The position numbers were made by a program, and so were the translations under genes. The notes below the pieces were generated by a model. That model was not told where the DNA came from. It ran no database searches and was given only the letters and a program-made list of their open reading frames with translations. From the IMG/VR virus record IMGVR_UViG_3300032331_000813, positions 1-64,000 of that record: DNA of 64,000 nt; one strand, given 5' to 3'. This DNA is from a virus. Below, piece after piece: positions 1 through 64,000 of this stretch. The stretch's first letter is position 1; each line of letters starts with the position of its first letter.

Positions 1-103
1 CACGTGCCTCATGTAACTTAGATTCCCATGCTTCGTTAAGAGCCTGGCCTACATCTTCGTTAATAAGTCCACTTTCAAGTAATGGCTTGATAGCATCAAA
101 CAT
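1..103 (-). CDS. 22: Prohead core scaffold protein, gp22-like (5' part only)
   Basis: The reverse strand opens with ATG at 103 and stays open to the window edge, giving about 34 residues beginning MFDAIKPLLESGLINEDVG. Short amphipathic N-termini of this kind begin the gp22 scaffold of T4-like marine phages. The position directly after the gp21 protease matches T4 order 21-22-23. Scaffold gp22 forms the core around which the prohead shell assembles and is then degraded by gp21. A purine-rich ribosome site lies just upstream of the ATG, 13 bases from the stop of gene 21. Only the start is in the window, so the call rests on this segment and on gene order. Confidence 0.7.
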   Translation of the reverse strand, partial: MFDAIKPLLESGLINEDVGQALNEAWESKLHEAR

Positions 104-115
104 GCTGTTTCCCCT

Positions 116-751
116 TTATTTAATTTTGAGATCATTGATGAGGCGCATTACTTCCTCTTTCAAGTATTTCTCTACTTTCTTGTTGCCCTGAGCATCTTTT
201 GCTAAATCCAACAATTTATGACCATGACGCATATTCATCATACCTTCATAGATTGCTTTAGGATACGCATTAGGTGCGCTTGGTTGTGCAACAATGTCCA
301 CGGTGACTATTTCAAAGTCACTTACTTTGCCGTTCATGTCGTCCACGTTACCGCTACCACGACTTGAAACGCCGAGTTTCACCCCACTCTCCAACATAGT
401 AGCAACTAGTTGCCCCATTGGAGTTGGTAAAATCTTTAACTTGCCGAACCCATTAGCCCCGTCCATCCACATTGTAGTAATCATGTGTGATACACGGTCT
501 AGGTTGATCTTTAAGTCATCTGGGTGATCTACTTCACCTAATACAGAATGACCTTCTGTAATCTGTTCGTTCAATGTTTGTACAGCAGATTCGATTTCAG
601 AAACAGGGTAAACACGCTCATTGGCGTTCTTTACCCCACCCTGAATGAAGATACCTTTCATATAAAGGTTCTTCTTATCGCCTTCACTTACGCTTTCAAC
701 AACCATGCTTGCGCGGTCGAAAGTTAAGTGTTCCTTGAGATACAAAGCCAT
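116..751 (-). CDS. 21: Prohead maturation protease, gp21-like
   Basis: A 211-residue protein of the T4 gp21 family (U9/U35-like herpes-type prohead serine proteases), which cleaves scaffold and capsid proteins during head maturation. Visible family features are the opening segment leading to GGVKNANERVYP (residues 38-49), the His of GEVDHP (H76) and the Ser of GVSSRG (S129/S130), the expected catalytic His and Ser, followed by a VDIVAQPSAP stretch. Length is close to T4 gp21. It follows the acidic core gene by 16 bases and precedes gene 22, as in T4. A TATAAAAG late-like box overlaps the end of the upstream gene. Family membership is confident. Confidence 0.93.
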   Translation of the reverse strand: MALYLKEHLTFDRASMVVESVSEGDKKNLYMKGIFIQGGVKNANERVYPVSEIESAVQTLNEQITEGHSVLGEVDHPDDLKINLDRVSHMITTMWMDGANGFGKLKILPTPMGQLVATMLESGVKLGVSSRGSGNVDDMNGKVSDFEIVTVDIVAQPSAPNAYPKAIYEGMMNMRHGHKLLDLAKDAQGNKKVEKYLKEEVMRLINDLKIK

Positions 752-767
752 TGCTCCAAGATTCCTT

Positions 768-1580
768 TTATAGTTTACGCTTTACTGGCTTGCGTGATTC
801 AATAACGCTCTTGCTATTAGAACCATTATCACCTGCTTTTGGCTTTGGTGCAGCTTCTAAATCAGCATTGTTTTGTGCTGGAGCATTTTTCCACTTAGTA
901 GCGTCTTTTACTTGAGTTTCACCCTTTGAGTAGAAGTTGCTAGGTCCTTTAGGACTTGTAGGAACTGACTCGCTAGCGCCACTGAACTTTACTGGACGAC
1001 TGTCCATTCCAGCTTGTCCACTGTTTTGTAAACTTGTACTTTTTGTGTTTTGACCATTGTCACCGTGAGTTACAGAAACTTTCTTTAGTGTGATAGCTTC
1101 CATCATAGCAGCTTCTTCATCACCTGCTGCCATCTCATCGTCAGCAGCACCCATTTCTTCGTCACCCATAGCCATTTCGTCATCAGCCATTTCATCATCA
1201 GCATTGCCCATGATTTGTTCGAATTCAGCCATCAATTGGTCTAATTTATCTTCAATGCTTACTAGACGATCTTCTTCACCTTCAATTTCTTCACCGTCAT
1301 CGCCGGCTTCAATATCAATGATATCTTCGTCACCTTCGTCATCAAAATCAATTTCTTCATCTTCTTCTTCGGTCATGCCTTCTTCTTCAGCAGAGATTTC
1401 ATCCATCATCTGACCTACTTGACCCCCTGGATTCATTCCTTCATCCATCTCATCATTCATTATATCTTCATAGATTTCGCGGCTTTTTTCAACTACGATA
1501 TCATGGAATAATGCACGGGCTTGTTCTTCGTTCTCATTGATAATTAAATCAATTAGTTGTTCAAATTTTCTGTTATCCAT
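768..1580 (-). CDS. Acidic prohead core protein, gp67/gp68-like, enlarged
   Basis: A 270-residue protein in the place of T4 genes 67/68 (between 20 and 21). The N-terminal 45 residues are a helical segment (EQLIDLIINENEEQARALFH) that resembles T4 prohead core protein gp67. Residues about 45-165 are an extremely acidic Asp/Glu/Met run with repeated DDEMA/GDEEM units, like the acidic tail of gp67 but much longer. The last 100 residues are polar, basic and Ser/Asn/Lys rich. Such small core proteins are packed with the scaffold and processed by gp21. Whether it equals gp67, gp68 or a fusion cannot be decided by eye. A TAGGAG ribosome site precedes the ATG. Confidence 0.72.
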   Translation of the reverse strand: MDNRKFEQLIDLIINENEEQARALFHDIVVEKSREIYEDIMNDEMDEGMNPGGQVGQMMDEISAEEEGMTEEEDEEIDFDDEGDEDIIDIEAGDDGEEIEGEEDRLVSIEDKLDQLMAEFEQIMGNADDEMADDEMAMGDEEMGAADDEMAAGDEEAAMMEAITLKKVSVTHGDNGQNTKSTSLQNSGQAGMDSRPVKFSGASESVPTSPKGPSNFYSKGETQVKDATKWKNAPAQNNADLEAAPKPKAGDNGSNSKSVIESRKPVKRKL

Positions 1581-1614
1581 TGTATGTTTCTCCTAAGTAA
1601 TGGCTTTGTAGAGT

Positions 1615-1622
1615 TATTTAGT
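1615..1622 (-). promoter_or_regulatory. Late-type promoter box ACTAAATA
   Basis: On the reverse strand the octamer ACTAAATA lies 34 bases before the ATG of the acidic core gene, with a TAGGAG ribosome site in between. It resembles the T4 late box TATAAATA and recurs before other structural genes here. Confidence 0.5.
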
Positions 1623-1686
1623 GGGTATTCACCAAACATGCTCAATAAGATAGTATTTTTTACGTTTTGAGGAGAAATATAGAGAT

Positions 1687-1914
1687 TTAGACTGAAGGAG
1701 TCTCAGCATCTGGCTTTGCGCCATACTGCTCATGTACTTTTTTTATGTACTTTGCTTTTTCAAAATTTCGAACATCTAACATTTTTCTAAGTTTGCGTAT
1801 CTGTTTTAATGTTAATTTTGTTTTGCGACTTTCTTTCCACTTTGGTTTGCTGTTGTCCGCAGCAACATCTTGATAACCTTCTACGGCAGGATTAAACATT
1901 TCAAAAAGTTTCAT
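1687..1914 (-). CDS. Small basic prohead-region protein (gp67/gp68 position)
   Basis: A 75-residue protein between portal and acidic core genes, the slot that holds the small core proteins 67 and 68 in T4. It starts MKLFEMFNPAVEGYQ and has a strongly basic helical middle (residues about 27-60) rich in Lys, Arg and Leu, with a short polar tail. I do not recognise a specific family; the assignment as a prohead core or head-assembly protein is inferred from position and size. It begins 15 bases after the portal stop. The start is supported by collinearity with the portal gene, although no strong ribosome site is visible. Confidence 0.6.
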   Translation of the reverse strand: MKLFEMFNPAVEGYQDVAADNSKPKWKESRKTKLTLKQIRKLRKMLDVRNFEKAKYIKKVHEQYGAKPDAETPSV

Positions 1915-1921
1915 AGAATAG

Positions 1922-1929
1922 TATTTATC
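1922..1929 (-). promoter_or_regulatory. Late-type promoter box GATAAATA close to the ATG
   Basis: Reverse-strand GATAAATA in the 15-base gap between the portal stop and the 75-residue gene. Only seven bases separate it from that ATG. If used with T4 spacing, transcription would begin at or next to the start codon. Confidence 0.4.
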
Positions 1930-3717
1930 TTACATTGCGTTACCAGCTGGCGCCGGCGTTCCACCAGGCATGTTGCCAGCATCAGTTACTGCACCAGCTA
2001 CTTCAGGTCCAGTTTCTGCACCCTCTTCTGGTGCATTTTCTATGCTGTCAGCAGTTTCTAAGTCAGTGTCAATGTCACCGGCGCTAACGCCAATATTACG
2101 AAGGTCGCTACTTGATGGTTCAACATCATCATCTTTACCGTTTTCTTCACGCCACATTTTTTCATTCTTATTGATTTCTTCTTCACTTAAACCTAAGAAT
2201 CTTTCTAATGCAAAACGCTTACTCATATAAGGGAACGCTTCCATTGCTTGGAATGTGCTAACACGGGCTGTATCTAACTCACTTTGACGATAAGCAGCAA
2301 AGTTTTGTGGTGGATTAAACTCTAATGTAAACAACCCACTGTCAATGTTAAAGCCTCTCCAACGCAAGAATAACTTGAATTCTTCATCCAATTTGTTACT
2401 CATGTACTTCTGTAGTCGTTCGCAATATTGATTGAAACGGAACTCTTGAATCATAGCTGTGCCAACACGACCATCACTTAATGGGGTAGTATTGTCATCA
2501 GGGCCAGTGGGTAAGTATGAACTTGGAACACGTAAGCCACGTGCTAATCTGTTGTTAAAGTATTTCAAGTCATCAATTTCACCAAGATTTTGTCCACCGG
2601 GTAATACTTCAACTGACGAACCACGACCGTCAGCAGTGACTGGGAAGAAGTAATCTTCGTTCATACTCAATGGATTATATGTAGCATCAACAATTGCGGA
2701 ACCACCATGAACTGATGGAATACGTCTTTGATGTATCTCATTCTTAATACGTTCAACAAAAGCCATAGCCAAATGACTTGGCATGTTACCAACGTCAATC
2801 TTAAACATTCTACGCTCTGGCGCACGTTGCACACGATAGATAAGAACCGCATCTTCAAGCAATTCTTTTTGCTTATAAACTTTGAAAATATTTTCTAAAA
2901 TAGATTGTCCAAACGGCCAGAATCTATCTAATCCTTCAGTTAAACTCAAGTGAACGATGTGTTTAGAATCAATCGCCGATTCGCTTTGGCCCAATGTAAA
3001 ACGACTACCAGTAGTGTTGTAGGGCATACTTGGAACAGTGTATCCGCCGCCGGCGCCGCCTCCACCTGTTCCTCCCATACCAGTTGCTGGGTTAGCAGCA
3101 AAGTCTGTATTTGTTTTAGTCGCAACCGTAAGATTCTGTAAGTTTATGTTTATGTCTTTGATAACATATTGCTCAGGCTTCTTGCCTTCACTTTCGTTAA
3201 CAATAACTTTGATAACTTTTGTATTGTCAATCCAGTATAGCTTGAAGTTTTCTGGATCACGAACAAAAACTTGATCTCCGTACTTGATAGTATTACGGAA
3301 AATTTTGAATGTTCTTGTTCCAAATTCGTTTAGTTTACACCATTGTTGTAATTGTGTTTTAAGCAATTCTACTTCGTGAGGAGTTGGATCCTCAGTGAAT
3401 GCTAAGTTAAATGGTGTATCGTTATGTTCGTTTTTCTGTGTACTAAACTCTGAGATGATATCTAAACATGCGTTAATTTCAGCATCAACATCCATCATTT
3501 CATATTGATTATATCTTTCAATACGATTAGGGTGACCAGTATAGACTTCTGGAAGTCTACTCATGTAGTTTTTATAACCCATCTCGGTGTTGTTCCAGCC
3601 TCCTGTTTCAGAACCATTTTGTCCTGGACTGCCGTTCCATGCACCGGAATTGCTATTTCCACCACCTATTGGGCTGGAGATACCACTTTTATTCGTAAAA
3701 CGTTTTTTGTAGGTCAT
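1930..3717 (-). CDS. 20: Portal vertex protein, gp20
   Basis: A 595-residue portal protein, somewhat longer than T4 gp20 (524). The portal forms the dodecameric ring at the head vertex through which DNA is packaged and to which the tail joins. Family signatures include the early segment SRLPEVYTGHPNRIERYNQY, the following DVDAEINACLDIISEF, the central VHLSLTEGLDRFWPFGQSIL stretch, and the ring segment around GRGSSVEVLPGGQNLGEIDD. The first 35 residues are Gly/Ser/Asn rich and the last 60 acidic and Ala/Gly rich, both probably flexible. A glycine-rich insertion (about residues 214-225) interrupts the wing region. It lies 21 bases after the tape measure gene. Confidence 0.95.
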   Translation of the reverse strand: MTYKKRFTNKSGISSPIGGGNSNSGAWNGSPGQNGSETGGWNNTEMGYKNYMSRLPEVYTGHPNRIERYNQYEMMDVDAEINACLDIISEFSTQKNEHNDTPFNLAFTEDPTPHEVELLKTQLQQWCKLNEFGTRTFKIFRNTIKYGDQVFVRDPENFKLYWIDNTKVIKVIVNESEGKKPEQYVIKDININLQNLTVATKTNTDFAANPATGMGGTGGGGAGGGYTVPSMPYNTTGSRFTLGQSESAIDSKHIVHLSLTEGLDRFWPFGQSILENIFKVYKQKELLEDAVLIYRVQRAPERRMFKIDVGNMPSHLAMAFVERIKNEIHQRRIPSVHGGSAIVDATYNPLSMNEDYFFPVTADGRGSSVEVLPGGQNLGEIDDLKYFNNRLARGLRVPSSYLPTGPDDNTTPLSDGRVGTAMIQEFRFNQYCERLQKYMSNKLDEEFKLFLRWRGFNIDSGLFTLEFNPPQNFAAYRQSELDTARVSTFQAMEAFPYMSKRFALERFLGLSEEEINKNEKMWREENGKDDDVEPSSSDLRNIGVSAGDIDTDLETADSIENAPEEGAETGPEVAGAVTDAGNMPGGTPAPAGNAM

Positions 3718-3729
3718 AATATTATCTAG

Positions 3730-3737
3730 TATTTAGT
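3730..3737 (-). promoter_or_regulatory. Late-type promoter box ACTAAATA before portal gene
   Basis: Reverse-strand ACTAAATA in the short gap between the tape measure stop and the portal ATG, 12 bases from the ATG. It is the same octamer as at 1615-1622 and 7398-7405. Confidence 0.5.
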
Positions 3738-3738
3738 G

Positions 3739-6700
3739 TTAAACCATAGAATACTTTAATATTTTATCAGTCAAGTCGTTTCCATCTCTAAGTGCAGATA
3801 TCATAGTATTAAATTTATCTTCCATCATTTGATGTATCTCAGCTAAAACATCAACTGTACCGTCAGATTTTGTTTGACCAACAGTTGGTGCCGGAGTATT
3901 TGCAAGTTGATCTAATATTGAATTTGGTGTTAATCGTTTTATAAGTTCAGTTCCATGCAATTGAGCAGAATAACCAGATTCTGGTCCTTTTGCAATACCT
4001 TCTAATGATGCGCTAACTACTTGTCCTTCTTTAAATCCTTCCCATACTCTTTGTTTTGTAACCATTGCTTTTAGCTGAGTATCAGTTAAGTCACCTATAA
4101 TTGTATCAACACCAACCCCAGCAGCTTTCGCTATATCTTTTGCGTAGGTTGTACCTAAATTTTTATCTTTATTACCGTTAGTCCACTGAGATACCCCATG
4201 ATCAATGTCTAAACCTATATACATAGGACGACGCCATTGAGCCATCTTCAAATTATCACCGGCTTCTAATGAAGGCATAATAGCAATACCAGTGCTCCTT
4301 TGTTGGGCATCACCGTCAAGTTTTTTCCATGTTCCTATTGCACCATATTTTTTAGCTAAATCAGAGTATGAATTATTGCCCGGATTATTAGTTCTCCAAG
4401 AAACTGTTCCACCTTTTTTAATTTTATCTCCTATTCTGACTTCATTCCCCATTTGTACAAGACTGTCCCCTGAGGCTGCAGCGGGTTTAGCTGGCGTTGC
4501 TGCTTGTACGGTTTCTGTTCCCATAGCACCCGGTGAAGCTGACGGAACTGCTTCACTAGAACTACCTTTCCCGCCACCTCCTCCTGATGGTGCTCCGCCA
4601 CCTCCACCGCCTCCTGCCGGTGCTGCTGCCGGTGCTCCACCACCTCCACCGCCTCCTGCCGGTGCTGCTGCCGGTGCTCCACCACCTCTTCCGCCGCCGG
4701 CTGATGCTGCTGGTGAAGCTCCGCCACCTCTTCCGCCGCCGGCTGATGCTGTTTTTCCACCACCACCGCCACCTCCACCGCTGAAGGCGCTAGTAACTCC
4801 GCCCCAAGCACTTGATGCTGCACCTGCAACAGATGACGCTGCACTTTTAACTGTATCTACTGCTTTACCGCCTACTTCTTTGGCTTTGTCTATGGTTTCA
4901 CCAACACCAGGAATCATCTTTATTAAATTCTTAATTGCTGTAATCATACCATTTACAACATCTTCAAGTGATTTACCAAAATCTTTTCCAATTTTAGAGA
5001 ACGTTGCACCAATTTCAGAAGTCATACTCTTAGTATTGGTCCACATATCGTCAAAGGCTTTTTTAGTTATTTCCCAATTTTTCTGATCTTGTTCACCACC
5101 AATGCCATATTTGTCCCACCATGGTGCAAATTCTTTTCCAGCACTATCCCACATGTTGTTAAACAATTCTTTGGTGATTCTCCAATTTTCTTGATCTTGT
5201 TCTCCGCCGGGCCCGTATTTTGCCCACCAGCCTTTACCAAACATACTATCTGCAACATTACCTACCCACTCATCAACACCTTTTATAAAACTTTTTACAC
5301 CTTCAGCAAATCCTGAAACAATGTTAGCTGCATCATCCACTCCTGGAGCCTTTAATGTACCTTCTCTAAGCCCTTTGTCTGTTTTTAACATTGTTTCTTG
5401 CTGCGCTATACGGGCCTTTGTAGCTGCTTCAGCATCCGCTGCCGGCTTACGTTGTGACGCAGCATATTCTTCAGGTGTCATTGAACCTTGTGCTGCGGCT
5501 GTTTTTATTTTATCTTGAGATTTACTAAGGTCAATTAGAGTACCCAAATCACCTTCACCCATCGTTTGGCCTGCTACACCACCGGTAAGTTTAGTAGTAC
5601 CCAAATATTGTTTATTTTGTTTCATTAAGCCTGAAACAGCAGCTTGAGTTCTATCTACATTACTGCCTTGACCAGACTTTATCATTTCAAGAGTGCCACC
5701 GGCACCACTCATAGCTTGATATATTCTAGCAGTTTCAGCGTCAACTGGACCGCCACCCGCTGCTGATAATTTTGCAAGAGCAGAACCTTCAGCTTTTAAT
5801 CCTGCAGCCATTAATGCGCTAGATGTTTCGAACGCACGAGTCAATTCTGCAAGTTTATCAGTATCCCCTGCCTCTTCAGCTTCAAGCATTGCGGCACGTA
5901 ATTGATTCATTGACAATATAGCTTTTCTAGCATCTTCTTGTTCTTTTCTTGATGCTCCGGTTAACACTGCCATTTTGTCAAGTTCTAGTACATAATTTGC
6001 TGCTGCTTTTGCTTGGTCTCCGCTAGCTTTTGCACCTAATTTAGATTGTTGGGACATAAACTGAGCCATATGTTCCATTTGCTGCTCTTGATTTATGCCC
6101 ATTGCTCGCAACTGACCGCCCAATTCTGAGTTTATCAAATTGCCTGCATTTTCAGTAAATTGTTTGGCTCCGTCTACTAAACCGGCTCCAAACAATTTCA
6201 TATCTTTTTGATTTGCTTGTAATACTTTGTTTAGTTTTTCAAATTGACTTACAGTAAAACCTACTTTTTGCAAGTCATCAAACATTCCTTGTAGTCCACG
6301 TGAACCTACTAATGCAGAATCAGATAATTTTTCATAGCCTTCGTACAAAGCCTTATTTTGTTTGCCTAAATCTTCATCACGCTTCTTTTGATATTCTATT
6401 GATTTTTTTACTTGTTCTTGTTCACGACCTTTAAACCAAATAAACGCACCAGCAGCCGCAACTACGGCACCTACAATCCAACCAATTGGGCCAGACAGTG
6501 CAGCCAATGCTATTTCAAGTAATGCTGCTGCACCTCCTGCTGCTCCTACTGCTATACTAGTTGCAAAAGCAGCAGCACCCAAAATAACCATCTCTCCGCC
6601 TAAACTTTTCAGAGATTCGCCTAAATTACCATGTGCATCTGCTTCAGCTTGCATCTGCTCGCGGCGTGCAATACCCATAGTAACTTCATCATTTGCGCCT

Positions 6701-7353
6701 GCAAGCAATGCATCTTCATATGCAATCAAGCCTCTATAAGCAGCATCAATGCTACCAATTAATCGGTCCATTGCAAATTTTACTGCCATAACTCCTAACT
6801 TCTTTGGCAGATCCATTAATGAATTAGCTGAACCAACTATTGCTTGTTCATGTTTTTTAATTGCTGCTTCTTCACGTTGAACCATATTCAATCGTAAAAG
6901 GTCAGCTTTATTCATTCTAACGGTTAGATCAACAAGTTTATTATTTTCATCAATAACCCTGTTCATACTTGCCAGCTGAGATTCTAGCAAATTAGCAGAA
7001 GCCAATCTAGCTTTTTCTTCTTTTTGTTGTGCTTCTGAAAGTTTTTTCCAACCCGGTATGGCTTCTGCCATTATTTTGTTAGTTTCTTCGTCTAACTTTT
7101 GACGTTTTTTAAGTTGTTCTTCAGATTTTTTACGGGTAGTATATAACTCTTTTTCGACTCCGGTAGTTTCTTTTAATACTAAACCTAACTTATCAAATTC
7201 TTTTTCAACATCTCGTTGTATTTTAACTGAGTCTTGAAAACTTTCAGTAGCAAGGTCAGTTTCCCCGCGCATTCTTCCTATGGAATCCGCGGCTGAATCC
7301 GCACTTATATTCAATGCTTCAAGCAATTTTTGTACGTCAATTTCATTGGTCAT
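3739..7353 (-). CDS. Tape measure protein with C-terminal NNPGN-type domain
   Basis: A 1,204-residue protein read as the tail tape measure. Residues 1-250 are mostly charged helix and coiled coil. A long Ala/Gly/Val hydrophobic stretch (about 254-308) resembles the membrane-active segment common in tape measures. Long helical regions follow, then a 36-residue tandem repeat (about 707-770), a poly-Gly/Ala/Pro linker (about 855-931), and a C-terminal domain opening with SWRTNNPGN. That opening, followed by a conserved GAIGTW and a Gly/Trp-rich segment, resembles phage-borne peptidoglycan-acting domains; enzymatic activity is not proven. T4 gp29 is only about half as long. It diverges from the gp26/gp51 pair, the usual neighbourhood of tape measure and tail chaperones. 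Confidence 0.75.
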   Translation of the reverse strand: MTNEIDVQKLLEALNISADSAADSIGRMRGETDLATESFQDSVKIQRDVEKEFDKLGLVLKETTGVEKELYTTRKKSEEQLKKRQKLDEETNKIMAEAIPGWKKLSEAQQKEEKARLASANLLESQLASMNRVIDENNKLVDLTVRMNKADLLRLNMVQREEAAIKKHEQAIVGSANSLMDLPKKLGVMAVKFAMDRLIGSIDAAYRGLIAYEDALLAGANDEVTMGIARREQMQAEADAHGNLGESLKSLGGEMVILGAAAFATSIAVGAAGGAAALLEIALAALSGPIGWIVGAVVAAAGAFIWFKGREQEQVKKSIEYQKKRDEDLGKQNKALYEGYEKLSDSALVGSRGLQGMFDDLQKVGFTVSQFEKLNKVLQANQKDMKLFGAGLVDGAKQFTENAGNLINSELGGQLRAMGINQEQQMEHMAQFMSQQSKLGAKASGDQAKAAANYVLELDKMAVLTGASRKEQEDARKAILSMNQLRAAMLEAEEAGDTDKLAELTRAFETSSALMAAGLKAEGSALAKLSAAGGGPVDAETARIYQAMSGAGGTLEMIKSGQGSNVDRTQAAVSGLMKQNKQYLGTTKLTGGVAGQTMGEGDLGTLIDLSKSQDKIKTAAAQGSMTPEEYAASQRKPAADAEAATKARIAQQETMLKTDKGLREGTLKAPGVDDAANIVSGFAEGVKSFIKGVDEWVGNVADSMFGKGWWAKYGPGGEQDQENWRITKELFNNMWDSAGKEFAPWWDKYGIGGEQDQKNWEITKKAFDDMWTNTKSMTSEIGATFSKIGKDFGKSLEDVVNGMITAIKNLIKMIPGVGETIDKAKEVGGKAVDTVKSAASSVAGAASSAWGGVTSAFSGGGGGGGGKTASAGGGRGGGASPAASAGGGRGGGAPAAAPAGGGGGGGAPAAAPAGGGGGGGAPSGGGGGKGSSSEAVPSASPGAMGTETVQAATPAKPAAASGDSLVQMGNEVRIGDKIKKGGTVSWRTNNPGNNSYSDLAKKYGAIGTWKKLDGDAQQRSTGIAIMPSLEAGDNLKMAQWRRPMYIGLDIDHGVSQWTNGNKDKNLGTTYAKDIAKAAGVGVDTIIGDLTDTQLKAMVTKQRVWEGFKEGQVVSASLEGIAKGPESGYSAQLHGTELIKRLTPNSILDQLANTPAPTVGQTKSDGTVDVLAEIHQMMEDKFNTMISALRDGNDLTDKILKYSMV
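4560..4790 (-). repeat. Poly-Gly/Ala/Pro linker repeats in tape measure protein
   Basis: GC-rich low-complexity DNA encoding alternating glycine runs and APAAAPA or ASPAASA blocks. It separates the helical body from the C-terminal domain and looks like a flexible tether. The repetitive DNA also creates long antiphase ORFs on the plus strand that are not genes. Confidence 0.85.
5040..5232 (-). repeat. 36-residue tandem repeat in tape measure protein
   Basis: Two consecutive copies beginning WW(A/D)KYG(P/I)GGEQDQ and continuing NW(R/E)ITK..F(N/D)(N/D)MW. They are 108 bases apart in frame and clearly recognisable at protein level. Confidence 0.85.
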
Positions 7354-7378
7354 TTAATTTTTATCCGTAATTTTTGAC

Positions 7379-7386
7379 TATAAATA
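7379..7386 (+). promoter_or_regulatory. Late promoter box TATAAATA (T4 consensus) before gp26
   Basis: A perfect match to the T4 late box on the plus strand, about 50 bases before the gp26 ATG, in the divergent gap with the tape measure gene. A second, weaker TATAAAAT lies at 7409-7416, and a GGAG ribosome site at 7427-7430. Confidence 0.6.
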
Positions 7387-7397
7387 GTTCACACATG

Positions 7398-7405
7398 TAT
7401 TTAGT
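7398..7405 (-). promoter_or_regulatory. Late-type promoter box ACTAAATA before tape measure gene
   Basis: On the reverse strand, 44 bases upstream of the tape measure ATG. Together with the plus-strand box at 7379-7386 it makes a compact divergent late promoter region. Confidence 0.5.
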
Positions 7406-7438
7406 GTTTATAAAATACATTATTTTGGAGAATTATTA

Positions 7439-8266
7439 ATGAACAACCCCCTAAGACAGTATTTCCGCAGACCCGCATTGCATCTAAGTTTACCTAGTAA
7501 AGGTCAATATTACCCTGAAGGGTCAATTGATATGCCTGAAACTGGTGAACTTCCTATATACCCAATGACAGCTATAGACGAAATCACTGGCAAAACCCCA
7601 GATGCATTATTTAACGGTAGTGCGGTTGTTGATATAATTAAAAGTTGTGTTCCGGCAATAAAAGACCCATGGGCGATTCCTAGCATGGATTTGGATGCTA
7701 TATTAATTGCTATACGTTCAGCAACTAATGGGAATGATTTAGATATTTCTTCAACTTGTCCGTCGTGTGAAAACGAAGGAGAGTATAAAATAAATTTATC
7801 TTACTTACTAACTACGATAAAATCTGACAATTATGATAATATATTACATATTGGTGAATTACAAGTAAAATTTAAACCTCTTTCATACAAAGAAGTAAAT
7901 GACGGCAACATGGGTCAATTTCTAATGCAACGTAGGATTAGAGAAATGCAAGCTATGGATGATACAGATGAAGCAGCTAGAAATAAAAAATCCAGCGAAC
8001 TTATGAAAGACATACAAAAAATAAATGCTGAATTGGTTTGTAACACAGTTGAATCAATAAGTGTAGAATCAATGGTAGTAACAAATAGAGAACATCTAAC
8101 AGAATTTATAGAAAAATGTGATAAAAATACATATGAAGCTATCAGAACTCATGTGACTACAATCAGAACAAATTCAACGATTAAACCTCAACAAATAAAA
8201 TGTGTTAATTGTTCACATGAATATAAGCAAGAATTAGCACTTAATATATCAGATTTTTTCGGTTAA
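7439..8266 (+). CDS. 26: gp26-like baseplate hub / tail-assembly protein
   Basis: A 275-residue protein of the T4 gp26 family. Typical features are the opening RRPALHLSLPSKGQYYPEGS, a GELPIYPMTAIDEI segment, and two Cys pairs (CPSC at about 107-110; CVNC near residue 260) that could bind a metal. In T4, gp26 is needed for baseplate hub assembly and gene 26 is followed directly by gene 51, as here. The frame ends ISDFFG-stop, and the codons for DFF contain a T TTT TTC slippery heptamer leading into an overlapping -1 frame. The gene is divergent from the tape measure gene, so a tail chaperone role is plausible. Identification as gp26 is confident; its biochemical role is less so. Confidence 0.88.
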   Translation: MNNPLRQYFRRPALHLSLPSKGQYYPEGSIDMPETGELPIYPMTAIDEITGKTPDALFNGSAVVDIIKSCVPAIKDPWAIPSMDLDAILIAIRSATNGNDLDISSTCPSCENEGEYKINLSYLLTTIKSDNYDNILHIGELQVKFKPLSYKEVNDGNMGQFLMQRRIREMQAMDDTDEAARNKKSSELMKDIQKINAELVCNTVESISVESMVVTNREHLTEFIEKCDKNTYEAIRTHVTTIRTNSTIKPQQIKCVNCSHEYKQELALNISDFFG

Positions 8267-8302
8267 GGCTTCTATCCTTAACCCCTGAAAAGGTTCAGAA
8301 GC
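8254..8302 (+). promoter_or_regulatory. Probable programmed -1 ribosomal frameshift signal
   Basis: The 3' end of gene 26 has T TTT TTC (8254-8260) exactly in the X XXY YYZ phase. Directly after it is a perfect 8-bp inverted repeat GGTTAAGG (8261-8268) / CCTTAACC (8276-8283) that contains the stop codon. An alternative pairing CTTCT (8269-8273) with AGAAG (8297-8301) starts 8 bases after the slip site, the usual spacer, and could form a pseudoknot with the first stem. Slippage would add 76 residues to gp26. Confidence 0.75.
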
Positions 8303-8313
8303 TGTTAGATCAA

Positions 8314-8490
8314 ATGGAAAAAGATTCAAAAGAAATCAAGAATACTGCATTGAAGTTTTCTTGGTACATGCGGGGAGGGGTATCATATGAAGATGTACTC
8401 AACATGTCCGACGATGAAAGAATTATGATTGGTAAAATAATTGATGACAACTTAGAAACAACTAAGAAATCTCAATTGCCATTCTTTTAA
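8314..8490 (+). CDS. gp51-like small ORF, likely read by frameshift from gp26
   Basis: From ATG 8314 this frame encodes 58 residues with the motif WYMRGGVSYEDVL and the ending ETTKKSQLPFF, a pattern I associate with small proteins encoded next to gp26 in T4-like marine phages. The open frame continues upstream past the ATG through a sensible sequence (LTPEKVQKLLDQ) into the end of gene 26. No ribosome site is placed properly before ATG 8314. Both points favour expression as a frameshifted extension rather than a separate protein. In T4, gene 51 (hub assembly) occupies this place but encodes a longer protein, so homology to gp51 is positional. Confidence 0.65.
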   Translation: MEKDSKEIKNTALKFSWYMRGGVSYEDVLNMSDDERIMIGKIIDDNLETTKKSQLPFF

Positions 8491-8491
8491 A

Positions 8492-9103
8492 ATGAAAAAT
8501 GATTTCAATGTCCCAATAACTTATTTTGGCGGGACAGGAGGACATTTTTTAATATCTTTTTTAAATGCAGCATATTTAAATGACCATATTGTATTTAAAT
8601 ACAGTAAATTTGGAAACGCACATGATACTGGCTATGCAGCCGTAGTAGGTGGTGGATTAGGCTCAACCGCACCTAACGTTGATTACAAAATAAAAACGTT
8701 ATTAGAACATTTACATACTAGAAAATTTATAGGTGTACATGTTATAGAATACCATAAATTAGTTGATATTTTCAATCAAGTTATAAAAATAACATATGAA
8801 CAATCGGATATTGAAGAAATATCAAAAATATTTGTGTTAAAGTATAGTAACGGTTTCACTAGAGATTATGATGACCTAATAATCGATTCAATAAAAAAAG
8901 GAATTAAGTTTCTACCAACGTTTTCAACAAGCTATGAAAAATCAGTAACATGCATAGCATGGGCAGAACTATTTAAAAAAGATCCTAAACTGTTAATAGA
9001 TAAGTTGTCGCAGGCGTTTAATATACCTGTGGAGAATTTTAATGTATCTAATTTAATAGAATGGAGAAAGATAACGAATACTACTTTGGCTTCATATCCG
9101 TAA
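8492..9103 (+). CDS. Unknown protein with P-loop-like N-terminus
   Basis: A 203-residue protein starting two bases after the preceding stop, so translationally linked to the gp26 unit. Near the N-terminus is ITYFGGTGGHFLISFLNAAY, a glycine-rich turn after a beta strand that resembles the phosphate-binding loop of sulfotransferase-type folds seen in some phage proteins; it is not a canonical Walker A. The remainder is an ordinary mixed alpha/beta sequence ending WRKITNTTLASYP. No membrane segment or signal peptide is visible. GC content is very low (27% in a counted 60-base line). Function is unknown; a sulfotransferase-like role is only a suggestion. Confidence 0.6.
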   Translation: MKNDFNVPITYFGGTGGHFLISFLNAAYLNDHIVFKYSKFGNAHDTGYAAVVGGGLGSTAPNVDYKIKTLLEHLHTRKFIGVHVIEYHKLVDIFNQVIKITYEQSDIEEISKIFVLKYSNGFTRDYDDLIIDSIKKGIKFLPTFSTSYEKSVTCIAWAELFKKDPKLLIDKLSQAFNIPVENFNVSNLIEWRKITNTTLASYP

Positions 9104-9138
9104 TTATTCATTTATCTAACTTTGGGTGTTTGATTAAG

Positions 9139-9186
9139 AGATGAACTTCGTTCATCTAAGACCTCACTTCGTTCGGTCTTATTTTT
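9139..9186 (+). terminator. Double-hairpin terminator after the gp26 unit
   Basis: Two adjacent hairpins with TTC(G)-type loops: AGATGAAC/GTTCATCT (9139-9157) and TAAGACC/GGTCTTA (9157-9181), followed by TTTTT. It lies 35 bases after the stop of the preceding gene and upstream of convergent minus-strand genes. Confidence 0.75.
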
Positions 9187-9247
9187 CTACAATTCTATAT
9201 TCTCAAAAACTTTATTATATCGGGTATATATTGCCGCTTTGAAGCCA

Positions 9248-9271
9248 TGGTAGTGCAAATTTGCACTACCA
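9248..9271. repeat. 24-base perfect palindrome
   Basis: TGGTAGTGCAAA followed directly by its reverse complement TTTGCACTACCA, with CCA and ATGG continuing the symmetry after one mismatched base. As RNA it is a 10-12 bp hairpin; as DNA it could bind a dimeric protein. Confidence 0.85.
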
Positions 9272-9422
9272 ATGGAAACTTGCCATGCCCGTCATCCTTT
9301 GCCATCTATTCCCCGCATAATTGCCTTTTTCTGACATTATACGCAACCGGTTGTCCTGTAGTGTTTTTGGGACTGTAGTGAAGCTACCAATGTCTTTCAA
9401 TTGATTCTTCGACAACGCATGT

Positions 9423-9453
9423 TCTATATCCGCAAGATAGAGTTGGATATAGA
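9423..9453. repeat. 9-bp inverted repeat (hairpin)
   Basis: TCTATATCC and GGATATAGA separated by 13 bases. A second imperfect stem GAAGG(TTC)/(GAG)CCTTC follows, spanning about 9459-9485. Confidence 0.8.
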
Positions 9454-9594
9454 CTCATTGAAGGTTCGCTTTGACGAGAGCCTTCTCGGTTTTCCTTACC
9501 ATTACTGATAAGCATACTCCAGATCCGTCAGCACAGCACAATCTGTACAAACTCAAGGAGGACTCACAACTGAGCCAACAAATTTTTAAACGTT

Positions 9595-10152
9595 TTAAAC
9601 GTCAATAGTTAAGATTGTATTTTGTTTTGACTTGGTGTCTGTTGAACAATATGATTTTAATACTGGTATATTATGTAAGAAGAAACTATCAAATTCGAAA
9701 ATCATCCAGTCTCCGTGTTTTTGAGAGGTGTAGTAAGTGAAATTATCCGCAACCCATGTTAGTTTGCTTTGTACACAAACATATCTGCCTTTACGATTAA
9801 ACTTCATAAAAAGAATGTTCACATCGTTTGGGTCAGCAACATCCATAAGTTGCGCTAGCCAACCATCTAATACTTTACACTCTCCGGTTAGTATTAAATG
9901 AAACGGAAAATCTGCATAGAACTTACATTCAACATTCATTTTACTGAATGATTGACCGGGTACAATATCACCTTTGAACGAACGAATCTGTCCTTCGTGT
10001 AATACTTCTGTTCTACTTTGATTCTTCCCGCCCACATAAGCACCAGACCCAGGAGCACGAATAAAACTCTCGCCGTAAGTATCGGATAGATATTTAGCGA
10101 TTTCTCTTTCGAAACCTGAACCTTTGTTTTTCTGTGGACTTGACATAATCAT
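9595..10152 (-). CDS. PD-(D/E)XK-type endonuclease / resolvase-like protein
   Basis: A 185-residue protein with the layout of a small PD-(D/E)XK nuclease: an N-terminal helix with GSGFEREIAKYLS (Glu), a GSGAYVGGKN loop, an Asp in FKGDIVPG, and the VECK motif of the catalytic core (Glu-x-Lys) about 15 residues later. Such Holliday-junction-resolvase-like folds are frequent beside phage recombination genes. Here the gene follows gp46 and gp47 in the same direction, supporting a DNA repair or recombination role. The start is either 10152 or the second ATG at 10146; neither has a strong ribosome site. T4 endonuclease VII is a different fold, so this may be a functional substitute. Confidence 0.75.
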   Translation of the reverse strand: MIMSSPQKNKGSGFEREIAKYLSDTYGESFIRAPGSGAYVGGKNQSRTEVLHEGQIRSFKGDIVPGQSFSKMNVECKFYADFPFHLILTGECKVLDGWLAQLMDVADPNDVNILFMKFNRKGRYVCVQSKLTWVADNFTYYTSQKHGDWMIFEFDSFFLHNIPVLKSYCSTDTKSKQNTILTIDV

Positions 10153-10178
10153 ACTTATCGTTATTTCTTCGCCGTAAA

Positions 10179-11942
10179 TTATTCTATGTCTACTGCTGTG
10201 TTATAGCTAGTAAACCCATTTTCTTTGATAACTTTTAGTACATTTGGAACTCGTCCTGCTAATTCTTCACGATGACTGACAAGCCAAATAGATTTCTTCC
10301 TACGACGGCTCATGTCTTTAAGAATAGCAATAGCATTCTCAACACCCATCGTGTCCAATCCACTATCAATCAATTCATCAATAAACAATGTATTGATTGG
10401 GCTGTATAAATTTTCCCAAACATCACGGAAAGCAAAACTCAATCCTAAAATCAATCTATTGCGTTCACCGCGGCTTAGATTGTCAAAATCAAGTTCTCGT
10501 CCTAATTCTGTAATCTCAACTTGTAAATCATTTTTGAATATGACATTATGTGGCAAACCAATCTTGTCTAAGTAATGCGTCAGTCTACCATTCAAGTATG
10601 ATAGATTCTGATCAATAATCTTTTTACGCACAAAACTATCTTTGCTAGTCAATAAGTCAAGCAAGAACTTTTGATGTTCCATTGTTCTAGTCAATTTGTT
10701 AATCTTATCAAAGTTAATCTCTTGTAATGCTTTATTCTCCATCTCAGATATTTGTTCGCTGTATGGATCAACTTCTTGTGTCTTGTTCTCAATTTGAGTA
10801 ATTAAGTTTTCAAGTTGGCTATTGTGCTTAATCGCTTGTGCTTCTGTATCGTAGTGTGTACTAGGCATTAATCCTAACTCACCCAAATCTTTTACTGCTT
10901 GAATGTGTTCTAGCTGTTGAGTATTAGTAGCTAAAGCCTGTAAGGCTGCTTCTTGTAGTGCTTTTACCTTCTCATTCAATACACTTTCATGTTTCGTATC
11001 GTGAAATTCTTGACCGCAAGCATAGCAAGTATGATTTTTTAAATCATCAATTTCTTTTGTTAGTTTGTTGACTATTTTTGATTCTTTGGCTTCATCAGCT
11101 ACACAACGGGCAATTAGCTTGTTGAGGTCATCAATAGACTTACGCTTTTCGTTGTATGTGGTTAAGTTTTTATGAGCCTGTAACTCTGCTGCGATATCGA
11201 TAGTAATCAACCGTTGATAATCAATAGCAAGACGCTCTAAATCCTCATCGTGCTTCATCTTCCACAATTTTTGTCTACGCTTAGTAGATTCAATTTGTTC
11301 TTTTACACGCTTATTGGCTTCTTCAATAGCTTTTACATTAAATTCTTCTTGCTGTATACCATCTTTGGTATCTTTCAGCATACCTTTAATAACTTCTGCT
11401 TTCTCTGAAAGCAATGTGATACCCAATAATTGTTCAATAATATCACGTTGTTCATTATTTTTAAGTGCAAGAAATGGTTCAGAGTAAGTATTGAGTGCTA
11501 CGATATGCTTAAACATATCACTACTCATGTGAATCACCTTTTCAATGGCAGCTTGTGTTTCTTTGTTCTCACCTTGTGCGTCATCCATTCCTTTTTGTAA
11601 TGAATTATTAACATAGAATCGTAACACATTTGGCTTACGACCACGCTCAATCTTATACTCAATGCCCTCAACACTAAACTCTAATGTTACCATCATGTTT
11701 TTAGCATTGGTACGATTGACTAAGTTATCTTTGCGAATGCTATTGATGGGTACACCAAACAATGCGTAGGATAACCCTTGAATCAATGTAGTCTTTCCAG
11801 TGCCATTACGAGCGCCATCACCACCTAAGTCTAAGTTCTCACCTAGAATAAGTGTTAGTTCTTGTCTATCAAAGTTTACTGCTTGTGTTACTTGACCAAT
11901 TGATAAAAAGTTTCGCAATGTTATATTCTTAAGTGTGATCAT
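10179..11942 (-). CDS. 46: Recombination endonuclease ATPase subunit, gp46 (Rad50/SbcC-like)
   Basis: A 587-residue SMC-type ATPase close in length to T4 gp46 (560). Walker A lies at residues about 35-54 (GARNGTGKTT). Long coiled coils flank a zinc hook with CYAC (C306 and C309). Near the C-terminus are the ABC signature LSRGERNRLILGL (about 485-497) and Walker B NTLFIDELID (about 515-525). With gp47 it forms the Mre11-Rad50-like complex that resects DNA ends for recombination-dependent replication. The start overlaps the gp47 stop as ATGA, indicating translational coupling. All key motifs are present and the frame is intact. Confidence 0.95.
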   Translation of the reverse strand: MITLKNITLRNFLSIGQVTQAVNFDRQELTLILGENLDLGGDGARNGTGKTTLIQGLSYALFGVPINSIRKDNLVNRTNAKNMMVTLEFSVEGIEYKIERGRKPNVLRFYVNNSLQKGMDDAQGENKETQAAIEKVIHMSSDMFKHIVALNTYSEPFLALKNNEQRDIIEQLLGITLLSEKAEVIKGMLKDTKDGIQQEEFNVKAIEEANKRVKEQIESTKRRQKLWKMKHDEDLERLAIDYQRLITIDIAAELQAHKNLTTYNEKRKSIDDLNKLIARCVADEAKESKIVNKLTKEIDDLKNHTCYACGQEFHDTKHESVLNEKVKALQEAALQALATNTQQLEHIQAVKDLGELGLMPSTHYDTEAQAIKHNSQLENLITQIENKTQEVDPYSEQISEMENKALQEINFDKINKLTRTMEHQKFLLDLLTSKDSFVRKKIIDQNLSYLNGRLTHYLDKIGLPHNVIFKNDLQVEITELGRELDFDNLSRGERNRLILGLSFAFRDVWENLYSPINTLFIDELIDSGLDTMGVENAIAILKDMSRRRKKSIWLVSHREELAGRVPNVLKVIKENGFTSYNTAVDIE

Positions 11943-12952
11943 AGGTTGTTATAGATGTCCAATAGTATTTTCTTATCAAAACTGTTACTCTCAATGCTAT
12001 TGATTTGGTCAATAATGATTTGGTCTACTGATTCAAACTTCAAGTCACCACGACCTTCTTGTTCAACCTGGTCTACTTTCATCGGTATCAATGCCATCTC
12101 TCTTAGTTTGTGTTCTGGTATTAATGTTTCACGGATGAAATTAGCTTCTTCATAACTAATATCAATATCAAGATGTACTCTAACATGGCTATCAATCAAT
12201 AGCAAACCCTCTGGGTTTTCAAGCACATCACTTAGTTTATAGACACGGAACAATGGTTGACGAGGCCAACTATGAAAGACTGGGTCTTGTCCCCATTCTA
12301 ATATCATCATGCCACGTGCATCGTCCCCTGCGTCAGCATAGTTATGGGGGAAAGCATTACCAATATACCAGACATTAGCTTTGCTTTGTCGTTTATGAAA
12401 ATGTCCACTGAATACTTTATCAAAACTTTTCATATGGTCAGTATTAATCTCACCATGATCGGGCATCTCTACCATAGCATTCATATAGAAGCGAGGCAAT
12501 TCAAAATGACCAAACAAGTATTTCCCACTTAGTTTCTGAACCTTCTTGTAATCATCTTGTACTAACCAAGGTGCAATGACTACATCTCCTTGGCTGAAGA
12601 AGTCGTTGACGATTTGTACGTTTGGTAAATGTTTAGCCCACTCAACACTATGAATGTCCCTGCGGTCACGATAATAAAGATCGTGATTGCCCGGTATAAA
12701 ATATACCCTATCAAAGTTATCATTTAATTTCTCCAATGCTTGTAATCCAAACTGTAGTGTATGGATGTTGATACTTGCTCTATGATGATTGTAATCACCC
12801 AAGAAGAAACAAGTTTCACATCCCTCACTCTTTGCTTTTTTAATAAACCAATCTACAAAATTATTGCAGTCTTGATTATGTTGCAGGCTATTTGACTTAA
12901 GGCCAAAGTGAATATCTGTAAACACCGCGGCTTTTTTAAAAAGGTTACTCAT
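11939..12952 (-). CDS. 47: Recombination endonuclease nuclease subunit, gp47 (Mre11/SbcD-like)
   Basis: A calcineurin-type phosphoesterase, 337 residues from the chosen start, matching T4 gp47 (339). All metal-site motifs are visible in order: FTDIHFG, FFLGDYNHH, FIPGNHDLYY, LFGHFELP and FSGHFHKRQ. The frame is open upstream to 13018, which would overlap gene 55. I prefer ATG 12952 (MSNLFKKAAVFTDIHFG) because it begins just before the conserved beta strand and lies after an intergenic hairpin. Product pairs with gp46. The gene ends in an ATGA overlap with gene 46. Confidence 0.93.
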   Translation of the reverse strand: MSNLFKKAAVFTDIHFGLKSNSLQHNQDCNNFVDWFIKKAKSEGCETCFFLGDYNHHRASINIHTLQFGLQALEKLNDNFDRVYFIPGNHDLYYRDRRDIHSVEWAKHLPNVQIVNDFFSQGDVVIAPWLVQDDYKKVQKLSGKYLFGHFELPRFYMNAMVEMPDHGEINTDHMKSFDKVFSGHFHKRQSKANVWYIGNAFPHNYADAGDDARGMMILEWGQDPVFHSWPRQPLFRVYKLSDVLENPEGLLLIDSHVRVHLDIDISYEEANFIRETLIPEHKLREMALIPMKVDQVEQEGRGDLKFESVDQIIIDQINSIESNSFDKKILLDIYNNL

Positions 12953-12969
12953 CTGATTAGTATATAGTA

Positions 12970-12994
12970 AATGCCATTGACTAGCAATGGCATT
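12970..12994. other. Perfect 10-bp intergenic hairpin between genes 55 and 47
   Basis: AATGCCATTG / CAATGGCATT around the five-base loop ACTAG, lying in the 49-base gap after the gp55 stop and 18 bases before the gp47 ATG. There is no T-run after it in the direction of transcription, so it is more likely an RNA processing or stability element than a strong terminator. Confidence 0.7.
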
Positions 12995-13001
12995 GGTAAA
13001 A

Positions 13002-13913
13002 TTATTCTTCGTAAACAACCGAACTCATTCCAGAACCTAACCCTTGACGAGTCCAGCTTGGGTTAAGCCCATTTATCTCTAAGATATCGTCACGGATGTT
13101 TTGATTACGCTTTTCTGTGTTTAATACACGACAGAAACTATTAGTAATTGCTGCGGTATAGTATGCGAATGGGTTAGCACTTTTGGCTTCGTTGAATCGT
13201 AGTCCAACGTATGTGAGTTGTAGAATAGCACTGTTACGCATTTCATCATTATATGTATATCCACGCCAATTATATTTCATGGCATATTTTTCGCACATCA
13301 TAATGTACATACGGGCTAGTTTGTTTGTTACTTGACCATGATCCTTACTGAATTCTCCAGACTTTAGATCACCTTTCCAATGACTTTTACCCACGCAATA
13401 GAAAGTATTATTTTTATCTAGTTTATAGTGTTGGAATGGGGGGAAGTTTACCTTAACATGAACCATGTCATCTACTTCTGCTTTGGTCGTCACATCTTCC
13501 AAATCAGCAAAAATCTCATCTGGATCGGTTTCATCAAATTCAAAAATATCTTTTGCTGTTTTCTTTTTAACTGTTTTGCGGGGAACTTTTGGGGCGACTG
13601 GGACATGATCCCAATTCATTACTCTAAATACTAAATCTGTCACTGGAATAGATTCTGGATCAACTGAATCTTTAGCCCCTGCTTCTATACCTAACCTACT
13701 TGCCCTAGTTTCTTTTGCTTGTTGAATGGATTCTGGTTTAAATGCATATTCTAAACTATCCTCAATTGAAGATTGGGGCATATCAACTATAAAATCGTAT
13801 CTATGATATTCTGGTTTGGCAAAATGACAATATGCGTTTTTACTTTCGTGTATCTCTTTTAGTATATCTTTGTTGTTTAAATAGTTGACAGGTTTTCTTG
13901 AGGGTAATGACAT
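13002..13913 (-). CDS. 55: Late-transcription sigma factor, gp55-like
   Basis: A 303-residue protein whose C-terminal half matches the late sigma factor of T4-like phages. Visible are the NSAILQLTYVGLRFNEAK segment, ANPFAYYTAAITNSFCRVLN, which has the pattern of the sigma region 2 core-binding and -10 recognition helix, then EKRNQNIRDDILE and NPSWTRQ. T4 gp55 has 185 residues; here about 120 extra residues precede the core, including a Lys-rich stretch and an acidic stretch (about residues 105-150). gp55 redirects host RNA polymerase to late TATAAATA boxes. It is preceded by a sigma70-type promoter, as expected for a protein made before late expression. Confidence 0.9.
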   Translation of the reverse strand: MSLPSRKPVNYLNNKDILKEIHESKNAYCHFAKPEYHRYDFIVDMPQSSIEDSLEYAFKPESIQQAKETRASRLGIEAGAKDSVDPESIPVTDLVFRVMNWDHVPVAPKVPRKTVKKKTAKDIFEFDETDPDEIFADLEDVTTKAEVDDMVHVKVNFPPFQHYKLDKNNTFYCVGKSHWKGDLKSGEFSKDHGQVTNKLARMYIMMCEKYAMKYNWRGYTYNDEMRNSAILQLTYVGLRFNEAKSANPFAYYTAAITNSFCRVLNTEKRNQNIRDDILEINGLNPSWTRQGLGSGMSSVVYEE

Positions 13914-13943
13914 AGTTCTCCTTGTTTTAGTTATGCTTGACTG

Positions 13944-13972
13944 ATTATAGCATAATGGTTGCAGAAATGCAA
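13944..13972 (-). promoter_or_regulatory. Host sigma70-type promoter for gene 55
   Basis: On the reverse strand: TTGCAT (13967-13972), a 17-base spacer, and a perfect TATAAT (13944-13949), 30 bases before the gp55 ATG. An AAGGAG ribosome site follows. Spacing and hexamers are near the bacterial consensus. Confidence 0.75.
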
Positions 13973-14015
13973 CATATTTTTAGCAGAAAAGGTAAAAATA
14001 GCGTATTATATTTAT

Positions 14016-14023
14016 GCTAAATA
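14016..14023 (+). promoter_or_regulatory. Late-type promoter box GCTAAATA
   Basis: Plus-strand box 21 bases before ATG 14045, with an AAGGA ribosome site between them. It starts the long plus-strand structural block and is divergent from the gp55 promoter. Confidence 0.5.
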
Positions 14024-14044
14024 GTGTATAAGGATAAGAATAAT

Positions 14045-15754
14045 ATGCCATTTTATACCCCCACAGACCTAACTAGTAATGCGTATGTTGCTTCTATGGG
14101 CCCTCAGGCAAAAGATTCTGCACTAGCTTGGTCTAAACAAGCACTTGATTTACAACAAAGTAAATTAGCTGAAAAACAAGCACAAGTAGATGCAGCAGCA
14201 GCAGCACTAGCGCAAGCACCAACTAGGCAACAAGTTAATGCAGCAAAAGCGGCAGCAGCAGACCCAACTCTTACAGCAGAACAAAGAGCGGCCGCAGCAG
14301 CACAAGCAACTGCACTTGATAATCAACGCACTGATGCACTTATTACTAAAGGTGAAGCAGACTTAGCTGTTGCAAATCAAGCCAAAGTTGTTGAAGAAAC
14401 TCAAACTGGAATATCTAATCTACAACAAGCAGGAGCTGTACCTAATCCTGCAATTCAATCATCAACTTCTTCTACCGGTGCACCAATCGCTAAAGCAGTT
14501 CCTGAACAAGTATTAGAACCAACTAATTCTAATAGTACCGGTTTACCTGTAGTTGCAGAAGATGGCACTGTAAATAAAAATATTAAGATAAATCCAGAAA
14601 CAGGTGAATTATACACACCCGCGGCTGCTACTGCAGCCGATGAAATACCAAAACAACAAATAAATCCAGAAACAGGTGAATTATATACTCCGTTGACTTC
14701 GGCTAATCTTACTCCACAAGAACAAAAAATTATTGAAAATACGAGAGGGATAGATGTAGTTGCAGAAGATGGCACTGTAAATAAAAATATTAAGATAAAT
14801 CCAGAAACAGGTGAATTGTATACAACTGAATTTGATGCTCAAGAAGCTGCTAATGCCAACGAGAGTGCAGCAGAAACAGCAAGATTAAATCAAAATAGTG
14901 TACCTGGATTATCTGCTTCAAAATTAAATACGCAATCACAAGCAACGCAACAAGACTCAGCTAACTTTAAAGCAAAAGAAGATTGGCGAGTAAGATTAAG
15001 TTTAGCACCGGGCGCTGATTATTTGTATGCGGCAAACCCTGCAGGCATCTTAGCACCATTGTCTGCAACTAACGGAATCATCTTCCCTTATACTCCTGCT
15101 ATCTCAGTAAGTTATGCTGCCACATATGATCCAACTGAGTTGACACATACTAATTATAAATTCTTTACTTATAAAGGAAGTAATGTAGATTCTATCACAA
15201 TATCATGTGATTTTACTGCACAAGATGTATTTGAAGCGAATTATTTGTTAGCAGTAATACATTTCTTTAGGTCTATAACAAAAATGTTTTACGGTCAAGA
15301 TCCTGGACCAGTGCCCGGAACTCCCCCTCCGTTATGTTATTTGTCAGGACTGGGTGCATTTCAATTTGATGCCCATCCATTAGCAATAACCGCATTTACT
15401 TATAATTTACCCACAGACGTAGACTACATACGAGCAGGCACAAATGCAACATTTCCCGGTGTCAACAGAGCAGCAGCAGTACCAAAAAGTACTAATCAAG
15501 GTAAACCGGGTGAAACACGAATGGCAAATAATGGTGTTCAAGCCGGTGCTATAGCCGCTCCTCCTAATTTTTCAGGAGCATATGCAGGATCAAGAGAACC
15601 TACTTATGTTCCTACTAAAATAAATCTAAGTATATCTGCTGTACCAATTGTAACTAGAAATGACATTAGTAATAACTTTAGTCTAAAGCAATACGCAACC
15701 GGTGCATTGTTGAGGGGAACGACTAGACAAGGTTCAGGCGGGGGAATTTGGTAA
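14045..15754 (+). CDS. Baseplate/tail-tube junction protein candidate (gp48/gp54-like C-terminal domain)
   Basis: A protein of 569 residues from ATG 14045 (MPFYTPTDLTSNAYV), chosen over the upstream GTG because AAGGA lies before it. The N-terminal 300 residues are Ala/Gln-rich helix followed by a linker with repeated INPETGELYT units. The C-terminal 250 residues carry DWRVRLSLAPGADY, IIFPYTPAISVSYAATY, a THTNYKFFTYKG stretch and GTPPPLCYLSGLGAF. The pattern of a beta-sandwich with NY..Y and PPP.L motifs resembles T4 gp48/gp54 tube-initiator proteins. That relation is by eye only. Gene order (before gp53, hub, spike, gp25, gp6) supports a central baseplate role. The stop overlaps the next ATG as TAATG. 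Confidence 0.6.
   Translation: MPFYTPTDLTSNAYVASMGPQAKDSALAWSKQALDLQQSKLAEKQAQVDAAAAALAQAPTRQQVNAAKAAAADPTLTAEQRAAAAAQATALDNQRTDALITKGEADLAVANQAKVVEETQTGISNLQQAGAVPNPAIQSSTSSTGAPIAKAVPEQVLEPTNSNSTGLPVVAEDGTVNKNIKINPETGELYTPAAATAADEIPKQQINPETGELYTPLTSANLTPQEQKIIENTRGIDVVAEDGTVNKNIKINPETGELYTTEFDAQEAANANESAAETARLNQNSVPGLSASKLNTQSQATQQDSANFKAKEDWRVRLSLAPGADYLYAANPAGILAPLSATNGIIFPYTPAISVSYAATYDPTELTHTNYKFFTYKGSNVDSITISCDFTAQDVFEANYLLAVIHFFRSITKMFYGQDPGPVPGTPPPLCYLSGLGAFQFDAHPLAITAFTYNLPTDVDYIRAGTNATFPGVNRAAAVPKSTNQGKPGETRMANNGVQAGAIAAPPNFSGAYAGSREPTYVPTKINLSISAVPIVTRNDISNNFSLKQYATGALLRGTTRQGSGGGIW
14549..14817 (+). repeat. 62-base exact direct repeat within the linker of the preceding gene
   Basis: Bases 14549-14610 and 14756-14817 are identical over 62 positions, 207 bases (69 codons) apart in frame. 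A third partial copy of 26 identical bases lies at 14660-14685. They encode the repeated VVAEDGTVNKNIKINPETGE segment. Confidence 0.92.
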
Positions 15755-16065
15755 TGGCAAATAATAACATATATCCAGCATCAAGTCCGTATTTCAATAC
15801 GGGTGTGGTAAACAATCAATTTTTAGATGTAATGATTAACAGACAGGTTCCTATGCAACCTTCTGACATTTATTGGGAAATAACACAAGTGTATGAGTAT
15901 AGACCTGACTTATTAGCATATGACTTGTATACTAATAGTAGGTTGTGGTGGGTTTTTGCAAGTAGAAATCCAAACAGATTAAAAGACCCATACTTTGATT
16001 TTGTAGCAGGAGTAGGTATATATTTGCCTAAATTAGATTTATTAAAACAAGTGCTGGGGATATAA
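15754..16065 (+). CDS. 53: Baseplate wedge protein, gp53-like
   Basis: A 103-residue protein with the gp53 signature: SDIYWEITQVYEYRPDLLAY, then LWWVFASRNPN and DFVAGVGIYLP. These match the N-terminal domain of T4 gp53, a baseplate wedge subunit that contacts the hub. T4 gp53 has 196 residues, so the C-terminal half is absent here. ATG 15754 overlaps the previous stop (TAATG); an upstream TTG start in the same frame is less likely. The next gene begins immediately after the stop, so the baseplate genes are tightly coupled. Confidence 0.85.
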   Translation: MANNNIYPASSPYFNTGVVNNQFLDVMINRQVPMQPSDIYWEITQVYEYRPDLLAYDLYTNSRLWWVFASRNPNRLKDPYFDFVAGVGIYLPKLDLLKQVLGI

Positions 16066-19053
16066 ATGGCTTTATCATGGCAAGAACTGGATGCACTTCA
16101 AACCAGAATAAAAAACACAGAGCGAGCCGTATTTCTTTGTCAACTTAGGGTAGATGCAGCTAAAAATTTGAATCCACCGGATCCTGAATTGGTCGCATTG
16201 AGAGAGCGTACACTGGCAGGACAGATTCAAGAATTAGCAGATTTAAAACAAGAACTAGCAACAAATACAGTTGAATCAACCGCACCAGGACCACAGGAAG
16301 CACAAGCACAAGCTGTACAAACAAATCAAGGAAGTACAAATTATTTGGCGCAAGGTGGAGCCGATGGGGATAGAGGAGTTGAGCCGGCGCCCAGTGCATC
16401 TAACAATCTATCAAGTACTCCGGCAAATTCTAGTACAGCCGCACCTACTATAGGTACTCCAACTACTACGGGTGCATCGCAAGCAGGAATAAATCCACCA
16501 AACACTGTTACTGACAATGCAAGTTCCACACAATCTAGTACTTCTAAACCTGACAAACGATGGCAAAATCCATTAGGTAATTTTTCAAGTTACACATATC
16601 AGATATCATTGTACATGATAACTCCTGATGCATATGATGCATTCATACAATCAGGAAGAACTAATCTTAATGCAATTAATAATGTACAAGCAGGTGCAGT
16701 TAGTGCGGAAACTGCAACAGCACAACAAGATGCACGTATTGCTGCATTTGATGCTTCTAGGGCATCTTCGAGGGGCGCAGGTGGAGGAGAATCACCTCCA
16801 TCCCCGTCTAGTGCAAACGCACCCACTACATCTTATACAAATGGAGCATATTTGATTGCTCAAAGCGGCGGCACAAACAATACTACCTCACAACGTGCAC
16901 CAGGATTTGATCTAGATTTTTATATAGATAATTTAAGAATAAAGCAAGCAATTCAAGCAAAAGATACACAAGCTACTACTAACACCTCAGAAATAAGTTT
17001 TACTATAACTGAACCATATGGATTTTCTTTTGTTACTAGATTACGCAATGCAGCTACTGAACTTGCTAAAGTATCTAAATCAAAAAATTTCTCAGATTTA
17101 CAAAATCCATCAAGACAATTTTTTATATTGGGTATTAGATTTTTAGGGTATGATAAGAATGGTAATGTCATAGATCCTACTAAAGTACCTGGTACTGACG
17201 GTGATCCTAAAGGAAATGCGTTTGGATTATACGAAAGATTCTATGATATCAGTATCACTGGTATGAAATTTACAATCGAAGGGAAAGCTGTAACATATAA
17301 TATCACTGCTGCTAGTCTTCCAACTAGGGCTGCATTTGGAACAAAACGAGGTATAGTTGACCAAGGTGCATCTATATTAGCTAGTACAGTTTATGAAGCA
17401 TTGTTGGGTTCTAATGGAGTAGCCAATACGAAACCCGGTGAGTCTGCCATGGCTCAAAATGCATCAGGCAATAACGTTAACAAGATAGGATTGCTTGCTA
17501 AATTGAACAATGATCAAATAGTATTACAACGTAATGGAGCAATTGAAATTGCAAATCAATGGGACGTTAAGTTTATAGGTGAAGCCGAAAATACAATTAG
17601 AAATGCGTCAATTATAAGTAAAGCTGATTTGGATAAAAGAAAATGGGCCATGAGTTCTTCTACTAAAAAATCAGAATCTACGACAAAATCTGAATTAGCT
17701 AGTACTCCTGATAGTAGCGCAAAACAAATAACTTTTAATAATGGTACTCCAATATTACAATGTATTAATCAAATTATATTGCAAAGTTCTTTTTTAGAAA
17801 ATGCATTAAAAACTGTTTACGTATCAGGATTAGAACCTGACCCTGATAAAAACTCAAACGCTGAAGCGCCCACTGGTGCAGACAAAACAATTAAATGGTA
17901 TACAATCAGTCCGGAAGTAACAGTGTTAGGTTGGGACACTAAACAAAAAGATTTTGTATATAAAACTACTTTTATAATTCAGCAATACGAAACTCCTATT
18001 ATAACTTCTTCGTATGCAAATACGGGTATAAAATACTATGGTCCTCATAAAAGATATGAGTATTGGTTTACAGGTAAAAATTCTGAAATATTAAGTTATG
18101 TTCAAACTATGGATAATACATATTTTACAGTCTCAATGTCGGCAGATAAATCTGGAACATCAGCCACTGGTGGCGGCGCAGATATACCTAATACTGCGGG
18201 AAAACCACAAGGTCAACCTGATCAAGGCGCACTAACTGTAGGGCTAGAAGCACAAAATTCATATATGACTAGTTTGTTTGATCCGGGTGCATATGCAGAG
18301 GCTAAAATAAAAATATTAGGTGATCCTGATTTCTTGATGCAACCTTCAACAAGTAGTATAAATGAATTGTATAATAGATTTTATGGAACTGACGGATTTA
18401 CTATCAATCCAAATGGTGGCCAAGTTTTTATTGAGATTAATTTTAAAGAACCTCAAGATTATAAAGATGGTTTATTAAGTATAAATTCATCAATTTATTT
18501 TTGGGCGTACCCAACAGACATACAAAAAGATATAGACAGCAGGGGAGGTGGCGTAAGTTACATGGTAACTACTGTAACTAGCAATTTCAGTGGTGGTAAG
18601 TTTGAACAAGATTTAGATTGTGTAATAAACACTTTTCCCTCAGGTAAGCCAAAGACTGATGGTAAAGACGATACTGCTGGAAGACCTGCAGATGGTTCTG
18701 ATAATCGATTTGCAAGACAAGGAACACCAACTAATCAAACTGCTGCTACTCAAAATAGAACCGGAGTTAACTTAACCAATACTTCAGCCGGTGGAGGAAG
18801 AGGAGTTATTAATAATGAAGGTCCACCTACAACTGCAAATGGTTCTGCAAGCACAAGTTCCACTGGTTTTGCAAGTTCCCCTACTAGTACTTTCTTAGAT
18901 CCACAACAAAGAGCATCTTTGGCCAATGATTATAAAATCAACTTATTAAACAATCTAGCAGCAAAACCAATTGAAAATCAAACAACTACTATTCCTACTA
19001 AAACAGGACCGGTAGTAGATGGTGATGCAGGTTACGATTACATGGGAAGATAA
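16066..19053 (+). CDS. Large baseplate hub-type structural protein
   Basis: A 995-residue protein starting at the base after the gp53-like stop. Residues 1-90 are helical. A long Ser/Thr/Asn/Gly-rich linker follows (about 90-160). The first folded part begins NPLGNFSSYTYQISLYMITP and continues after another linker with APGFDLDFYIDNLRIKQA and ITEPYGFSFVTRLRNAA. A second domain (about 550-890) has IKWYTISPEVTVLGWD, YEYWFTGKNSEILSYVQ and FIEINFKEPQDYKDGLL. The last 110 residues are again low complexity. The position between gp53 and the spike gene, together with beta-rich domains, suggests a gp27/hub-like role. I do not recognise a precise T4 equivalent. Confidence 0.65.
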   Translation: MALSWQELDALQTRIKNTERAVFLCQLRVDAAKNLNPPDPELVALRERTLAGQIQELADLKQELATNTVESTAPGPQEAQAQAVQTNQGSTNYLAQGGADGDRGVEPAPSASNNLSSTPANSSTAAPTIGTPTTTGASQAGINPPNTVTDNASSTQSSTSKPDKRWQNPLGNFSSYTYQISLYMITPDAYDAFIQSGRTNLNAINNVQAGAVSAETATAQQDARIAAFDASRASSRGAGGGESPPSPSSANAPTTSYTNGAYLIAQSGGTNNTTSQRAPGFDLDFYIDNLRIKQAIQAKDTQATTNTSEISFTITEPYGFSFVTRLRNAATELAKVSKSKNFSDLQNPSRQFFILGIRFLGYDKNGNVIDPTKVPGTDGDPKGNAFGLYERFYDISITGMKFTIEGKAVTYNITAASLPTRAAFGTKRGIVDQGASILASTVYEALLGSNGVANTKPGESAMAQNASGNNVNKIGLLAKLNNDQIVLQRNGAIEIANQWDVKFIGEAENTIRNASIISKADLDKRKWAMSSSTKKSESTTKSELASTPDSSAKQITFNNGTPILQCINQIILQSSFLENALKTVYVSGLEPDPDKNSNAEAPTGADKTIKWYTISPEVTVLGWDTKQKDFVYKTTFIIQQYETPIITSSYANTGIKYYGPHKRYEYWFTGKNSEILSYVQTMDNTYFTVSMSADKSGTSATGGGADIPNTAGKPQGQPDQGALTVGLEAQNSYMTSLFDPGAYAEAKIKILGDPDFLMQPSTSSINELYNRFYGTDGFTINPNGGQVFIEINFKEPQDYKDGLLSINSSIYFWAYPTDIQKDIDSRGGGVSYMVTTVTSNFSGGKFEQDLDCVINTFPSGKPKTDGKDDTAGRPADGSDNRFARQGTPTNQTAATQNRTGVNLTNTSAGGGRGVINNEGPPTTANGSASTSSTGFASSPTSTFLDPQQRASLANDYKINLLNNLAAKPIENQTTTIPTKTGPVVDGDAGYDYMGR

Positions 19054-19056
19054 TAA

Positions 19057-19064
19057 CTTAAATA
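19057..19064 (+). promoter_or_regulatory. Possible late-type box CTTAAATA
   Basis: A weaker variant of the late box, four bases before the spike gene ATG. It would give a nearly leaderless transcript; low confidence. Confidence 0.25.
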
Positions 19065-19068
19065 TAGT

Positions 19069-22000
19069 ATGGCACAAGACGTATTCAAACCAAAAGGACA
19101 AGCAAAAGCAAGCAAACCTGACGCCGGTGGTGGCGTAATTAGGTCTGAGCCAGTATTGGCTATTGTAAAAAATAATATTGATTCAACTAGGGCAGGTAGA
19201 ATTCAAGTTTATGTTTCTGATTTTGGAGCTCCGGATCCGGATGATAGTACTAGTTGGATTACAGTAAGTTACATGAGTCCTTTCTTTGGTGCTACTTCTG
19301 CACAAGGGGGCAGTGATGCAAAAGATTACGGCACCTACGACAAGAATCCAAGTTCATATGGCATGTGGTATAGTCCGCCTGACTTAGGTAGTACCGTTGT
19401 TTGTATCTTTATTAATGGTGATCCAAACTATGGTTATTATATAGGTAGTGTATTACCACCGGAATTATTACAAATGATTCCTGCAATTGGCGCTTCAGAC
19501 AAAATAGTTCCAAATAAAGGTGAAGCAGAAACAACAGGCGGGTCACCTAAGTTACCGGTGACTAATTTAAATTCAAATAATCCATCATTAACTAATGGTA
19601 TTGATTTCTTATCTGCACCAAAACCGGTTCATAGTTATTCAACTGCAATATACACACAGCAAGGATTATTGAGAGATCCAATAAGAGGACCAATCTCAAC
19701 TAGTGCATTGCGTGAAAGTCCTTCGAGGGTTGGTTGGGGAGTTAGTACACCCGGTCGTCCTATATACCAAGGTGGATTTACTGACGCAGATATACTTTCT
19801 CAAAAAGGACAATCGGCTGAAGACACTGCCCTAGAAGTTATTGCACGTAGAGGTGGACATAGTATCGTTATGGATGACGGTGATACCTATGGCAAAGACC
19901 AACTAATACGTCTTAGAACTGCATTAGGTCATCAGATATTAATGAGTGATGATGGACAAACATTATTCATTATTCATAGTAATGGACAAAGTTATATTGA
20001 GTTAGGCAAAGAGGGTACAATTGATATGTATTCGATGAATAGTGTGAATGTTAGAACTCAAGGTGACTTAAATTTACATGCAGATAATAATATCAATATA
20101 AATGCTAAAAAAGATTTAAATATTGCAGCAGATAATATAAACATTAATGCTGCTAAAAATATTGGTTGGCGTGCCGGTGGAAACTATAGTGGATATACTT
20201 TAGGGACATACACTGTCAAAGTGGCTGGTTCAATGAGTATGTTTTGCAACGGACAAGGTTCATATGCTAGTGATGGTGTTATGTATGTGAATGGTAGTAA
20301 AATTAATCTCAACACTGGTTCTACTTCAGTGGTACCAGCTGAAGTTCCATTAATTACTCAAGTAGCACATACTGATACATTACACGATACTGTTAAAGGA
20401 TATGCTGCTGCACCAGGTTTATTGTTATCAATTGTTAGTAGAGCCCCTGCTCATGCACCATGGGCAAGTGCAAATCAAGGGGCAGATGTTAAAGTAACAT
20501 CTAGCGCATCTGCAACATTACCAACTCCACCTAGTCCTACTGTACAAGCAACAAATTCAGCAGTTGCTGATTCTACAGAAACCTCAGTTACTGCATCTAT
20601 TGCAGCAACTGTTCCTCCGGTAACTCCTATTAGTGAATCACTAGATAAAAATGTTACTGCAACTATGGTTGCAAGTACAGCAGGTCGAGCCGCAGCAAAA
20701 ACTCCAAATGTAGTGTCAACTGGTACTGGTGTTATCCCTGATAAAACCGGAAATGTAAATGCAGCCGTTGGATCATTTGCAATGACACCTCAACAAATGG
20801 AGGCAGCTATGGTTATAAAACCGGGCTCTGCTGCATTAGTGACTGGACTAGTTCAGAAGGGTTCCAATGTGTCGGCTGCTATGACAAATAATTTGTTCAC
20901 TGGTGTACCGGGGGCACAAAATTTAAATGCATTCAATCAAAATATAGGTTCACAAGTTGGAGCACAAATTCAAAATTTCCAACAAGCACAAACTGCATTA
21001 ACAAAAGTTGGTGCAATAACCGGCAATGAAACTCCTCAATCTATTGCAGGTGTAGTAAATGCTGCTTCTCAAGTTGGAGTACCGGCTACTGCTAACTTCA
21101 TTCAATCTGCTACTGCAAAACTTAATACAGCTGGTATACCAAACCCAACAAATGGGGTAGGTAGTAATGTAGCGTCGGCAATATCAGCGGGAGGATTTGC
21201 ATCTGCCTTAGCTACTAATGTCAATTCAGGGGTAGGTTCTATCGCTACATCATTAGGAGGACTAAATCCAGCAGCCGCTACAGGTAAGGTTAATTTACTT
21301 GACTCTGCTAAAGGCATAGCTGGATCAGCTTTTGGTGCAATAACAAGTTCGTTTAAATCATTAAAAGCAGGGGTTCCTCAAGACTTAACTGCAATTGCTA
21401 AAACAAACGCAGAAGCACAAGCTGCATCGGAAGCAAGCGCGGCAGCACCAGCAGCAACAGCAATTGCTGCCGCAACGTCAGCCGCAAATCCCACTGTTGG
21501 TTCAGCAGCATCATTATCCGCAGACTTAGCAAAAGCGCAAACTGCAATTAGTGGTGGCGCAGCAAAATTAGGAATTCCGGGATTAACTGCCACTGCTTCT
21601 TCTCTAACATCAACTCTTAGTCCAGGACTAACTAGTTTAGTGGGAAATGCCGGATCAATTACATCGTCATTGACATCTTCTGCAAGTAGTTTAATACCCA
21701 GCAGCAGTAGCATTACTGCATTAGCCGGCGGCACATCAATTGCGGGCGCAGCCGCGGCAGCGAGTAGTTTAATTCCAACTGGAAGTGGTATCAACGCACT
21801 ACCAGGTGGAGCAGCAGCCGCAGCTTCTTTTGTGAATAATTCCGGAGCAAGCACTTCAATACCTTCATCAATCGCCGGAGTTTCTAGTATTTTGAAAAAC
21901 TCATCAACTAGTGCAATGACTGGAATATCCAATAGTGCTGCGTCATTGAGTAGTGGAATATCAATGTCCGCTGGAAACTCTGCTATGTCAACTGCGGTAA

Positions 22001-22593
22001 ATTCAGCTAATTTAAATTCAGCATTGTCTAGCTCAATAGATTCGGGTAAACAAAGTTTATCATCATTGACCAGTGCAGGTTTACCCGCAGGTGCAGCCGC
22101 TGCATTAGCTGCAAGTGTGAATTCTCTTAACTCTTCTGGACCTTCCCCAATTAAAATGCCAACGATAGCAGCAAATACTGTAGATAGAAGTGCATTAGCC
22201 GAACAAACTACGTCCGTTTTAAGCAATCCTAAAATACCAGCACCAAACTTCTCAGGAGATATTCCCACAGTCCCTGCTTCTGCGATTGCTGCAAATAAAG
22301 CAAGAGATAAGCGTATAGAGTATTTTAAATTAAAACAATCATATGCGGAAGAAAAAGTCAAACGAACAGACGCAATAATGGCTGAGAGAGCCAAATATGA
22401 AGCACTTAGGGATAGTCTTCCGGAAGGTGATCCAACAAGAGCAGCAGCCAAAACAGAGATTAATGCAAAGATCGCAGCATATACTGCTTGGTGGAAAGGC
22501 GAAGAAGCTAAAATTGAAACATTAAGGCTAGAAGTTAATGAAGCACAAAGGGCTGAAGGACAAGCAATATGGAAAGAAGTCACTAACGGTTAA
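19069..22593 (+). CDS. gp5/VgrG-like central spike protein without lysozyme domain
   Basis: A 1,174-residue protein with an N-terminal OB-fold-like domain (about 25-135; SEPVLAIVKNNIDSTRAGRI, WITVSYMSPFFG, PPDLGSTVVCIFINGDPNYG), as in gp5 and VgrG. A beta-helix-like region (about 270-420) has the spike pattern GHQILMSDDG, YIELGKEGTIDMYS and repeated LNLHAD/NINI/LNIAAD strands. Residues 480-1070 are a very long Ala/Ser/Thr/Gly-rich low-complexity stretch, and the last 100 residues are a charged coiled coil. No gp5-type lysozyme domain is visible between OB fold and helix. It probably forms the trimeric membrane-piercing tip. The low-complexity DNA produces a 401-codon antisense ORF that is a shadow. 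Confidence 0.82.
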   Translation: MAQDVFKPKGQAKASKPDAGGGVIRSEPVLAIVKNNIDSTRAGRIQVYVSDFGAPDPDDSTSWITVSYMSPFFGATSAQGGSDAKDYGTYDKNPSSYGMWYSPPDLGSTVVCIFINGDPNYGYYIGSVLPPELLQMIPAIGASDKIVPNKGEAETTGGSPKLPVTNLNSNNPSLTNGIDFLSAPKPVHSYSTAIYTQQGLLRDPIRGPISTSALRESPSRVGWGVSTPGRPIYQGGFTDADILSQKGQSAEDTALEVIARRGGHSIVMDDGDTYGKDQLIRLRTALGHQILMSDDGQTLFIIHSNGQSYIELGKEGTIDMYSMNSVNVRTQGDLNLHADNNININAKKDLNIAADNININAAKNIGWRAGGNYSGYTLGTYTVKVAGSMSMFCNGQGSYASDGVMYVNGSKINLNTGSTSVVPAEVPLITQVAHTDTLHDTVKGYAAAPGLLLSIVSRAPAHAPWASANQGADVKVTSSASATLPTPPSPTVQATNSAVADSTETSVTASIAATVPPVTPISESLDKNVTATMVASTAGRAAAKTPNVVSTGTGVIPDKTGNVNAAVGSFAMTPQQMEAAMVIKPGSAALVTGLVQKGSNVSAAMTNNLFTGVPGAQNLNAFNQNIGSQVGAQIQNFQQAQTALTKVGAITGNETPQSIAGVVNAASQVGVPATANFIQSATAKLNTAGIPNPTNGVGSNVASAISAGGFASALATNVNSGVGSIATSLGGLNPAAATGKVNLLDSAKGIAGSAFGAITSSFKSLKAGVPQDLTAIAKTNAEAQAASEASAAAPAATAIAAATSAANPTVGSAASLSADLAKAQTAISGGAAKLGIPGLTATASSLTSTLSPGLTSLVGNAGSITSSLTSSASSLIPSSSSITALAGGTSIAGAAAAASSLIPTGSGINALPGGAAAAASFVNNSGASTSIPSSIAGVSSILKNSSTSAMTGISNSAASLSSGISMSAGNSAMSTAVNSANLNSALSSSIDSGKQSLSSLTSAGLPAGAAAALAASVNSLNSSGPSPIKMPTIAANTVDRSALAEQTTSVLSNPKIPAPNFSGDIPTVPASAIAANKARDKRIEYFKLKQSYAEEKVKRTDAIMAERAKYEALRDSLPEGDPTRAAAKTEINAKIAAYTAWWKGEEAKIETLRLEVNEAQRAEGQAIWKEVTNG

Positions 22594-22594
22594 C

Positions 22595-22602
22595 TATAAA
22601 TA
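22595..22602 (+). promoter_or_regulatory. Late promoter box TATAAATA before gene 25
   Basis: Perfect T4 late consensus, 16 bases before the gp25 ATG with an AGGA ribosome site in between. Confidence 0.65.
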
Positions 22603-22618
22603 CTTTATAGGATAAAAT

Positions 22619-23068
22619 ATGTCATCATACATTGGATTCAGCACATTAAACTCAAACAAACCTAGGTCTACTAATCTTCCTACAGGTCCTGCAGGTGGCA
22701 CAGGTGGTATGGTGAATCCAGTTATAACTGGACATAAATATGGATTAGTTGATTCACCCTTAGTCATACAAGATTTACTCAACGCATTGAATATACAGCA
22801 AGGTCAAAAAGTAGGTCAACCGGGCTATGGGACCACACTGTGGACATTTGTTTTTGAACCCAACACGGCTGATGTTCAGTTTCAATTAGAAACTGAAATA
22901 CGTAGAGTAGCAAGTCAAGACCCTAGAATAATTTTAAATGGGGTACGTGCTTTCCCTCAAGAAAATGGTATATTGCTAGAAATTGAAATGGCAGTAGCAC
23001 CTTTTAATCAAGCAACTTTACTAAGCGTGTTCTTCAATAGTTCAACAAACACTGCTGTATTGCAATAA
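22619..23068 (+). CDS. 25: Baseplate wedge protein, gp25-like
   Basis: A 149-residue member of the gp25/lysozyme-like baseplate family (T4 gp25: 132). Visible features are the disordered Gly/Pro N-terminus, KYGLVDSPLVIQDLLNAL, QPGYGTTLWTFVFEPN with the conserved G.PGYG and FEP motifs, ETEIRRVASQDPRI and a final beta strand. In T4 gp25 binds sheath and gp6/gp53 and links the inner baseplate to the contracting sheath. Gene 6 follows after a 52-base gap with another late box. Identification is confident. Confidence 0.93.
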   Translation: MSSYIGFSTLNSNKPRSTNLPTGPAGGTGGMVNPVITGHKYGLVDSPLVIQDLLNALNIQQGQKVGQPGYGTTLWTFVFEPNTADVQFQLETEIRRVASQDPRIILNGVRAFPQENGILLEIEMAVAPFNQATLLSVFFNSSTNTAVLQ

Positions 23069-23095
23069 CCCTAAAAAAAGCATATTCTTAGGTAT

Positions 23096-23103
23096 GATAA
23101 ATA
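23096..23103 (+). promoter_or_regulatory. Late-type promoter box GATAAATA before gene 6
   Basis: Plus-strand box 17 bases before the gp6 ATG with an AAGAGA ribosome-like sequence between. A weak CCTAA/TTAGG hairpin lies just upstream, after the gp25 stop. Confidence 0.55.
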
Positions 23104-23120
23104 CTTAAAAGAGAATATCT

Positions 23121-26100
23121 ATGGCTACAAGTTCAAGACAATCAGCAATATTTGGGGTTAATGACTGGAAAACCATCTACCAAACGTTCCAGCAAGCAGA
23201 TTTTCGTAGTTACGACTATGAAACCCTACGCAAAAGTTTCATAGATTATCTACGCTTATACTATCCTGAAACCTTCAATGACTATATTGAAAGTTCAGAA
23301 TTCATTGCATTGCTTGACGTTATGGCATTTATGGGTCAAGGTCTTGCGTTCCGTAACGACTTAAATTCCCGTGAAAACTTTATTGATACTGCTGAACGTA
23401 GAGATAGTGTTATCAAATTAGCTAACTTAGTAAGCTATACTCCAAAGAGAAATTTAACTGCACAGGGTTATTTAAAAGTAACAAGTATACGCACAACTCA
23501 GAATTTAGTTGACTTAAATGGATTTAACTTAAGTAATGTTCCTATATTATGGAATGACCCCGCTAACCCAAATTGGTTAGAACAGTATAATACAATCATC
23601 AATGCTACACTAGCAAACACACAAAAAGTGGGTTTACCTGGGAACACCGCTCAAATTTTAGGTGTAAAAACTGACGAATATACAATACAAATACCAGCAA
23701 ATACTACCCCAGTCATTCCATTCTCGTCTACTGTTAACGGTATGAATATGGGATTTGAATTGTGTAGCGTAACTACAGTAGGTGAAGATTACGTGTATGA
23801 GTTGCCACCTGGCCCTACCAATAGATTCAATATGTTATATCGTAATGACAAATTAGGTTACGGTAGCCCAAACACAGGATTCTTCTTTTACTTTAAGCAA
23901 GGTTCATTGCAAAATTTTGACTTTAGTTTGCAAAATCAAATATCTAACCAAGTAATTAATATTGGCGATATTCAAGGTGTTAATAACACTGACGCATGGC
24001 TATATCAAATAAGTCAAACTAATGGTGCGTTTGGATTATGGAAAAAAGTAGATAATATTTACGCTGACGCTTATTTACAAACTGAATCATCAGTTAGAAC
24101 TATATTTTCAGTCAACAGCAGATTTAATGACCAAGTAACTTATATATTTGGTGATGGCGTATTCAGTGAAATACCAATTGGTAATTTTAGATCGTTTGTT
24201 CGTGCCGGTAATGCATTGACTTACACAATTCAACCTACCGAAATGCAAGGCATTTCAATTGCTATCAGTTATGTTAATCGTGTTGGTCGCACAGAAACAT
24301 TGACAGTTGGGTTAAGTTTACAAACTCCAGTGACTAATGCTCAAGTTAGAGAATCATTGGCTGAAATTAAACAACGTGCTCCAAGTCGTTACTACACACA
24401 GAATCGTATGGTTAACGGAGAAGATTATAACAACTTCCCTTATACTTTGTATAGTTCTATTATCAAATCAAAATCTATTAATCGTAGTAGCGTAGGTGTA
24501 AGCAAAAATCTAGACTTACTTGATCCTACAGGTAAATACTCAAGCACTAACAGTTATGCAAACGACGGTGGCATTTGGTTAAATGATACTGAAGGATTTT
24601 CATTATTAAACATCACTGATACCGCTAACATAATTTCGTTTTTGACAGGCACACTTGCAGCTATATTATCTGATAGCGGGTCACAACAATACTATACTCA
24701 GAATTATCCTAGGTATGCAGTTACTACAAGTTCAGATGATGGTAGAGTATATTGGAATACTAGTACAGTAGATGCAAATAGTTTAACTGGTTATTTTTAT
24801 AATAAATTAAATGGTTCAAATGTGCCAATTGCTGCAGGTATATATTCTACTATCAATTTAAAATATGTAACACAAGGTGCAATATTGAAATTTGTAGCAC
24901 CACCTAGTTACTATTTTGATAAAAATAATAGGCTAGTGTACGGCATTGCAGGACCGTCTGATGTAAATCATATATGGATTACTGTATTAAATGTAGTTGG
25001 CGACGGGTACAATAATGGATTAGGTCAGTTTGCTAATGGAACTGGTCCAATAACATTGAATGGATTTGTACCAACAGGTGCAGTGTTAACAACAGTAATT
25101 CCTGCTTTCAGTAACACGTTGCCTAACACGGTTGTACAAGAATGTATTGTTAGACTAGAGTTACAACAAAATTTTACTCTAGTGTTTAACAACGCACTAA
25201 CTATTGTAGAAGATAGATGGAGTGTAGATTTATATTCTAGTTCTAATTATTTTGTAAAATTTACAAGTGTGGGATACAATCGTTACACCGTTACCTATCG
25301 TTCGTTGAAATACTATTTTGGTAGTGTAGCAGATACTAGGTTTACATATGAATCTGGAAAATTAGTATATGATCCGTTCTCTGGCGTGATTCTACAAGAC
25401 TTTGTTAAAGTTTTAGAAACTAATACTCAACCAGATTCTAATTACCCTCTAAGCAATTCTATCTCTGCAAGTATCATTGGTCAAACAGTTGAGACTGATG
25501 GTTATATTAATGATTTTGAAGTTGAAGTTGCTAGTATTGACGTAAACAACAGAACCATAATTAATAACCCTGACTTCTTTAATGAAATTACTGGATATGT
25601 TACTGGTAACTCTAACATTGGGATATACACTTTCTTTGAAGAAGTACAAGATGCCATTAACTTGACTCGCACTCAACTAATAGCTAGTAGTACAGTAGCA
25701 TATCAATATGCTACAACCACTCAGATTGAAGTTGTTAAGTATGATTATCCCGAAGGTCAATTGTTCTATGCATACAATGAAAATGTATTTTATATAACTG
25801 TTCAAGATCCTACTGTCACTACACCTGCTTACAGTTTAGTAACGCAATCAAGATACAGTATGGCATATGGTCGTCAAGGGTTGCAATTTCAATATCGTCA
25901 TAACAGTAATAATACCACACGTATTGATCCTGCAACAACTAATATTATTGACCTATATGTAGTTACGCAAGCATACTATACACAATATCAGAATTATATA
26001 CAAGATATTACAAATACTGTACCAATGCCGGCAAGACCAACTATCAATGATTTGGCAGCAGCATATCCTCAAATACAAGATTACAAAATGTTAACTGATA

Positions 26101-26495
26101 GCTGTATTTTAAATAGTGTTGTTTTTAAACCTTTGTTTGGACCCAAAGCTGCATCAGCATTAAGAGCAACTATAAAAGTTATTAAAAATAGTAGTACAAA
26201 CGCCAGTGATAGTGAAATTCGTAGTGCTGTATTAACTTCAATGAATAGTTATTTTAATATTAATAATTGGAATTTTGGTGACACTTTTTACTTTAGTGAA
26301 TTGAGTGCATACATACATTCTGAAATAGGAGAATATGTAAGTTCTTGCGTATTAGTACCTAATGACCCTAACTTAAAATTTGGAGATTTATATGAAATTA
26401 AATGTTTACCTTACGAGATTTTTGTAAACGCTGCAACCTCAAATGATGTAATCGTTATTGCTGCTTTAACACCAGCTGAATTACAAATAGCATAA
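23121..26495 (+). CDS. 6: Baseplate wedge protein, gp6-like
   Basis: A 1,124-residue protein of the gp6/J-like wedge family, considerably longer than T4 gp6 (660). The N-terminus carries the family pattern LRKSFIDYLRLYYPETFNDY, followed by SSEFIALLDVMAFMGQGLAF and RNDLNSRENFIDTAERRDSV, leading to NLVSYTPKRNLTAQGYL. The middle has REVLAEI-like ...VRESLAEIKQRAPSRYYTQ and MVNGEDYNNFPY, typical for the wedge ring domain. The extra length lies in beta-rich sequence from about residue 480 to 950. gp6 forms the continuous ring of the inner baseplate. The gene follows gp25 as in many T4-like phages. Confidence 0.92.
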   Translation: MATSSRQSAIFGVNDWKTIYQTFQQADFRSYDYETLRKSFIDYLRLYYPETFNDYIESSEFIALLDVMAFMGQGLAFRNDLNSRENFIDTAERRDSVIKLANLVSYTPKRNLTAQGYLKVTSIRTTQNLVDLNGFNLSNVPILWNDPANPNWLEQYNTIINATLANTQKVGLPGNTAQILGVKTDEYTIQIPANTTPVIPFSSTVNGMNMGFELCSVTTVGEDYVYELPPGPTNRFNMLYRNDKLGYGSPNTGFFFYFKQGSLQNFDFSLQNQISNQVINIGDIQGVNNTDAWLYQISQTNGAFGLWKKVDNIYADAYLQTESSVRTIFSVNSRFNDQVTYIFGDGVFSEIPIGNFRSFVRAGNALTYTIQPTEMQGISIAISYVNRVGRTETLTVGLSLQTPVTNAQVRESLAEIKQRAPSRYYTQNRMVNGEDYNNFPYTLYSSIIKSKSINRSSVGVSKNLDLLDPTGKYSSTNSYANDGGIWLNDTEGFSLLNITDTANIISFLTGTLAAILSDSGSQQYYTQNYPRYAVTTSSDDGRVYWNTSTVDANSLTGYFYNKLNGSNVPIAAGIYSTINLKYVTQGAILKFVAPPSYYFDKNNRLVYGIAGPSDVNHIWITVLNVVGDGYNNGLGQFANGTGPITLNGFVPTGAVLTTVIPAFSNTLPNTVVQECIVRLELQQNFTLVFNNALTIVEDRWSVDLYSSSNYFVKFTSVGYNRYTVTYRSLKYYFGSVADTRFTYESGKLVYDPFSGVILQDFVKVLETNTQPDSNYPLSNSISASIIGQTVETDGYINDFEVEVASIDVNNRTIINNPDFFNEITGYVTGNSNIGIYTFFEEVQDAINLTRTQLIASSTVAYQYATTTQIEVVKYDYPEGQLFYAYNENVFYITVQDPTVTTPAYSLVTQSRYSMAYGRQGLQFQYRHNSNNTTRIDPATTNIIDLYVVTQAYYTQYQNYIQDITNTVPMPARPTINDLAAAYPQIQDYKMLTDSCILNSVVFKPLFGPKAASALRATIKVIKNSSTNASDSEIRSAVLTSMNSYFNINNWNFGDTFYFSELSAYIHSEIGEYVSSCVLVPNDPNLKFGDLYEIKCLPYEIFVNAATSNDVIVIAALTPAELQIA

Positions 26496-26517
26496 GTAGT
26501 AATAGAGATTTTAAAAT

Positions 26518-29500
26518 ATGGCAACAAGAATTAGAACATTAAATTTTCTTCCAGAAATATTTAAAACACCAACCAATAATCAATTTTTATCAGCAACATT
26601 AGATCAATTAGTTGCTCAACCCAATACGGAAAAGATAGAAGGTTATGTTGGTAGTAAATTTGGATATGGTGTAAATCCAAACGATAATTATGTAACTGAA
26701 CCAACAAAAATTAGAACAGATTATCAATTAGATCCGGGTGTAGTTTTCTTAAAAGAAAATGATACTACTGCAAAAGATTTTATTAGCTATCCGGGCATCA
26801 TTGATGCATTAAAATTAAAAGGTGGTATAACTGAAGATAACAGTAGACTTTTTAATAATCAATTTTATTCATGGGATTCTTTTACTGATTTAGATAAAAT
26901 CATTAACTTTAGTCAGTACTATTGGGTACCTAATGGACCAGAAAGAGTTGTAGTACAATCAAGTGCAATTTATAGTTCGGTACAGTATAATGTACAATCA
27001 GAGACTGCATATTATGTAATTTCATCTAATGAAACTTCACCTGAAATTAATCCGACACTTACACTGTTAAGGGGCGGTACTTACACATTTAAAGTAAATC
27101 AAGATTCTAATTTTTGGATACAAGGCGTTCCTGGATTGACTGGATATAGTCCTGTACAAAGAAATTTACAAACACGTAACGTTTATGGTGTTGAGAATAA
27201 TGGAATAAAAGATGGTACTGTTACCTTTACTGTACCACCCAAAGATGCATTAAGTGAATATTATTTTGTAAACTCTACTACAGTTGATGTAGTGTCTACT
27301 TTACCATTTGCTCAAGTTAATGGTGCAACTGTAGATTCTATTGGTGGTATTGATGGTGTTACTGAATTAGACGGATTGACCGTAATGTTCTACAACACTG
27401 GAGTAGAAAATGAGATAGCTTATACTAATCAATTTTTTGATCAAACACAGTTTGATGAAGAAGGCGGTGTACCTTATACTAATTCTTCTCAAAGAATAAC
27501 AAAAACTATTACTGATAGTAATAGTTTAACCAATGAATTTACTTATATAAACGATACTGGAATTAGTGACTTTCAAGCGAATGATGCTATAACTTTTGTA
27601 GGAACATTAATTGGCGGGGTTGTTAAAAACAAAACATATTATGTAAAAGAAATTACATCTTCAAACACGTTTACTATATCATCAACAGTTAATGGAAATG
27701 TTGTTGAATTGACAGATGCTACCGGTGGTAGTATGACTGTAAGAATACAAACTAGTTATCCTGGCACTGATATTTTTGATAATAACTTTGAAGGTGGATT
27801 CTATAATCAAGTAAGTAGAAATTTTTATTCAGTTACGTTATTAGGTGATGTAGATAATCCAGTAATTCAATTAACTCGCTTATCTTCTATCCCTGCTAAA
27901 ACTACTATCACTGCTGAGTTTGGAGCACAATGGGCTTCAATTAATTTCTTTCAAAATTCATTAGGTGAAATTCAACTTCAACCATATAACAGTGCTATAC
28001 TAGATACATTGTATTATCAAGATGCGACTACTTTATCTAAGGTAGGTCAACTTAGAATAATTGACGATAACTATACTAATTATATTGACGTTGATTTTGA
28101 TATTTTGGGAAAGAAAAACTATACGGCACCAAATGGTGTAGTATTTACCAATGGATTAAAAATTATATTCCAAGGTAATATCTATCCATCTAAGTATGAA
28201 AACGTAGAATATTATGTAGAAGGCGTGGGCAGTGCAATTGAATTGATTCCGGTTGCTACTTTAATATCTCCGGGATTGTTTACCTCAGGTGAGTATACTC
28301 CTTACGACTCTACCCCTTATGATTTGGGTAACTATGATTCTAATTTATATGTTCCTATCAATCCAGATTATCTTACTATTGCTAGAAATTCTATCAATAG
28401 AAATGCATGGTCAAGAAGTAATCGTTGGTTTCACATTGACGTAATTAATGCAACGGCTGCATATAATAACACACCTTCTTTAATAACAGAATACACAAAT
28501 TTAGAAAATAAAGCAAAACGACCAATTATTGAATTTTATCCTAACATAAAATTATTTGATTCTGGTGCAGTAGGTAAAGATCCTATAGATTTTATTGATA
28601 CTAGGACTACAGATGCATTTACATATGTAGCTGGTCAATCCTCATATTTTCCAGATGTTGCCGGTTATACAGGTTATAATGCTACGATTGCACCAGTTAC
28701 CTTAGCAGACACCTCAGTGATAGCAACAAACGTATATGGATATACTGATACTATAGCTGTAAGTAGTGTTACAGGTTTATATGTCAATGACACCATAAGA
28801 TTCACTGTTCCTATAATTAATGCTGTCTCACTTGTTGTTGGAAAAACATATGTTATAAACACACTTGGTTCTACTAATTTTACACTAGTTGGAGCATTAT
28901 CAAATACAGTAGGAACATCTTTTGTTGCTACTGGAGTAGGAACTGGCACCGGTACTGCAACTACGTTTGGAGGACTTACACCAAACACTACTTACTATAT
29001 AACTAGTATAGAAACAAATGTTCAAGTAAGTTCTAATGTGTTTAAAGATTTGATTACTGTCTCTTTAACTAGACAGGGTGTAAATGTAAATCTATCAAAC
29101 TCAGATACATTGAGTATTGCCACATCAATATATCATTACAGTACTTCTATTACAGTTCCTACTAGTAGTATATCTGGGCTATTTGAAAAGAATCAATACG
29201 TATCAGACTCGACCAATTATCTACCTAGTGTAACATTAATAAGTAATGTAACAACGGTCAATGATAACACTATAATAACTGTTACTTGGACAGTTCAAGC
29301 AGTTATTCCTGCAACTTCAATTGCTTCAATTGTCTCTGCTGATACTCCATTAGATAATTATGGATTATTTGATGGTGCTAGAATTGTGTTTGCAGCAGAG
29401 ACTACTGATTCAGTTAGGAATAAAATATATATTTCTAGATTTGCTTCAATAACTCCAAATGGAACTCCTTTAATTACTTTGGTTGAAGCAGAAGATGGAC

Positions 29501-32500
29501 TAGTATTACCAAACGAACAAACTGCGGTATATAGAGGTTATAACTACACCGGTAAAGATTTTTATTATACTGGTATTGAATGGGTAGAAGGTCAGCAAAA
29601 AATAACAACTAATCAAGCACCCAAGTTTGACCTGTTTGATAAAAATGGAGTAAGTTTGGGAGACCCTGATGTATACAATGGAACATCATTTACAGGTTGT
29701 ACATTGTTTGCGTATAGCATAGGTACAGGAAATGATGATTCTGTGTTAGGTTTCCCGTTAAGCTATAGTTCTGTTGCAAATTTAGGTGATATTAATTTTG
29801 ATGTAACTTTAAATTCAAACACATTTAACTATGTATATGGAACAACTGCGGTTACTGAAAAAGTAAACATTGGGTATGTTTATAACTATACCACAACTGA
29901 AAATTTTGTAAGACAAATAGGATGGCAGACTGCGGTATCTCCTAGTGTTCAATATCAAATTTTTGACATTGCTTGGACATACTTAAGTCCAAACATTGAA
30001 TTTACATGCGACATTGCACCAATCGCTTCTAACAAAACTAATTGGCCTACTGTTCAAGTATACATTAATAATACATATTTAGAACCTTCAAAGTATACAG
30101 TAACTACAACCGCAACTACTACAACAGTAACTATACCTGATATTAATTATACTTTATCTACTGAATTTACTGTACAAATTTTAATACTAAGTGACCAAGT
30201 AAGTCAAACTGCTTACTATCAGACACCTGACAACTTAAACAATAATCCATTCAATGATGAGATTACCAAAGTCAATGTAGGGGACATACGCGGTCAATAT
30301 CAAAGTATTTTCTATAACAATCCGTTTACTACTGGTCAAATATTTGGTTCAAACAACTATCGTGATTTGGGTAATTTAGTTCCATGGGGTAATAGAATTA
30401 TTCAAAATAGTGCTTCATTAGTGTTGCCAGCAACATTCTTACGTAATCAAAGCCATGATTTATTCAATGCATTATTATACAATAGCAGACAGTATATTAC
30501 TTTTAAAACATTATTAGTTGATACAGTAGACAAATCAAACTATACAATTGATTGGACTCCGGCAGCAATGTTAGATGACACATTGCAACAAATGAATTTA
30601 TCACATTCAAATGAACAACCGTTCTTTTGGAGTGATATGGTTCCGTCGAAATCTCCTCTAGTAGCAAACTCATACTATTTTGCAAATCCTTTAGATACAA
30701 GCCGTTATCCATTGACTAGAATTTATGATTTTTCTGTAGCAAATTATTATAGCGTGTTGGTATATTTGATTCGTGACGAGGAAGAAACTCAGTTAATTAA
30801 AAACGTTGATTATACGATAAGCACAGATAGCCCTTCATTGGTTGTTACATTAGATTTATTGGCTAATGACACAATCATAATCAAAGAATACAATCAAACA
30901 TATGGAAGCTATGTTCCTAATACTCCAACTAAGTTGGGACTATATCCAGCAACAATTCCTAGCGTAACATTAGATACTGCGTATACACAACCAACATATT
31001 TTATTGTTGGACATGATGGCTCATATAATAGACTATACGGAGATTATAATGCTGAAACAAATACTTTAGTAGATTTTAGAGACCAAGTATTACTTGAGTA
31101 TGAAACTCGTGTATATAACAATTTGAAGTTAAGCGAAACTGTACCTGCAGGTTCTTACTCAGGAGTTTTATTACCTGGATTTTTTAGAGACACGGATTAT
31201 ACCTATGATGAGTTCATGCAAATATACAGTGAATCATTTTTAGATTGGGTAGGTCAAAATAGAGTAGATTATAAAATACAGTATTACAATAAATCAAATC
31301 AGTATACTTACAACTATCGTGATAGTGGTAATAAATTAAATAGTATACCTATACAACAAGGTTATTTCAGGGGAATATATTTATATTTTTATGATACCAC
31401 AACACCAAATGCTACGCCGTGGGAAATGTTAGGTTTTGTAAATATGCCAACTTGGTGGGAAACTAGATATGGTCCCGCACCATACACAAGTGATAACTTG
31501 GTGTTATGGGGAGATTTAGAAAAAGGTTATGTATGGAACGACGGTAATCCTTACATAAAACCACAATATGCACGTGCCGGGTTAACAGATGTAATACCGG
31601 TCGATAGTAACGGTGCATTAATAACACCAATGATTTCAGTTTTAGGAAATTATAATGAATATACATTCCAACGTGATTGGAAAGTAGGCGACGTTGGCCC
31701 GGCAGAATTTAGTTATCGTAGAAGTAGTAGTTGGCCATTTGATTTGATGCGTATTCTAGCATTAACAAAACCAGCAGATTTCTTTAATTTGGGAGTTGAT
31801 GTTGACAATTACAAATACAATGCTGAATTTAATCAATACTTAGTTAATGACAGAAGTCATTTGGTAATTAGTGATGTACCTATTTATGGGTTAGGTACTC
31901 CTGCAACTAGCTATATCAATTGGATAGTTGATTATGAGAAACAAGTTGGAGTTGACGCCACTACTAATATAAGCACATTGTTAGATAATTTAGATGTTCG
32001 TTTAGTATATCGTTTAGCAGGATTTAGTGATAAAAACCTTCTTCAATTCTATGTAGAAAAGAGTTCTGCCAACAGTAATAATAGTTCATTACTAATTCCT
32101 GACGAAAGCTATCAAGTATTATTATACGAAAATCAACCATTTGATAGAATCGTATACTCTGGGGTCGTAGTACAAATAACTGAAAATGGTTATAAAGTTT
32201 ATGGTAATAGTCAGACTAATGCATATTTCAAAACAGTAGTTCCTAAAGCTACTAATATCACAGACAAAATTACAGTAGAAAATTTGTCGGTAGATGTAAT
32301 TACTGATTTTTATAATATCACGGCAACTATTCCATATGGTATTGAATTTTATAACGTGCAACAAGTATCACAGTTTTTAATTAGTTATGGACAACATTTA
32401 ACTAATCAAGGTATGGTATTTGAAAATGTAGAAAATGGAGTACCTGTTACTTGGAGACAGATGGTAGCTGAATTCTTATATTGGGCACAAATGGGTTGGG

Positions 32501-35500
32501 CTCCGGGTAGTATTACTACAATAAATCCGGCAGCATCAACATTGGTCATCAACAAAGAAAGTTCTATTGTTCAACCATTAACATTGCGTCAATTTAATTT
32601 TGTATTAAATCAAAATCTATATCCTATTCAAGGTAGCGATATGGCAGTGGTTCGTGAAGATACTGCGTTTTCAGTTACTCCGTTGAATGTTGGTGATGCT
32701 ATTAGCTATGGACAATTCAATATTAGTAACATTGAACATGGAATTGTATTTGACAATGTAACATTGTTTAATGATATAATTTACAATCTTTCAACTGGTT
32801 TAAGACAAAATCGCATTTTTGTTCGTGGAAGAAAAACTGCTGAATGGAACGGCAATGTAGACGCATTTGGTTTTATTTTAAATCAAGATAATATCACTGA
32901 ATGGACTAAAGAAGTAAAATATACTCAAGGCTCTATTGTAAAATATAAAAACAAATATTGGACAGCTATAACAATTGTACAAGCAAAAGAAATATTTGAC
33001 GAACGTGAATGGGTTGTAACAGATTATGACAAAATTCAAAAAGGATTATTGCCTAACAGCCAAACACGTTCATACGAAAGCACATTGTATTATGATACAA
33101 ACAATGCTAATTTAGAAAATGATGCTGACTTACTTAGTTTTAGCTTGATTGGGTATCGTCCAAGAGATTACATGGCTTTAGCTGACTTAACTGATGTGAC
33201 GCAAGTTAATGTTTACAAAAACATGATTAAAGAAAAAGGCACACTAAATGCAGCAAGTGCGTTTAAAGGTGCAACTTTGCCGCAAGGTGGAATTAAATAT
33301 GATATTTACGATAATTGGGCTATATTATCAGGGTCATACGGTGGCATATTAAACAATAATTTTGTTGAGTTCAGATTGAAACAATCAGAACTAACTGGTA
33401 ATCCTTCTATAGTAGGATTAACTAATGGCATATCAATTAACGGGGTTCAACAAGAAGTACCTATATACAGTTTGTTTAATTATGGTAGACCATTAGACTC
33501 AGTTAACATATTACCTACTATACCTAATACTCAACCATCAACGTTATATCCTACCTCAGGGTATGTAAATTATAATGACGTTACAATGGCTAGTTATTTC
33601 TATTCAGGGTTAAGTGCAGCACAAAACTATACTGGAAAAACTATACCTATTAATCAATTCTATGTAAGAGATTATGCTTGGTTAGCAAATTACCTAGCAA
33701 CTTGGCAAGTATATACCCCTGCTAGCTTAGGTACAGTAATAAATGTAGACAATAACTTAAATGGTACTGTGACGGTAACATTTTCTCAAGCGCATAATTT
33801 AAAATTATATGATCCATTTGCTATAGTTAACTTTGCAGTTGATATTGACAACTATTATATAGTAGCAGCCGTCCCAAATCCGCAGACAGTAATAATTAAT
33901 CTATCACTAAATCCTTCTATCAGAAACATAACTGGTCAAGGTATAGGAATGAGAATGCAAAGTCAACGTGTAGCTACTGCACCTGAAATTGATAATCTAC
34001 CACTATTAGATAATGAATTCAACAAACTTAAAGTTTGGGTAGATACTAACAATGACGGAAGTTGGGCTGTATATCGCAAGAGTTTGAATTATCAATATGA
34101 CAATGAAATTATCAAAGCAGCTTCACAAAATTTTGGTAGTGCAGTTGCATACACTGAAAATTTAGGGTATTTGATAGGTGATAGTGCGTTGGGTACTGTT
34201 TATAGATATCTGTATAACGTTGAAGAAAATGTTTATACTTTATCACAAGCTATCAGTCAAGGTGGTTCATTTGGATCATGCATAACATATGTTGATGATT
34301 TGTTTGCAATATCACAACCAACACACCCGTCAGAAGTACCTGCATTATACATATATCAATTAACAACTAATGATATAATTAATACGATAGCATTATATCA
34401 AACTATTACTGCTCCAAATGGGGTAACTAATTGGGGTAGGTCTACTGCAATGTCAGGTGATCAAAATTGGTTATACATTTCAGATACTGATAATGCTAAA
34501 GTTTATGTGTATCGTAGGTCTTCAACTACTCAACTATATGTTCAAGTTAAAACTTCAAACGGATTACCATTGACATTAAGCGTAGCTGAATTAACATCAG
34601 CAGATTTGTTTGGCTATTCAATTGCAACTGATTATTATGGCGATACAGTAGTAATTGGAGCACCGTTTAAGGATTATACTAATGATGGTACTACGAACAA
34701 CTATGGATATTCTTACGTCTTTAGTAGAACTGTACAAAATTTTATAGCACAACAAACCGGTCAACCTTACAAAGAATTGACTTTTCAATTAGGATTTACT
34801 CCTGAAACTGTTGTGCAAATTGCTACTTCAACTGATGCTGCAACTGATAGAATTACAGTAGCTGATACCAGTGCATTTAATGTAAATGATCCGGTAGTAT
34901 TTTCTGGCACCATATTATCTAGTGGTGCACTATCCGCTAACACTGTTTATTATATAAAAACTATACCAACATCAACTGCGTTTACTGTTTCAAGAAAAAT
35001 AGGAGGGAGTACTTTCCAATTAATAGATGATACTGGAATACCAGGTATGACCGTGACTGTTCAAACTACTCCATTGTATGTAACAATAAATGGTGAGTTG
35101 TTGTCTGATAAAAACTATGCGGTTACTGGTTCAGTGTTAAACATTTATACTGATTCTACTATTTTAGTAAATGCAGGCGACTTGATTAATGTGAGTGCCC
35201 CTTCTTTTGTATTAGCACAAACTTTAACTGATGAAAATCCACCTAGGGTAGGAGTTGAGTTTGGTTCAAGTATTGATGTTAATGCATTTGCCAATGAGAT
35301 ATTAATTGGCGCACCATATGAGTTAAGCAGTAAAAATAATGAAGGTGCGGTACATCGTTATACAAACGGTGGTGAAAAATACGGTATAGTTATTGGTTCA
35401 TCTAAGTGTGCTATAACCTCAGAACAAACTATTTTTATCAATGGGTTTGCAGTTATTTTACAAGCAGGAAATGCTTCTTCAGCAGCTACTAGTATTAATT

Positions 35501-38500
35501 TAGTTAACATACCAAACGTATATGCTTCAGCATCTGATACCACTGATAATGGTATATTATCTATATCATTAGTAGACGTTGAGATTGGTGTAATGGGTAA
35601 TAAACTATCACTAACTGCTTTATTGTCTACTACCTTTGCTGAAATGGGAATGACTATTTATAAAAAGACACAAACAATTGTCTGCCCACATTCTGCTACA
35701 AGAACTCAATTTGGAGCAGTTGTTAAATTTAACAAGTCTACATATGGATCATTCGTTGCTAGCGCCCCAGCAGGAGCACGAGTTGCTGCAACTACTTTTG
35801 ATTTTACAGATGATGAATTAGACAACGATACGGTATTTGATAATAATGCCACTCAGTGGATAGATAGTTTTGTCAACGCCGGTGCAGTGTATATGTTTGA
35901 CTTCTTATCTGCATATAACGAAAATATTGATAATCCGGGTAAATTTGTGTACGCACAAAGTACAAACGCTAGAGATATTGAGTACGGAGCACAACCATAT
36001 TATGGAACTGCATTAGATTTCAACAACAACCGAGTTACAATTGGAACTCCTAACTTTATATCGCCTACACTGACTTATCAAGGGCAAGTTGTAACTTATA
36101 TAAGTTCTAGTACTGAACCTGATTGGGCTGTGTATAGGGAATCAGCACCAGTAGTAGATGTTAATGGAATATTTAACATTCAGATGTATAGTGCAATGAC
36201 TAACGATACATTAGAAAATCTAGATTATATTGATCCTCTTCAAGGAAAACTATTAGGTGTAGTAGCACAAAACATTGATGTTGTTTCTAATCAAGATCCT
36301 GCTAGCTATAACTCTCCTGGTATAGCACAACAAGGTATAGTATGGGGACAAGATAAAGTAGGTCATATTTGGTTCAATACTTCTAATACAAGATTTATGA
36401 ATTATCATCAAAATGATGTTAATTATAATAGTCAATGGTGGGGTAGAGTATTTCCGGGCAGTGATGTAGCAGTATATTCTTGGATAGAAAGTAATGTTCC
36501 ACCTGAACTATATTCTGGTCCTGGAACGCCATTTGATACATTTAACTATGCTGTTAGAGGGGTGATCAATGCAGAAGGGCTAATTACTCCTGTATATTAT
36601 TTCTGGGCTAGAAATACAAATATTGTTTTTGAAAGATTAGGAAAAACATTAGCAGATTCTACATTAGAGTTATACATTACTAGCCCGCAAAATACTGGTA
36701 TATCATATTTTGCACCACTGCTACCTAGTGTGTTTGGTTTATATAATGGATTTGAATTTATCAATGCAAATGACACGGTACTTCATATTGGATATTCTAC
36801 TGGAACTAATAGTGACGTATCACATAATCAATATAGTTTGATTCGTGCAAATTATGCAAATGACTTCTTACCGGGAGTACCTGGATCCGGCGCAGCTTAT
36901 CAAAATCACTTAGCAGTTGGTATCACAGAACCGATTGATTTATACAATCGAATGTTAGATAGTATGTGTGGGGTTGACAATGCAGGAGGTGTTGTTCCCG
37001 ACCCACAATTACCAAAAGCAGTTCAAACTGGCGTACTTGCTAGACCAAGACAGGGTTTCTTTTATAGCAGATTTGGAGCACTAAAGAATTATTTACAGTA
37101 TGCAAATACTGTATTATCACAGTTCCCAATTACAGAAATGAGACCTAACATTCCTTTCTTGAATACTACTGGTGAGTTTTATGACACTAGTGCTTATTGG
37201 ACATTAATCAATTGGTGGGCTCCTGAATACAACGATAATACTAAATCATTAATTCAAGTCCCTGTGTATGCAGATTTGGCTGCATTGACAGTTGCCGTTG
37301 GAACTATAGTTACTGTTTTACAAAACGGTGTTGGTAGTGCAGAGACATACATTTATAGTAGTGATGGTGCTTGGATTAGAATAGGATTAGAAAACGGAAC
37401 CATAGAATTTAAGAGTGTTCTTTGGGATTACCCTAGTGCTAGATTAGGTTTTGGTGATAATTTCTTTGACACTACTTTATATGATGTTTATCCTTCTGCG
37501 GAAACAAGATATATTGTCCGTGCCTTAAATGAAGAAATTTATACTAATGAATTATTAATCTTTAGAAATAAGAGTCTAATACTATTGTTTGAATACATTC
37601 AAAGCGAAACTATTGAAAGTCAAAACTATTTGTCATGGTTAAATAAAACTTCATTTGCAGATGTATCACATACAATTCGTGAATTATTACCAATTGAAGT
37701 ATTTCAATCTGACAATGAATTATTCTTAGAAGGTTACTTAAATGAAGTTAAACCTTATCACGTAGTTATTAAAGAATTTATTTTCAAATATACTAGAGAA
37801 GAAATATATCAAGGTGATGTTACTGACTTTGACGTACCTGCACAATTTACCTCAGGTGTAAATGAATTTATAACTCCTGAGTTAGTTTATACTACTCCTA
37901 CAGAAATTAATCAATTTAATTATCTTGACCCAATCTGGGCAACAGCACCTTATAATCAATGGTATAATAATTATGGTGTAAGTTTGAATGGTGAAAAAGG
38001 ATATTACATTGCTACATTAGCATCTTATATTTCATTGAATGCAACATCTTGCTATGTAGATAATATTAACGGTTTTCCGGTTACTGGTAGTATACTAATC
38101 GGAACTGAAGAAATTGGATACTCATATAGAGATTTGGCAACTAATCAATTAAGTGGATTGTCTCGTGGACAAAATAGTACAACTATTGCTATTCATTTCC
38201 CAGAAACAAATATATACATGAATCTTCCTGGAGTATTAGTTACTGATACTGGTAGAAATTATTTAAATCCTCCAAGAATTACTGCTTACATAGACTTAAC
38301 CAAATATCCTGCTCCTAAGATAACAGCAATATTAGAACCAATATTAGCTTTAGGAAAAGTTATTGGAGTGACCGTCGTAGACCCTGGTTTGGGTTATGCT
38401 GTATTACCTCAAATAATTATTGATCCTGCAATTGTAATAACGATTGATAGTTCTCAAGTAAGTATAGTAGACAATACAATTGACATTGGTAGTACTGAAT

Positions 38501-41500
38501 TACAAACTGGAGATTTAGTAGTATATACTGTTGGCCCTAACTCAACCCCTATAGGTGGATTGAAAGAAGGTCAAAGATATTATGTAAATCTTCTAGAAAC
38601 TATACCTGCACCAATCATTGCACTTTATACTGAATATCTATCTGCGATTGAAGATCACGATAGAGTTATATTAGATAGTACTGGCACAGGGACTCAAAAG
38701 TTCAGCATGGGTGCTGCTGCAAATGCAATAACAAATGCAACACCAATAAGAGAAAATATAATATCATTAAGATTTGATAGAACAACTTATAATTCTCAAG
38801 TAGTAGAGTGGTCACCATTTGGATATTATGGTTCTTTCTATGCTGGAACATTGCGTAATCCCGACAAAGTAGCATCATCTGCAATTACTTTATACAGTAA
38901 CACTCCGCCTATTGAAACTATATTAGCAAGTGCTCAGGGAGCAACATTTGAAATTTTAGATACTACTAATCAGCAAACACTTGAGTGGTCATCAAGAACA
39001 AGAAATACAATGCAGACGTATGGTAGTCTTTACCCTACTGAAGCATATAGAAATGCAATTCGTATCGACCCGTCAGACGGTGGTGTAGCAGTAGAAGGTT
39101 TTATTGGATCAACAATTGGTTTCTATATAGGAATGCCAGTTAAGTTCAACGGGTCAACTATTGGTACATTGTTAGAAGATGATGTAACTTACTATGTTAA
39201 GTCATTAGTTAAGTTACCAAATACAGGAACATCAACTAGTGCAACCAGAACCAATGCTTCAAATAATACTATTACAGTAGCTAGTTCTGTTAATTTTAAA
39301 TTGCAAGATACTGTTGTGTTTACTAGTGCTACGCAGATTATATCTTCCGGATATTTTGTTATAGGTCAAACGTATGAAATAACAACAGTAGGAACAACTA
39401 ACTTCACCTTAATAGGTGCTGCTTCAAACGATGTTGGTACTGTGTTCATTGCAACTGGAGTCGGCACAGGTACTGGAACTGCGGAACAGAGAAGTTTGGG
39501 CAATGTTATATATCTTGAAACATATTATATCTTGAGTAAACCGTCTGCAACTACAGTTACACTCTCACAAACATTAGGTGGTAGTGTATTCAAGTTATCT
39601 AATGCCACTGGTGTAATGACAATGATCAGACCTGATACTGATGTATTAGAAGATACTGGTTTTACGATTTCTGATACAGTTGACGAGAATGGTAATCCAG
39701 GCGCAGTTTATTCTCCTAACATTGGCATTGGTTCAGTAACTATTGCACCTGCAGGATTAAAATTACTAACAGGCAATCAAACTAATCTTGAGATAATAAC
39801 AATTAATTATTCTGGATTAAGAAATACTGTAGCTACTACAGGTACTACAAACACAGTAACTGTATTGTTGACTGCTACAGGCGAAAATGGTACTACTGGA
39901 TTCTATACTGGACTTCCTATATTCTTTGTAGGTAATACGTTTGGTGGAATTGTTGAAAACATTAGTTATTATGTAACTACTGTTATTGATGCACAGACAT
40001 TCACAATGTCTCCTACATCAGATGCACCTTTTGCTATTAGTTTCACTGAAACCACATCAACAGATAATTTAGTTGTTTGTGGAACAAGTAGTACTGAAAA
40101 TATTACTTTAAACTTGTCAGTCAATGAACCTATCATATTTACTGACTTCGTATTAAAAGCAGGTTACTTTACAATAGGACAAGTATATTCTATAGTTTCT
40201 GTAGCAGATAATAACGGCGGTGCTACTACTGATTTTACTTTGATTGGTTCAAGTTCTAACGCTATTGGTACTATATTTACTGCTACTGGTGTAGGCACTG
40301 GAACCGGTACTGCTACCCCAACAAGTCCTTCTACTACGTTTGGTGGAATAGTTTTTGGTAAGACATACTATGTAAGACAAAAGTTTGCAGACGTTGACCC
40401 AATTGATTTAGTTACAACTACATACTCTATTTCTATAGCTGAAAGCGTAAATGGAGATGCAGTAACATTAACTAATACGGTTGGTTCATGTTTGTTTACA
40501 AGTCAAAAAGATACACTACCATTAACAACAGCGACAGGTTCTATGACTATGAATGTTGCATTACCAGTAAGTCCTGGACAAGTTGATGGACAACAGTTTA
40601 CTTTATACAACACTTCTAGTCAGTTAGCGGGCAAACAAGGAACAGTATCTAATCTATTGAATAGAGAAATAACTTCTACTTTAGATACAGTTAATAGAAT
40701 TTGTTTATCTTCATTTAGCGGTGGATTAACTGACATATACAATAATTTACAATTTAAAGTTTCTACACCAATTGGTGGATTGACTAATGCTACCGTTTAT
40801 GCTGGTAGTTTCATTGTTGGAAATGTTTATACAATAACTTACATTGGTGATACAACTCAATCTAATTGGAATACTATTGCAGGTACTACTGGTGTAGTAT
40901 ACACTATAAACAGTGTGTTTACTTGTGCAGCAACTGGAACTTATATTGGATCACAAACTGGATCTGCTGTAAGAGTTTATAAAATAACAGGAACTGGAAC
41001 TACCTCAGTCAAAGTTATTGAAACTCAATCTTCTGGAAATTGGTTAAGGTTAAACGATGACGATAATCCAAATACTACTGATGTTTTATATGTGGGTATG
41101 CCTTTATATTTCAGCGGTACTTCAGTTGGTTCTGTATCATTAGGTGTAGTGTATTATGTGTTTAGTATAGATTCAAGTCCACCGTCAGGTACAGGTAGAT
41201 TCTCAATATCAGAAGTATCTGATTTGTCTAGCCAATTTACAGTAACTGACGATGTTGGAGTAATGACCGGATCAGGAGATCCTTATGTAACAATAACTTC
41301 TCCTGCGTCATTACTAGATTCTAATCAAATAGCAACTTTCTCAAGTGCTCCTAGCACTGCAACAGTAACAGTAACTAACGGCTCATCATTTACAAATGGT
41401 ATGGCAATAAGATTCAATACTACTGACACGTTACCTACTCCGTTGAAAATAAATGTAACTTACTATATTAAGAATCTTAGTGGAAATACATTTAATATAG

Positions 41501-44500
41501 CATATAGTGCTACTGGTTCACTTATATCATTGTCATTAAATGGTACCGGAGTTCAAAGAGCATATGCTCTTCCTGTTATACTAACACAAGTTACAAAATC
41601 AGATCCGGTATTTGATGTAAGTTATATTTTAGGTGGTTACAGAACAATAATTACAAATCCAGGTTCAGGGTATGCAATAAACAATGCTATTACTGTATTG
41701 GGAACATCATTAGGTGGAACTACTACTAACAATTTAATACTAACCGTAACTTCAATCAATTCTGAAGGTGGTATACTATCAACTACTGCAAGTGGAACCC
41801 CACCTGGACCAGAAAATCAATACTATTTGAAAGTATTGTCAGTAAATCAAATGGCTGTGTATTCAAATGCTATATTGACATCACAAGTAAGTGGACAAAA
41901 TTTCCCTTACAAGGGTATAACAACTATTACAGCAACTGCCACAACAGCAGCTACTGATTTAATTACTATAAACAGTACTAGTGATTTCAGCGTTAATGAC
42001 CCAGTTGTCTTTACTGGAACAGTGTTTGGAAATATAGTTTTAGGAGCTACGTATTATATCACTGGGTATGGCCCTACAATTAGTGCTGGCAGTTTTGTTG
42101 CTACAACACAATATAGAATTAATTCATTAGGCACTACTGATTGGAACATTGCAGCAGGAACATACGGTGTTACATATAGTGTAGGAGATGTGTTTACTGC
42201 TGTAACAACAAGTTCAGGTACAGGTAATGTTACTTTGTTAACAAGAATAACGATTTCACAAACAATTGGTGGTTACACATTTGAATTAGCAGATGCTACT
42301 GGTTCCATGACAATGGCTAAATCAGGTGACTATGCATTGTTACCGGAACCATTCTACTTCAGTCCTAGTATTGTAAAATACGGAACTCGTTTATATGAAT
42401 GCGTAGTCAGTAATAATGACAATGAGTTTATTTTTGGTAAGTGGGCATTACTAGATACCGGAAATAGAAATGTAAATGCACTAGACAGAATTGCAGCATA
42501 CTATCAACCAACAGTTAACATGCCGGGTGTTGATTTAACCCAACTAGTATCAGGTATAACATATCCAAATAGCACTTATTTAGGTAATGCATTCGCACCA
42601 GCAGATGAATTCACATTAGATACAATTTTAACTGATAGACCATTCTACCCAACTGGTGTAGATTTAGAAGCCATCATTTGGAATGGTGTAATTTATATGG
42701 CTGCTGCTCAAACAAGCGAATATAGTTCAATTAACATGAGTGTAGATACTGATAATTGGACAATAACAAAGATAGCAAGAAATCCAATCAATATAACCAG
42801 TCTATTATATGTTAACGGTAACTATTTGATGACAGCTAATAATGGAGCAACACCGTTATTGATAAGTGAAGATGGATATCAATGGATAACTAACGGTTCA
42901 TTTACCCCTTTCAGTAGTACACCATGGGACGTTGTTTCATATGATATATCTTCAATGTCTATGCCGGCGTTCTCATTGAATGAGTCAGCATATTACAATG
43001 GTATATATGTTGCTGTAGGTGATAATATTGTGTCATCAACTGATTTATATGCATGGGTAGAAAGATTTACATTTGGTGGCACTTTGACTACTAGTGAGTT
43101 TAAAGGGGTTTGCTATGCAAATACCGCTGGATTCTCTGGTTTTATGGCAGTTGGTTTAGGACAAATAATTACGTACAACAATGTTGGCAATGTGACTAAT
43201 GTTGGTATAGTCTATACTAGCCCTGACGGTATTACTTGGCAACAAGTTCCAATGAATATTACAACTGATTTAAGTTTTAATAGCATTGCAGCTAGTGGAC
43301 AAACAATTGTCGTAGTGGGTGATGATGGATTAATATGGACAAGTTTCAACGGAAGTATTTGGTTTAATCAAACATCTCCGATAACATCTAACTTGAACAA
43401 TGTAAGTTGGAATAGTGTTAATAATACATTTATGGCAGTTGGTGATGATGGTGTGATATTATATAACTCTACAGGCACTGGTATAACATGGACAAGACAA
43501 ACTTCAGGTACTACGGAAGATTTACAAAGTTCAGTATGGAACAATTCACGTGGTGAATATGTCGTAGTAGGATATAATAACACTATATTAACAAGCACTA
43601 TCGCAGCAACAAGTTGGTCAGCACATGCTAAATTTATAAATCCAATAGCAGTGTATGATGTACAAGGCGATGATTTCTCTGCAGGATATGGCCCAGAAGA
43701 ATTAGTTGGTGGTGTTGTAGAAGATACCATAATGATGACTGTAGCAACTCGTCCGGGTACAAACTGGGATGAAACAATTTATCAACATACTGGTTATAAT
43801 GTAGTTTCTGAAGAAATATATCCAATCAATGGTACTCAAACTGATTATAGTTTTGCTAATTTAGTATCTACCCCTGCACAATTGAGTGTATTTGTTGTGA
43901 GTTATTTGACTGGAACAAGTACTACTCTTTATGAAGGAGCCGATTATTATATTGACTGGATTAATAAAACAGTATCGATATTTACCCCATTGACTTATGT
44001 ATCATCTACTTTAAGAGATAGATTGCGTATTGATGTATATGAAGTGGGCAACGGAGACCAATTAGTTAAAGCAAATACAGAAACTGATCCACTAAGAATA
44101 AATCCTGTTACAGGATTTAATGAGATATATGTAAATGCTAACTATAGCGCAACTATATACAAAGGTTCAGGATTAATACGTCCTAGTACGGCTCCAATTG
44201 TTACTACTGCAACACACACTAATAGTTTTGATAATACGATAACATGTACTAGTGTTACTGAGTTTGTACTTAATGGACCTATATACTTTTCTGGATATGT
44301 TTTTGGCAATATAGTTGAAGATACAATTTATTATGTTAAATCAATAGGCGGAGTATCAAATCGAATTACTATTTCTGATAGTTATAATTCAAGTACAGGG
44401 GCTGCAGGAGATACTTTCATTTTATCTTCTGCGGACGGAAGTATGGAAGCAGTTATACAGTCTACAAACAGTGTAGTATGGACACCACCGGCTATATATC

Positions 44501-47500
44501 ATAATGGATCATTATTGATATCGGGTATTACTGAAACTGTTTTGAGAACAAAATCAAGTACTAATACCATCACAGCTATTACTACTGGAGGATTGATTGT
44601 AGGTACACCTATCGTATTCAGCGATACTATATTTGGTGGTATAGAGCCTGGCATAATATATTACGTAAACTTAATATATGACTCAAACGAATTTACAATA
44701 TCTGAAACTTTGGGCGGTTCTGATTTAGAATTAACCGATGCAACAGGTAGCGCAATATTCATAACAAATGACTATGCTATTGGATTTGCTGATAATGGAA
44801 TATCTGCGGCAGTAATATTCTCTCAACTGTATGACACAACGGTTGACTATATAAGTTACACATTGTTTGGTGAAACATTCCCTATTCAATATGGATATAC
44901 TATCCCGCAAGTAGAAACATTTGTTGGTGACGGGGCGACCTCTACTTTTGCTTTAAGTAATTATATATCAGATGACAGCGTTGTTAATGCAATAGTAGAA
45001 ATAGACGGCATTCGCAGAACATTAGCAGAATATACTATTAGCACTATTACTAATAGTATTACGTTTAAAAATCCTCCTAGTGCAAACCCTGCGACTACAA
45101 CAGCTGGTAATTTTGTAGTGGGAACTTCTTATCGTATTGCGTCATTGGGAACAACTGATTTTGTATCAATAGGCGCAACTTCTACGGCAAATGTTACTGG
45201 TTCTATTAGTGGTACATCTTTAACTATTACTAGTGTTACTTCAGGATTATTAGATTCAGGAATATGTATAACAGGTACGGGAATAACAGCTGGCACATAT
45301 ATTACTGATCAAATATTAACGCAGACAGCGGGCAATTTTATTGTAGGGATGCCATATAGAATAGAGTCTATTGGAACAACTGATTTCGTAGCAATAGGTG
45401 CAGCTTCAACAGCGGTTGTAACCGGTACGATTAGTAATGGTTTAGGTAGCGCAGGTAATAAACTTAATGTTACTGCTTCAACTTCAGGTGCGTTAGCAGT
45501 AGGCACTTACATAACAGGTACGGGCGTAACCGCAGGAACATATATTACTGCTTTGGGTACAGGTAAAGGCGGAATAGGAACTTATACTGTAAGTGTGTCA
45601 CAAAATGTAACTTCAACTACTGTTACAGGTCAACCGTTAGTAGGTGAAGGATTTATTGCAACTGACATAGGATCTGGTACTGGAACTGCAACACAAACTA
45701 ATCCCGGTGGAATAGGTTTATACACGGTTGATACTTCACAGACAGTGGCAGAAACTGCAATAACAGGTCAACCAACTGTTGGTACTGTATTTACTGCAAC
45801 TGGCGCAGGCGCTGGAACTGGAGTTGTAACTGGGCTAGTAAGTGTCGCAGTAACGACATATAACTTAACCGAACGTCAGTATCTTAGCACTCAATATAAT
45901 ATTACTGGTATCACACAGACTAGCCAAGGTTCTGTAACAGTAACTGGTAGTCATGGGTTAGAAGAAACATATGATATGCCAGTTAATGCAGGCTATTTTG
46001 ATGTTGGACAATCTTACACTATACAAACATTGGGTAATACAAATTGGACAAGCATAGGTGCAACTCAAGTAACTGATGCTACCTTAACAAAAGGCACTCA
46101 GTATATTATTAATACTTTGGGAACCGCAGATTGGACTTCAGTTGGTGCAGGTGGAACAGTAACTGGTAGTATATCTAACAAAACTATCAATGGGGTAAAT
46201 ACTGGAGTACTAACTGTAACTAGCGTATTGACCCCGTCGATTGTAGTGACTGATTTGGTTATTGGACAAACTTATACAATTTTATCATTAGGTACAACTA
46301 CTAATACACAATGGAATACTATTGCAGGCACTACTGGAAAAACATATGCGGTAGGTAATAGAATAGATGCTCAAGTAGTCGGGACTGGTACTGGCACTGT
46401 AGCAATGAATATGGTAGCAGTTAATCAATTCCTTAGCAGTAGTAGTGTTACTGTTACTGCTGGTAATTTTAATATAGGAACTTTATATACTGTTGCAACA
46501 CTCGGTACTACTAATTTCGTAGCCGTAGGTGCAGCTTCAACTGCGGTAGTAACTGGAGTTATTGGTGTTACTGTTACAGCTGGTAGTTTTGTAATAGGAA
46601 ATTCATATTTTATTACAACATTAGGGACTACTGATTTCACTTTAATTGGTGCAAGTTCTAATACAGTTGGTGTTACATTTATTGCTACGGGCGCAGGAAC
46701 TGGTACTGGAACTGCAACTAGACCGGGTATAGCAGGTACTACCCTTAATGTATATGCAGTTACTTCAGGTACATTAGCAGTTGGCACTTATATAACAGGA
46801 TCAAATGTAGCAGGTGGCACTCGTATTACAGCATTGCTTACTGGAACAGGTGGAATAGGTACATATACTGTTAGTACTTCACAATATGTAAATTCAACTA
46901 TAATAACAGGACAGCCGGCGGTTGGAAGCACATTCACTGCTACTGGAATAGGAACTGGAACTGGAACTGCATCCTCAAGCATTGCAGCAAGCACAACTAT
47001 AACAGGTTTCTTAAGTGGTTCAGGTGGCGTAGGTACGTATACATTGAGTAGTCCACAAATTATAACAAGTAGAACCATGACTCTTGGTCCTAATGTAGGG
47101 GTATTATTTACCGCTACTACTAATAGTGATCCATCAGGTTCAGGCGGATTTGCATATGTAGCTAGCTTTACTGCAACTGGGGCGGGTACTGGTATTGGTG
47201 CCGGAACAATAGCGTATAGCACAACAGATTTTTCTACATTACAGTATTGGTTAAGTACATCAGCAGGAGGCACCAGTGTATTGGGTGTAAATTATCCAAT
47301 AGTATTTGGAACAGTTATACCAAACTGCGGTATAACTGCCGGAAGAAGATATTATGTAACAAAAATATTAGATTCTTCAAGATTTACGGTGTCTACTCAA
47401 GTAGGGGGAGCATCTCCTAAATTAGAAACTACTACCGGTACTATGATTGGCACAATGACTCAATTATCAGTTTCACCGATTGACAACATAACTAATACTA

Positions 47501-49788
47501 TAACACGTCCTGCATTTAGTTTATCTATTGCAGAAATAAAAGGTGGATCTCTTGATATAATAAACGTAGCTGCAACTACCGTAGGTAGTCAGTATGTTAT
47601 TGTAGCTTTAGGAAACACCAATTGGAATACAGTAGGTAACACTACAGGAATCACTTATGCTGCCGGAGATTTATTGACTGTAGTAAATGTTGCTACTGGA
47701 ACTACCGGTACTGTACAGCTTGCTGATGTTATAAAAGTACCGGATGTATATGGTTTGGCAGAAGGTCAAGATGTTATATTTAAAATAAATCAAACTAACG
47801 CTGGTTCATTTTTAGTTGGGTATGCGTATGTTATTAATGATTTAGGTAGTACCACACAATCACAATGGAACACTATAGCAGGTACCTCAAGTGTAATATA
47901 TAAAGTAGGAATGGGATTCACTGCTGCAACTGTTGGTACTGGTACTGGAACTGCTGTGTTAGTTGACGTAGGTGGATTGAATACATCCGGTGAAACTTAT
48001 TTTGTTAAAACAGTTATATCTAACCCATCAACATTATACGGAAGCTATTTCATAGTCGAAGATCAATATGGCACAGTACCAACATTGTCAACTACTATGT
48101 ATGAAATTGTAGCATACATTGGTGGTACTCCTACTATCAGAATTAATACAGCTACTGATACAAACTTAATACAAAATAATGTAGTACGTATTGACGGTAC
48201 GATTGGTTCAGTTCAATTGAATAATAATATATACTATGCTAAGATCATACGCAATAATATTATTGATATCTACACAGAGCCATACAATCCAGCATTATAT
48301 GCAGAAAATTACCCAGTAATATCATCTTACACTTATGTGTCTGGTGGTTACATTTGGGTAGATGAGTTGTTCACAGTCGCTGACACTTACGCAACTGCAT
48401 CTAGTTCAAATGGTAATAGAATTACAGTTGCTGATACTAGCATGTTAGTACCGGCTACCCCTGTGTATTTTACACAATCAGGTTCTGAGATAGGTGACGA
48501 TTTATTAGGCGGAGTAAAAGCTAAAACTGAATACTATATATTACAAGTAAGACCTGAAATCGCAGCTGGTAATTTTATAGTAGGAAACTATTATGAAATT
48601 TCTATTCTTGGCGATACTAATTGGAATACCATGTCTGGTATAACTTCAGTAAATGCAGGTTCATTTGTAGTAGGATATACATATCAAATTACTTCAGCAG
48701 GTAATACTGATTTTACAACTATTGGTGCAACATCAAATACAGTAGGCGTAATTTTTGTTGCTACTGGAGTTGGTTCTGGTACCGGAACTGCTAATATAAT
48801 ATACGTTGCCGGTGATGTTTTTGAAGCAGCATCTGCTGGTAGTGGTACTGGATTTGCTTTGGGATTACAAGAATTTACTATAAGTGAAAAGAGATTCCCA
48901 GATGAAGCTGAAGTCACGTTAATCGATGATAGTTCAAGTGCTATTGAAAATACAATACACGTATCACAATTCCAACAAGTTAATGTTGATAGATTGTGGG
49001 TAACAATTAACGGTTATAGAGTACCGTCATCATCATTAAGATTGAATCCTTATAATAATTTAAGTATTTTAGCTACAGTAAATACCGGAGACGATGTAAT
49101 TATTACTAGCATGATGCCTACAGCTACACCAAATGAAGAAGTGTATCTATTAAACGTGCCAATGGTAGCAGATTCATCAGTGTATAGGGCAAACACACAA
49201 ACTAGAACATGGTTGGTTGAACCACTAAGATACGTAGATGACACTATTTATTTAAATGACATTAGTAGAGTTACGGATACCCTTACACAAGTATCAACGG
49301 TTCCTGCTGAGTTAGATGGAAAATACAGCATAGGTGTTGTTGGTACTAAGAACACGATCACTAGCGTAACTGTTTACAACAACACAACTGACGCATGGAT
49401 AGATCCAGCTGTATACTCGCTTGTAATAGTTGATTTTGCTCCTATCTTAGAAATCGACAGTGAAGTTTCTGAGGGAGATTCAGTCACTATCACTATTATT
49501 GAAGGAAGATTATTGTACATCAATGGAGAACAGATTGGATTTGGAAAGTGTGACTTAATAAACAACACCGTAACTGAATTATCTAGGGGAACAAATGGAA
49601 CCGGGCAGCAAACTTACATACCGTTGTATGCTGAAGTCTTTGGTATGTTACCATCTAATCAGATGACCAGTGTATTATATTCTGACACATGGAACCCAAT
49701 CCCAGGAATTTACAATACAGTTGACGGAGATCCATTGCAGATTGCATATACCCAAGGTGCAAACTTCTTGCGAGGCGACATTAATTAA
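26518..49788 (+). CDS. Giant 7,756-residue modular baseplate/fibre protein
   Basis: One open frame of 23,271 bases after gene 6, in the position of T4 gene 7 (about 1,030 residues). The N-terminus (residues 1-150; [40 protein letters not shown]) is a non-repetitive domain that I associate with large baseplate proteins of T4-superfamily phages. Non-repetitive regions alternate with modules: FG-GAP-like propeller (about 2520-3200), a sialidase/Ycf48-like propeller (about 5380-5720), and many short beta modules, some inserted within others (about 355-410, 740-870, 4190-4690, 5140-5280, 6196-6900, 7018-7460). Motifs of the form I.IG.E.IGY...SRG.N.T occur near 3858 and again near the C-terminus (7665-7695). 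Probably a baseplate wedge protein extended with host-binding modules. Function is inferred. Confidence 0.85.
27541..27741 (+). repeat. Type D module, uninterrupted copy
   Basis: Reference copy of the module I call D: a strand with [12 protein letters not shown], then [15 protein letters not shown], and [13 protein letters not shown]. The pattern is (V/I)xFxG...GGI...TYYV...FTIS...G...LTDATGSMT. Other uninterrupted copies lie near 34830-35065, 39865-40075, 41050-41290, 41340-41570, 44200-44460, 44545-44765 and 47255-47460. Confidence 0.8.
28735..29120 (+). repeat. Type D module split by a type B module
   Basis: D begins [10 protein letters not shown], is interrupted by a B module (about 28831-28962; [20 protein letters not shown] ending GTGTGTAT), and resumes [16 protein letters not shown]. 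Confidence 0.75.
34080..36110 (+). repeat. FG-GAP-like beta-propeller region in giant protein, itself interrupted
   Basis: Repeated blades of the type FG(S/Y)(A/S)(V/I)A...(L/V)(Y/V)IG(D/A)...G.VY(R/V)[80 protein letters not shown] and [19 protein letters not shown] module (about 34830-35065) sits between two blades. Integrin-like FG-GAP propellers bind ligands or metal ions; ligand here is unknown. Confidence 0.75.
39085..39730 (+). repeat. Nested modules: B inside D inside D
   Basis: An outer D ([27 protein letters not shown]) stops near 39235. A second D begins [20 protein letters not shown] and is itself split by a B module (about 39350-39485). It resumes at [10 protein letters not shown] and ends [13 protein letters not shown]. 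The outer D then appears to finish with [12 protein letters not shown]. Confidence 0.65.
40080..40560 (+). repeat. Type D module split by a type B module
   Basis: D opens [11 protein letters not shown], is split by B (about 40160-40317; ends [12 protein letters not shown]), and resumes [17 protein letters not shown], ending with [12 protein letters not shown]. The insertion point is the same as at 28735-29120. Confidence 0.75.
42650..43680 (+). repeat. Sialidase/Ycf48-like beta-propeller region in giant protein
   Basis: Blades repeat the scheme (V/I)(A/V)VG(D/L)(D/N)G.I..S.(D/N)[73 protein letters not shown] and [13 protein letters not shown]. At least five to six blades are visible. The family is typical of extracellular or virion propellers; a carbohydrate-binding role is possible but unproven. 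Confidence 0.8.
45103..47220 (+). repeat. Deeply nested A/B/C module array in giant protein
   Basis: B modules (AG(N/S)FxxGxxYxIxxLGTTxF ... VGxxFxATGxGxGTGT) are interrupted by C modules ([27 protein letters not shown]), which are interrupted by further B modules. At 46449-46970 the order is B first half, C first part, a complete B, C remainder (ending ITGQP), B second half. At 45103-45835 two B halves enclose another B/C composite. Copies differ at many synonymous positions, so the insertions are not recent copies of one DNA segment. Confidence 0.8.
48405..48900 (+). repeat. Nested modules: B inside A inside D
   Basis: D opens [19 protein letters not shown] and KTEYYILQV. An A module starts [20 protein letters not shown] and stops at MSGITS. 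A full B module follows ([14 protein letters not shown] to GSGTGTAN). A then finishes with [17 protein letters not shown], and D finishes with [17 protein letters not shown]. Confidence 0.8.
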
Positions 49789-49790
49789 AA

Positions 49791-49798
49791 GATAAATA
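49791..49798 (+). promoter_or_regulatory. Late-type promoter box GATAAATA
   Basis: Directly after the stop of the giant gene and five bases before the ATG of the 50-residue gene. It may serve the operon starting there, or the next gene at 49956. Confidence 0.45.
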
Positions 49799-49803
49799 AA
49801 TAT

Positions 49804-49956
49804 ATGAACGAAAAAGTGGAAGAAAACAAACAAAAACAGCCCGAAAATCCTGGCCCTAAGCCAAACGAAACGGGCGGATTTTACTTTTCTTCCAGTATTA
49901 AAATAACAGACCCGAATACAAAAGAAGTATTAGTCCAGATGCGAGGCGATAATTAA
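49804..49956 (+). CDS. Small 50-residue virion-region protein
   Basis: A 50-residue ORF (MNEKVEENKQKQPENPGPKP to VQMRGDN) with a Lys/Glu/Pro-rich disordered N-terminus and a C-terminal GGFYFSSSIKITDPNTKEVL segment. That segment resembles the N-terminal LKIYDPNNGEVFVDKKNA of the next protein, so the two may share a small beta-hairpin element. Small proteins with an (I/L)KI.DP..(K/G)EV motif occur in this place in T4-like marine phages, as far as I recall. Its stop overlaps the next ATG as TAATG, indicating translational coupling. Function unknown; probably structural. Confidence 0.7.
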   Translation: MNEKVEENKQKQPENPGPKPNETGGFYFSSSIKITDPNTKEVLVQMRGDN

Positions 49957-50576
49957 TGTCAGTAATAACACTATCATATAAAATAGAAGGATTTTTAAAA
50001 ATCTACGACCCCAACAACGGGGAAGTATTTGTAGATAAGAAAAATGCTATCAACTACGAAAATATGTCAGAAGCTATGGCTGACACGTTAAGCAGTCGCG
50101 GGTATGGGGAAATATATCAAATGGCGTTTGGTAATGGGGGCGCAAGCGTTTCAAATACCGGCGTTATTACTTATTTGCCACCAAATGTAACTGGAGTCAA
50201 TGCTGCTCTTTACAATCAAACTTACGCTAAAATCGTAGACGATACTAGCGTTTTTAATCTTGACCCTACACGTAACAAAATGACTGTAGCACATACTACG
50301 GGCAAAGTATATAGCGACATTTTGGTCCAATGTTTGTTAGATTACGGCGAACCCGCAGGGCAAGCTGCGTTTGATAATAGTACACAGACGGATTCAGCTT
50401 ACGTTTTTGACGAATTGGGATTACTTGCTAGATACGGGACAAGTGAAACCGGTGCAGTAATTACTAGATTGCTTACCCATGTTATATTTCACCCGGTCCA
50501 AAAGAGTCTGAACAGACAAATCCAGATTGATTACACAGTCAGGATCCAAAGTTTGACGAATTTAATAACAATATAA
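49956..50576 (+). CDS. Conserved structural protein after the baseplate genes
   Basis: A 206-residue protein beginning MSVITLSYKIEGFLKIYDPN and continuing NAINYENMSEAMADTLSSRG, GYGEIYQMAFGNGGASV, VFDELGLLARYGTSE and LLTHVIFHPVQKSLNRQ. I recall similar proteins encoded beside baseplate and fibre genes of marine myoviruses, where they are taken as virion structural proteins. It lies where T4 has wedge gene 8, but I see no specific gp8 motif. The start overlaps the preceding stop. No membrane segment or signal peptide. Structural role is inferred from position and family recollection. Confidence 0.7.
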   Translation: MSVITLSYKIEGFLKIYDPNNGEVFVDKKNAINYENMSEAMADTLSSRGYGEIYQMAFGNGGASVSNTGVITYLPPNVTGVNAALYNQTYAKIVDDTSVFNLDPTRNKMTVAHTTGKVYSDILVQCLLDYGEPAGQAAFDNSTQTDSAYVFDELGLLARYGTSETGAVITRLLTHVIFHPVQKSLNRQIQIDYTVRIQSLTNLITI

Positions 50577-50584
50577 GATAAATA
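50577..50584 (+). promoter_or_regulatory. Late-type promoter box GATAAATA before fibre gene
   Basis: Right after the stop of the 206-residue gene and 22 bases before the fibre ATG; a CGGAG ribosome site lies between. Confidence 0.55.
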
Positions 50585-50606
50585 ATAGATACGGAGTAAT
50601 TTCAAA

Positions 50607-51854
50607 ATGGCATATACAATTGTAAAGAGTAATGGTCAAGTACTGACAACCATTGCTGACGGTACTATCAATACTAACAGTAGTTCACTATCCTTACCGG
50701 GAAGGAACTACGCTGGATATGGTCAATACGTTGACACTAACTTTGTCTGGCTGACTGAAAATTTTGCTAATTCTAGCCCACCTAGCAATCCTCTAGCAGG
50801 TCAATTGTGGTTCAATACTAACAACAGCACAATGTACGTATGCCCAACAGACGGTACTACTACAGCATCTAGTTGGTTAGCATTAACTTCTACTGCCAGT
50901 GGCGGAACTACTACGTTTGGTGCCATTACTGTTACTGGAAATATTATAGGTAACAATCTTAGTATCGCTAACAATATAACAAGTGCTAACATAACCGTAT
51001 TCAATGCTAACGTAACTACTAGGGCTAACGTAGTTTTGGCTAACGTTACTACTGGTAACATTGGAACATTGTATACTACTATTATATCAACTGGGGCAAC
51101 TACCACACTCGGATCAATAACAGGTACATGGACATTAAATGGTACTGGAACAGCTAATAGTGTAGCTGGTACTGGTATGTATGTTCAAGCTGGTAATATT
51201 GTAGTTAATAATTCTGGTAACACATACGGTATTAAGACTGACCGTTACATGTACGCAAATGGAGCTGCTATAAGTTTTAGTGGCACATATACAAACGGAA
51301 ATGTTTATGATTACTTGACAGGTTCTAATTCAGCTTCTAGATTTGCTGGAGCATTAGCTCCTTCTAGTCTTACAACTACTAGTCTTACTACTGGAAGTTC
51401 TTCAATAGCAGGACAGATTACAGGTAACTGGACATTGGGTGCTAGCAGTAGATTGAATGCAACATACGCTGATTTGGCAGAAAGATTTGAAGCAGATGCA
51501 TACTATGATGCAGGTACTGTAGTTGAATTGGGCGGTGAAAAAGAAATTACTAGCGTAAGATACGAATTGAGTGAAGATATCTTTGGTGTTATTTCTGACA
51601 CTGCTGCTTATTTGATGAATTCGGGGGCAGGAGATAATTCAACGCATCCTCCGGTTGCAATGACAGGTCGTGTTCAAGTTAAAGTTAAAGGCATAGTTAA
51701 AAAGAATGATCGTTTGGTTAGTGCAGGAGAAGGCATAGCACGAGCAGCTAAACCAGGTGAAGCTACAGCATTCAATGTTATTGGTCGTGCTTTAGCAAAC
51801 AAAACTGATAATAGTATTGGGACAGTATTAGCAATTGTTACTGTATCTAGATAA
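50607..51854 (+). CDS. Tail fibre protein with C-terminal intramolecular-chaperone/peptidase G2-like domain
   Basis: A 415-residue fibre. The N-terminal 90 residues (NYAGYGQYVDTNFVWLTENF, PLAGQLWFNTNN) form the attachment-type domain common in phage fibres. Residues about 100-280 are a Thr/Asn/Ala-rich beta repeat shaft (NVTTGNI, ITGTWTLNGTG). The C-terminal 130 residues open with NATYADLAERFEADAYYDAG and VVELGGEKEITSVRYE, the YADLAE pattern found in phage fibre C-terminal domains related to peptidase G2/intramolecular chaperones that cleave themselves after trimerisation. Self-cleavage is family knowledge, not shown here. It starts a group of host-recognition genes. Confidence 0.78.
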   Translation: MAYTIVKSNGQVLTTIADGTINTNSSSLSLPGRNYAGYGQYVDTNFVWLTENFANSSPPSNPLAGQLWFNTNNSTMYVCPTDGTTTASSWLALTSTASGGTTTFGAITVTGNIIGNNLSIANNITSANITVFNANVTTRANVVLANVTTGNIGTLYTTIISTGATTTLGSITGTWTLNGTGTANSVAGTGMYVQAGNIVVNNSGNTYGIKTDRYMYANGAAISFSGTYTNGNVYDYLTGSNSASRFAGALAPSSLTTTSLTTGSSSIAGQITGNWTLGASSRLNATYADLAERFEADAYYDAGTVVELGGEKEITSVRYELSEDIFGVISDTAAYLMNSGAGDNSTHPPVAMTGRVQVKVKGIVKKNDRLVSAGEGIARAAKPGEATAFNVIGRALANKTDNSIGTVLAIVTVSR

Positions 51855-51863
51855 GGATTTTAA

Positions 51864-52823
51864 ATGTCATATGCTGTTAATGGAGCAATTCAATCCTTAG
51901 ACTTTAATAATTTAGTAGGAACTAACCCAAATACTACTAGTGGTACATTAAATACAGTATGGTCTACGGGTAGGTCAAATGCTGGATATGGACAAACTGC
52001 CTTAGCACAAATCAGTGGTACTAGTGCAATTGCAGCTACAGGTCAATGGGCAAATTTAGTAACTTATACTAATAACTGTGCATCACATCAAGGTACATCA
52101 ATAACAGCAATGTCTACTCCTGCAGTAGGTAGTGCAGTTTCTTCTGTGTCTGCGCTTCCAACTAATCTCACAACAATATACGCACCTAGGTTAAATGCAG
52201 CCACACAAGGGACAACGACAGCAAATACTGCTACTACGGTAGCTACATGGAGTGCTAGTGCAACTTTTACGCATACTGTTACCTTTGCAAATGGAGATGC
52301 GGCTAGATATTTCTTTAATTCAGGTGGGCAACTAAAAGTTACATGCGCCCACTCTAACTCTACTGCTGGTATTAATTTATTGTTTAACAATTTAGCTAGT
52401 AATGTAGGAACCGTAGTTATTAGTGCGCCAAACTCTGGAACTGCAACTATTGCTGCTACTTCATATTCCGGAGTACAAAAAGTAGGAGGAGGTGGAACTA
52501 CACCGACGATTTTGACAAACAATGGTTATTATGCATTAACTGCTAGTAACGCTAATATTTTTACTCAATTAGCATCTACCGGTCCGTCTACTTATTTGTC
52601 AACTTTTATACGTATAATTGCAAAATCAAACGGAGCAAACGTAAGTGGAAATCTTGATGCCGGTAGTGTAATTACACTATATACAATCTGGGATGAAGTG
52701 CCTGATGGATTAGTAGTAGGGTCTGGTTCTACTACCACAGTTACTGCACAAATACCCGAAACAACATATTTAAGTAATAGTTGGGGAACAATTACTATAG
52801 CGGGAAGTGTTGTAGTAGCATAA
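51864..52823 (+). CDS. Adhesin-like virion protein, first of a tandem pair
   Basis: A 319-residue beta-rich protein beginning MSYAVNGAIQSLDFNNLVG. It has an NAGYGQTALAQI motif shared with the fibre upstream, then SHQGTSIT, LPTNLTTIY, FANGDAARYFFNSGGQLKV and a C-terminal PETTYLSNSWGTITIAG. It is clearly paralogous to the next gene along its whole length. The sequence is Ser/Thr/Ala/Gly rich with few charges, as in fibre tips or head decorations, and has no signal peptide. The gene starts nine bases after the fibre stop with AAGGA upstream. Function is inferred: virion surface protein. Confidence 0.68.
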   Translation: MSYAVNGAIQSLDFNNLVGTNPNTTSGTLNTVWSTGRSNAGYGQTALAQISGTSAIAATGQWANLVTYTNNCASHQGTSITAMSTPAVGSAVSSVSALPTNLTTIYAPRLNAATQGTTTANTATTVATWSASATFTHTVTFANGDAARYFFNSGGQLKVTCAHSNSTAGINLLFNNLASNVGTVVISAPNSGTATIAATSYSGVQKVGGGGTTPTILTNNGYYALTASNANIFTQLASTGPSTYLSTFIRIIAKSNGANVSGNLDAGSVITLYTIWDEVPDGLVVGSGSTTTVTAQIPETTYLSNSWGTITIAGSVVVA

Positions 52824-52826
52824 ATA
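52819..52826 (+). promoter_or_regulatory. Late-type promoter box CATAAATA
   Basis: Overlaps the stop codon of the first paralog, 19 bases before the ATG of the second, with CAGGAA as possible ribosome site. Confidence 0.45.
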
Positions 52827-52845
52827 TATGAACAGGAATTTTTAA

Positions 52846-53802
52846 ATGACTTACGCACAATATGGTAATATACAAGCATCAGACTATAACGGTTTCTTGG
52901 GTGGGAACCCTGTTACAACTTCTGGTAAATTAAATACAGTTTGGGCAACTGGTGGAACCAATGCTGGTTATGGTCAAACAGCTTTAGCAAATGTAGCAGC
53001 TGGAAATGTAGTTTATGCTACCGATTGGGCTAATTTAGTAAACAAAACTGCTAATTCTGCAACTCACCAAGGCGCATCAATCACTAGCGTATCTGCTCCG
53101 GTGACCGGTGGAAATGTCACTTATGTGTCTGCAATTCCAACAAATCTTACTACAATATATACTAGCAGATTAAACGCCGCAACACAAGGTAGTACACTTT
53201 CAAACGCAGCTACATATAATAGTACATGGTCCGATGCTTTAACTTTTACACATACTATATCTTTTGCAAATGGCGATGCAGCTAGATATTTCTTTAATTC
53301 AGGTGGTCAATTAAAAATAACATGTTCTCATGCTAATAACACATCAGGTATCAATTTGTTATTCAATATGCTAGCGAGTAACATAGGAACTGTTGTTATG
53401 AGTTCCCCAACTTCAGGGACTATAACTATAGCAGCTAGTCAATATTATGGAATCACAAAAGTTGGTGGAGGTGGATTAACCCCTACACTTAGTGTAAATT
53501 CAGGTTATTATGGATTAACTACCGCTAATACACAAATTATCAGACAGCAATCATCGACGGGTCCTGCAACATACTATTTAGGAACCTTTATATCTATGAA
53601 CGCCAAAACAAACGGAACACAAGGTGCAAACGGTGACAACGGAAGTGTAATTACTATATACACCTTGTGGGATGAAGTACCAAACGGATTAACAGCAGGT
53701 TCTGGTTCTACTACTACGGTTACTGTGCAAGCCCCAGAAACAACATATTTAAGTAATAGTTGGGGAACAATCTCTGTTGTTGGAACGGTATCCGGTTCAT
53801 AA
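52846..53802 (+). CDS. Adhesin-like virion protein, second of a tandem pair
   Basis: A 318-residue paralog of the preceding protein. It begins MTYAQYGNIQASDYNGFLGG, the N-terminal motif often seen in T4-like marine virion proteins, and keeps NAGYGQTALANV, THQGASIT, IPTNLTTIYTSRLNAATQG, the ARYFFNSGGQL block and the PETTYLSNSWGTIS end. Differences concentrate around the N-terminal third and the segment after STGP, where loops may contact a receptor. A stretch of 26 identical bases around the ARYFFNSGG codons shows the duplication is not ancient or is kept by exchange. A virion surface role is inferred. Confidence 0.68.
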   Translation: MTYAQYGNIQASDYNGFLGGNPVTTSGKLNTVWATGGTNAGYGQTALANVAAGNVVYATDWANLVNKTANSATHQGASITSVSAPVTGGNVTYVSAIPTNLTTIYTSRLNAATQGSTLSNAATYNSTWSDALTFTHTISFANGDAARYFFNSGGQLKITCSHANNTSGINLLFNMLASNIGTVVMSSPTSGTITIAASQYYGITKVGGGGLTPTLSVNSGYYGLTTANTQIIRQQSSTGPATYYLGTFISMNAKTNGTQGANGDNGSVITIYTLWDEVPNGLTAGSGSTTTVTVQAPETTYLSNSWGTISVVGTVSGS

Positions 53803-53827
53803 TTTTTTAACAACGTATCTATATCCA

Positions 53828-53835
53828 TCTAAATA
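53828..53835 (+). promoter_or_regulatory. Late-type promoter box TCTAAATA before the glycosyltransferase/radical SAM operon
   Basis: 15 bases before ATG 53851, with AGGAG between. It is the last box of this type seen upstream of the overlapping gene series that runs to the window end. Confidence 0.5.
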
Positions 53836-53850
53836 CTCATAGGAGTACAC

Positions 53851-54156
53851 ATGGATACAATTACACTAATCACCGAAGCTAAAGCCCGCTTTAGTCACAA
53901 TGCAGCCAAAGCATATTTAAAAGACAAATACGATAGTAAGTTTATTATTGCTGAACAATCTGGACTTTGGCGTGCTAACTTAGAGACTATAAATTTTTTA
54001 AATTCATCTAGTGATGAATGGGTAATTTTAATTGACAAATTTGAAAACCCAGTAAAGGTTCTTAGAGCACCTCTATTAGATAAACTTGCCATAACTTATA
54101 AAACAGTTATGGAAGAATGGCATGCAGAATGGTCTGAACTAGAGAACAAGAGATGA
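53851..54156 (+). CDS. Conserved small protein of T4-like phages, unknown function
   Basis: A 101-residue protein (LITEAKARFSHNAAKAYLKD, AEQSGLWRANLETINFL, VILIDKFENPVKVLRAPLL, TVMEEWHAEWSEL). I recall similar proteins in T4-like marine phages, near structural genes, without a known role. Mixed alpha/beta with a terminal charged helix; no membrane segment. It has a good AGGAG ribosome site and a late-type box. Its stop overlaps the start of the glycosyltransferase gene as ATGA, so it is the first gene of the downstream operon. Confidence 0.65.
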   Translation: MDTITLITEAKARFSHNAAKAYLKDKYDSKFIIAEQSGLWRANLETINFLNSSSDEWVILIDKFENPVKVLRAPLLDKLAITYKTVMEEWHAEWSELENKR

Positions 54157-54962
54157 GTAAGGGCGTATTACTGTTTGCTTTCAATAGCCCAAAGTATAAC
54201 TACTATGAAATGGCAGTAGCAACTGCCAAAAGAGTTAATCATTTTTTGGGTCTACCTGTAACAATGGTCACTGATAGTGAATCATTGCCAGTCAAACAAA
54301 CATATCAGTTTGATAATATTGTTATGGCACCCGCTGATAAAACTAATTTCAGAGATTGGGGTTTATGGATTAACAAAGGTAGATACCGCGCATATCAGTT
54401 TAGTCCTTATGATGAAACTATCTTATTAGATACAGATTACATGATTAATTCAGATAAACTATTAAAGACTTTTGAATTACCTACTGATTTTTGCTGTCAC
54501 GATACAACTAGTTTTTTGATGCATCCAGAATCTGCACAAGAAGCATTGAGTGCATATAGTTTTAACACGTTATGGGCTACGGTAGTTATGTTTAGAAAAA
54601 CTGGTCGTGCTAAACAAATATTTGAATGTTTAGAAATGATTCAAAATAATTTTGAACATTATGCAACCATGCATGGATTCATATCGGCAACTTTTAGGAA
54701 TGACTATGGATTATCTTTAGCCACTAGAATTGTAAATGGACATACGGTGTCTAAAAGGGATGTTATACCGTGGAATCTATTACATGTAGGAAAAAATACA
54801 ACTATGTATAGGAATAACGACAGTGAACTTAATACTGAGTATACTGTGTTATTTGACAATTGGAGTCGCGGGAAAGTTCGCAAAGAATATCTCACTATAA
54901 AAGATACTGATTTTCATGTGATGACTAAAGAAAACTTTATGGAGTTAATCACGTATGAATAA
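54153..54962 (+). CDS. GT-A-type glycosyltransferase candidate 1
   Basis: A 269-residue protein with a nucleotide-sugar transferase layout: an N-terminal strand VLLFAFNSPKYNYYEMAV, a second strand LPVTMVTD, then KGRYRAYQFSPYDETILLDT ending in the DTD motif (D93-D95), the metal-binding DxD of GT-A enzymes. A C-terminal HVMTKENF may supply the late His. Similar to GT8/GT-A-like phage proteins by eye. It starts inside the preceding stop and overlaps the next gene by eight bases. Acceptor and sugar cannot be inferred; it may decorate virion proteins or host polysaccharide. Confidence 0.68.
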   Translation: MSKGVLLFAFNSPKYNYYEMAVATAKRVNHFLGLPVTMVTDSESLPVKQTYQFDNIVMAPADKTNFRDWGLWINKGRYRAYQFSPYDETILLDTDYMINSDKLLKTFELPTDFCCHDTTSFLMHPESAQEALSAYSFNTLWATVVMFRKTGRAKQIFECLEMIQNNFEHYATMHGFISATFRNDYGLSLATRIVNGHTVSKRDVIPWNLLHVGKNTTMYRNNDSELNTEYTVLFDNWSRGKVRKEYLTIKDTDFHVMTKENFMELITYE

Positions 54963-55710
54963 AGGTTTTGTAATAATGGCACAAGATACTAATAAAGTAA
55001 GCTATACAAAATGTGCCGAAAAACTAAGTAAGAGTATTAAGCGAGTGATGCCTGATGCTAATGTAACGATTATTACTACTGAAATGTTACCACATGGTGA
55101 TTTAGCTCCTTACAACGATTGGAAATTAATCAATGACTGGCAAGTGTATGAAGCAAGTCCTTATGATTACACTATTAAGCTAGAAGCTGATATGTATGTT
55201 CCTAGAAATATAGACCATTGGTGGGATGTATTAAAAGATAGGGACGTTGTAGTTTCATCTGCAATACGAGATTATAAGCAAGAAATATCAACTGTAAGAT
55301 TGTATCGTAGATTTATTGATGATAACAAGTTACCTGATGTGTATAATGCTATAACCTATTTTAAGAAGTCACCTATCGCTGAAGAATTTTATAAATTAGT
55401 TAGAGAAATCTTTACAAATTGGGAGGAATATAAGAAAGTTTTACAATGTAACTATCGTGAATATGCTACCACTGATTGGGTATACGCTATTGCATGTCAT
55501 ATTATGGGCAAAGAGAAAACAACACTGCCCACATTTAATGAAATGACAATGATACATATGAAACAATATATTGCCGGTACACCCACTGATGATTGGACAG
55601 ACACACTATTATATGAATTCTTACCTGATCAAATTAGAATACAGACTATACCTCAGCAATATCCATTTCACTATCATGTGAAAACTTTTTGTGATAAAAT
55701 AACATTATGA
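54955..55710 (+). CDS. GT-A-type glycosyltransferase candidate 2
   Basis: A 251-residue protein related in layout to the preceding gene: N-terminal GFVIMAQDTNKVSYTKCAEK, the strand ANVTIITTE, and VYEASPYDYTIKLEADMYVP, where EAD (77-79) takes the place of the DxD motif. A long middle segment has DVYNAITYFKKSPIAEEFYK and the end is rich in aromatic residues (QQYPFHYHVKTF). The replacement of the first Asp by Glu is tolerated in some GT-A enzymes. It overlaps neighbours at both ends (ATGA with the next gene). Assignment is by eye and moderate. Confidence 0.6.
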   Translation: MNKGFVIMAQDTNKVSYTKCAEKLSKSIKRVMPDANVTIITTEMLPHGDLAPYNDWKLINDWQVYEASPYDYTIKLEADMYVPRNIDHWWDVLKDRDVVVSSAIRDYKQEISTVRLYRRFIDDNKLPDVYNAITYFKKSPIAEEFYKLVREIFTNWEEYKKVLQCNYREYATTDWVYAIACHIMGKEKTTLPTFNEMTMIHMKQYIAGTPTDDWTDTLLYEFLPDQIRIQTIPQQYPFHYHVKTFCDKITL

Positions 55711-56051
55711 AACATGAAGATGATTATGTTCTAATATGGGAAGCTCCTAAGTTAGAAGCACCTGAATTTAGATTATACTATGATGACCATGGTGCAGTAA
55801 TTTGCTATACTGGAGATAAATCAGTAGAAGGAAACTATATTGTAATTGATGCTCAAACTTTTGCTGAAGCTAGACCTGATGTGCGAGTAATAGATGGCAG
55901 AGTTTCAAGAGTGCAACCAAACGCAGTAGTCTATAAATTAATGCCTGATGTAGAAGAAGGTATAACATGTCATCCAGACGATGTTAGTGTAATCGTTGAC
56001 AGTAAAGAAAAACATACTAAATGGAAATTAAACATATATGAACTCCAATGA
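55707..56051 (+). CDS. Small unknown protein in glycosyltransferase operon
   Basis: A 114-residue beta-rich, acidic protein beginning MKHEDDYVLIWEAPKLEAPE, with FRLYYDDHGAVICYTGDKS, NYIVIDAQTFAEARPDVRVI and a C-terminal KHTKWKLNIYELQ. I do not recognise a domain. No membrane segment, signal or Cys cluster. It overlaps the genes on both sides (ATGA upstream; 14 bases downstream), so its synthesis is tied to the glycosyltransferases. It could be an accessory subunit; there is no direct evidence. Confidence 0.55.
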   Translation: MKHEDDYVLIWEAPKLEAPEFRLYYDDHGAVICYTGDKSVEGNYIVIDAQTFAEARPDVRVIDGRVSRVQPNAVVYKLMPDVEEGITCHPDDVSVIVDSKEKHTKWKLNIYELQ

Positions 56052-56994
56052 TATTATTGATGTTGCAGATTTAGATTGCATCTATCTAAGCTATGATGAG
56101 CCACAGAAGGAAGAGTTTTGGCTTAAGATTAAAAATATGATACCGTGGGCTAAACGTGTAGATGGAGTTAAAGGCTCTGACGCTGCACATAAAGCAGCAG
56201 GCAAAGCTAGCGACACGGAACGATTCATTCTAATTGATGGTGATAATATGCCCGAAGAAAGTTTCTTCAATATGCAATTAGATTTTAGCAATAAGGATTC
56301 TAAATTTAAATTGGCTCAGTTTCGTTGGAAAGCAGTTAACAGCATCAATGGATTACGTTATGGTAATGGTGGTATGAGTAGTTGGACAAAGACTTATGTT
56401 AGTGAAATGAAAACCCACGAAAATCAAACTGAAGGGGATATAACACGTATAGCTGATTTCTGCATGGATAGTAAAGATAATCTATATTGGGCTATGTATG
56501 ATTGCTATTCAACTACGTACCCAAACTATACTCCGTTTCAAGCATGGCGTGCTGGATTCCGTGAAGGTGTAAAGATGTGTTTAGACCGCGGCGCCAAACC
56601 TACAGTAGACCAATTCAAAGAAACTGTTGCTAGCCGTAACTTAAACAACTTAACTATCTGGCATAATGTGGGTGCAGATGTTGAAAATGGATTGTGGGCT
56701 ATATACGGAGCGAGACTCGGTACATACATGACCATGCTAACTGATTGGGAACACACAGATGTTCAGTGGTTTGATAACTATATAATAATGTGGGAAGAAC
56801 AAGAATATAATAGAGATCCAGAGCGTGAAGCAACATTATTAGGTGCAGCATTACATGATAAACTTGGATTGCCAATGTGTACTTTGGGAAAAGAACAAAG
56901 TAAGTTTTTTAAACGTCATTACAATGCCGACAAACACAACCTAGGTCCACTAGTAACAGAGATGGATGTAATTCGCAAGATAGAAGGTTGGTAA
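56038..56994 (+). CDS. GT-A-type glycosyltransferase candidate 3
   Basis: A 318-residue protein with the N-terminal pattern DCIYLSYDEPQKEEFWLKIK, MIPWAKRVDGVKGSDAAHKA and RFILIDGDNMP; the DGD (D67-D69) is the expected metal-binding motif. This pattern (YLSYDEP, P.A.RV.GVKG, DGDN) is recurrent in glycosyltransferase-like proteins of T4-like marine phages. The C-terminal half is helical with many aromatics (WRAGFREGVKMCLDRGA, WHNVGADVENGLWAIYGARL). It starts within the preceding gene and its stop overlaps the next ATG (TAATG). Target unknown. Confidence 0.68.
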   Translation: MNSNDIIDVADLDCIYLSYDEPQKEEFWLKIKNMIPWAKRVDGVKGSDAAHKAAGKASDTERFILIDGDNMPEESFFNMQLDFSNKDSKFKLAQFRWKAVNSINGLRYGNGGMSSWTKTYVSEMKTHENQTEGDITRIADFCMDSKDNLYWAMYDCYSTTYPNYTPFQAWRAGFREGVKMCLDRGAKPTVDQFKETVASRNLNNLTIWHNVGADVENGLWAIYGARLGTYMTMLTDWEHTDVQWFDNYIIMWEEQEYNRDPEREATLLGAALHDKLGLPMCTLGKEQSKFFKRHYNADKHNLGPLVTEMDVIRKIEGW

Positions 56995-58388
56995 TGAGCA
57001 ATGAACAACAACGAATAAAAGACATTAAGATCAAGATTGAAAATGAAGTAGGTTCTACTTTCTGTCTTGCCAAATGGCATCATGTCACGATGTATTTGCA
57101 ATCAGGTGAAACACATAGTTGTTATCATCCCAAACCGCATAAAATCCCTTTAAGGGAACTTAAAGACAATCCGTCTGCATTACATAATACTTTAGAAAAA
57201 AAGACTGAACGTAAGTTAATGCTTGAAGGGGAGAAACCTTCGGGATGCCAGTACTGCTGGAACATTGAAGCAATGGGCCCAGACTATATTAGTGACCGTC
57301 ATATTCGTAATGCATCTATCTTTACAGAAGAACGATATGAGCAAACTGTTAAGGGACCTTGGGATCAGAATATTAACCCAGAATACTTAGAGATTAATTT
57401 TGGTAACGAATGTAACTTCAAATGCGGTTACTGTCACCCAAAGTATAGTACAAGTTTCTACAATGAAATAAAAACTAACGGTCCTGTTAATACAGTAAAG
57501 AATCATCGTTGCGACATTGATTGGATGAGACTATATCAGCGTGAAGAAGAAAATCCGTACGTTGATGCATTTTGGCAATGGTGGCCTGAATTACGCAAGA
57601 CATTGAACATCATGCGGGTTACAGGTGGCGAGCCTACTATGCACACTAGCACTTGGAAATTATTGAAAGAGATTGACCAAGACCCTATGCCTTGGTTAGA
57701 GTTGAACATCAATAGCAATTTAGGCACTAAAACTAGTCTAGTTGAAAAACTAAGTGATAGTGTAAAGACGCTATGTGATGATAAAAAGATTCGTGCTTTC
57801 AAGTTATTCACTAGCATGGATACATGGGGTCAACGTGCTGAATATATTCGCACTGGTTTAGATTTAGAATTATGGGAAAAAAATTTCCACACCTACTTAA
57901 CTAGAACTGATAGCCCAATCACGTTTATGATTACCTTCAACATTTTTAGTGTGACTACCTTTAAGTCATTGCTAGAGAAAATGTTAGAATGGAGAAATCA
58001 ATATGGATGGTATGATGATATAAAAAGCCATCGTGTTCGTTTTGATACACCTTATTTGCGTGATCCAATTCAATACGATATGAATATTCTTCCTAAAGAA
58101 GAATTCATGCCTTACATGCACGAATCATTAAAATTTATGGAAGACAACTTAGACGATAATGCTAGCAATAAGTTTACTACGGTAGAATATGAAAAGTTCA
58201 AGCGTGTAGTAGATTACATGGCAGAGACAGTTTATCCAGAAAACAAACTGGTTGAAGGTCGCAGAGATTTTTATAATTGGTTCAACGAATTAGATGAGCG
58301 TAGGGATACAGATATGTTATCTATTTTTCCAGAGTATATAAAGTTCTATAGATTATGTCAAGAAGCTAATCAGTTAAATCCATTATGA
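56994..58388 (+). CDS. Radical SAM protein 1 (twitch/SPASM-related)
   Basis: A 464-residue protein with the radical SAM cluster motif CNFKCGYC (C140, C144, C147), a GGEPTMHTSTWKLLKE motif, and a twitch-like N-terminal Cys region: FCLAKWHH (C24), HSCYHPKPHKIPL and GCQYCWNIEAMG. This architecture (Cys-rich segment before the barrel) recurs in the next three proteins. Radical SAM enzymes cleave S-adenosylmethionine to start radical chemistry; the substrate is unknown. ATG 56994 overlaps the previous stop; an in-frame TTG six bases upstream is less likely. The strongest divergence from the next three is in the C-terminal half. Confidence 0.82.
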   Translation: MSNEQQRIKDIKIKIENEVGSTFCLAKWHHVTMYLQSGETHSCYHPKPHKIPLRELKDNPSALHNTLEKKTERKLMLEGEKPSGCQYCWNIEAMGPDYISDRHIRNASIFTEERYEQTVKGPWDQNINPEYLEINFGNECNFKCGYCHPKYSTSFYNEIKTNGPVNTVKNHRCDIDWMRLYQREEENPYVDAFWQWWPELRKTLNIMRVTGGEPTMHTSTWKLLKEIDQDPMPWLELNINSNLGTKTSLVEKLSDSVKTLCDDKKIRAFKLFTSMDTWGQRAEYIRTGLDLELWEKNFHTYLTRTDSPITFMITFNIFSVTTFKSLLEKMLEWRNQYGWYDDIKSHRVRFDTPYLRDPIQYDMNILPKEEFMPYMHESLKFMEDNLDDNASNKFTTVEYEKFKRVVDYMAETVYPENKLVEGRRDFYNWFNELDERRDTDMLSIFPEYIKFYRLCQEANQLNPL

Positions 58389-59617
58389 ATAAAAACTATA
58401 GATTAAATGAAAGTAAAACTTTTTGTATGGCACCTTGGGTGCATTTGCATACTAATCCCAGTGGAGTTGCTGCCCCGTGCTGCATAGCACAATCATGCTC
58501 AACCTTCGACGGTGTAGGAAATGCAAAATCTCAATCATTAATGGAGTTAGTAAATTCTCCTAAAATGAAACAATTGCGTTTAGACATGCTAAACGATGTT
58601 AAAAATCCTGAATGTGCAACTTGTCACAATATAGAAGAATATGAAATACAAAGTAGTAGAGAGCATTTAAATATAGATTGGGGAAAAACATACTATGATG
58701 AATGTATTGAAGATACACTATCAGATGGTTCTTTAACTGAATTTAAAATGCGATACTTTGATATCAGATTTAGTAATATTTGTAATTTCAAATGTAGGTC
58801 TTGTGGTTCCTCATTCAGTAGTCAATGGGAACAAGAAGATTTAAAAAATAACTTAGTATATGCTAGAACGATACCAAAAAATGATAATAAAAATTTCTTA
58901 AATGATGTAGTTGATCAAATTCAATATATGGATCAAGCATACTTTGCAGGCGGTGAGCCATTGATAACAGAAGAACATTATATCTTGTTGGAAGAAATGA
59001 TCAAACAAGATAAAACAAATATAAAATTACGGTATAATACTAACTTGAGTAATTTAAAGTTTAAAGACAAAGATTTACTTGGGTTGTGGAAGCATTTTAA
59101 AAATGAAATAATGATCTCAGCTAGTATAGACCACTATGGTGAACGTGCAGAATATATACGGCACGGAACTGATTGGGCAACAGTTGAAAATAATTTCAAA
59201 ATAATACGTAAATTGCCATATCTGAAGTTACAAATGCATTCTGTATTGAGTGTGTTTAACATGTTAACTATGCATGAATTTTATCAATATTTGGTTGACA
59301 ACCAGTTATATGATAAGAAAAATTACCCTAACACAATATATAATTTAGATATTCCCGAAATATTATCATGTAATATATTGCCACCGGAATACAAAGAAAA
59401 AGGAAAGTATAGTTTAGAAATGGTTGTATCAATGCTATCAAAGCAAAAATTTAGAAAATATCATATTGATATGATAAAAAACGTAATTCCAAAAGCGTTA
59501 GCTAATGACACATGGGAAGATAAGAAAGAAGAATTTAGAAACGAGATACATAGATTAGATAAAATACGAGGGGAAGATTTTAGTAAAACTTTTCCAGAAC
59601 TAGCAGGATTACTATGA
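58385..59617 (+). CDS. Radical SAM protein 2 (twitch/SPASM-related)
   Basis: A 410-residue radical SAM protein. The N-terminal Cys segment is FCMAPWVHLHTNPSG followed by APCC, then a CATCHNIEE pair. The cluster motif CNFKCRSC is at C133, C137 and C140, preceded by YFDIRFSNI, and the substrate/SAM motif is YFAGGEPLITEEHY. SIDHYGERAEYIRHGTDW follows. It is closely similar to protein 3 along the whole length, including MKQLRLDMLND and FKDKDLL..WKHFK. ATG overlaps the previous stop (ATGA). The C-terminus ends RGEDFSKTFPELAGLL, a tail also found in protein 3. Confidence 0.85.
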   Translation: MNKNYRLNESKTFCMAPWVHLHTNPSGVAAPCCIAQSCSTFDGVGNAKSQSLMELVNSPKMKQLRLDMLNDVKNPECATCHNIEEYEIQSSREHLNIDWGKTYYDECIEDTLSDGSLTEFKMRYFDIRFSNICNFKCRSCGSSFSSQWEQEDLKNNLVYARTIPKNDNKNFLNDVVDQIQYMDQAYFAGGEPLITEEHYILLEEMIKQDKTNIKLRYNTNLSNLKFKDKDLLGLWKHFKNEIMISASIDHYGERAEYIRHGTDWATVENNFKIIRKLPYLKLQMHSVLSVFNMLTMHEFYQYLVDNQLYDKKNYPNTIYNLDIPEILSCNILPPEYKEKGKYSLEMVVSMLSKQKFRKYHIDMIKNVIPKALANDTWEDKKEEFRNEIHRLDKIRGEDFSKTFPELAGLL

Positions 59618-60840
59618 ACAAAGAATATCTATTAAACGAAAGTAAAACTTTCTGTATGTTTCCCTGGGTGCATTTAAATGTTACTCCTAAAGGAGATATC
59701 TACCCCTGCTGTAGTAATGACTATACAGTACCATTTGGTAACACTAAACAAACTAGCCTTAAAGAAGCATTTAACAACGAACAGATGAAGCAATTGCGTT
59801 TGGATATGTTGAATGACAAACCAAACAAGATATGTAACTTCTGCTACAAGCACGAAGAAGCAGGGCCTCATAGTTTTAGAAACTATAGCAAAGAACACTT
59901 TGCTAAACACTTTGATACAACTGTTCCTACTACACAAGCTGACGGAACTGTTCCTGACTTTAAGATGCATTACTTTGACATACGTTTTAGTAACATATGC
60001 AATTTCAAATGCAGAACATGTGGAAGTGAATTCAGTAGTCAATGGGGAGCAGAGATGCGAGCCAATCATGATCCAAAGCATCCTATCGTTATCCATGCTG
60101 ATGAAAAGGGTAATCTATTACGTGAAGTATTAGAACAAGTAGAACATATTGACCTAGCATACTTTGCAGGCGGTGAACCAACGCTAACAGAAGAACATTA
60201 TCTGATGTTAGAAGAAATGATTCGCAAAGGTCGCACAGACATTACACTACGTTACAATACAAACGCTAGTAATATCAAGTTTAAAGACTATGACTTGCTA
60301 GACATGTGGAAACACTTTAAAAAGATTGAGTTAAGTTGTAGTATTGACCATTATGGAGAACGTGCAGAATGGTTGCGTCATGGAACTGACTGGGGATTGG
60401 TTGAAAGTAATCTACTAAAGTTTCGTGATTTAGATTATGTTTCGTTTCAATTGAATACAGTATTCTCAATATTCAATTACTCAACTATTGGTGAATTTTA
60501 TTCTTATCTAAAAAGTAAGGGTATTATTCGCAGAGATGATTGGTATCATAGTCTCTACTTAGCAGTTCATCCTAGCTATTATAGTGGTAAGAGTTTACCC
60601 AAAGAACTAAAAGTCGAAGCAGCAAGTAAAGCATTAGCCTGGGCACAGAATAACGAGGGCGACGGTACATCATTGTCCCGCTTAGTAACCGATGCGGTTA
60701 ATTTTGCCAAAGAAGATGATTCTTGGGGAGCAAATAAACAAACTTTTATGTTACACACAGGGTCAAGTGATAGGATACGCGGGGAAAGTTTATGGAAAAC
60801 ATTCCCTGAATTAAATAAATTACAAGAGTTGATGGAGTAA
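59614..60840 (+). CDS. Radical SAM protein 3, close paralog of protein 2
   Basis: A 408-residue radical SAM protein with FCMFPWVHLNVTPKGDIYPC, CNFCYKHEE and the cluster CNFKCRTC at C129, C133 and C136. YFAGGEPTLTEEHYLMLEEM and SIDHYGERAEWLRHGTDW are nearly identical to protein 2. The shared segments suggest a tandem duplication inside the operon. Differences concentrate in the linker after the first Cys pair and in the C-terminal 120 residues (SLYLAVHPSYYSGKSLP here), where specificity might lie. ATG overlaps the previous stop; the next gene begins two bases after its own stop. Confidence 0.85.
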   Translation: MNKEYLLNESKTFCMFPWVHLNVTPKGDIYPCCSNDYTVPFGNTKQTSLKEAFNNEQMKQLRLDMLNDKPNKICNFCYKHEEAGPHSFRNYSKEHFAKHFDTTVPTTQADGTVPDFKMHYFDIRFSNICNFKCRTCGSEFSSQWGAEMRANHDPKHPIVIHADEKGNLLREVLEQVEHIDLAYFAGGEPTLTEEHYLMLEEMIRKGRTDITLRYNTNASNIKFKDYDLLDMWKHFKKIELSCSIDHYGERAEWLRHGTDWGLVESNLLKFRDLDYVSFQLNTVFSIFNYSTIGEFYSYLKSKGIIRRDDWYHSLYLAVHPSYYSGKSLPKELKVEAASKALAWAQNNEGDGTSLSRLVTDAVNFAKEDDSWGANKQTFMLHTGSSDRIRGESLWKTFPELNKLQELME

Positions 60841-60842
60841 AA

Positions 60843-62120
60843 ATGCAAGACCCAATCGTAGTAGAAAATTTAGTTAAACATGGTAAACACTTTTGTGTAT
60901 TACCTTGGGTACATTTTCATTCATGGCCCGATGGTAAGGTAATGCCTTGTTGCGTTGCGGATAGCAATATGCCCGTAGCATCAATAAAAAACAATGAATC
61001 TATTATTCAGATGATGAATAGTGAAGATTACAAGAAGATGCGTACTAAAATGCTGAACGATGAACCAGTCGAAGCCTGCAAGCGTTGTTATGATTTAGAA
61101 ATTATGGGCACATGGACAATGCGTCAAAGTCATAACAAGCGCAGGGGACTTGAGTATGTAGATATGATTTCAAAAAACACAACCAAAGATGGTAGTCTAA
61201 CTGAATTCAAAATGAAGTATATGGACTTGCGTTTTAGTAACATGTGTAATATGAAATGTCGTAGTTGTGGTCCTGGATGCAGTAGCCTTTGGGCACAAGA
61301 GTTTGTGGACGAGAGGGGTGTTGACGTTTACGAGGAATATTTCAAAACTAGAAAAGTTGTAATCAACGCTTCTGAAGAAATGGGTTTTATGGACAAACTA
61401 AAGCCTTATCTTAAAGACGTACTAGAAGTTTATTTTGCAGGCGGGGAGATTATTATCACTCCTGAACACTATGAATGTTTAGATTATTGGATTGAAAATG
61501 GCTTAACTAAACAAGTTGAGTTGACTTATACTACTAACTTTAGTTCATTGAAATACAAAGATAAAGACTTGATTGGGTATTGGAAGAAGTTTCCGCAATT
61601 AAAAATATGGGCTAGTTTAGATGCTGAAGGTAAAGTAGCAGAGTCTATCCGCAAGGGAACAGACTGGGAGCGCATCGTTAAAAATATGAAAACTCTTAAA
61701 GAACAAGTTCCTCATGCACAGTTTCAAATTACTCCAACTATAAGTATATGGAATGTTTTTGATTTCCCTGACTTCTTTGATTACATGGTAGATGAAGGGT
61801 TTATCGATGTTCGTAGCAGCAGTCCTAGATTTAACCTAGCAACTAATCCATGGTATGCAAATATTATGATATTACCAGTATCGGTTAAGCGTAGACTGAT
61901 TGAATTATATCGGGTATATGCTGAAAGATATGAAAATGTAAATCAAGACATTGCCAATGGATTTAGAATGATTATATATAACTTAAATGTAGGTGATGAG
62001 AACAAAGGCGGTATATTAGAGTTTAAAAAATTCAATGATGAATTAGATGAATTTAGAAATGAAAAACTAGAAGATATTGTTACGGGACTTAAAGAGGTAT
62101 ATGCATGGGCAGAAAGCTAA
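60843..62120 (+). CDS. Radical SAM protein 4 with GGEI variant motif
   Basis: A 425-residue member of the same paralog series: FCVLPWVHFHSWPDGKVMPC, CKRCYDLEIMG, FKMKYMDLRFSNMC leading into CNMKCRSC (C135, C139, C142). The usual GGEP is YFAGGEIIITPEHYECLDYW here, with Ile replacing Pro. The SIDHYGERAE segment of proteins 2 and 3 is SLDAEGKVAESIRKGTDW. The C-terminal part is otherwise different. The gene starts two bases after the previous stop and overlaps the next by 16 bases. All three cluster cysteines are present, so activity is possible. Confidence 0.82.
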   Translation: MQDPIVVENLVKHGKHFCVLPWVHFHSWPDGKVMPCCVADSNMPVASIKNNESIIQMMNSEDYKKMRTKMLNDEPVEACKRCYDLEIMGTWTMRQSHNKRRGLEYVDMISKNTTKDGSLTEFKMKYMDLRFSNMCNMKCRSCGPGCSSLWAQEFVDERGVDVYEEYFKTRKVVINASEEMGFMDKLKPYLKDVLEVYFAGGEIIITPEHYECLDYWIENGLTKQVELTYTTNFSSLKYKDKDLIGYWKKFPQLKIWASLDAEGKVAESIRKGTDWERIVKNMKTLKEQVPHAQFQITPTISIWNVFDFPDFFDYMVDEGFIDVRSSSPRFNLATNPWYANIMILPVSVKRRLIELYRVYAERYENVNQDIANGFRMIIYNLNVGDENKGGILEFKKFNDELDEFRNEKLEDIVTGLKEVYAWAES

Positions 62121-63076
62121 TAGCTATTGAAGCCCCAGAACCATATTTGGCAATTACGTGGCAAGTTAACAATTACTGTAATTTTAAATGCAGTTATTGT
62201 AATCCGGGCAATTGGGGCGGGACTGATGTAAATGATGGCAACACCGATTTATACATCAAAAATTTAGAAACGATAATCAATCGTTACAAAGATGTAGGCT
62301 ATAAAAACTTTAAGTTTTTCTTTAGTGGTGGAGAACCTACTGCATGGCGCAACTTCATACCAATTTGTGAATGGTTATACAATGAGTTACCACACGCTAC
62401 ATTAGCAGTTAATACAAACTTAAGTCGTCCATTGAAATGGTGGGAAAAGAATCATCACTTGTTTGACGATGTGGTTGCTAGTTTTCACGTAGAGTTTGCA
62501 GATAAACAACGTTATGAAGAAAATAGTATATTCTTATGTGACAAGGTAAACTACCTAGCTACTAAAATGCTATTGCATGAAGAAAAGTTTTGGGAAGTAG
62601 TTGAGTTCGGTAAGCATTTGAAAACAGTAATGCCAAACTACTTCTTAGAGTGGACTCCGTTGTTTGATGAGATGAGTGTAAATGCAGGTCCATGGTCATA
62701 TAAAGATTCAACTAAAACTCAATTTATAAATGACTGTACCTCTGAACATCATCAGTCTAAACCAAAACCAAACAAAAGAACAAATTTCACCGTCAGCTAT
62801 AATAAATATGATGACAATCATACTGAAGTATGTAATAGTAATGAAGTAATTGTTGCTGGTAATAATTTCTTTAAGGGTTGGCAATGTAATGTAGGTGATG
62901 CAATTTTTATTAATCCAACGGGAGAAATGAGTTTAGCAAGTTGCGGAATGGGCGGTAACGTAGGGCATATATTGAAAGATATAAAACGTGTTGGTCCCAA
63001 ACAAATAATGTGTGCCAAAGAACATTGTCATTGTGGCACCGATATTATTATACCTAAGTATTTAAAAAATGAATAA
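62105..63076 (+). CDS. Radical SAM protein 5 with C-terminal SPASM-like Cys cluster
   Basis: A 323-residue radical SAM protein of a different subgroup: no N-terminal Cys domain. The cluster CNFKCSYC is at C25, C29 and C32, after TWQVNNY, and the GGEP motif is FFFSGGEPTAWRNF. The C-terminal 75 residues have Cys at KGWQC, LASCGMGG, IMCAKEHCHCG, a SPASM-like pattern able to hold an auxiliary iron-sulfur cluster. SPASM proteins commonly modify peptides or proteins. It overlaps the previous gene by 16 bases and the next by eight. Substrate unknown. Confidence 0.83.
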   Translation: MGRKLIAIEAPEPYLAITWQVNNYCNFKCSYCNPGNWGGTDVNDGNTDLYIKNLETIINRYKDVGYKNFKFFFSGGEPTAWRNFIPICEWLYNELPHATLAVNTNLSRPLKWWEKNHHLFDDVVASFHVEFADKQRYEENSIFLCDKVNYLATKMLLHEEKFWEVVEFGKHLKTVMPNYFLEWTPLFDEMSVNAGPWSYKDSTKTQFINDCTSEHHQSKPKPNKRTNFTVSYNKYDDNHTEVCNSNEVIVAGNNFFKGWQCNVGDAIFINPTGEMSLASCGMGGNVGHILKDIKRVGPKQIMCAKEHCHCGTDIIIPKYLKNE

Positions 63077-64000
63077 TATTAAAATAGTTTACAGTTGGAT
63101 TGGACCAAAAGGTCCAATCATGAATACAGAATTACCTAACATATTGTGTTTTGCTAATGTGACAACAGATGTGACTGTCAATTCACAAAAATTTTGGGCA
63201 GATGGTTTATATCATAGCGTATTTTTAAATACTGAACCATATCAATTAGCATCTACTATAGATATAAACGAGAATGATACTTTCATATATCCGTTTACGT
63301 TAGCATGGAGGCATTCTATGACAACGTATTTTACTCCATTCAATGGTATATTAGAATACTCACACACCCCTGATAATATAATACATCAAGTTCGTACACA
63401 TAAGGGCTATTTTTTATTAGAATATGCAGTTGAGGCTTTCATTAGGCCGGACCATTTGAGTTTGATTCATACTTATTTCAAAAATTATGATATTCCCTTA
63501 TGTAAAGTAATATATATTACTGGATGCATGAATGCATTAGAGAGATATGAGGTTTGGTGCCAGCAAAACGGTATACCTGATACTCCAAAAGATAGAATTA
63601 AATTAGTATCTTACCCTACTAGTAGGTACAATTTAGCAAGCCATATGTTAAATAACACTGAACCAAATTACAATACAGAGTTTGTTCCTGATAAATTATT
63701 TCTATCTTGGAATAGAAGATTTAGACCTCACCGTACAATACTGACTCTAGCATTAGATAAATTAGAAATAGTAGATAGAAGTTACTTTAGTATGGGTAGA
63801 AATGATCCTGAATTTGGCGATCAATTATTTGAAAACAACCTGTGGGTAAATGTATATAGTCATAATATGTTCAATCTAACCGTTGAAGACCTTAATAAGT
63901 TGTTAGTCAAATTACCTTTAATAGTAGATGGCAAAACTGAAATACATGACATGTGCATAGATAGTTTAAGTGAGGCTAGAACATTTTATCAGAACAGTTT
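63069..64000 (+). CDS. Unknown protein of the operon, cut by window end
   Basis: Open frame from ATG 63069 (overlapping the previous stop) to the end, about 310 residues. It starts MNNIKIVYSWIGPKGPIMNT and includes WADGLYHSVFLN, FIYPFTLAWRHSMTTYF, KLFLSWNRRFRPHRTILTLA and MGRNDPEFGD. The NRR.RPHR segment resembles a motif in glycosyltransferase-like proteins of large viruses and phages, but I am not certain of the family. It is probably part of the same surface-modification operon. Confidence 0.6.
   Translation, partial: MNNIKIVYSWIGPKGPIMNTELPNILCFANVTTDVTVNSQKFWADGLYHSVFLNTEPYQLASTIDINENDTFIYPFTLAWRHSMTTYFTPFNGILEYSHTPDNIIHQVRTHKGYFLLEYAVEAFIRPDHLSLIHTYFKNYDIPLCKVIYITGCMNALERYEVWCQQNGIPDTPKDRIKLVSYPTSRYNLASHMLNNTEPNYNTEFVPDKLFLSWNRRFRPHRTILTLALDKLEIVDRSYFSMGRNDPEFGDQLFENNLWVNVYSHNMFNLTVEDLNKLLVKLPLIVDGKTEIHDMCIDSLSEARTFYQNS

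Follow-up and report, generated by a model that had tools for sequence, protein, structure and literature searches.

A probable programmed −1 frameshift joining a gp26-like gene to a gp51-like tail in a giant-phage relative of T4

The DNA examined here, a stretch of 64,000 nucleotides which we call the window, is part of an 84.5-kb IMG/VR virus record. It carries a gp26-like gene whose zero frame ends in GAT TTT TTC GGT TAA, and a reading frame shifted by −1 stays open beyond this end for 76 codons. We asked whether this second frame is a gene in its own right, or whether it is the C-terminal part of a longer form of the gp26-like protein, made by ribosomes that slip on U UUU UUC. The gp26-like gene was assigned to PF12322 in a Pfam search (E=4.4e-21) and to phrog_150, 'baseplate hub', in a PHROGs search (E=8e-21), and the AlphaFold2 model of its product had a mean pLDDT of 87.6. 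The −1 frame, with the codons CGG TTA AGG CTT..., encodes RLRLLSLTPEKVQKLLDQMEKD...LPFF, whose model is helical (pLDDT 82.7). The positions of these and other features are given in Table 1. A first-pass annotation of the DNA had noted that U UUU UUC stands in exact phase at the last codons of gene 26, and this is what we observe.

Table 1. Positions in the window of the gp26/tail junction, its predicted RNA structures and the divergent neighbour.
Feature	Position	Strand	Remarks
Gp26-like gene (putative short form, TAC-N)	7439..8266	+	275 aa; zinc-ribbon C-terminus; ends DFFG-stop
Slippery heptamer T TTT TTC	8254..8260	+	Zero-frame phase fits a tandem −1 slip; follows the X XXY YYZ pattern
Zero-frame stop TAA	8264..8266	+	
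−1 frame extension (putative TAC-C, gp51 C-terminus-like)	8260..8490	+	76 codons plus stop; stop at 8488-8490
Internal ATG of 58-aa ORF (8314-8490)	8314..8316	+	Weak Shine-Dalgarno
8-bp stem GGTTAAGG/CCTTAACC of the first-pass annotation	8261-8268 with 8276-8283	+	Perfect here; 0 nt from heptamer
Conserved downstream hairpin	8267..8303	+	GGCTTCT 8267-8273 with AGAAGCT 8297-8303; 6-nt spacer from heptamer
Inner helix of the hairpin	8276-8279 with 8290-8293	+	CCTT with AAGG
Divergent neighbour, candidate tape measure/virion structural protein	3739..7353	−	1204 aa; phrog_1533, tail length tape measure, E=2.8e-4 (weak)

TTTTTTC is not rare in AT-rich DNA. The window holds nine copies where about 20 are expected, and the heptamer by itself is not over-represented. 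Its frequency alone is uninformative; the conserved feature is its in-phase position at the junction of gp26 and the tail. Relatives were gathered by protein search of phage records and viral contigs. In all of the 36 distinct related loci, the junction heptamer was TTTTTTN in the same phase, and in 34 of them it was TTTTTTC. The two exceptions were TTTTTTT in Vibrio phage vB_VmeM-32 and TTTTTTG in Rhizobium phage RL38J1 (L044, positions 3642-3648), the latter being the only such case in 114 distinct loci. Three additional scans provided 78 more distinct loci, mostly of cyanophage type, and every one (78/78) carried TTTTTTC. In total, TTTTTTC was present in 112 of the 114 distinct loci, which come from isolates as well as metagenomes and share the two-frame arrangement and a conserved tail. 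Taking into account the encoded residues and the codon usage of each gene, the joint log10 probability of TTT-TTC preceded by T in the 36 loci was −37.6, a value that is overstated, as the loci were treated as independent but are related.

The invariant slip site spans the jumbo phages 121Q, RaK2, CBB, GAP32, PA5oct, Atu_ph07, Phosso, BF, Munch and Vibrio 2.275, and is also found in a cyanophage and in T4-like phages of Aeromonas, Cronobacter, Rhizobium and Vibrio. Among its carriers, identity of gp26 to the window protein falls to about 28% or lower. The zero-frame stop drifts from 10 to 40 nt from the heptamer start among the relatives, while the heptamer and the −1 frame are retained. Alignment of the gene 26/51 junction in related phages had been proposed as a check in the first-pass annotation, and both heptamer and frame proved to be conserved in it. 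Its central claim, that gp26 ends in a programmed −1 frameshift, gains support from the heptamer counts and the conserved tail. Judged from these sequences, it is very probable that such a frameshift makes a short and a long T4-type tail assembly chaperone.

The RNA that follows the heptamer was then considered. In the window, the 8-bp stem listed in Table 1 is the minimum-energy fold of positions 8261-8310. Its 5' arm abuts the heptamer, so that it would lie beneath a ribosome positioned at the slip site. As a conserved element, this stem and the pseudoknot built on it were rejected; the stem does not survive intact in L009, despite a gp26 identity of 90%, nor in other relatives. The stem is probably incidental and particular to the window sequence. 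When positions 8267-8310 were folded without the preceding bases, GGCTTCT paired with AGAAGCT around the inner helix CCTT/AAGG, with a predicted energy of −10.5 kcal/mol; within the outer helix, GCTTCT (8268-8273) pairs with AGAAGC (8297-8302). An Rfam search gave no match.

The structure was evaluated in the 36 loci against recoded sequences, in which codons were swapped for synonymous ones drawn from each phage's usage. Nucleotides 6-45 after the heptamer were more stable than their synonymous recodings, with a mean z of −2.43 and p<0.05 in 22 of 36 loci. The corresponding values for an overlapping stretch further downstream (26-75) were −0.30 and 5 of 36. These values point to selection on the hairpin beyond the coded protein. 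The effect was strong in the window and its clade, and was not significant in 14 of the 36 loci (for example 121Q, GAP32, BF and L028/L029); a structural stimulator is therefore not universal. When Vibrio phage 2.275 is compared with the window clade, one outer-helix pair changes from U-A to C-G, a double compensatory change, and several two-sided changes occur in inner pairs. This covariation is partial and modest, as many shuffles reach some of the pair measures. Of the stimulatory structures claimed in the first-pass annotation, the perfect stem directly after the heptamer and a pseudoknot on it were thus abandoned, whereas the alternative stem (8269-8273 with 8297-8301), placed 8 bases downstream, survived as the core of the conserved hairpin, which starts 6 nt after the heptamer.

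Another way to express the second frame would be from its internal ATG, the 58-aa ORF being a separate gene translated by coupling to gp26 termination or by leaky initiation. Homologues are indeed annotated as separate hypothetical or gp51 genes in several GenBank records, and in three relatives (L008, L025 and L045) SD-like motifs precede an internal ATG or TTG. Pseudomonas phage Cygsa01 is the sole two-frame relative in which no slip site was found. Its gp26/gp51 pair overlaps in TAATG (L043, 3309-3482), which would permit reinitiation, and its sequence suggests a switch from frameshift to coupled reinitiation. Against a separate gene, conservation of the tail reaches back to its very first residue, right at the slip site. 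Residues R1, L4 and L5, conserved in at least 90% of tails, all lie before the window's only ATG, and the tail of the Agrobacterium phage Atu_ph07 matches that of the window at 39.5% over residues 1-76. The sole possible Shine-Dalgarno match for the ATG is an 'AAG' 12 nt upstream, and such matches are mostly absent in relatives. Several of them have no in-frame ATG in the initial part of their tail (such as L003, L006, L017, L018, L022, L027, L030 and L045). These observations argue that translation enters the tail at the slip site and not at an internal start, and bear out the earlier claim that the 76-residue extension looks conserved; the internal ATG, said to lack a ribosome site, offers no dependable start. 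With TTTTTTC also kept at nearly all of the loci, we consider a separate small gene very unlikely.

The same fusion could in principle arise before translation, as six T/U can cause RNA polymerase to slip, and a slip of one base in the right direction would join the two frames. A run of six is short for efficient polymerase slippage, however, and the conserved unit T TTT TTC retains its C and a strict codon phase. The hairpin conserved in the window clade also stands at a ribosome-appropriate distance of 6 nt. Slippage in transcription is, if anything, less likely still than an internal start. That the heptamer is there by chance, next to an in-frame extension that has decayed or was frameshifted by a sequencing error, would agree with the commonness of TTTTTTC noted above. 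The recurrence of the two-frame arrangement, with a conserved tail, in 114 distinct loci refutes this explanation, and its probability is close to nil.

T4 itself does not have this arrangement. Its genes 26 and 51 are adjacent, divergent and separate, and gene 26 ends in GAG TTC TTT GAG TTA CTA TAA, with no slippery site, whereas the window has one gene with a slip site. In profile comparisons, the gp26 and gp51 families were homologous (99.3%, E 2.6e-20). The frameshift fusions of the cyanophage and of the Aeromonas, Cronobacter, Vibrio and Rhizobium phages matched gp51 end to end (99.5%, E 9e-23), and their tails matched the gp51 C-terminus (98.4%, E 7.6e-15). The tails of the jumbo phages also matched the gp51 C-terminus (86%, E 4.9e-6), over only 32 columns. 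The full jumbo fusion gave no confident alignment with gp51 (probability 28%), and the jumbo zero-frame profile matched T4-type gp26 (96%, E 1e-9). No match was found between the tails and gp26. The resemblance of the extension to gp51, as first claimed, is thus reproduced in both groups. On the strength of these profiles, T4 gp51 is read as a gp26 homologue plus tail, that is, an in-frame long form, and T4 gp26 as the counterpart of the short form. The frameshift would accordingly yield from one gene the two forms, short and long, for which T4 has separate genes. In RB43 (L048, 3001-4294) and KP5 (L053, 1501-2795), the long (gp51-like) and short (gp26-like) chaperone genes lie in tandem, while the T4 pair is divergent. 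The tail alone had no convincing match in Pfam or PHROGs. PDB sequence and fold searches with the gp26 and tail models gave no match at E<=0.001 for either domain; with no solved structure resembling either model, a chaperone fold like that of the solved lambda-like TACs is not confirmed.

Concerning the surroundings, the gene was said to neighbour the tape measure gene, as for lambda G/G-T. An adjoining candidate is present, with the weak match given in Table 1. The lambda arrangement, in which the tape measure gene follows immediately downstream on the same strand in one operon, is not found in the window; the 1204-aa candidate is encoded upstream, on the other strand. Beyond it lies a T4-type portal gene (PF07230). 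Where the flanking sequence suffices, most jumbo relatives show the same divergent order, with a neighbour of 667-1533 aa. P-SSM5, phiAS5, S13 and LG08 have a 529-642-aa gene after the tail on the same strand. In the window, a 203-aa ORF (8492-9103, + strand) begins 1 nt past the stop codon of the tail; Pfam and PHROGs gave no noteworthy match for it. Further away, a single open frame of 7756 codons (26518-49788, + strand) is unusually long. It has a weak match to FG-GAP repeats in its first half only, no DNA tandem repeats were found in it, and it perhaps encodes a giant virion or adhesin protein.

Frameshifting is reported to be seemingly conserved in several groups of T4-like phages, with T4 itself using genes 26 and 51. 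The first-pass annotation knew of no description for T4-type gp26/gp51, and this has to be corrected: a frameshift in T4-like phages was reported by Vladimirov, Gautam and Davidson (Virology 2022). As cited in the PRFect paper (PMC10885494), that study described some T4-like phages which, in place of a frameshift, have one short gene and a second, longer gene that is already fused; as cited in the paper on phage Adele (PMC12846349), it described polyT slippery sequences in the TAC-N genes of T4-like phages. Its system apparently involves the same families, a gp26-like TAC-N and a gp51-like TAC-C. A 2016 review (PMC5009743) still had T4 as the exception to the widely conserved G-T frameshifting. 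In a 2010 comparison, cyanophage gp51 had only about 20% of the usual length, its first ~200 residues missing; gp51 would appear short there because the tail is made by frameshift. The TAC frameshift of the Vandenendeviridae/Andersonviridae, as in Adele (PMC12846349), is similar in that a polyT motif is conserved and the −1 frame, which stays open, has been labelled as a hypothetical gene of its own, but the motif is GTTTTT, not T TTT TTC, and the phage lineage is different. The mechanism is thus already known in T4-like phages; its breadth among jumbo phages, and the hairpin, may go beyond what was described. The window case is a well-supported extension into a distant giant-phage branch, not a new mechanism.

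In the mechanism that we propose, normal translation of the gp26-like gene would give the short form (TAC-N) of the T4-type chaperone. A minority of ribosomes, with U UUU UUC read by tRNA-Phe in both the P site and the A site, would slip back by one base, helped by the hairpin, which at that moment would lie at the ribosomal mRNA entry. These ribosomes would read 76 codons more to produce the long form (TAC-NC, about 350 aa). The sequences show the slip site, the conservation of both frames, the constraint on the hairpin and the homology of the tail to the gp51 C-terminus; that ribosomes slip there, how efficiently they do so and that the products act as chaperones, we infer. In lambda gpG/gpGT, a −1 slip near the end of the tail chaperone gene gives a minor, C-terminally extended form (PMC5009743). 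The logic in the window would be the same, and the analogy drawn at the outset can be kept, although the window has its candidate tape measure gene on the opposite strand and a protein of the PF12322 type with a zinc ribbon. By analogy with lambda, the short form would coat the tape measure protein, the rarer long form would recruit tail tube subunits via its extra domain, and neither would remain in the virion. A broader proposal, which to us stands evenly balanced between right and wrong, is that the jumbo branch has a dedicated hairpin, fast to evolve and at a fixed spacing of 6-7 nt, which drives the TAC frameshift, and that the chaperone gene there is uncoupled from the tape measure operon, so that the frameshift alone would set the short-to-long ratio. 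In the same proposal, the lineages of T4, RB43 and Cygsa01 each gave up the frameshift on their own, with gene duplication or possibly reinitiation taking its place.

The locus implies that, in a distant giant-phage branch, T4-type tails share lambda's two-form chaperone logic, and it supports reading the long-puzzling hub proteins gp26 and gp51 of T4 as short and long forms. In many database records the second half bears the name of a stand-alone 'gp51' or of an unrelated 'hypothetical protein', and a correction is due. Short genes named 'gp51 baseplate hub assembly catalyst', with an internal or late start, are found in P-SSM5 (L040, from 3693), phiAS5 (L041, from 3762) and similar records; they are probably the mis-annotated −1 extension of gp26. 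The loci form a natural series, from a frameshift with a hairpin, through a frameshift with no clear hairpin, to two genes and possible reinitiation, and offer material for studying how the ratio between the two forms is maintained in phages.
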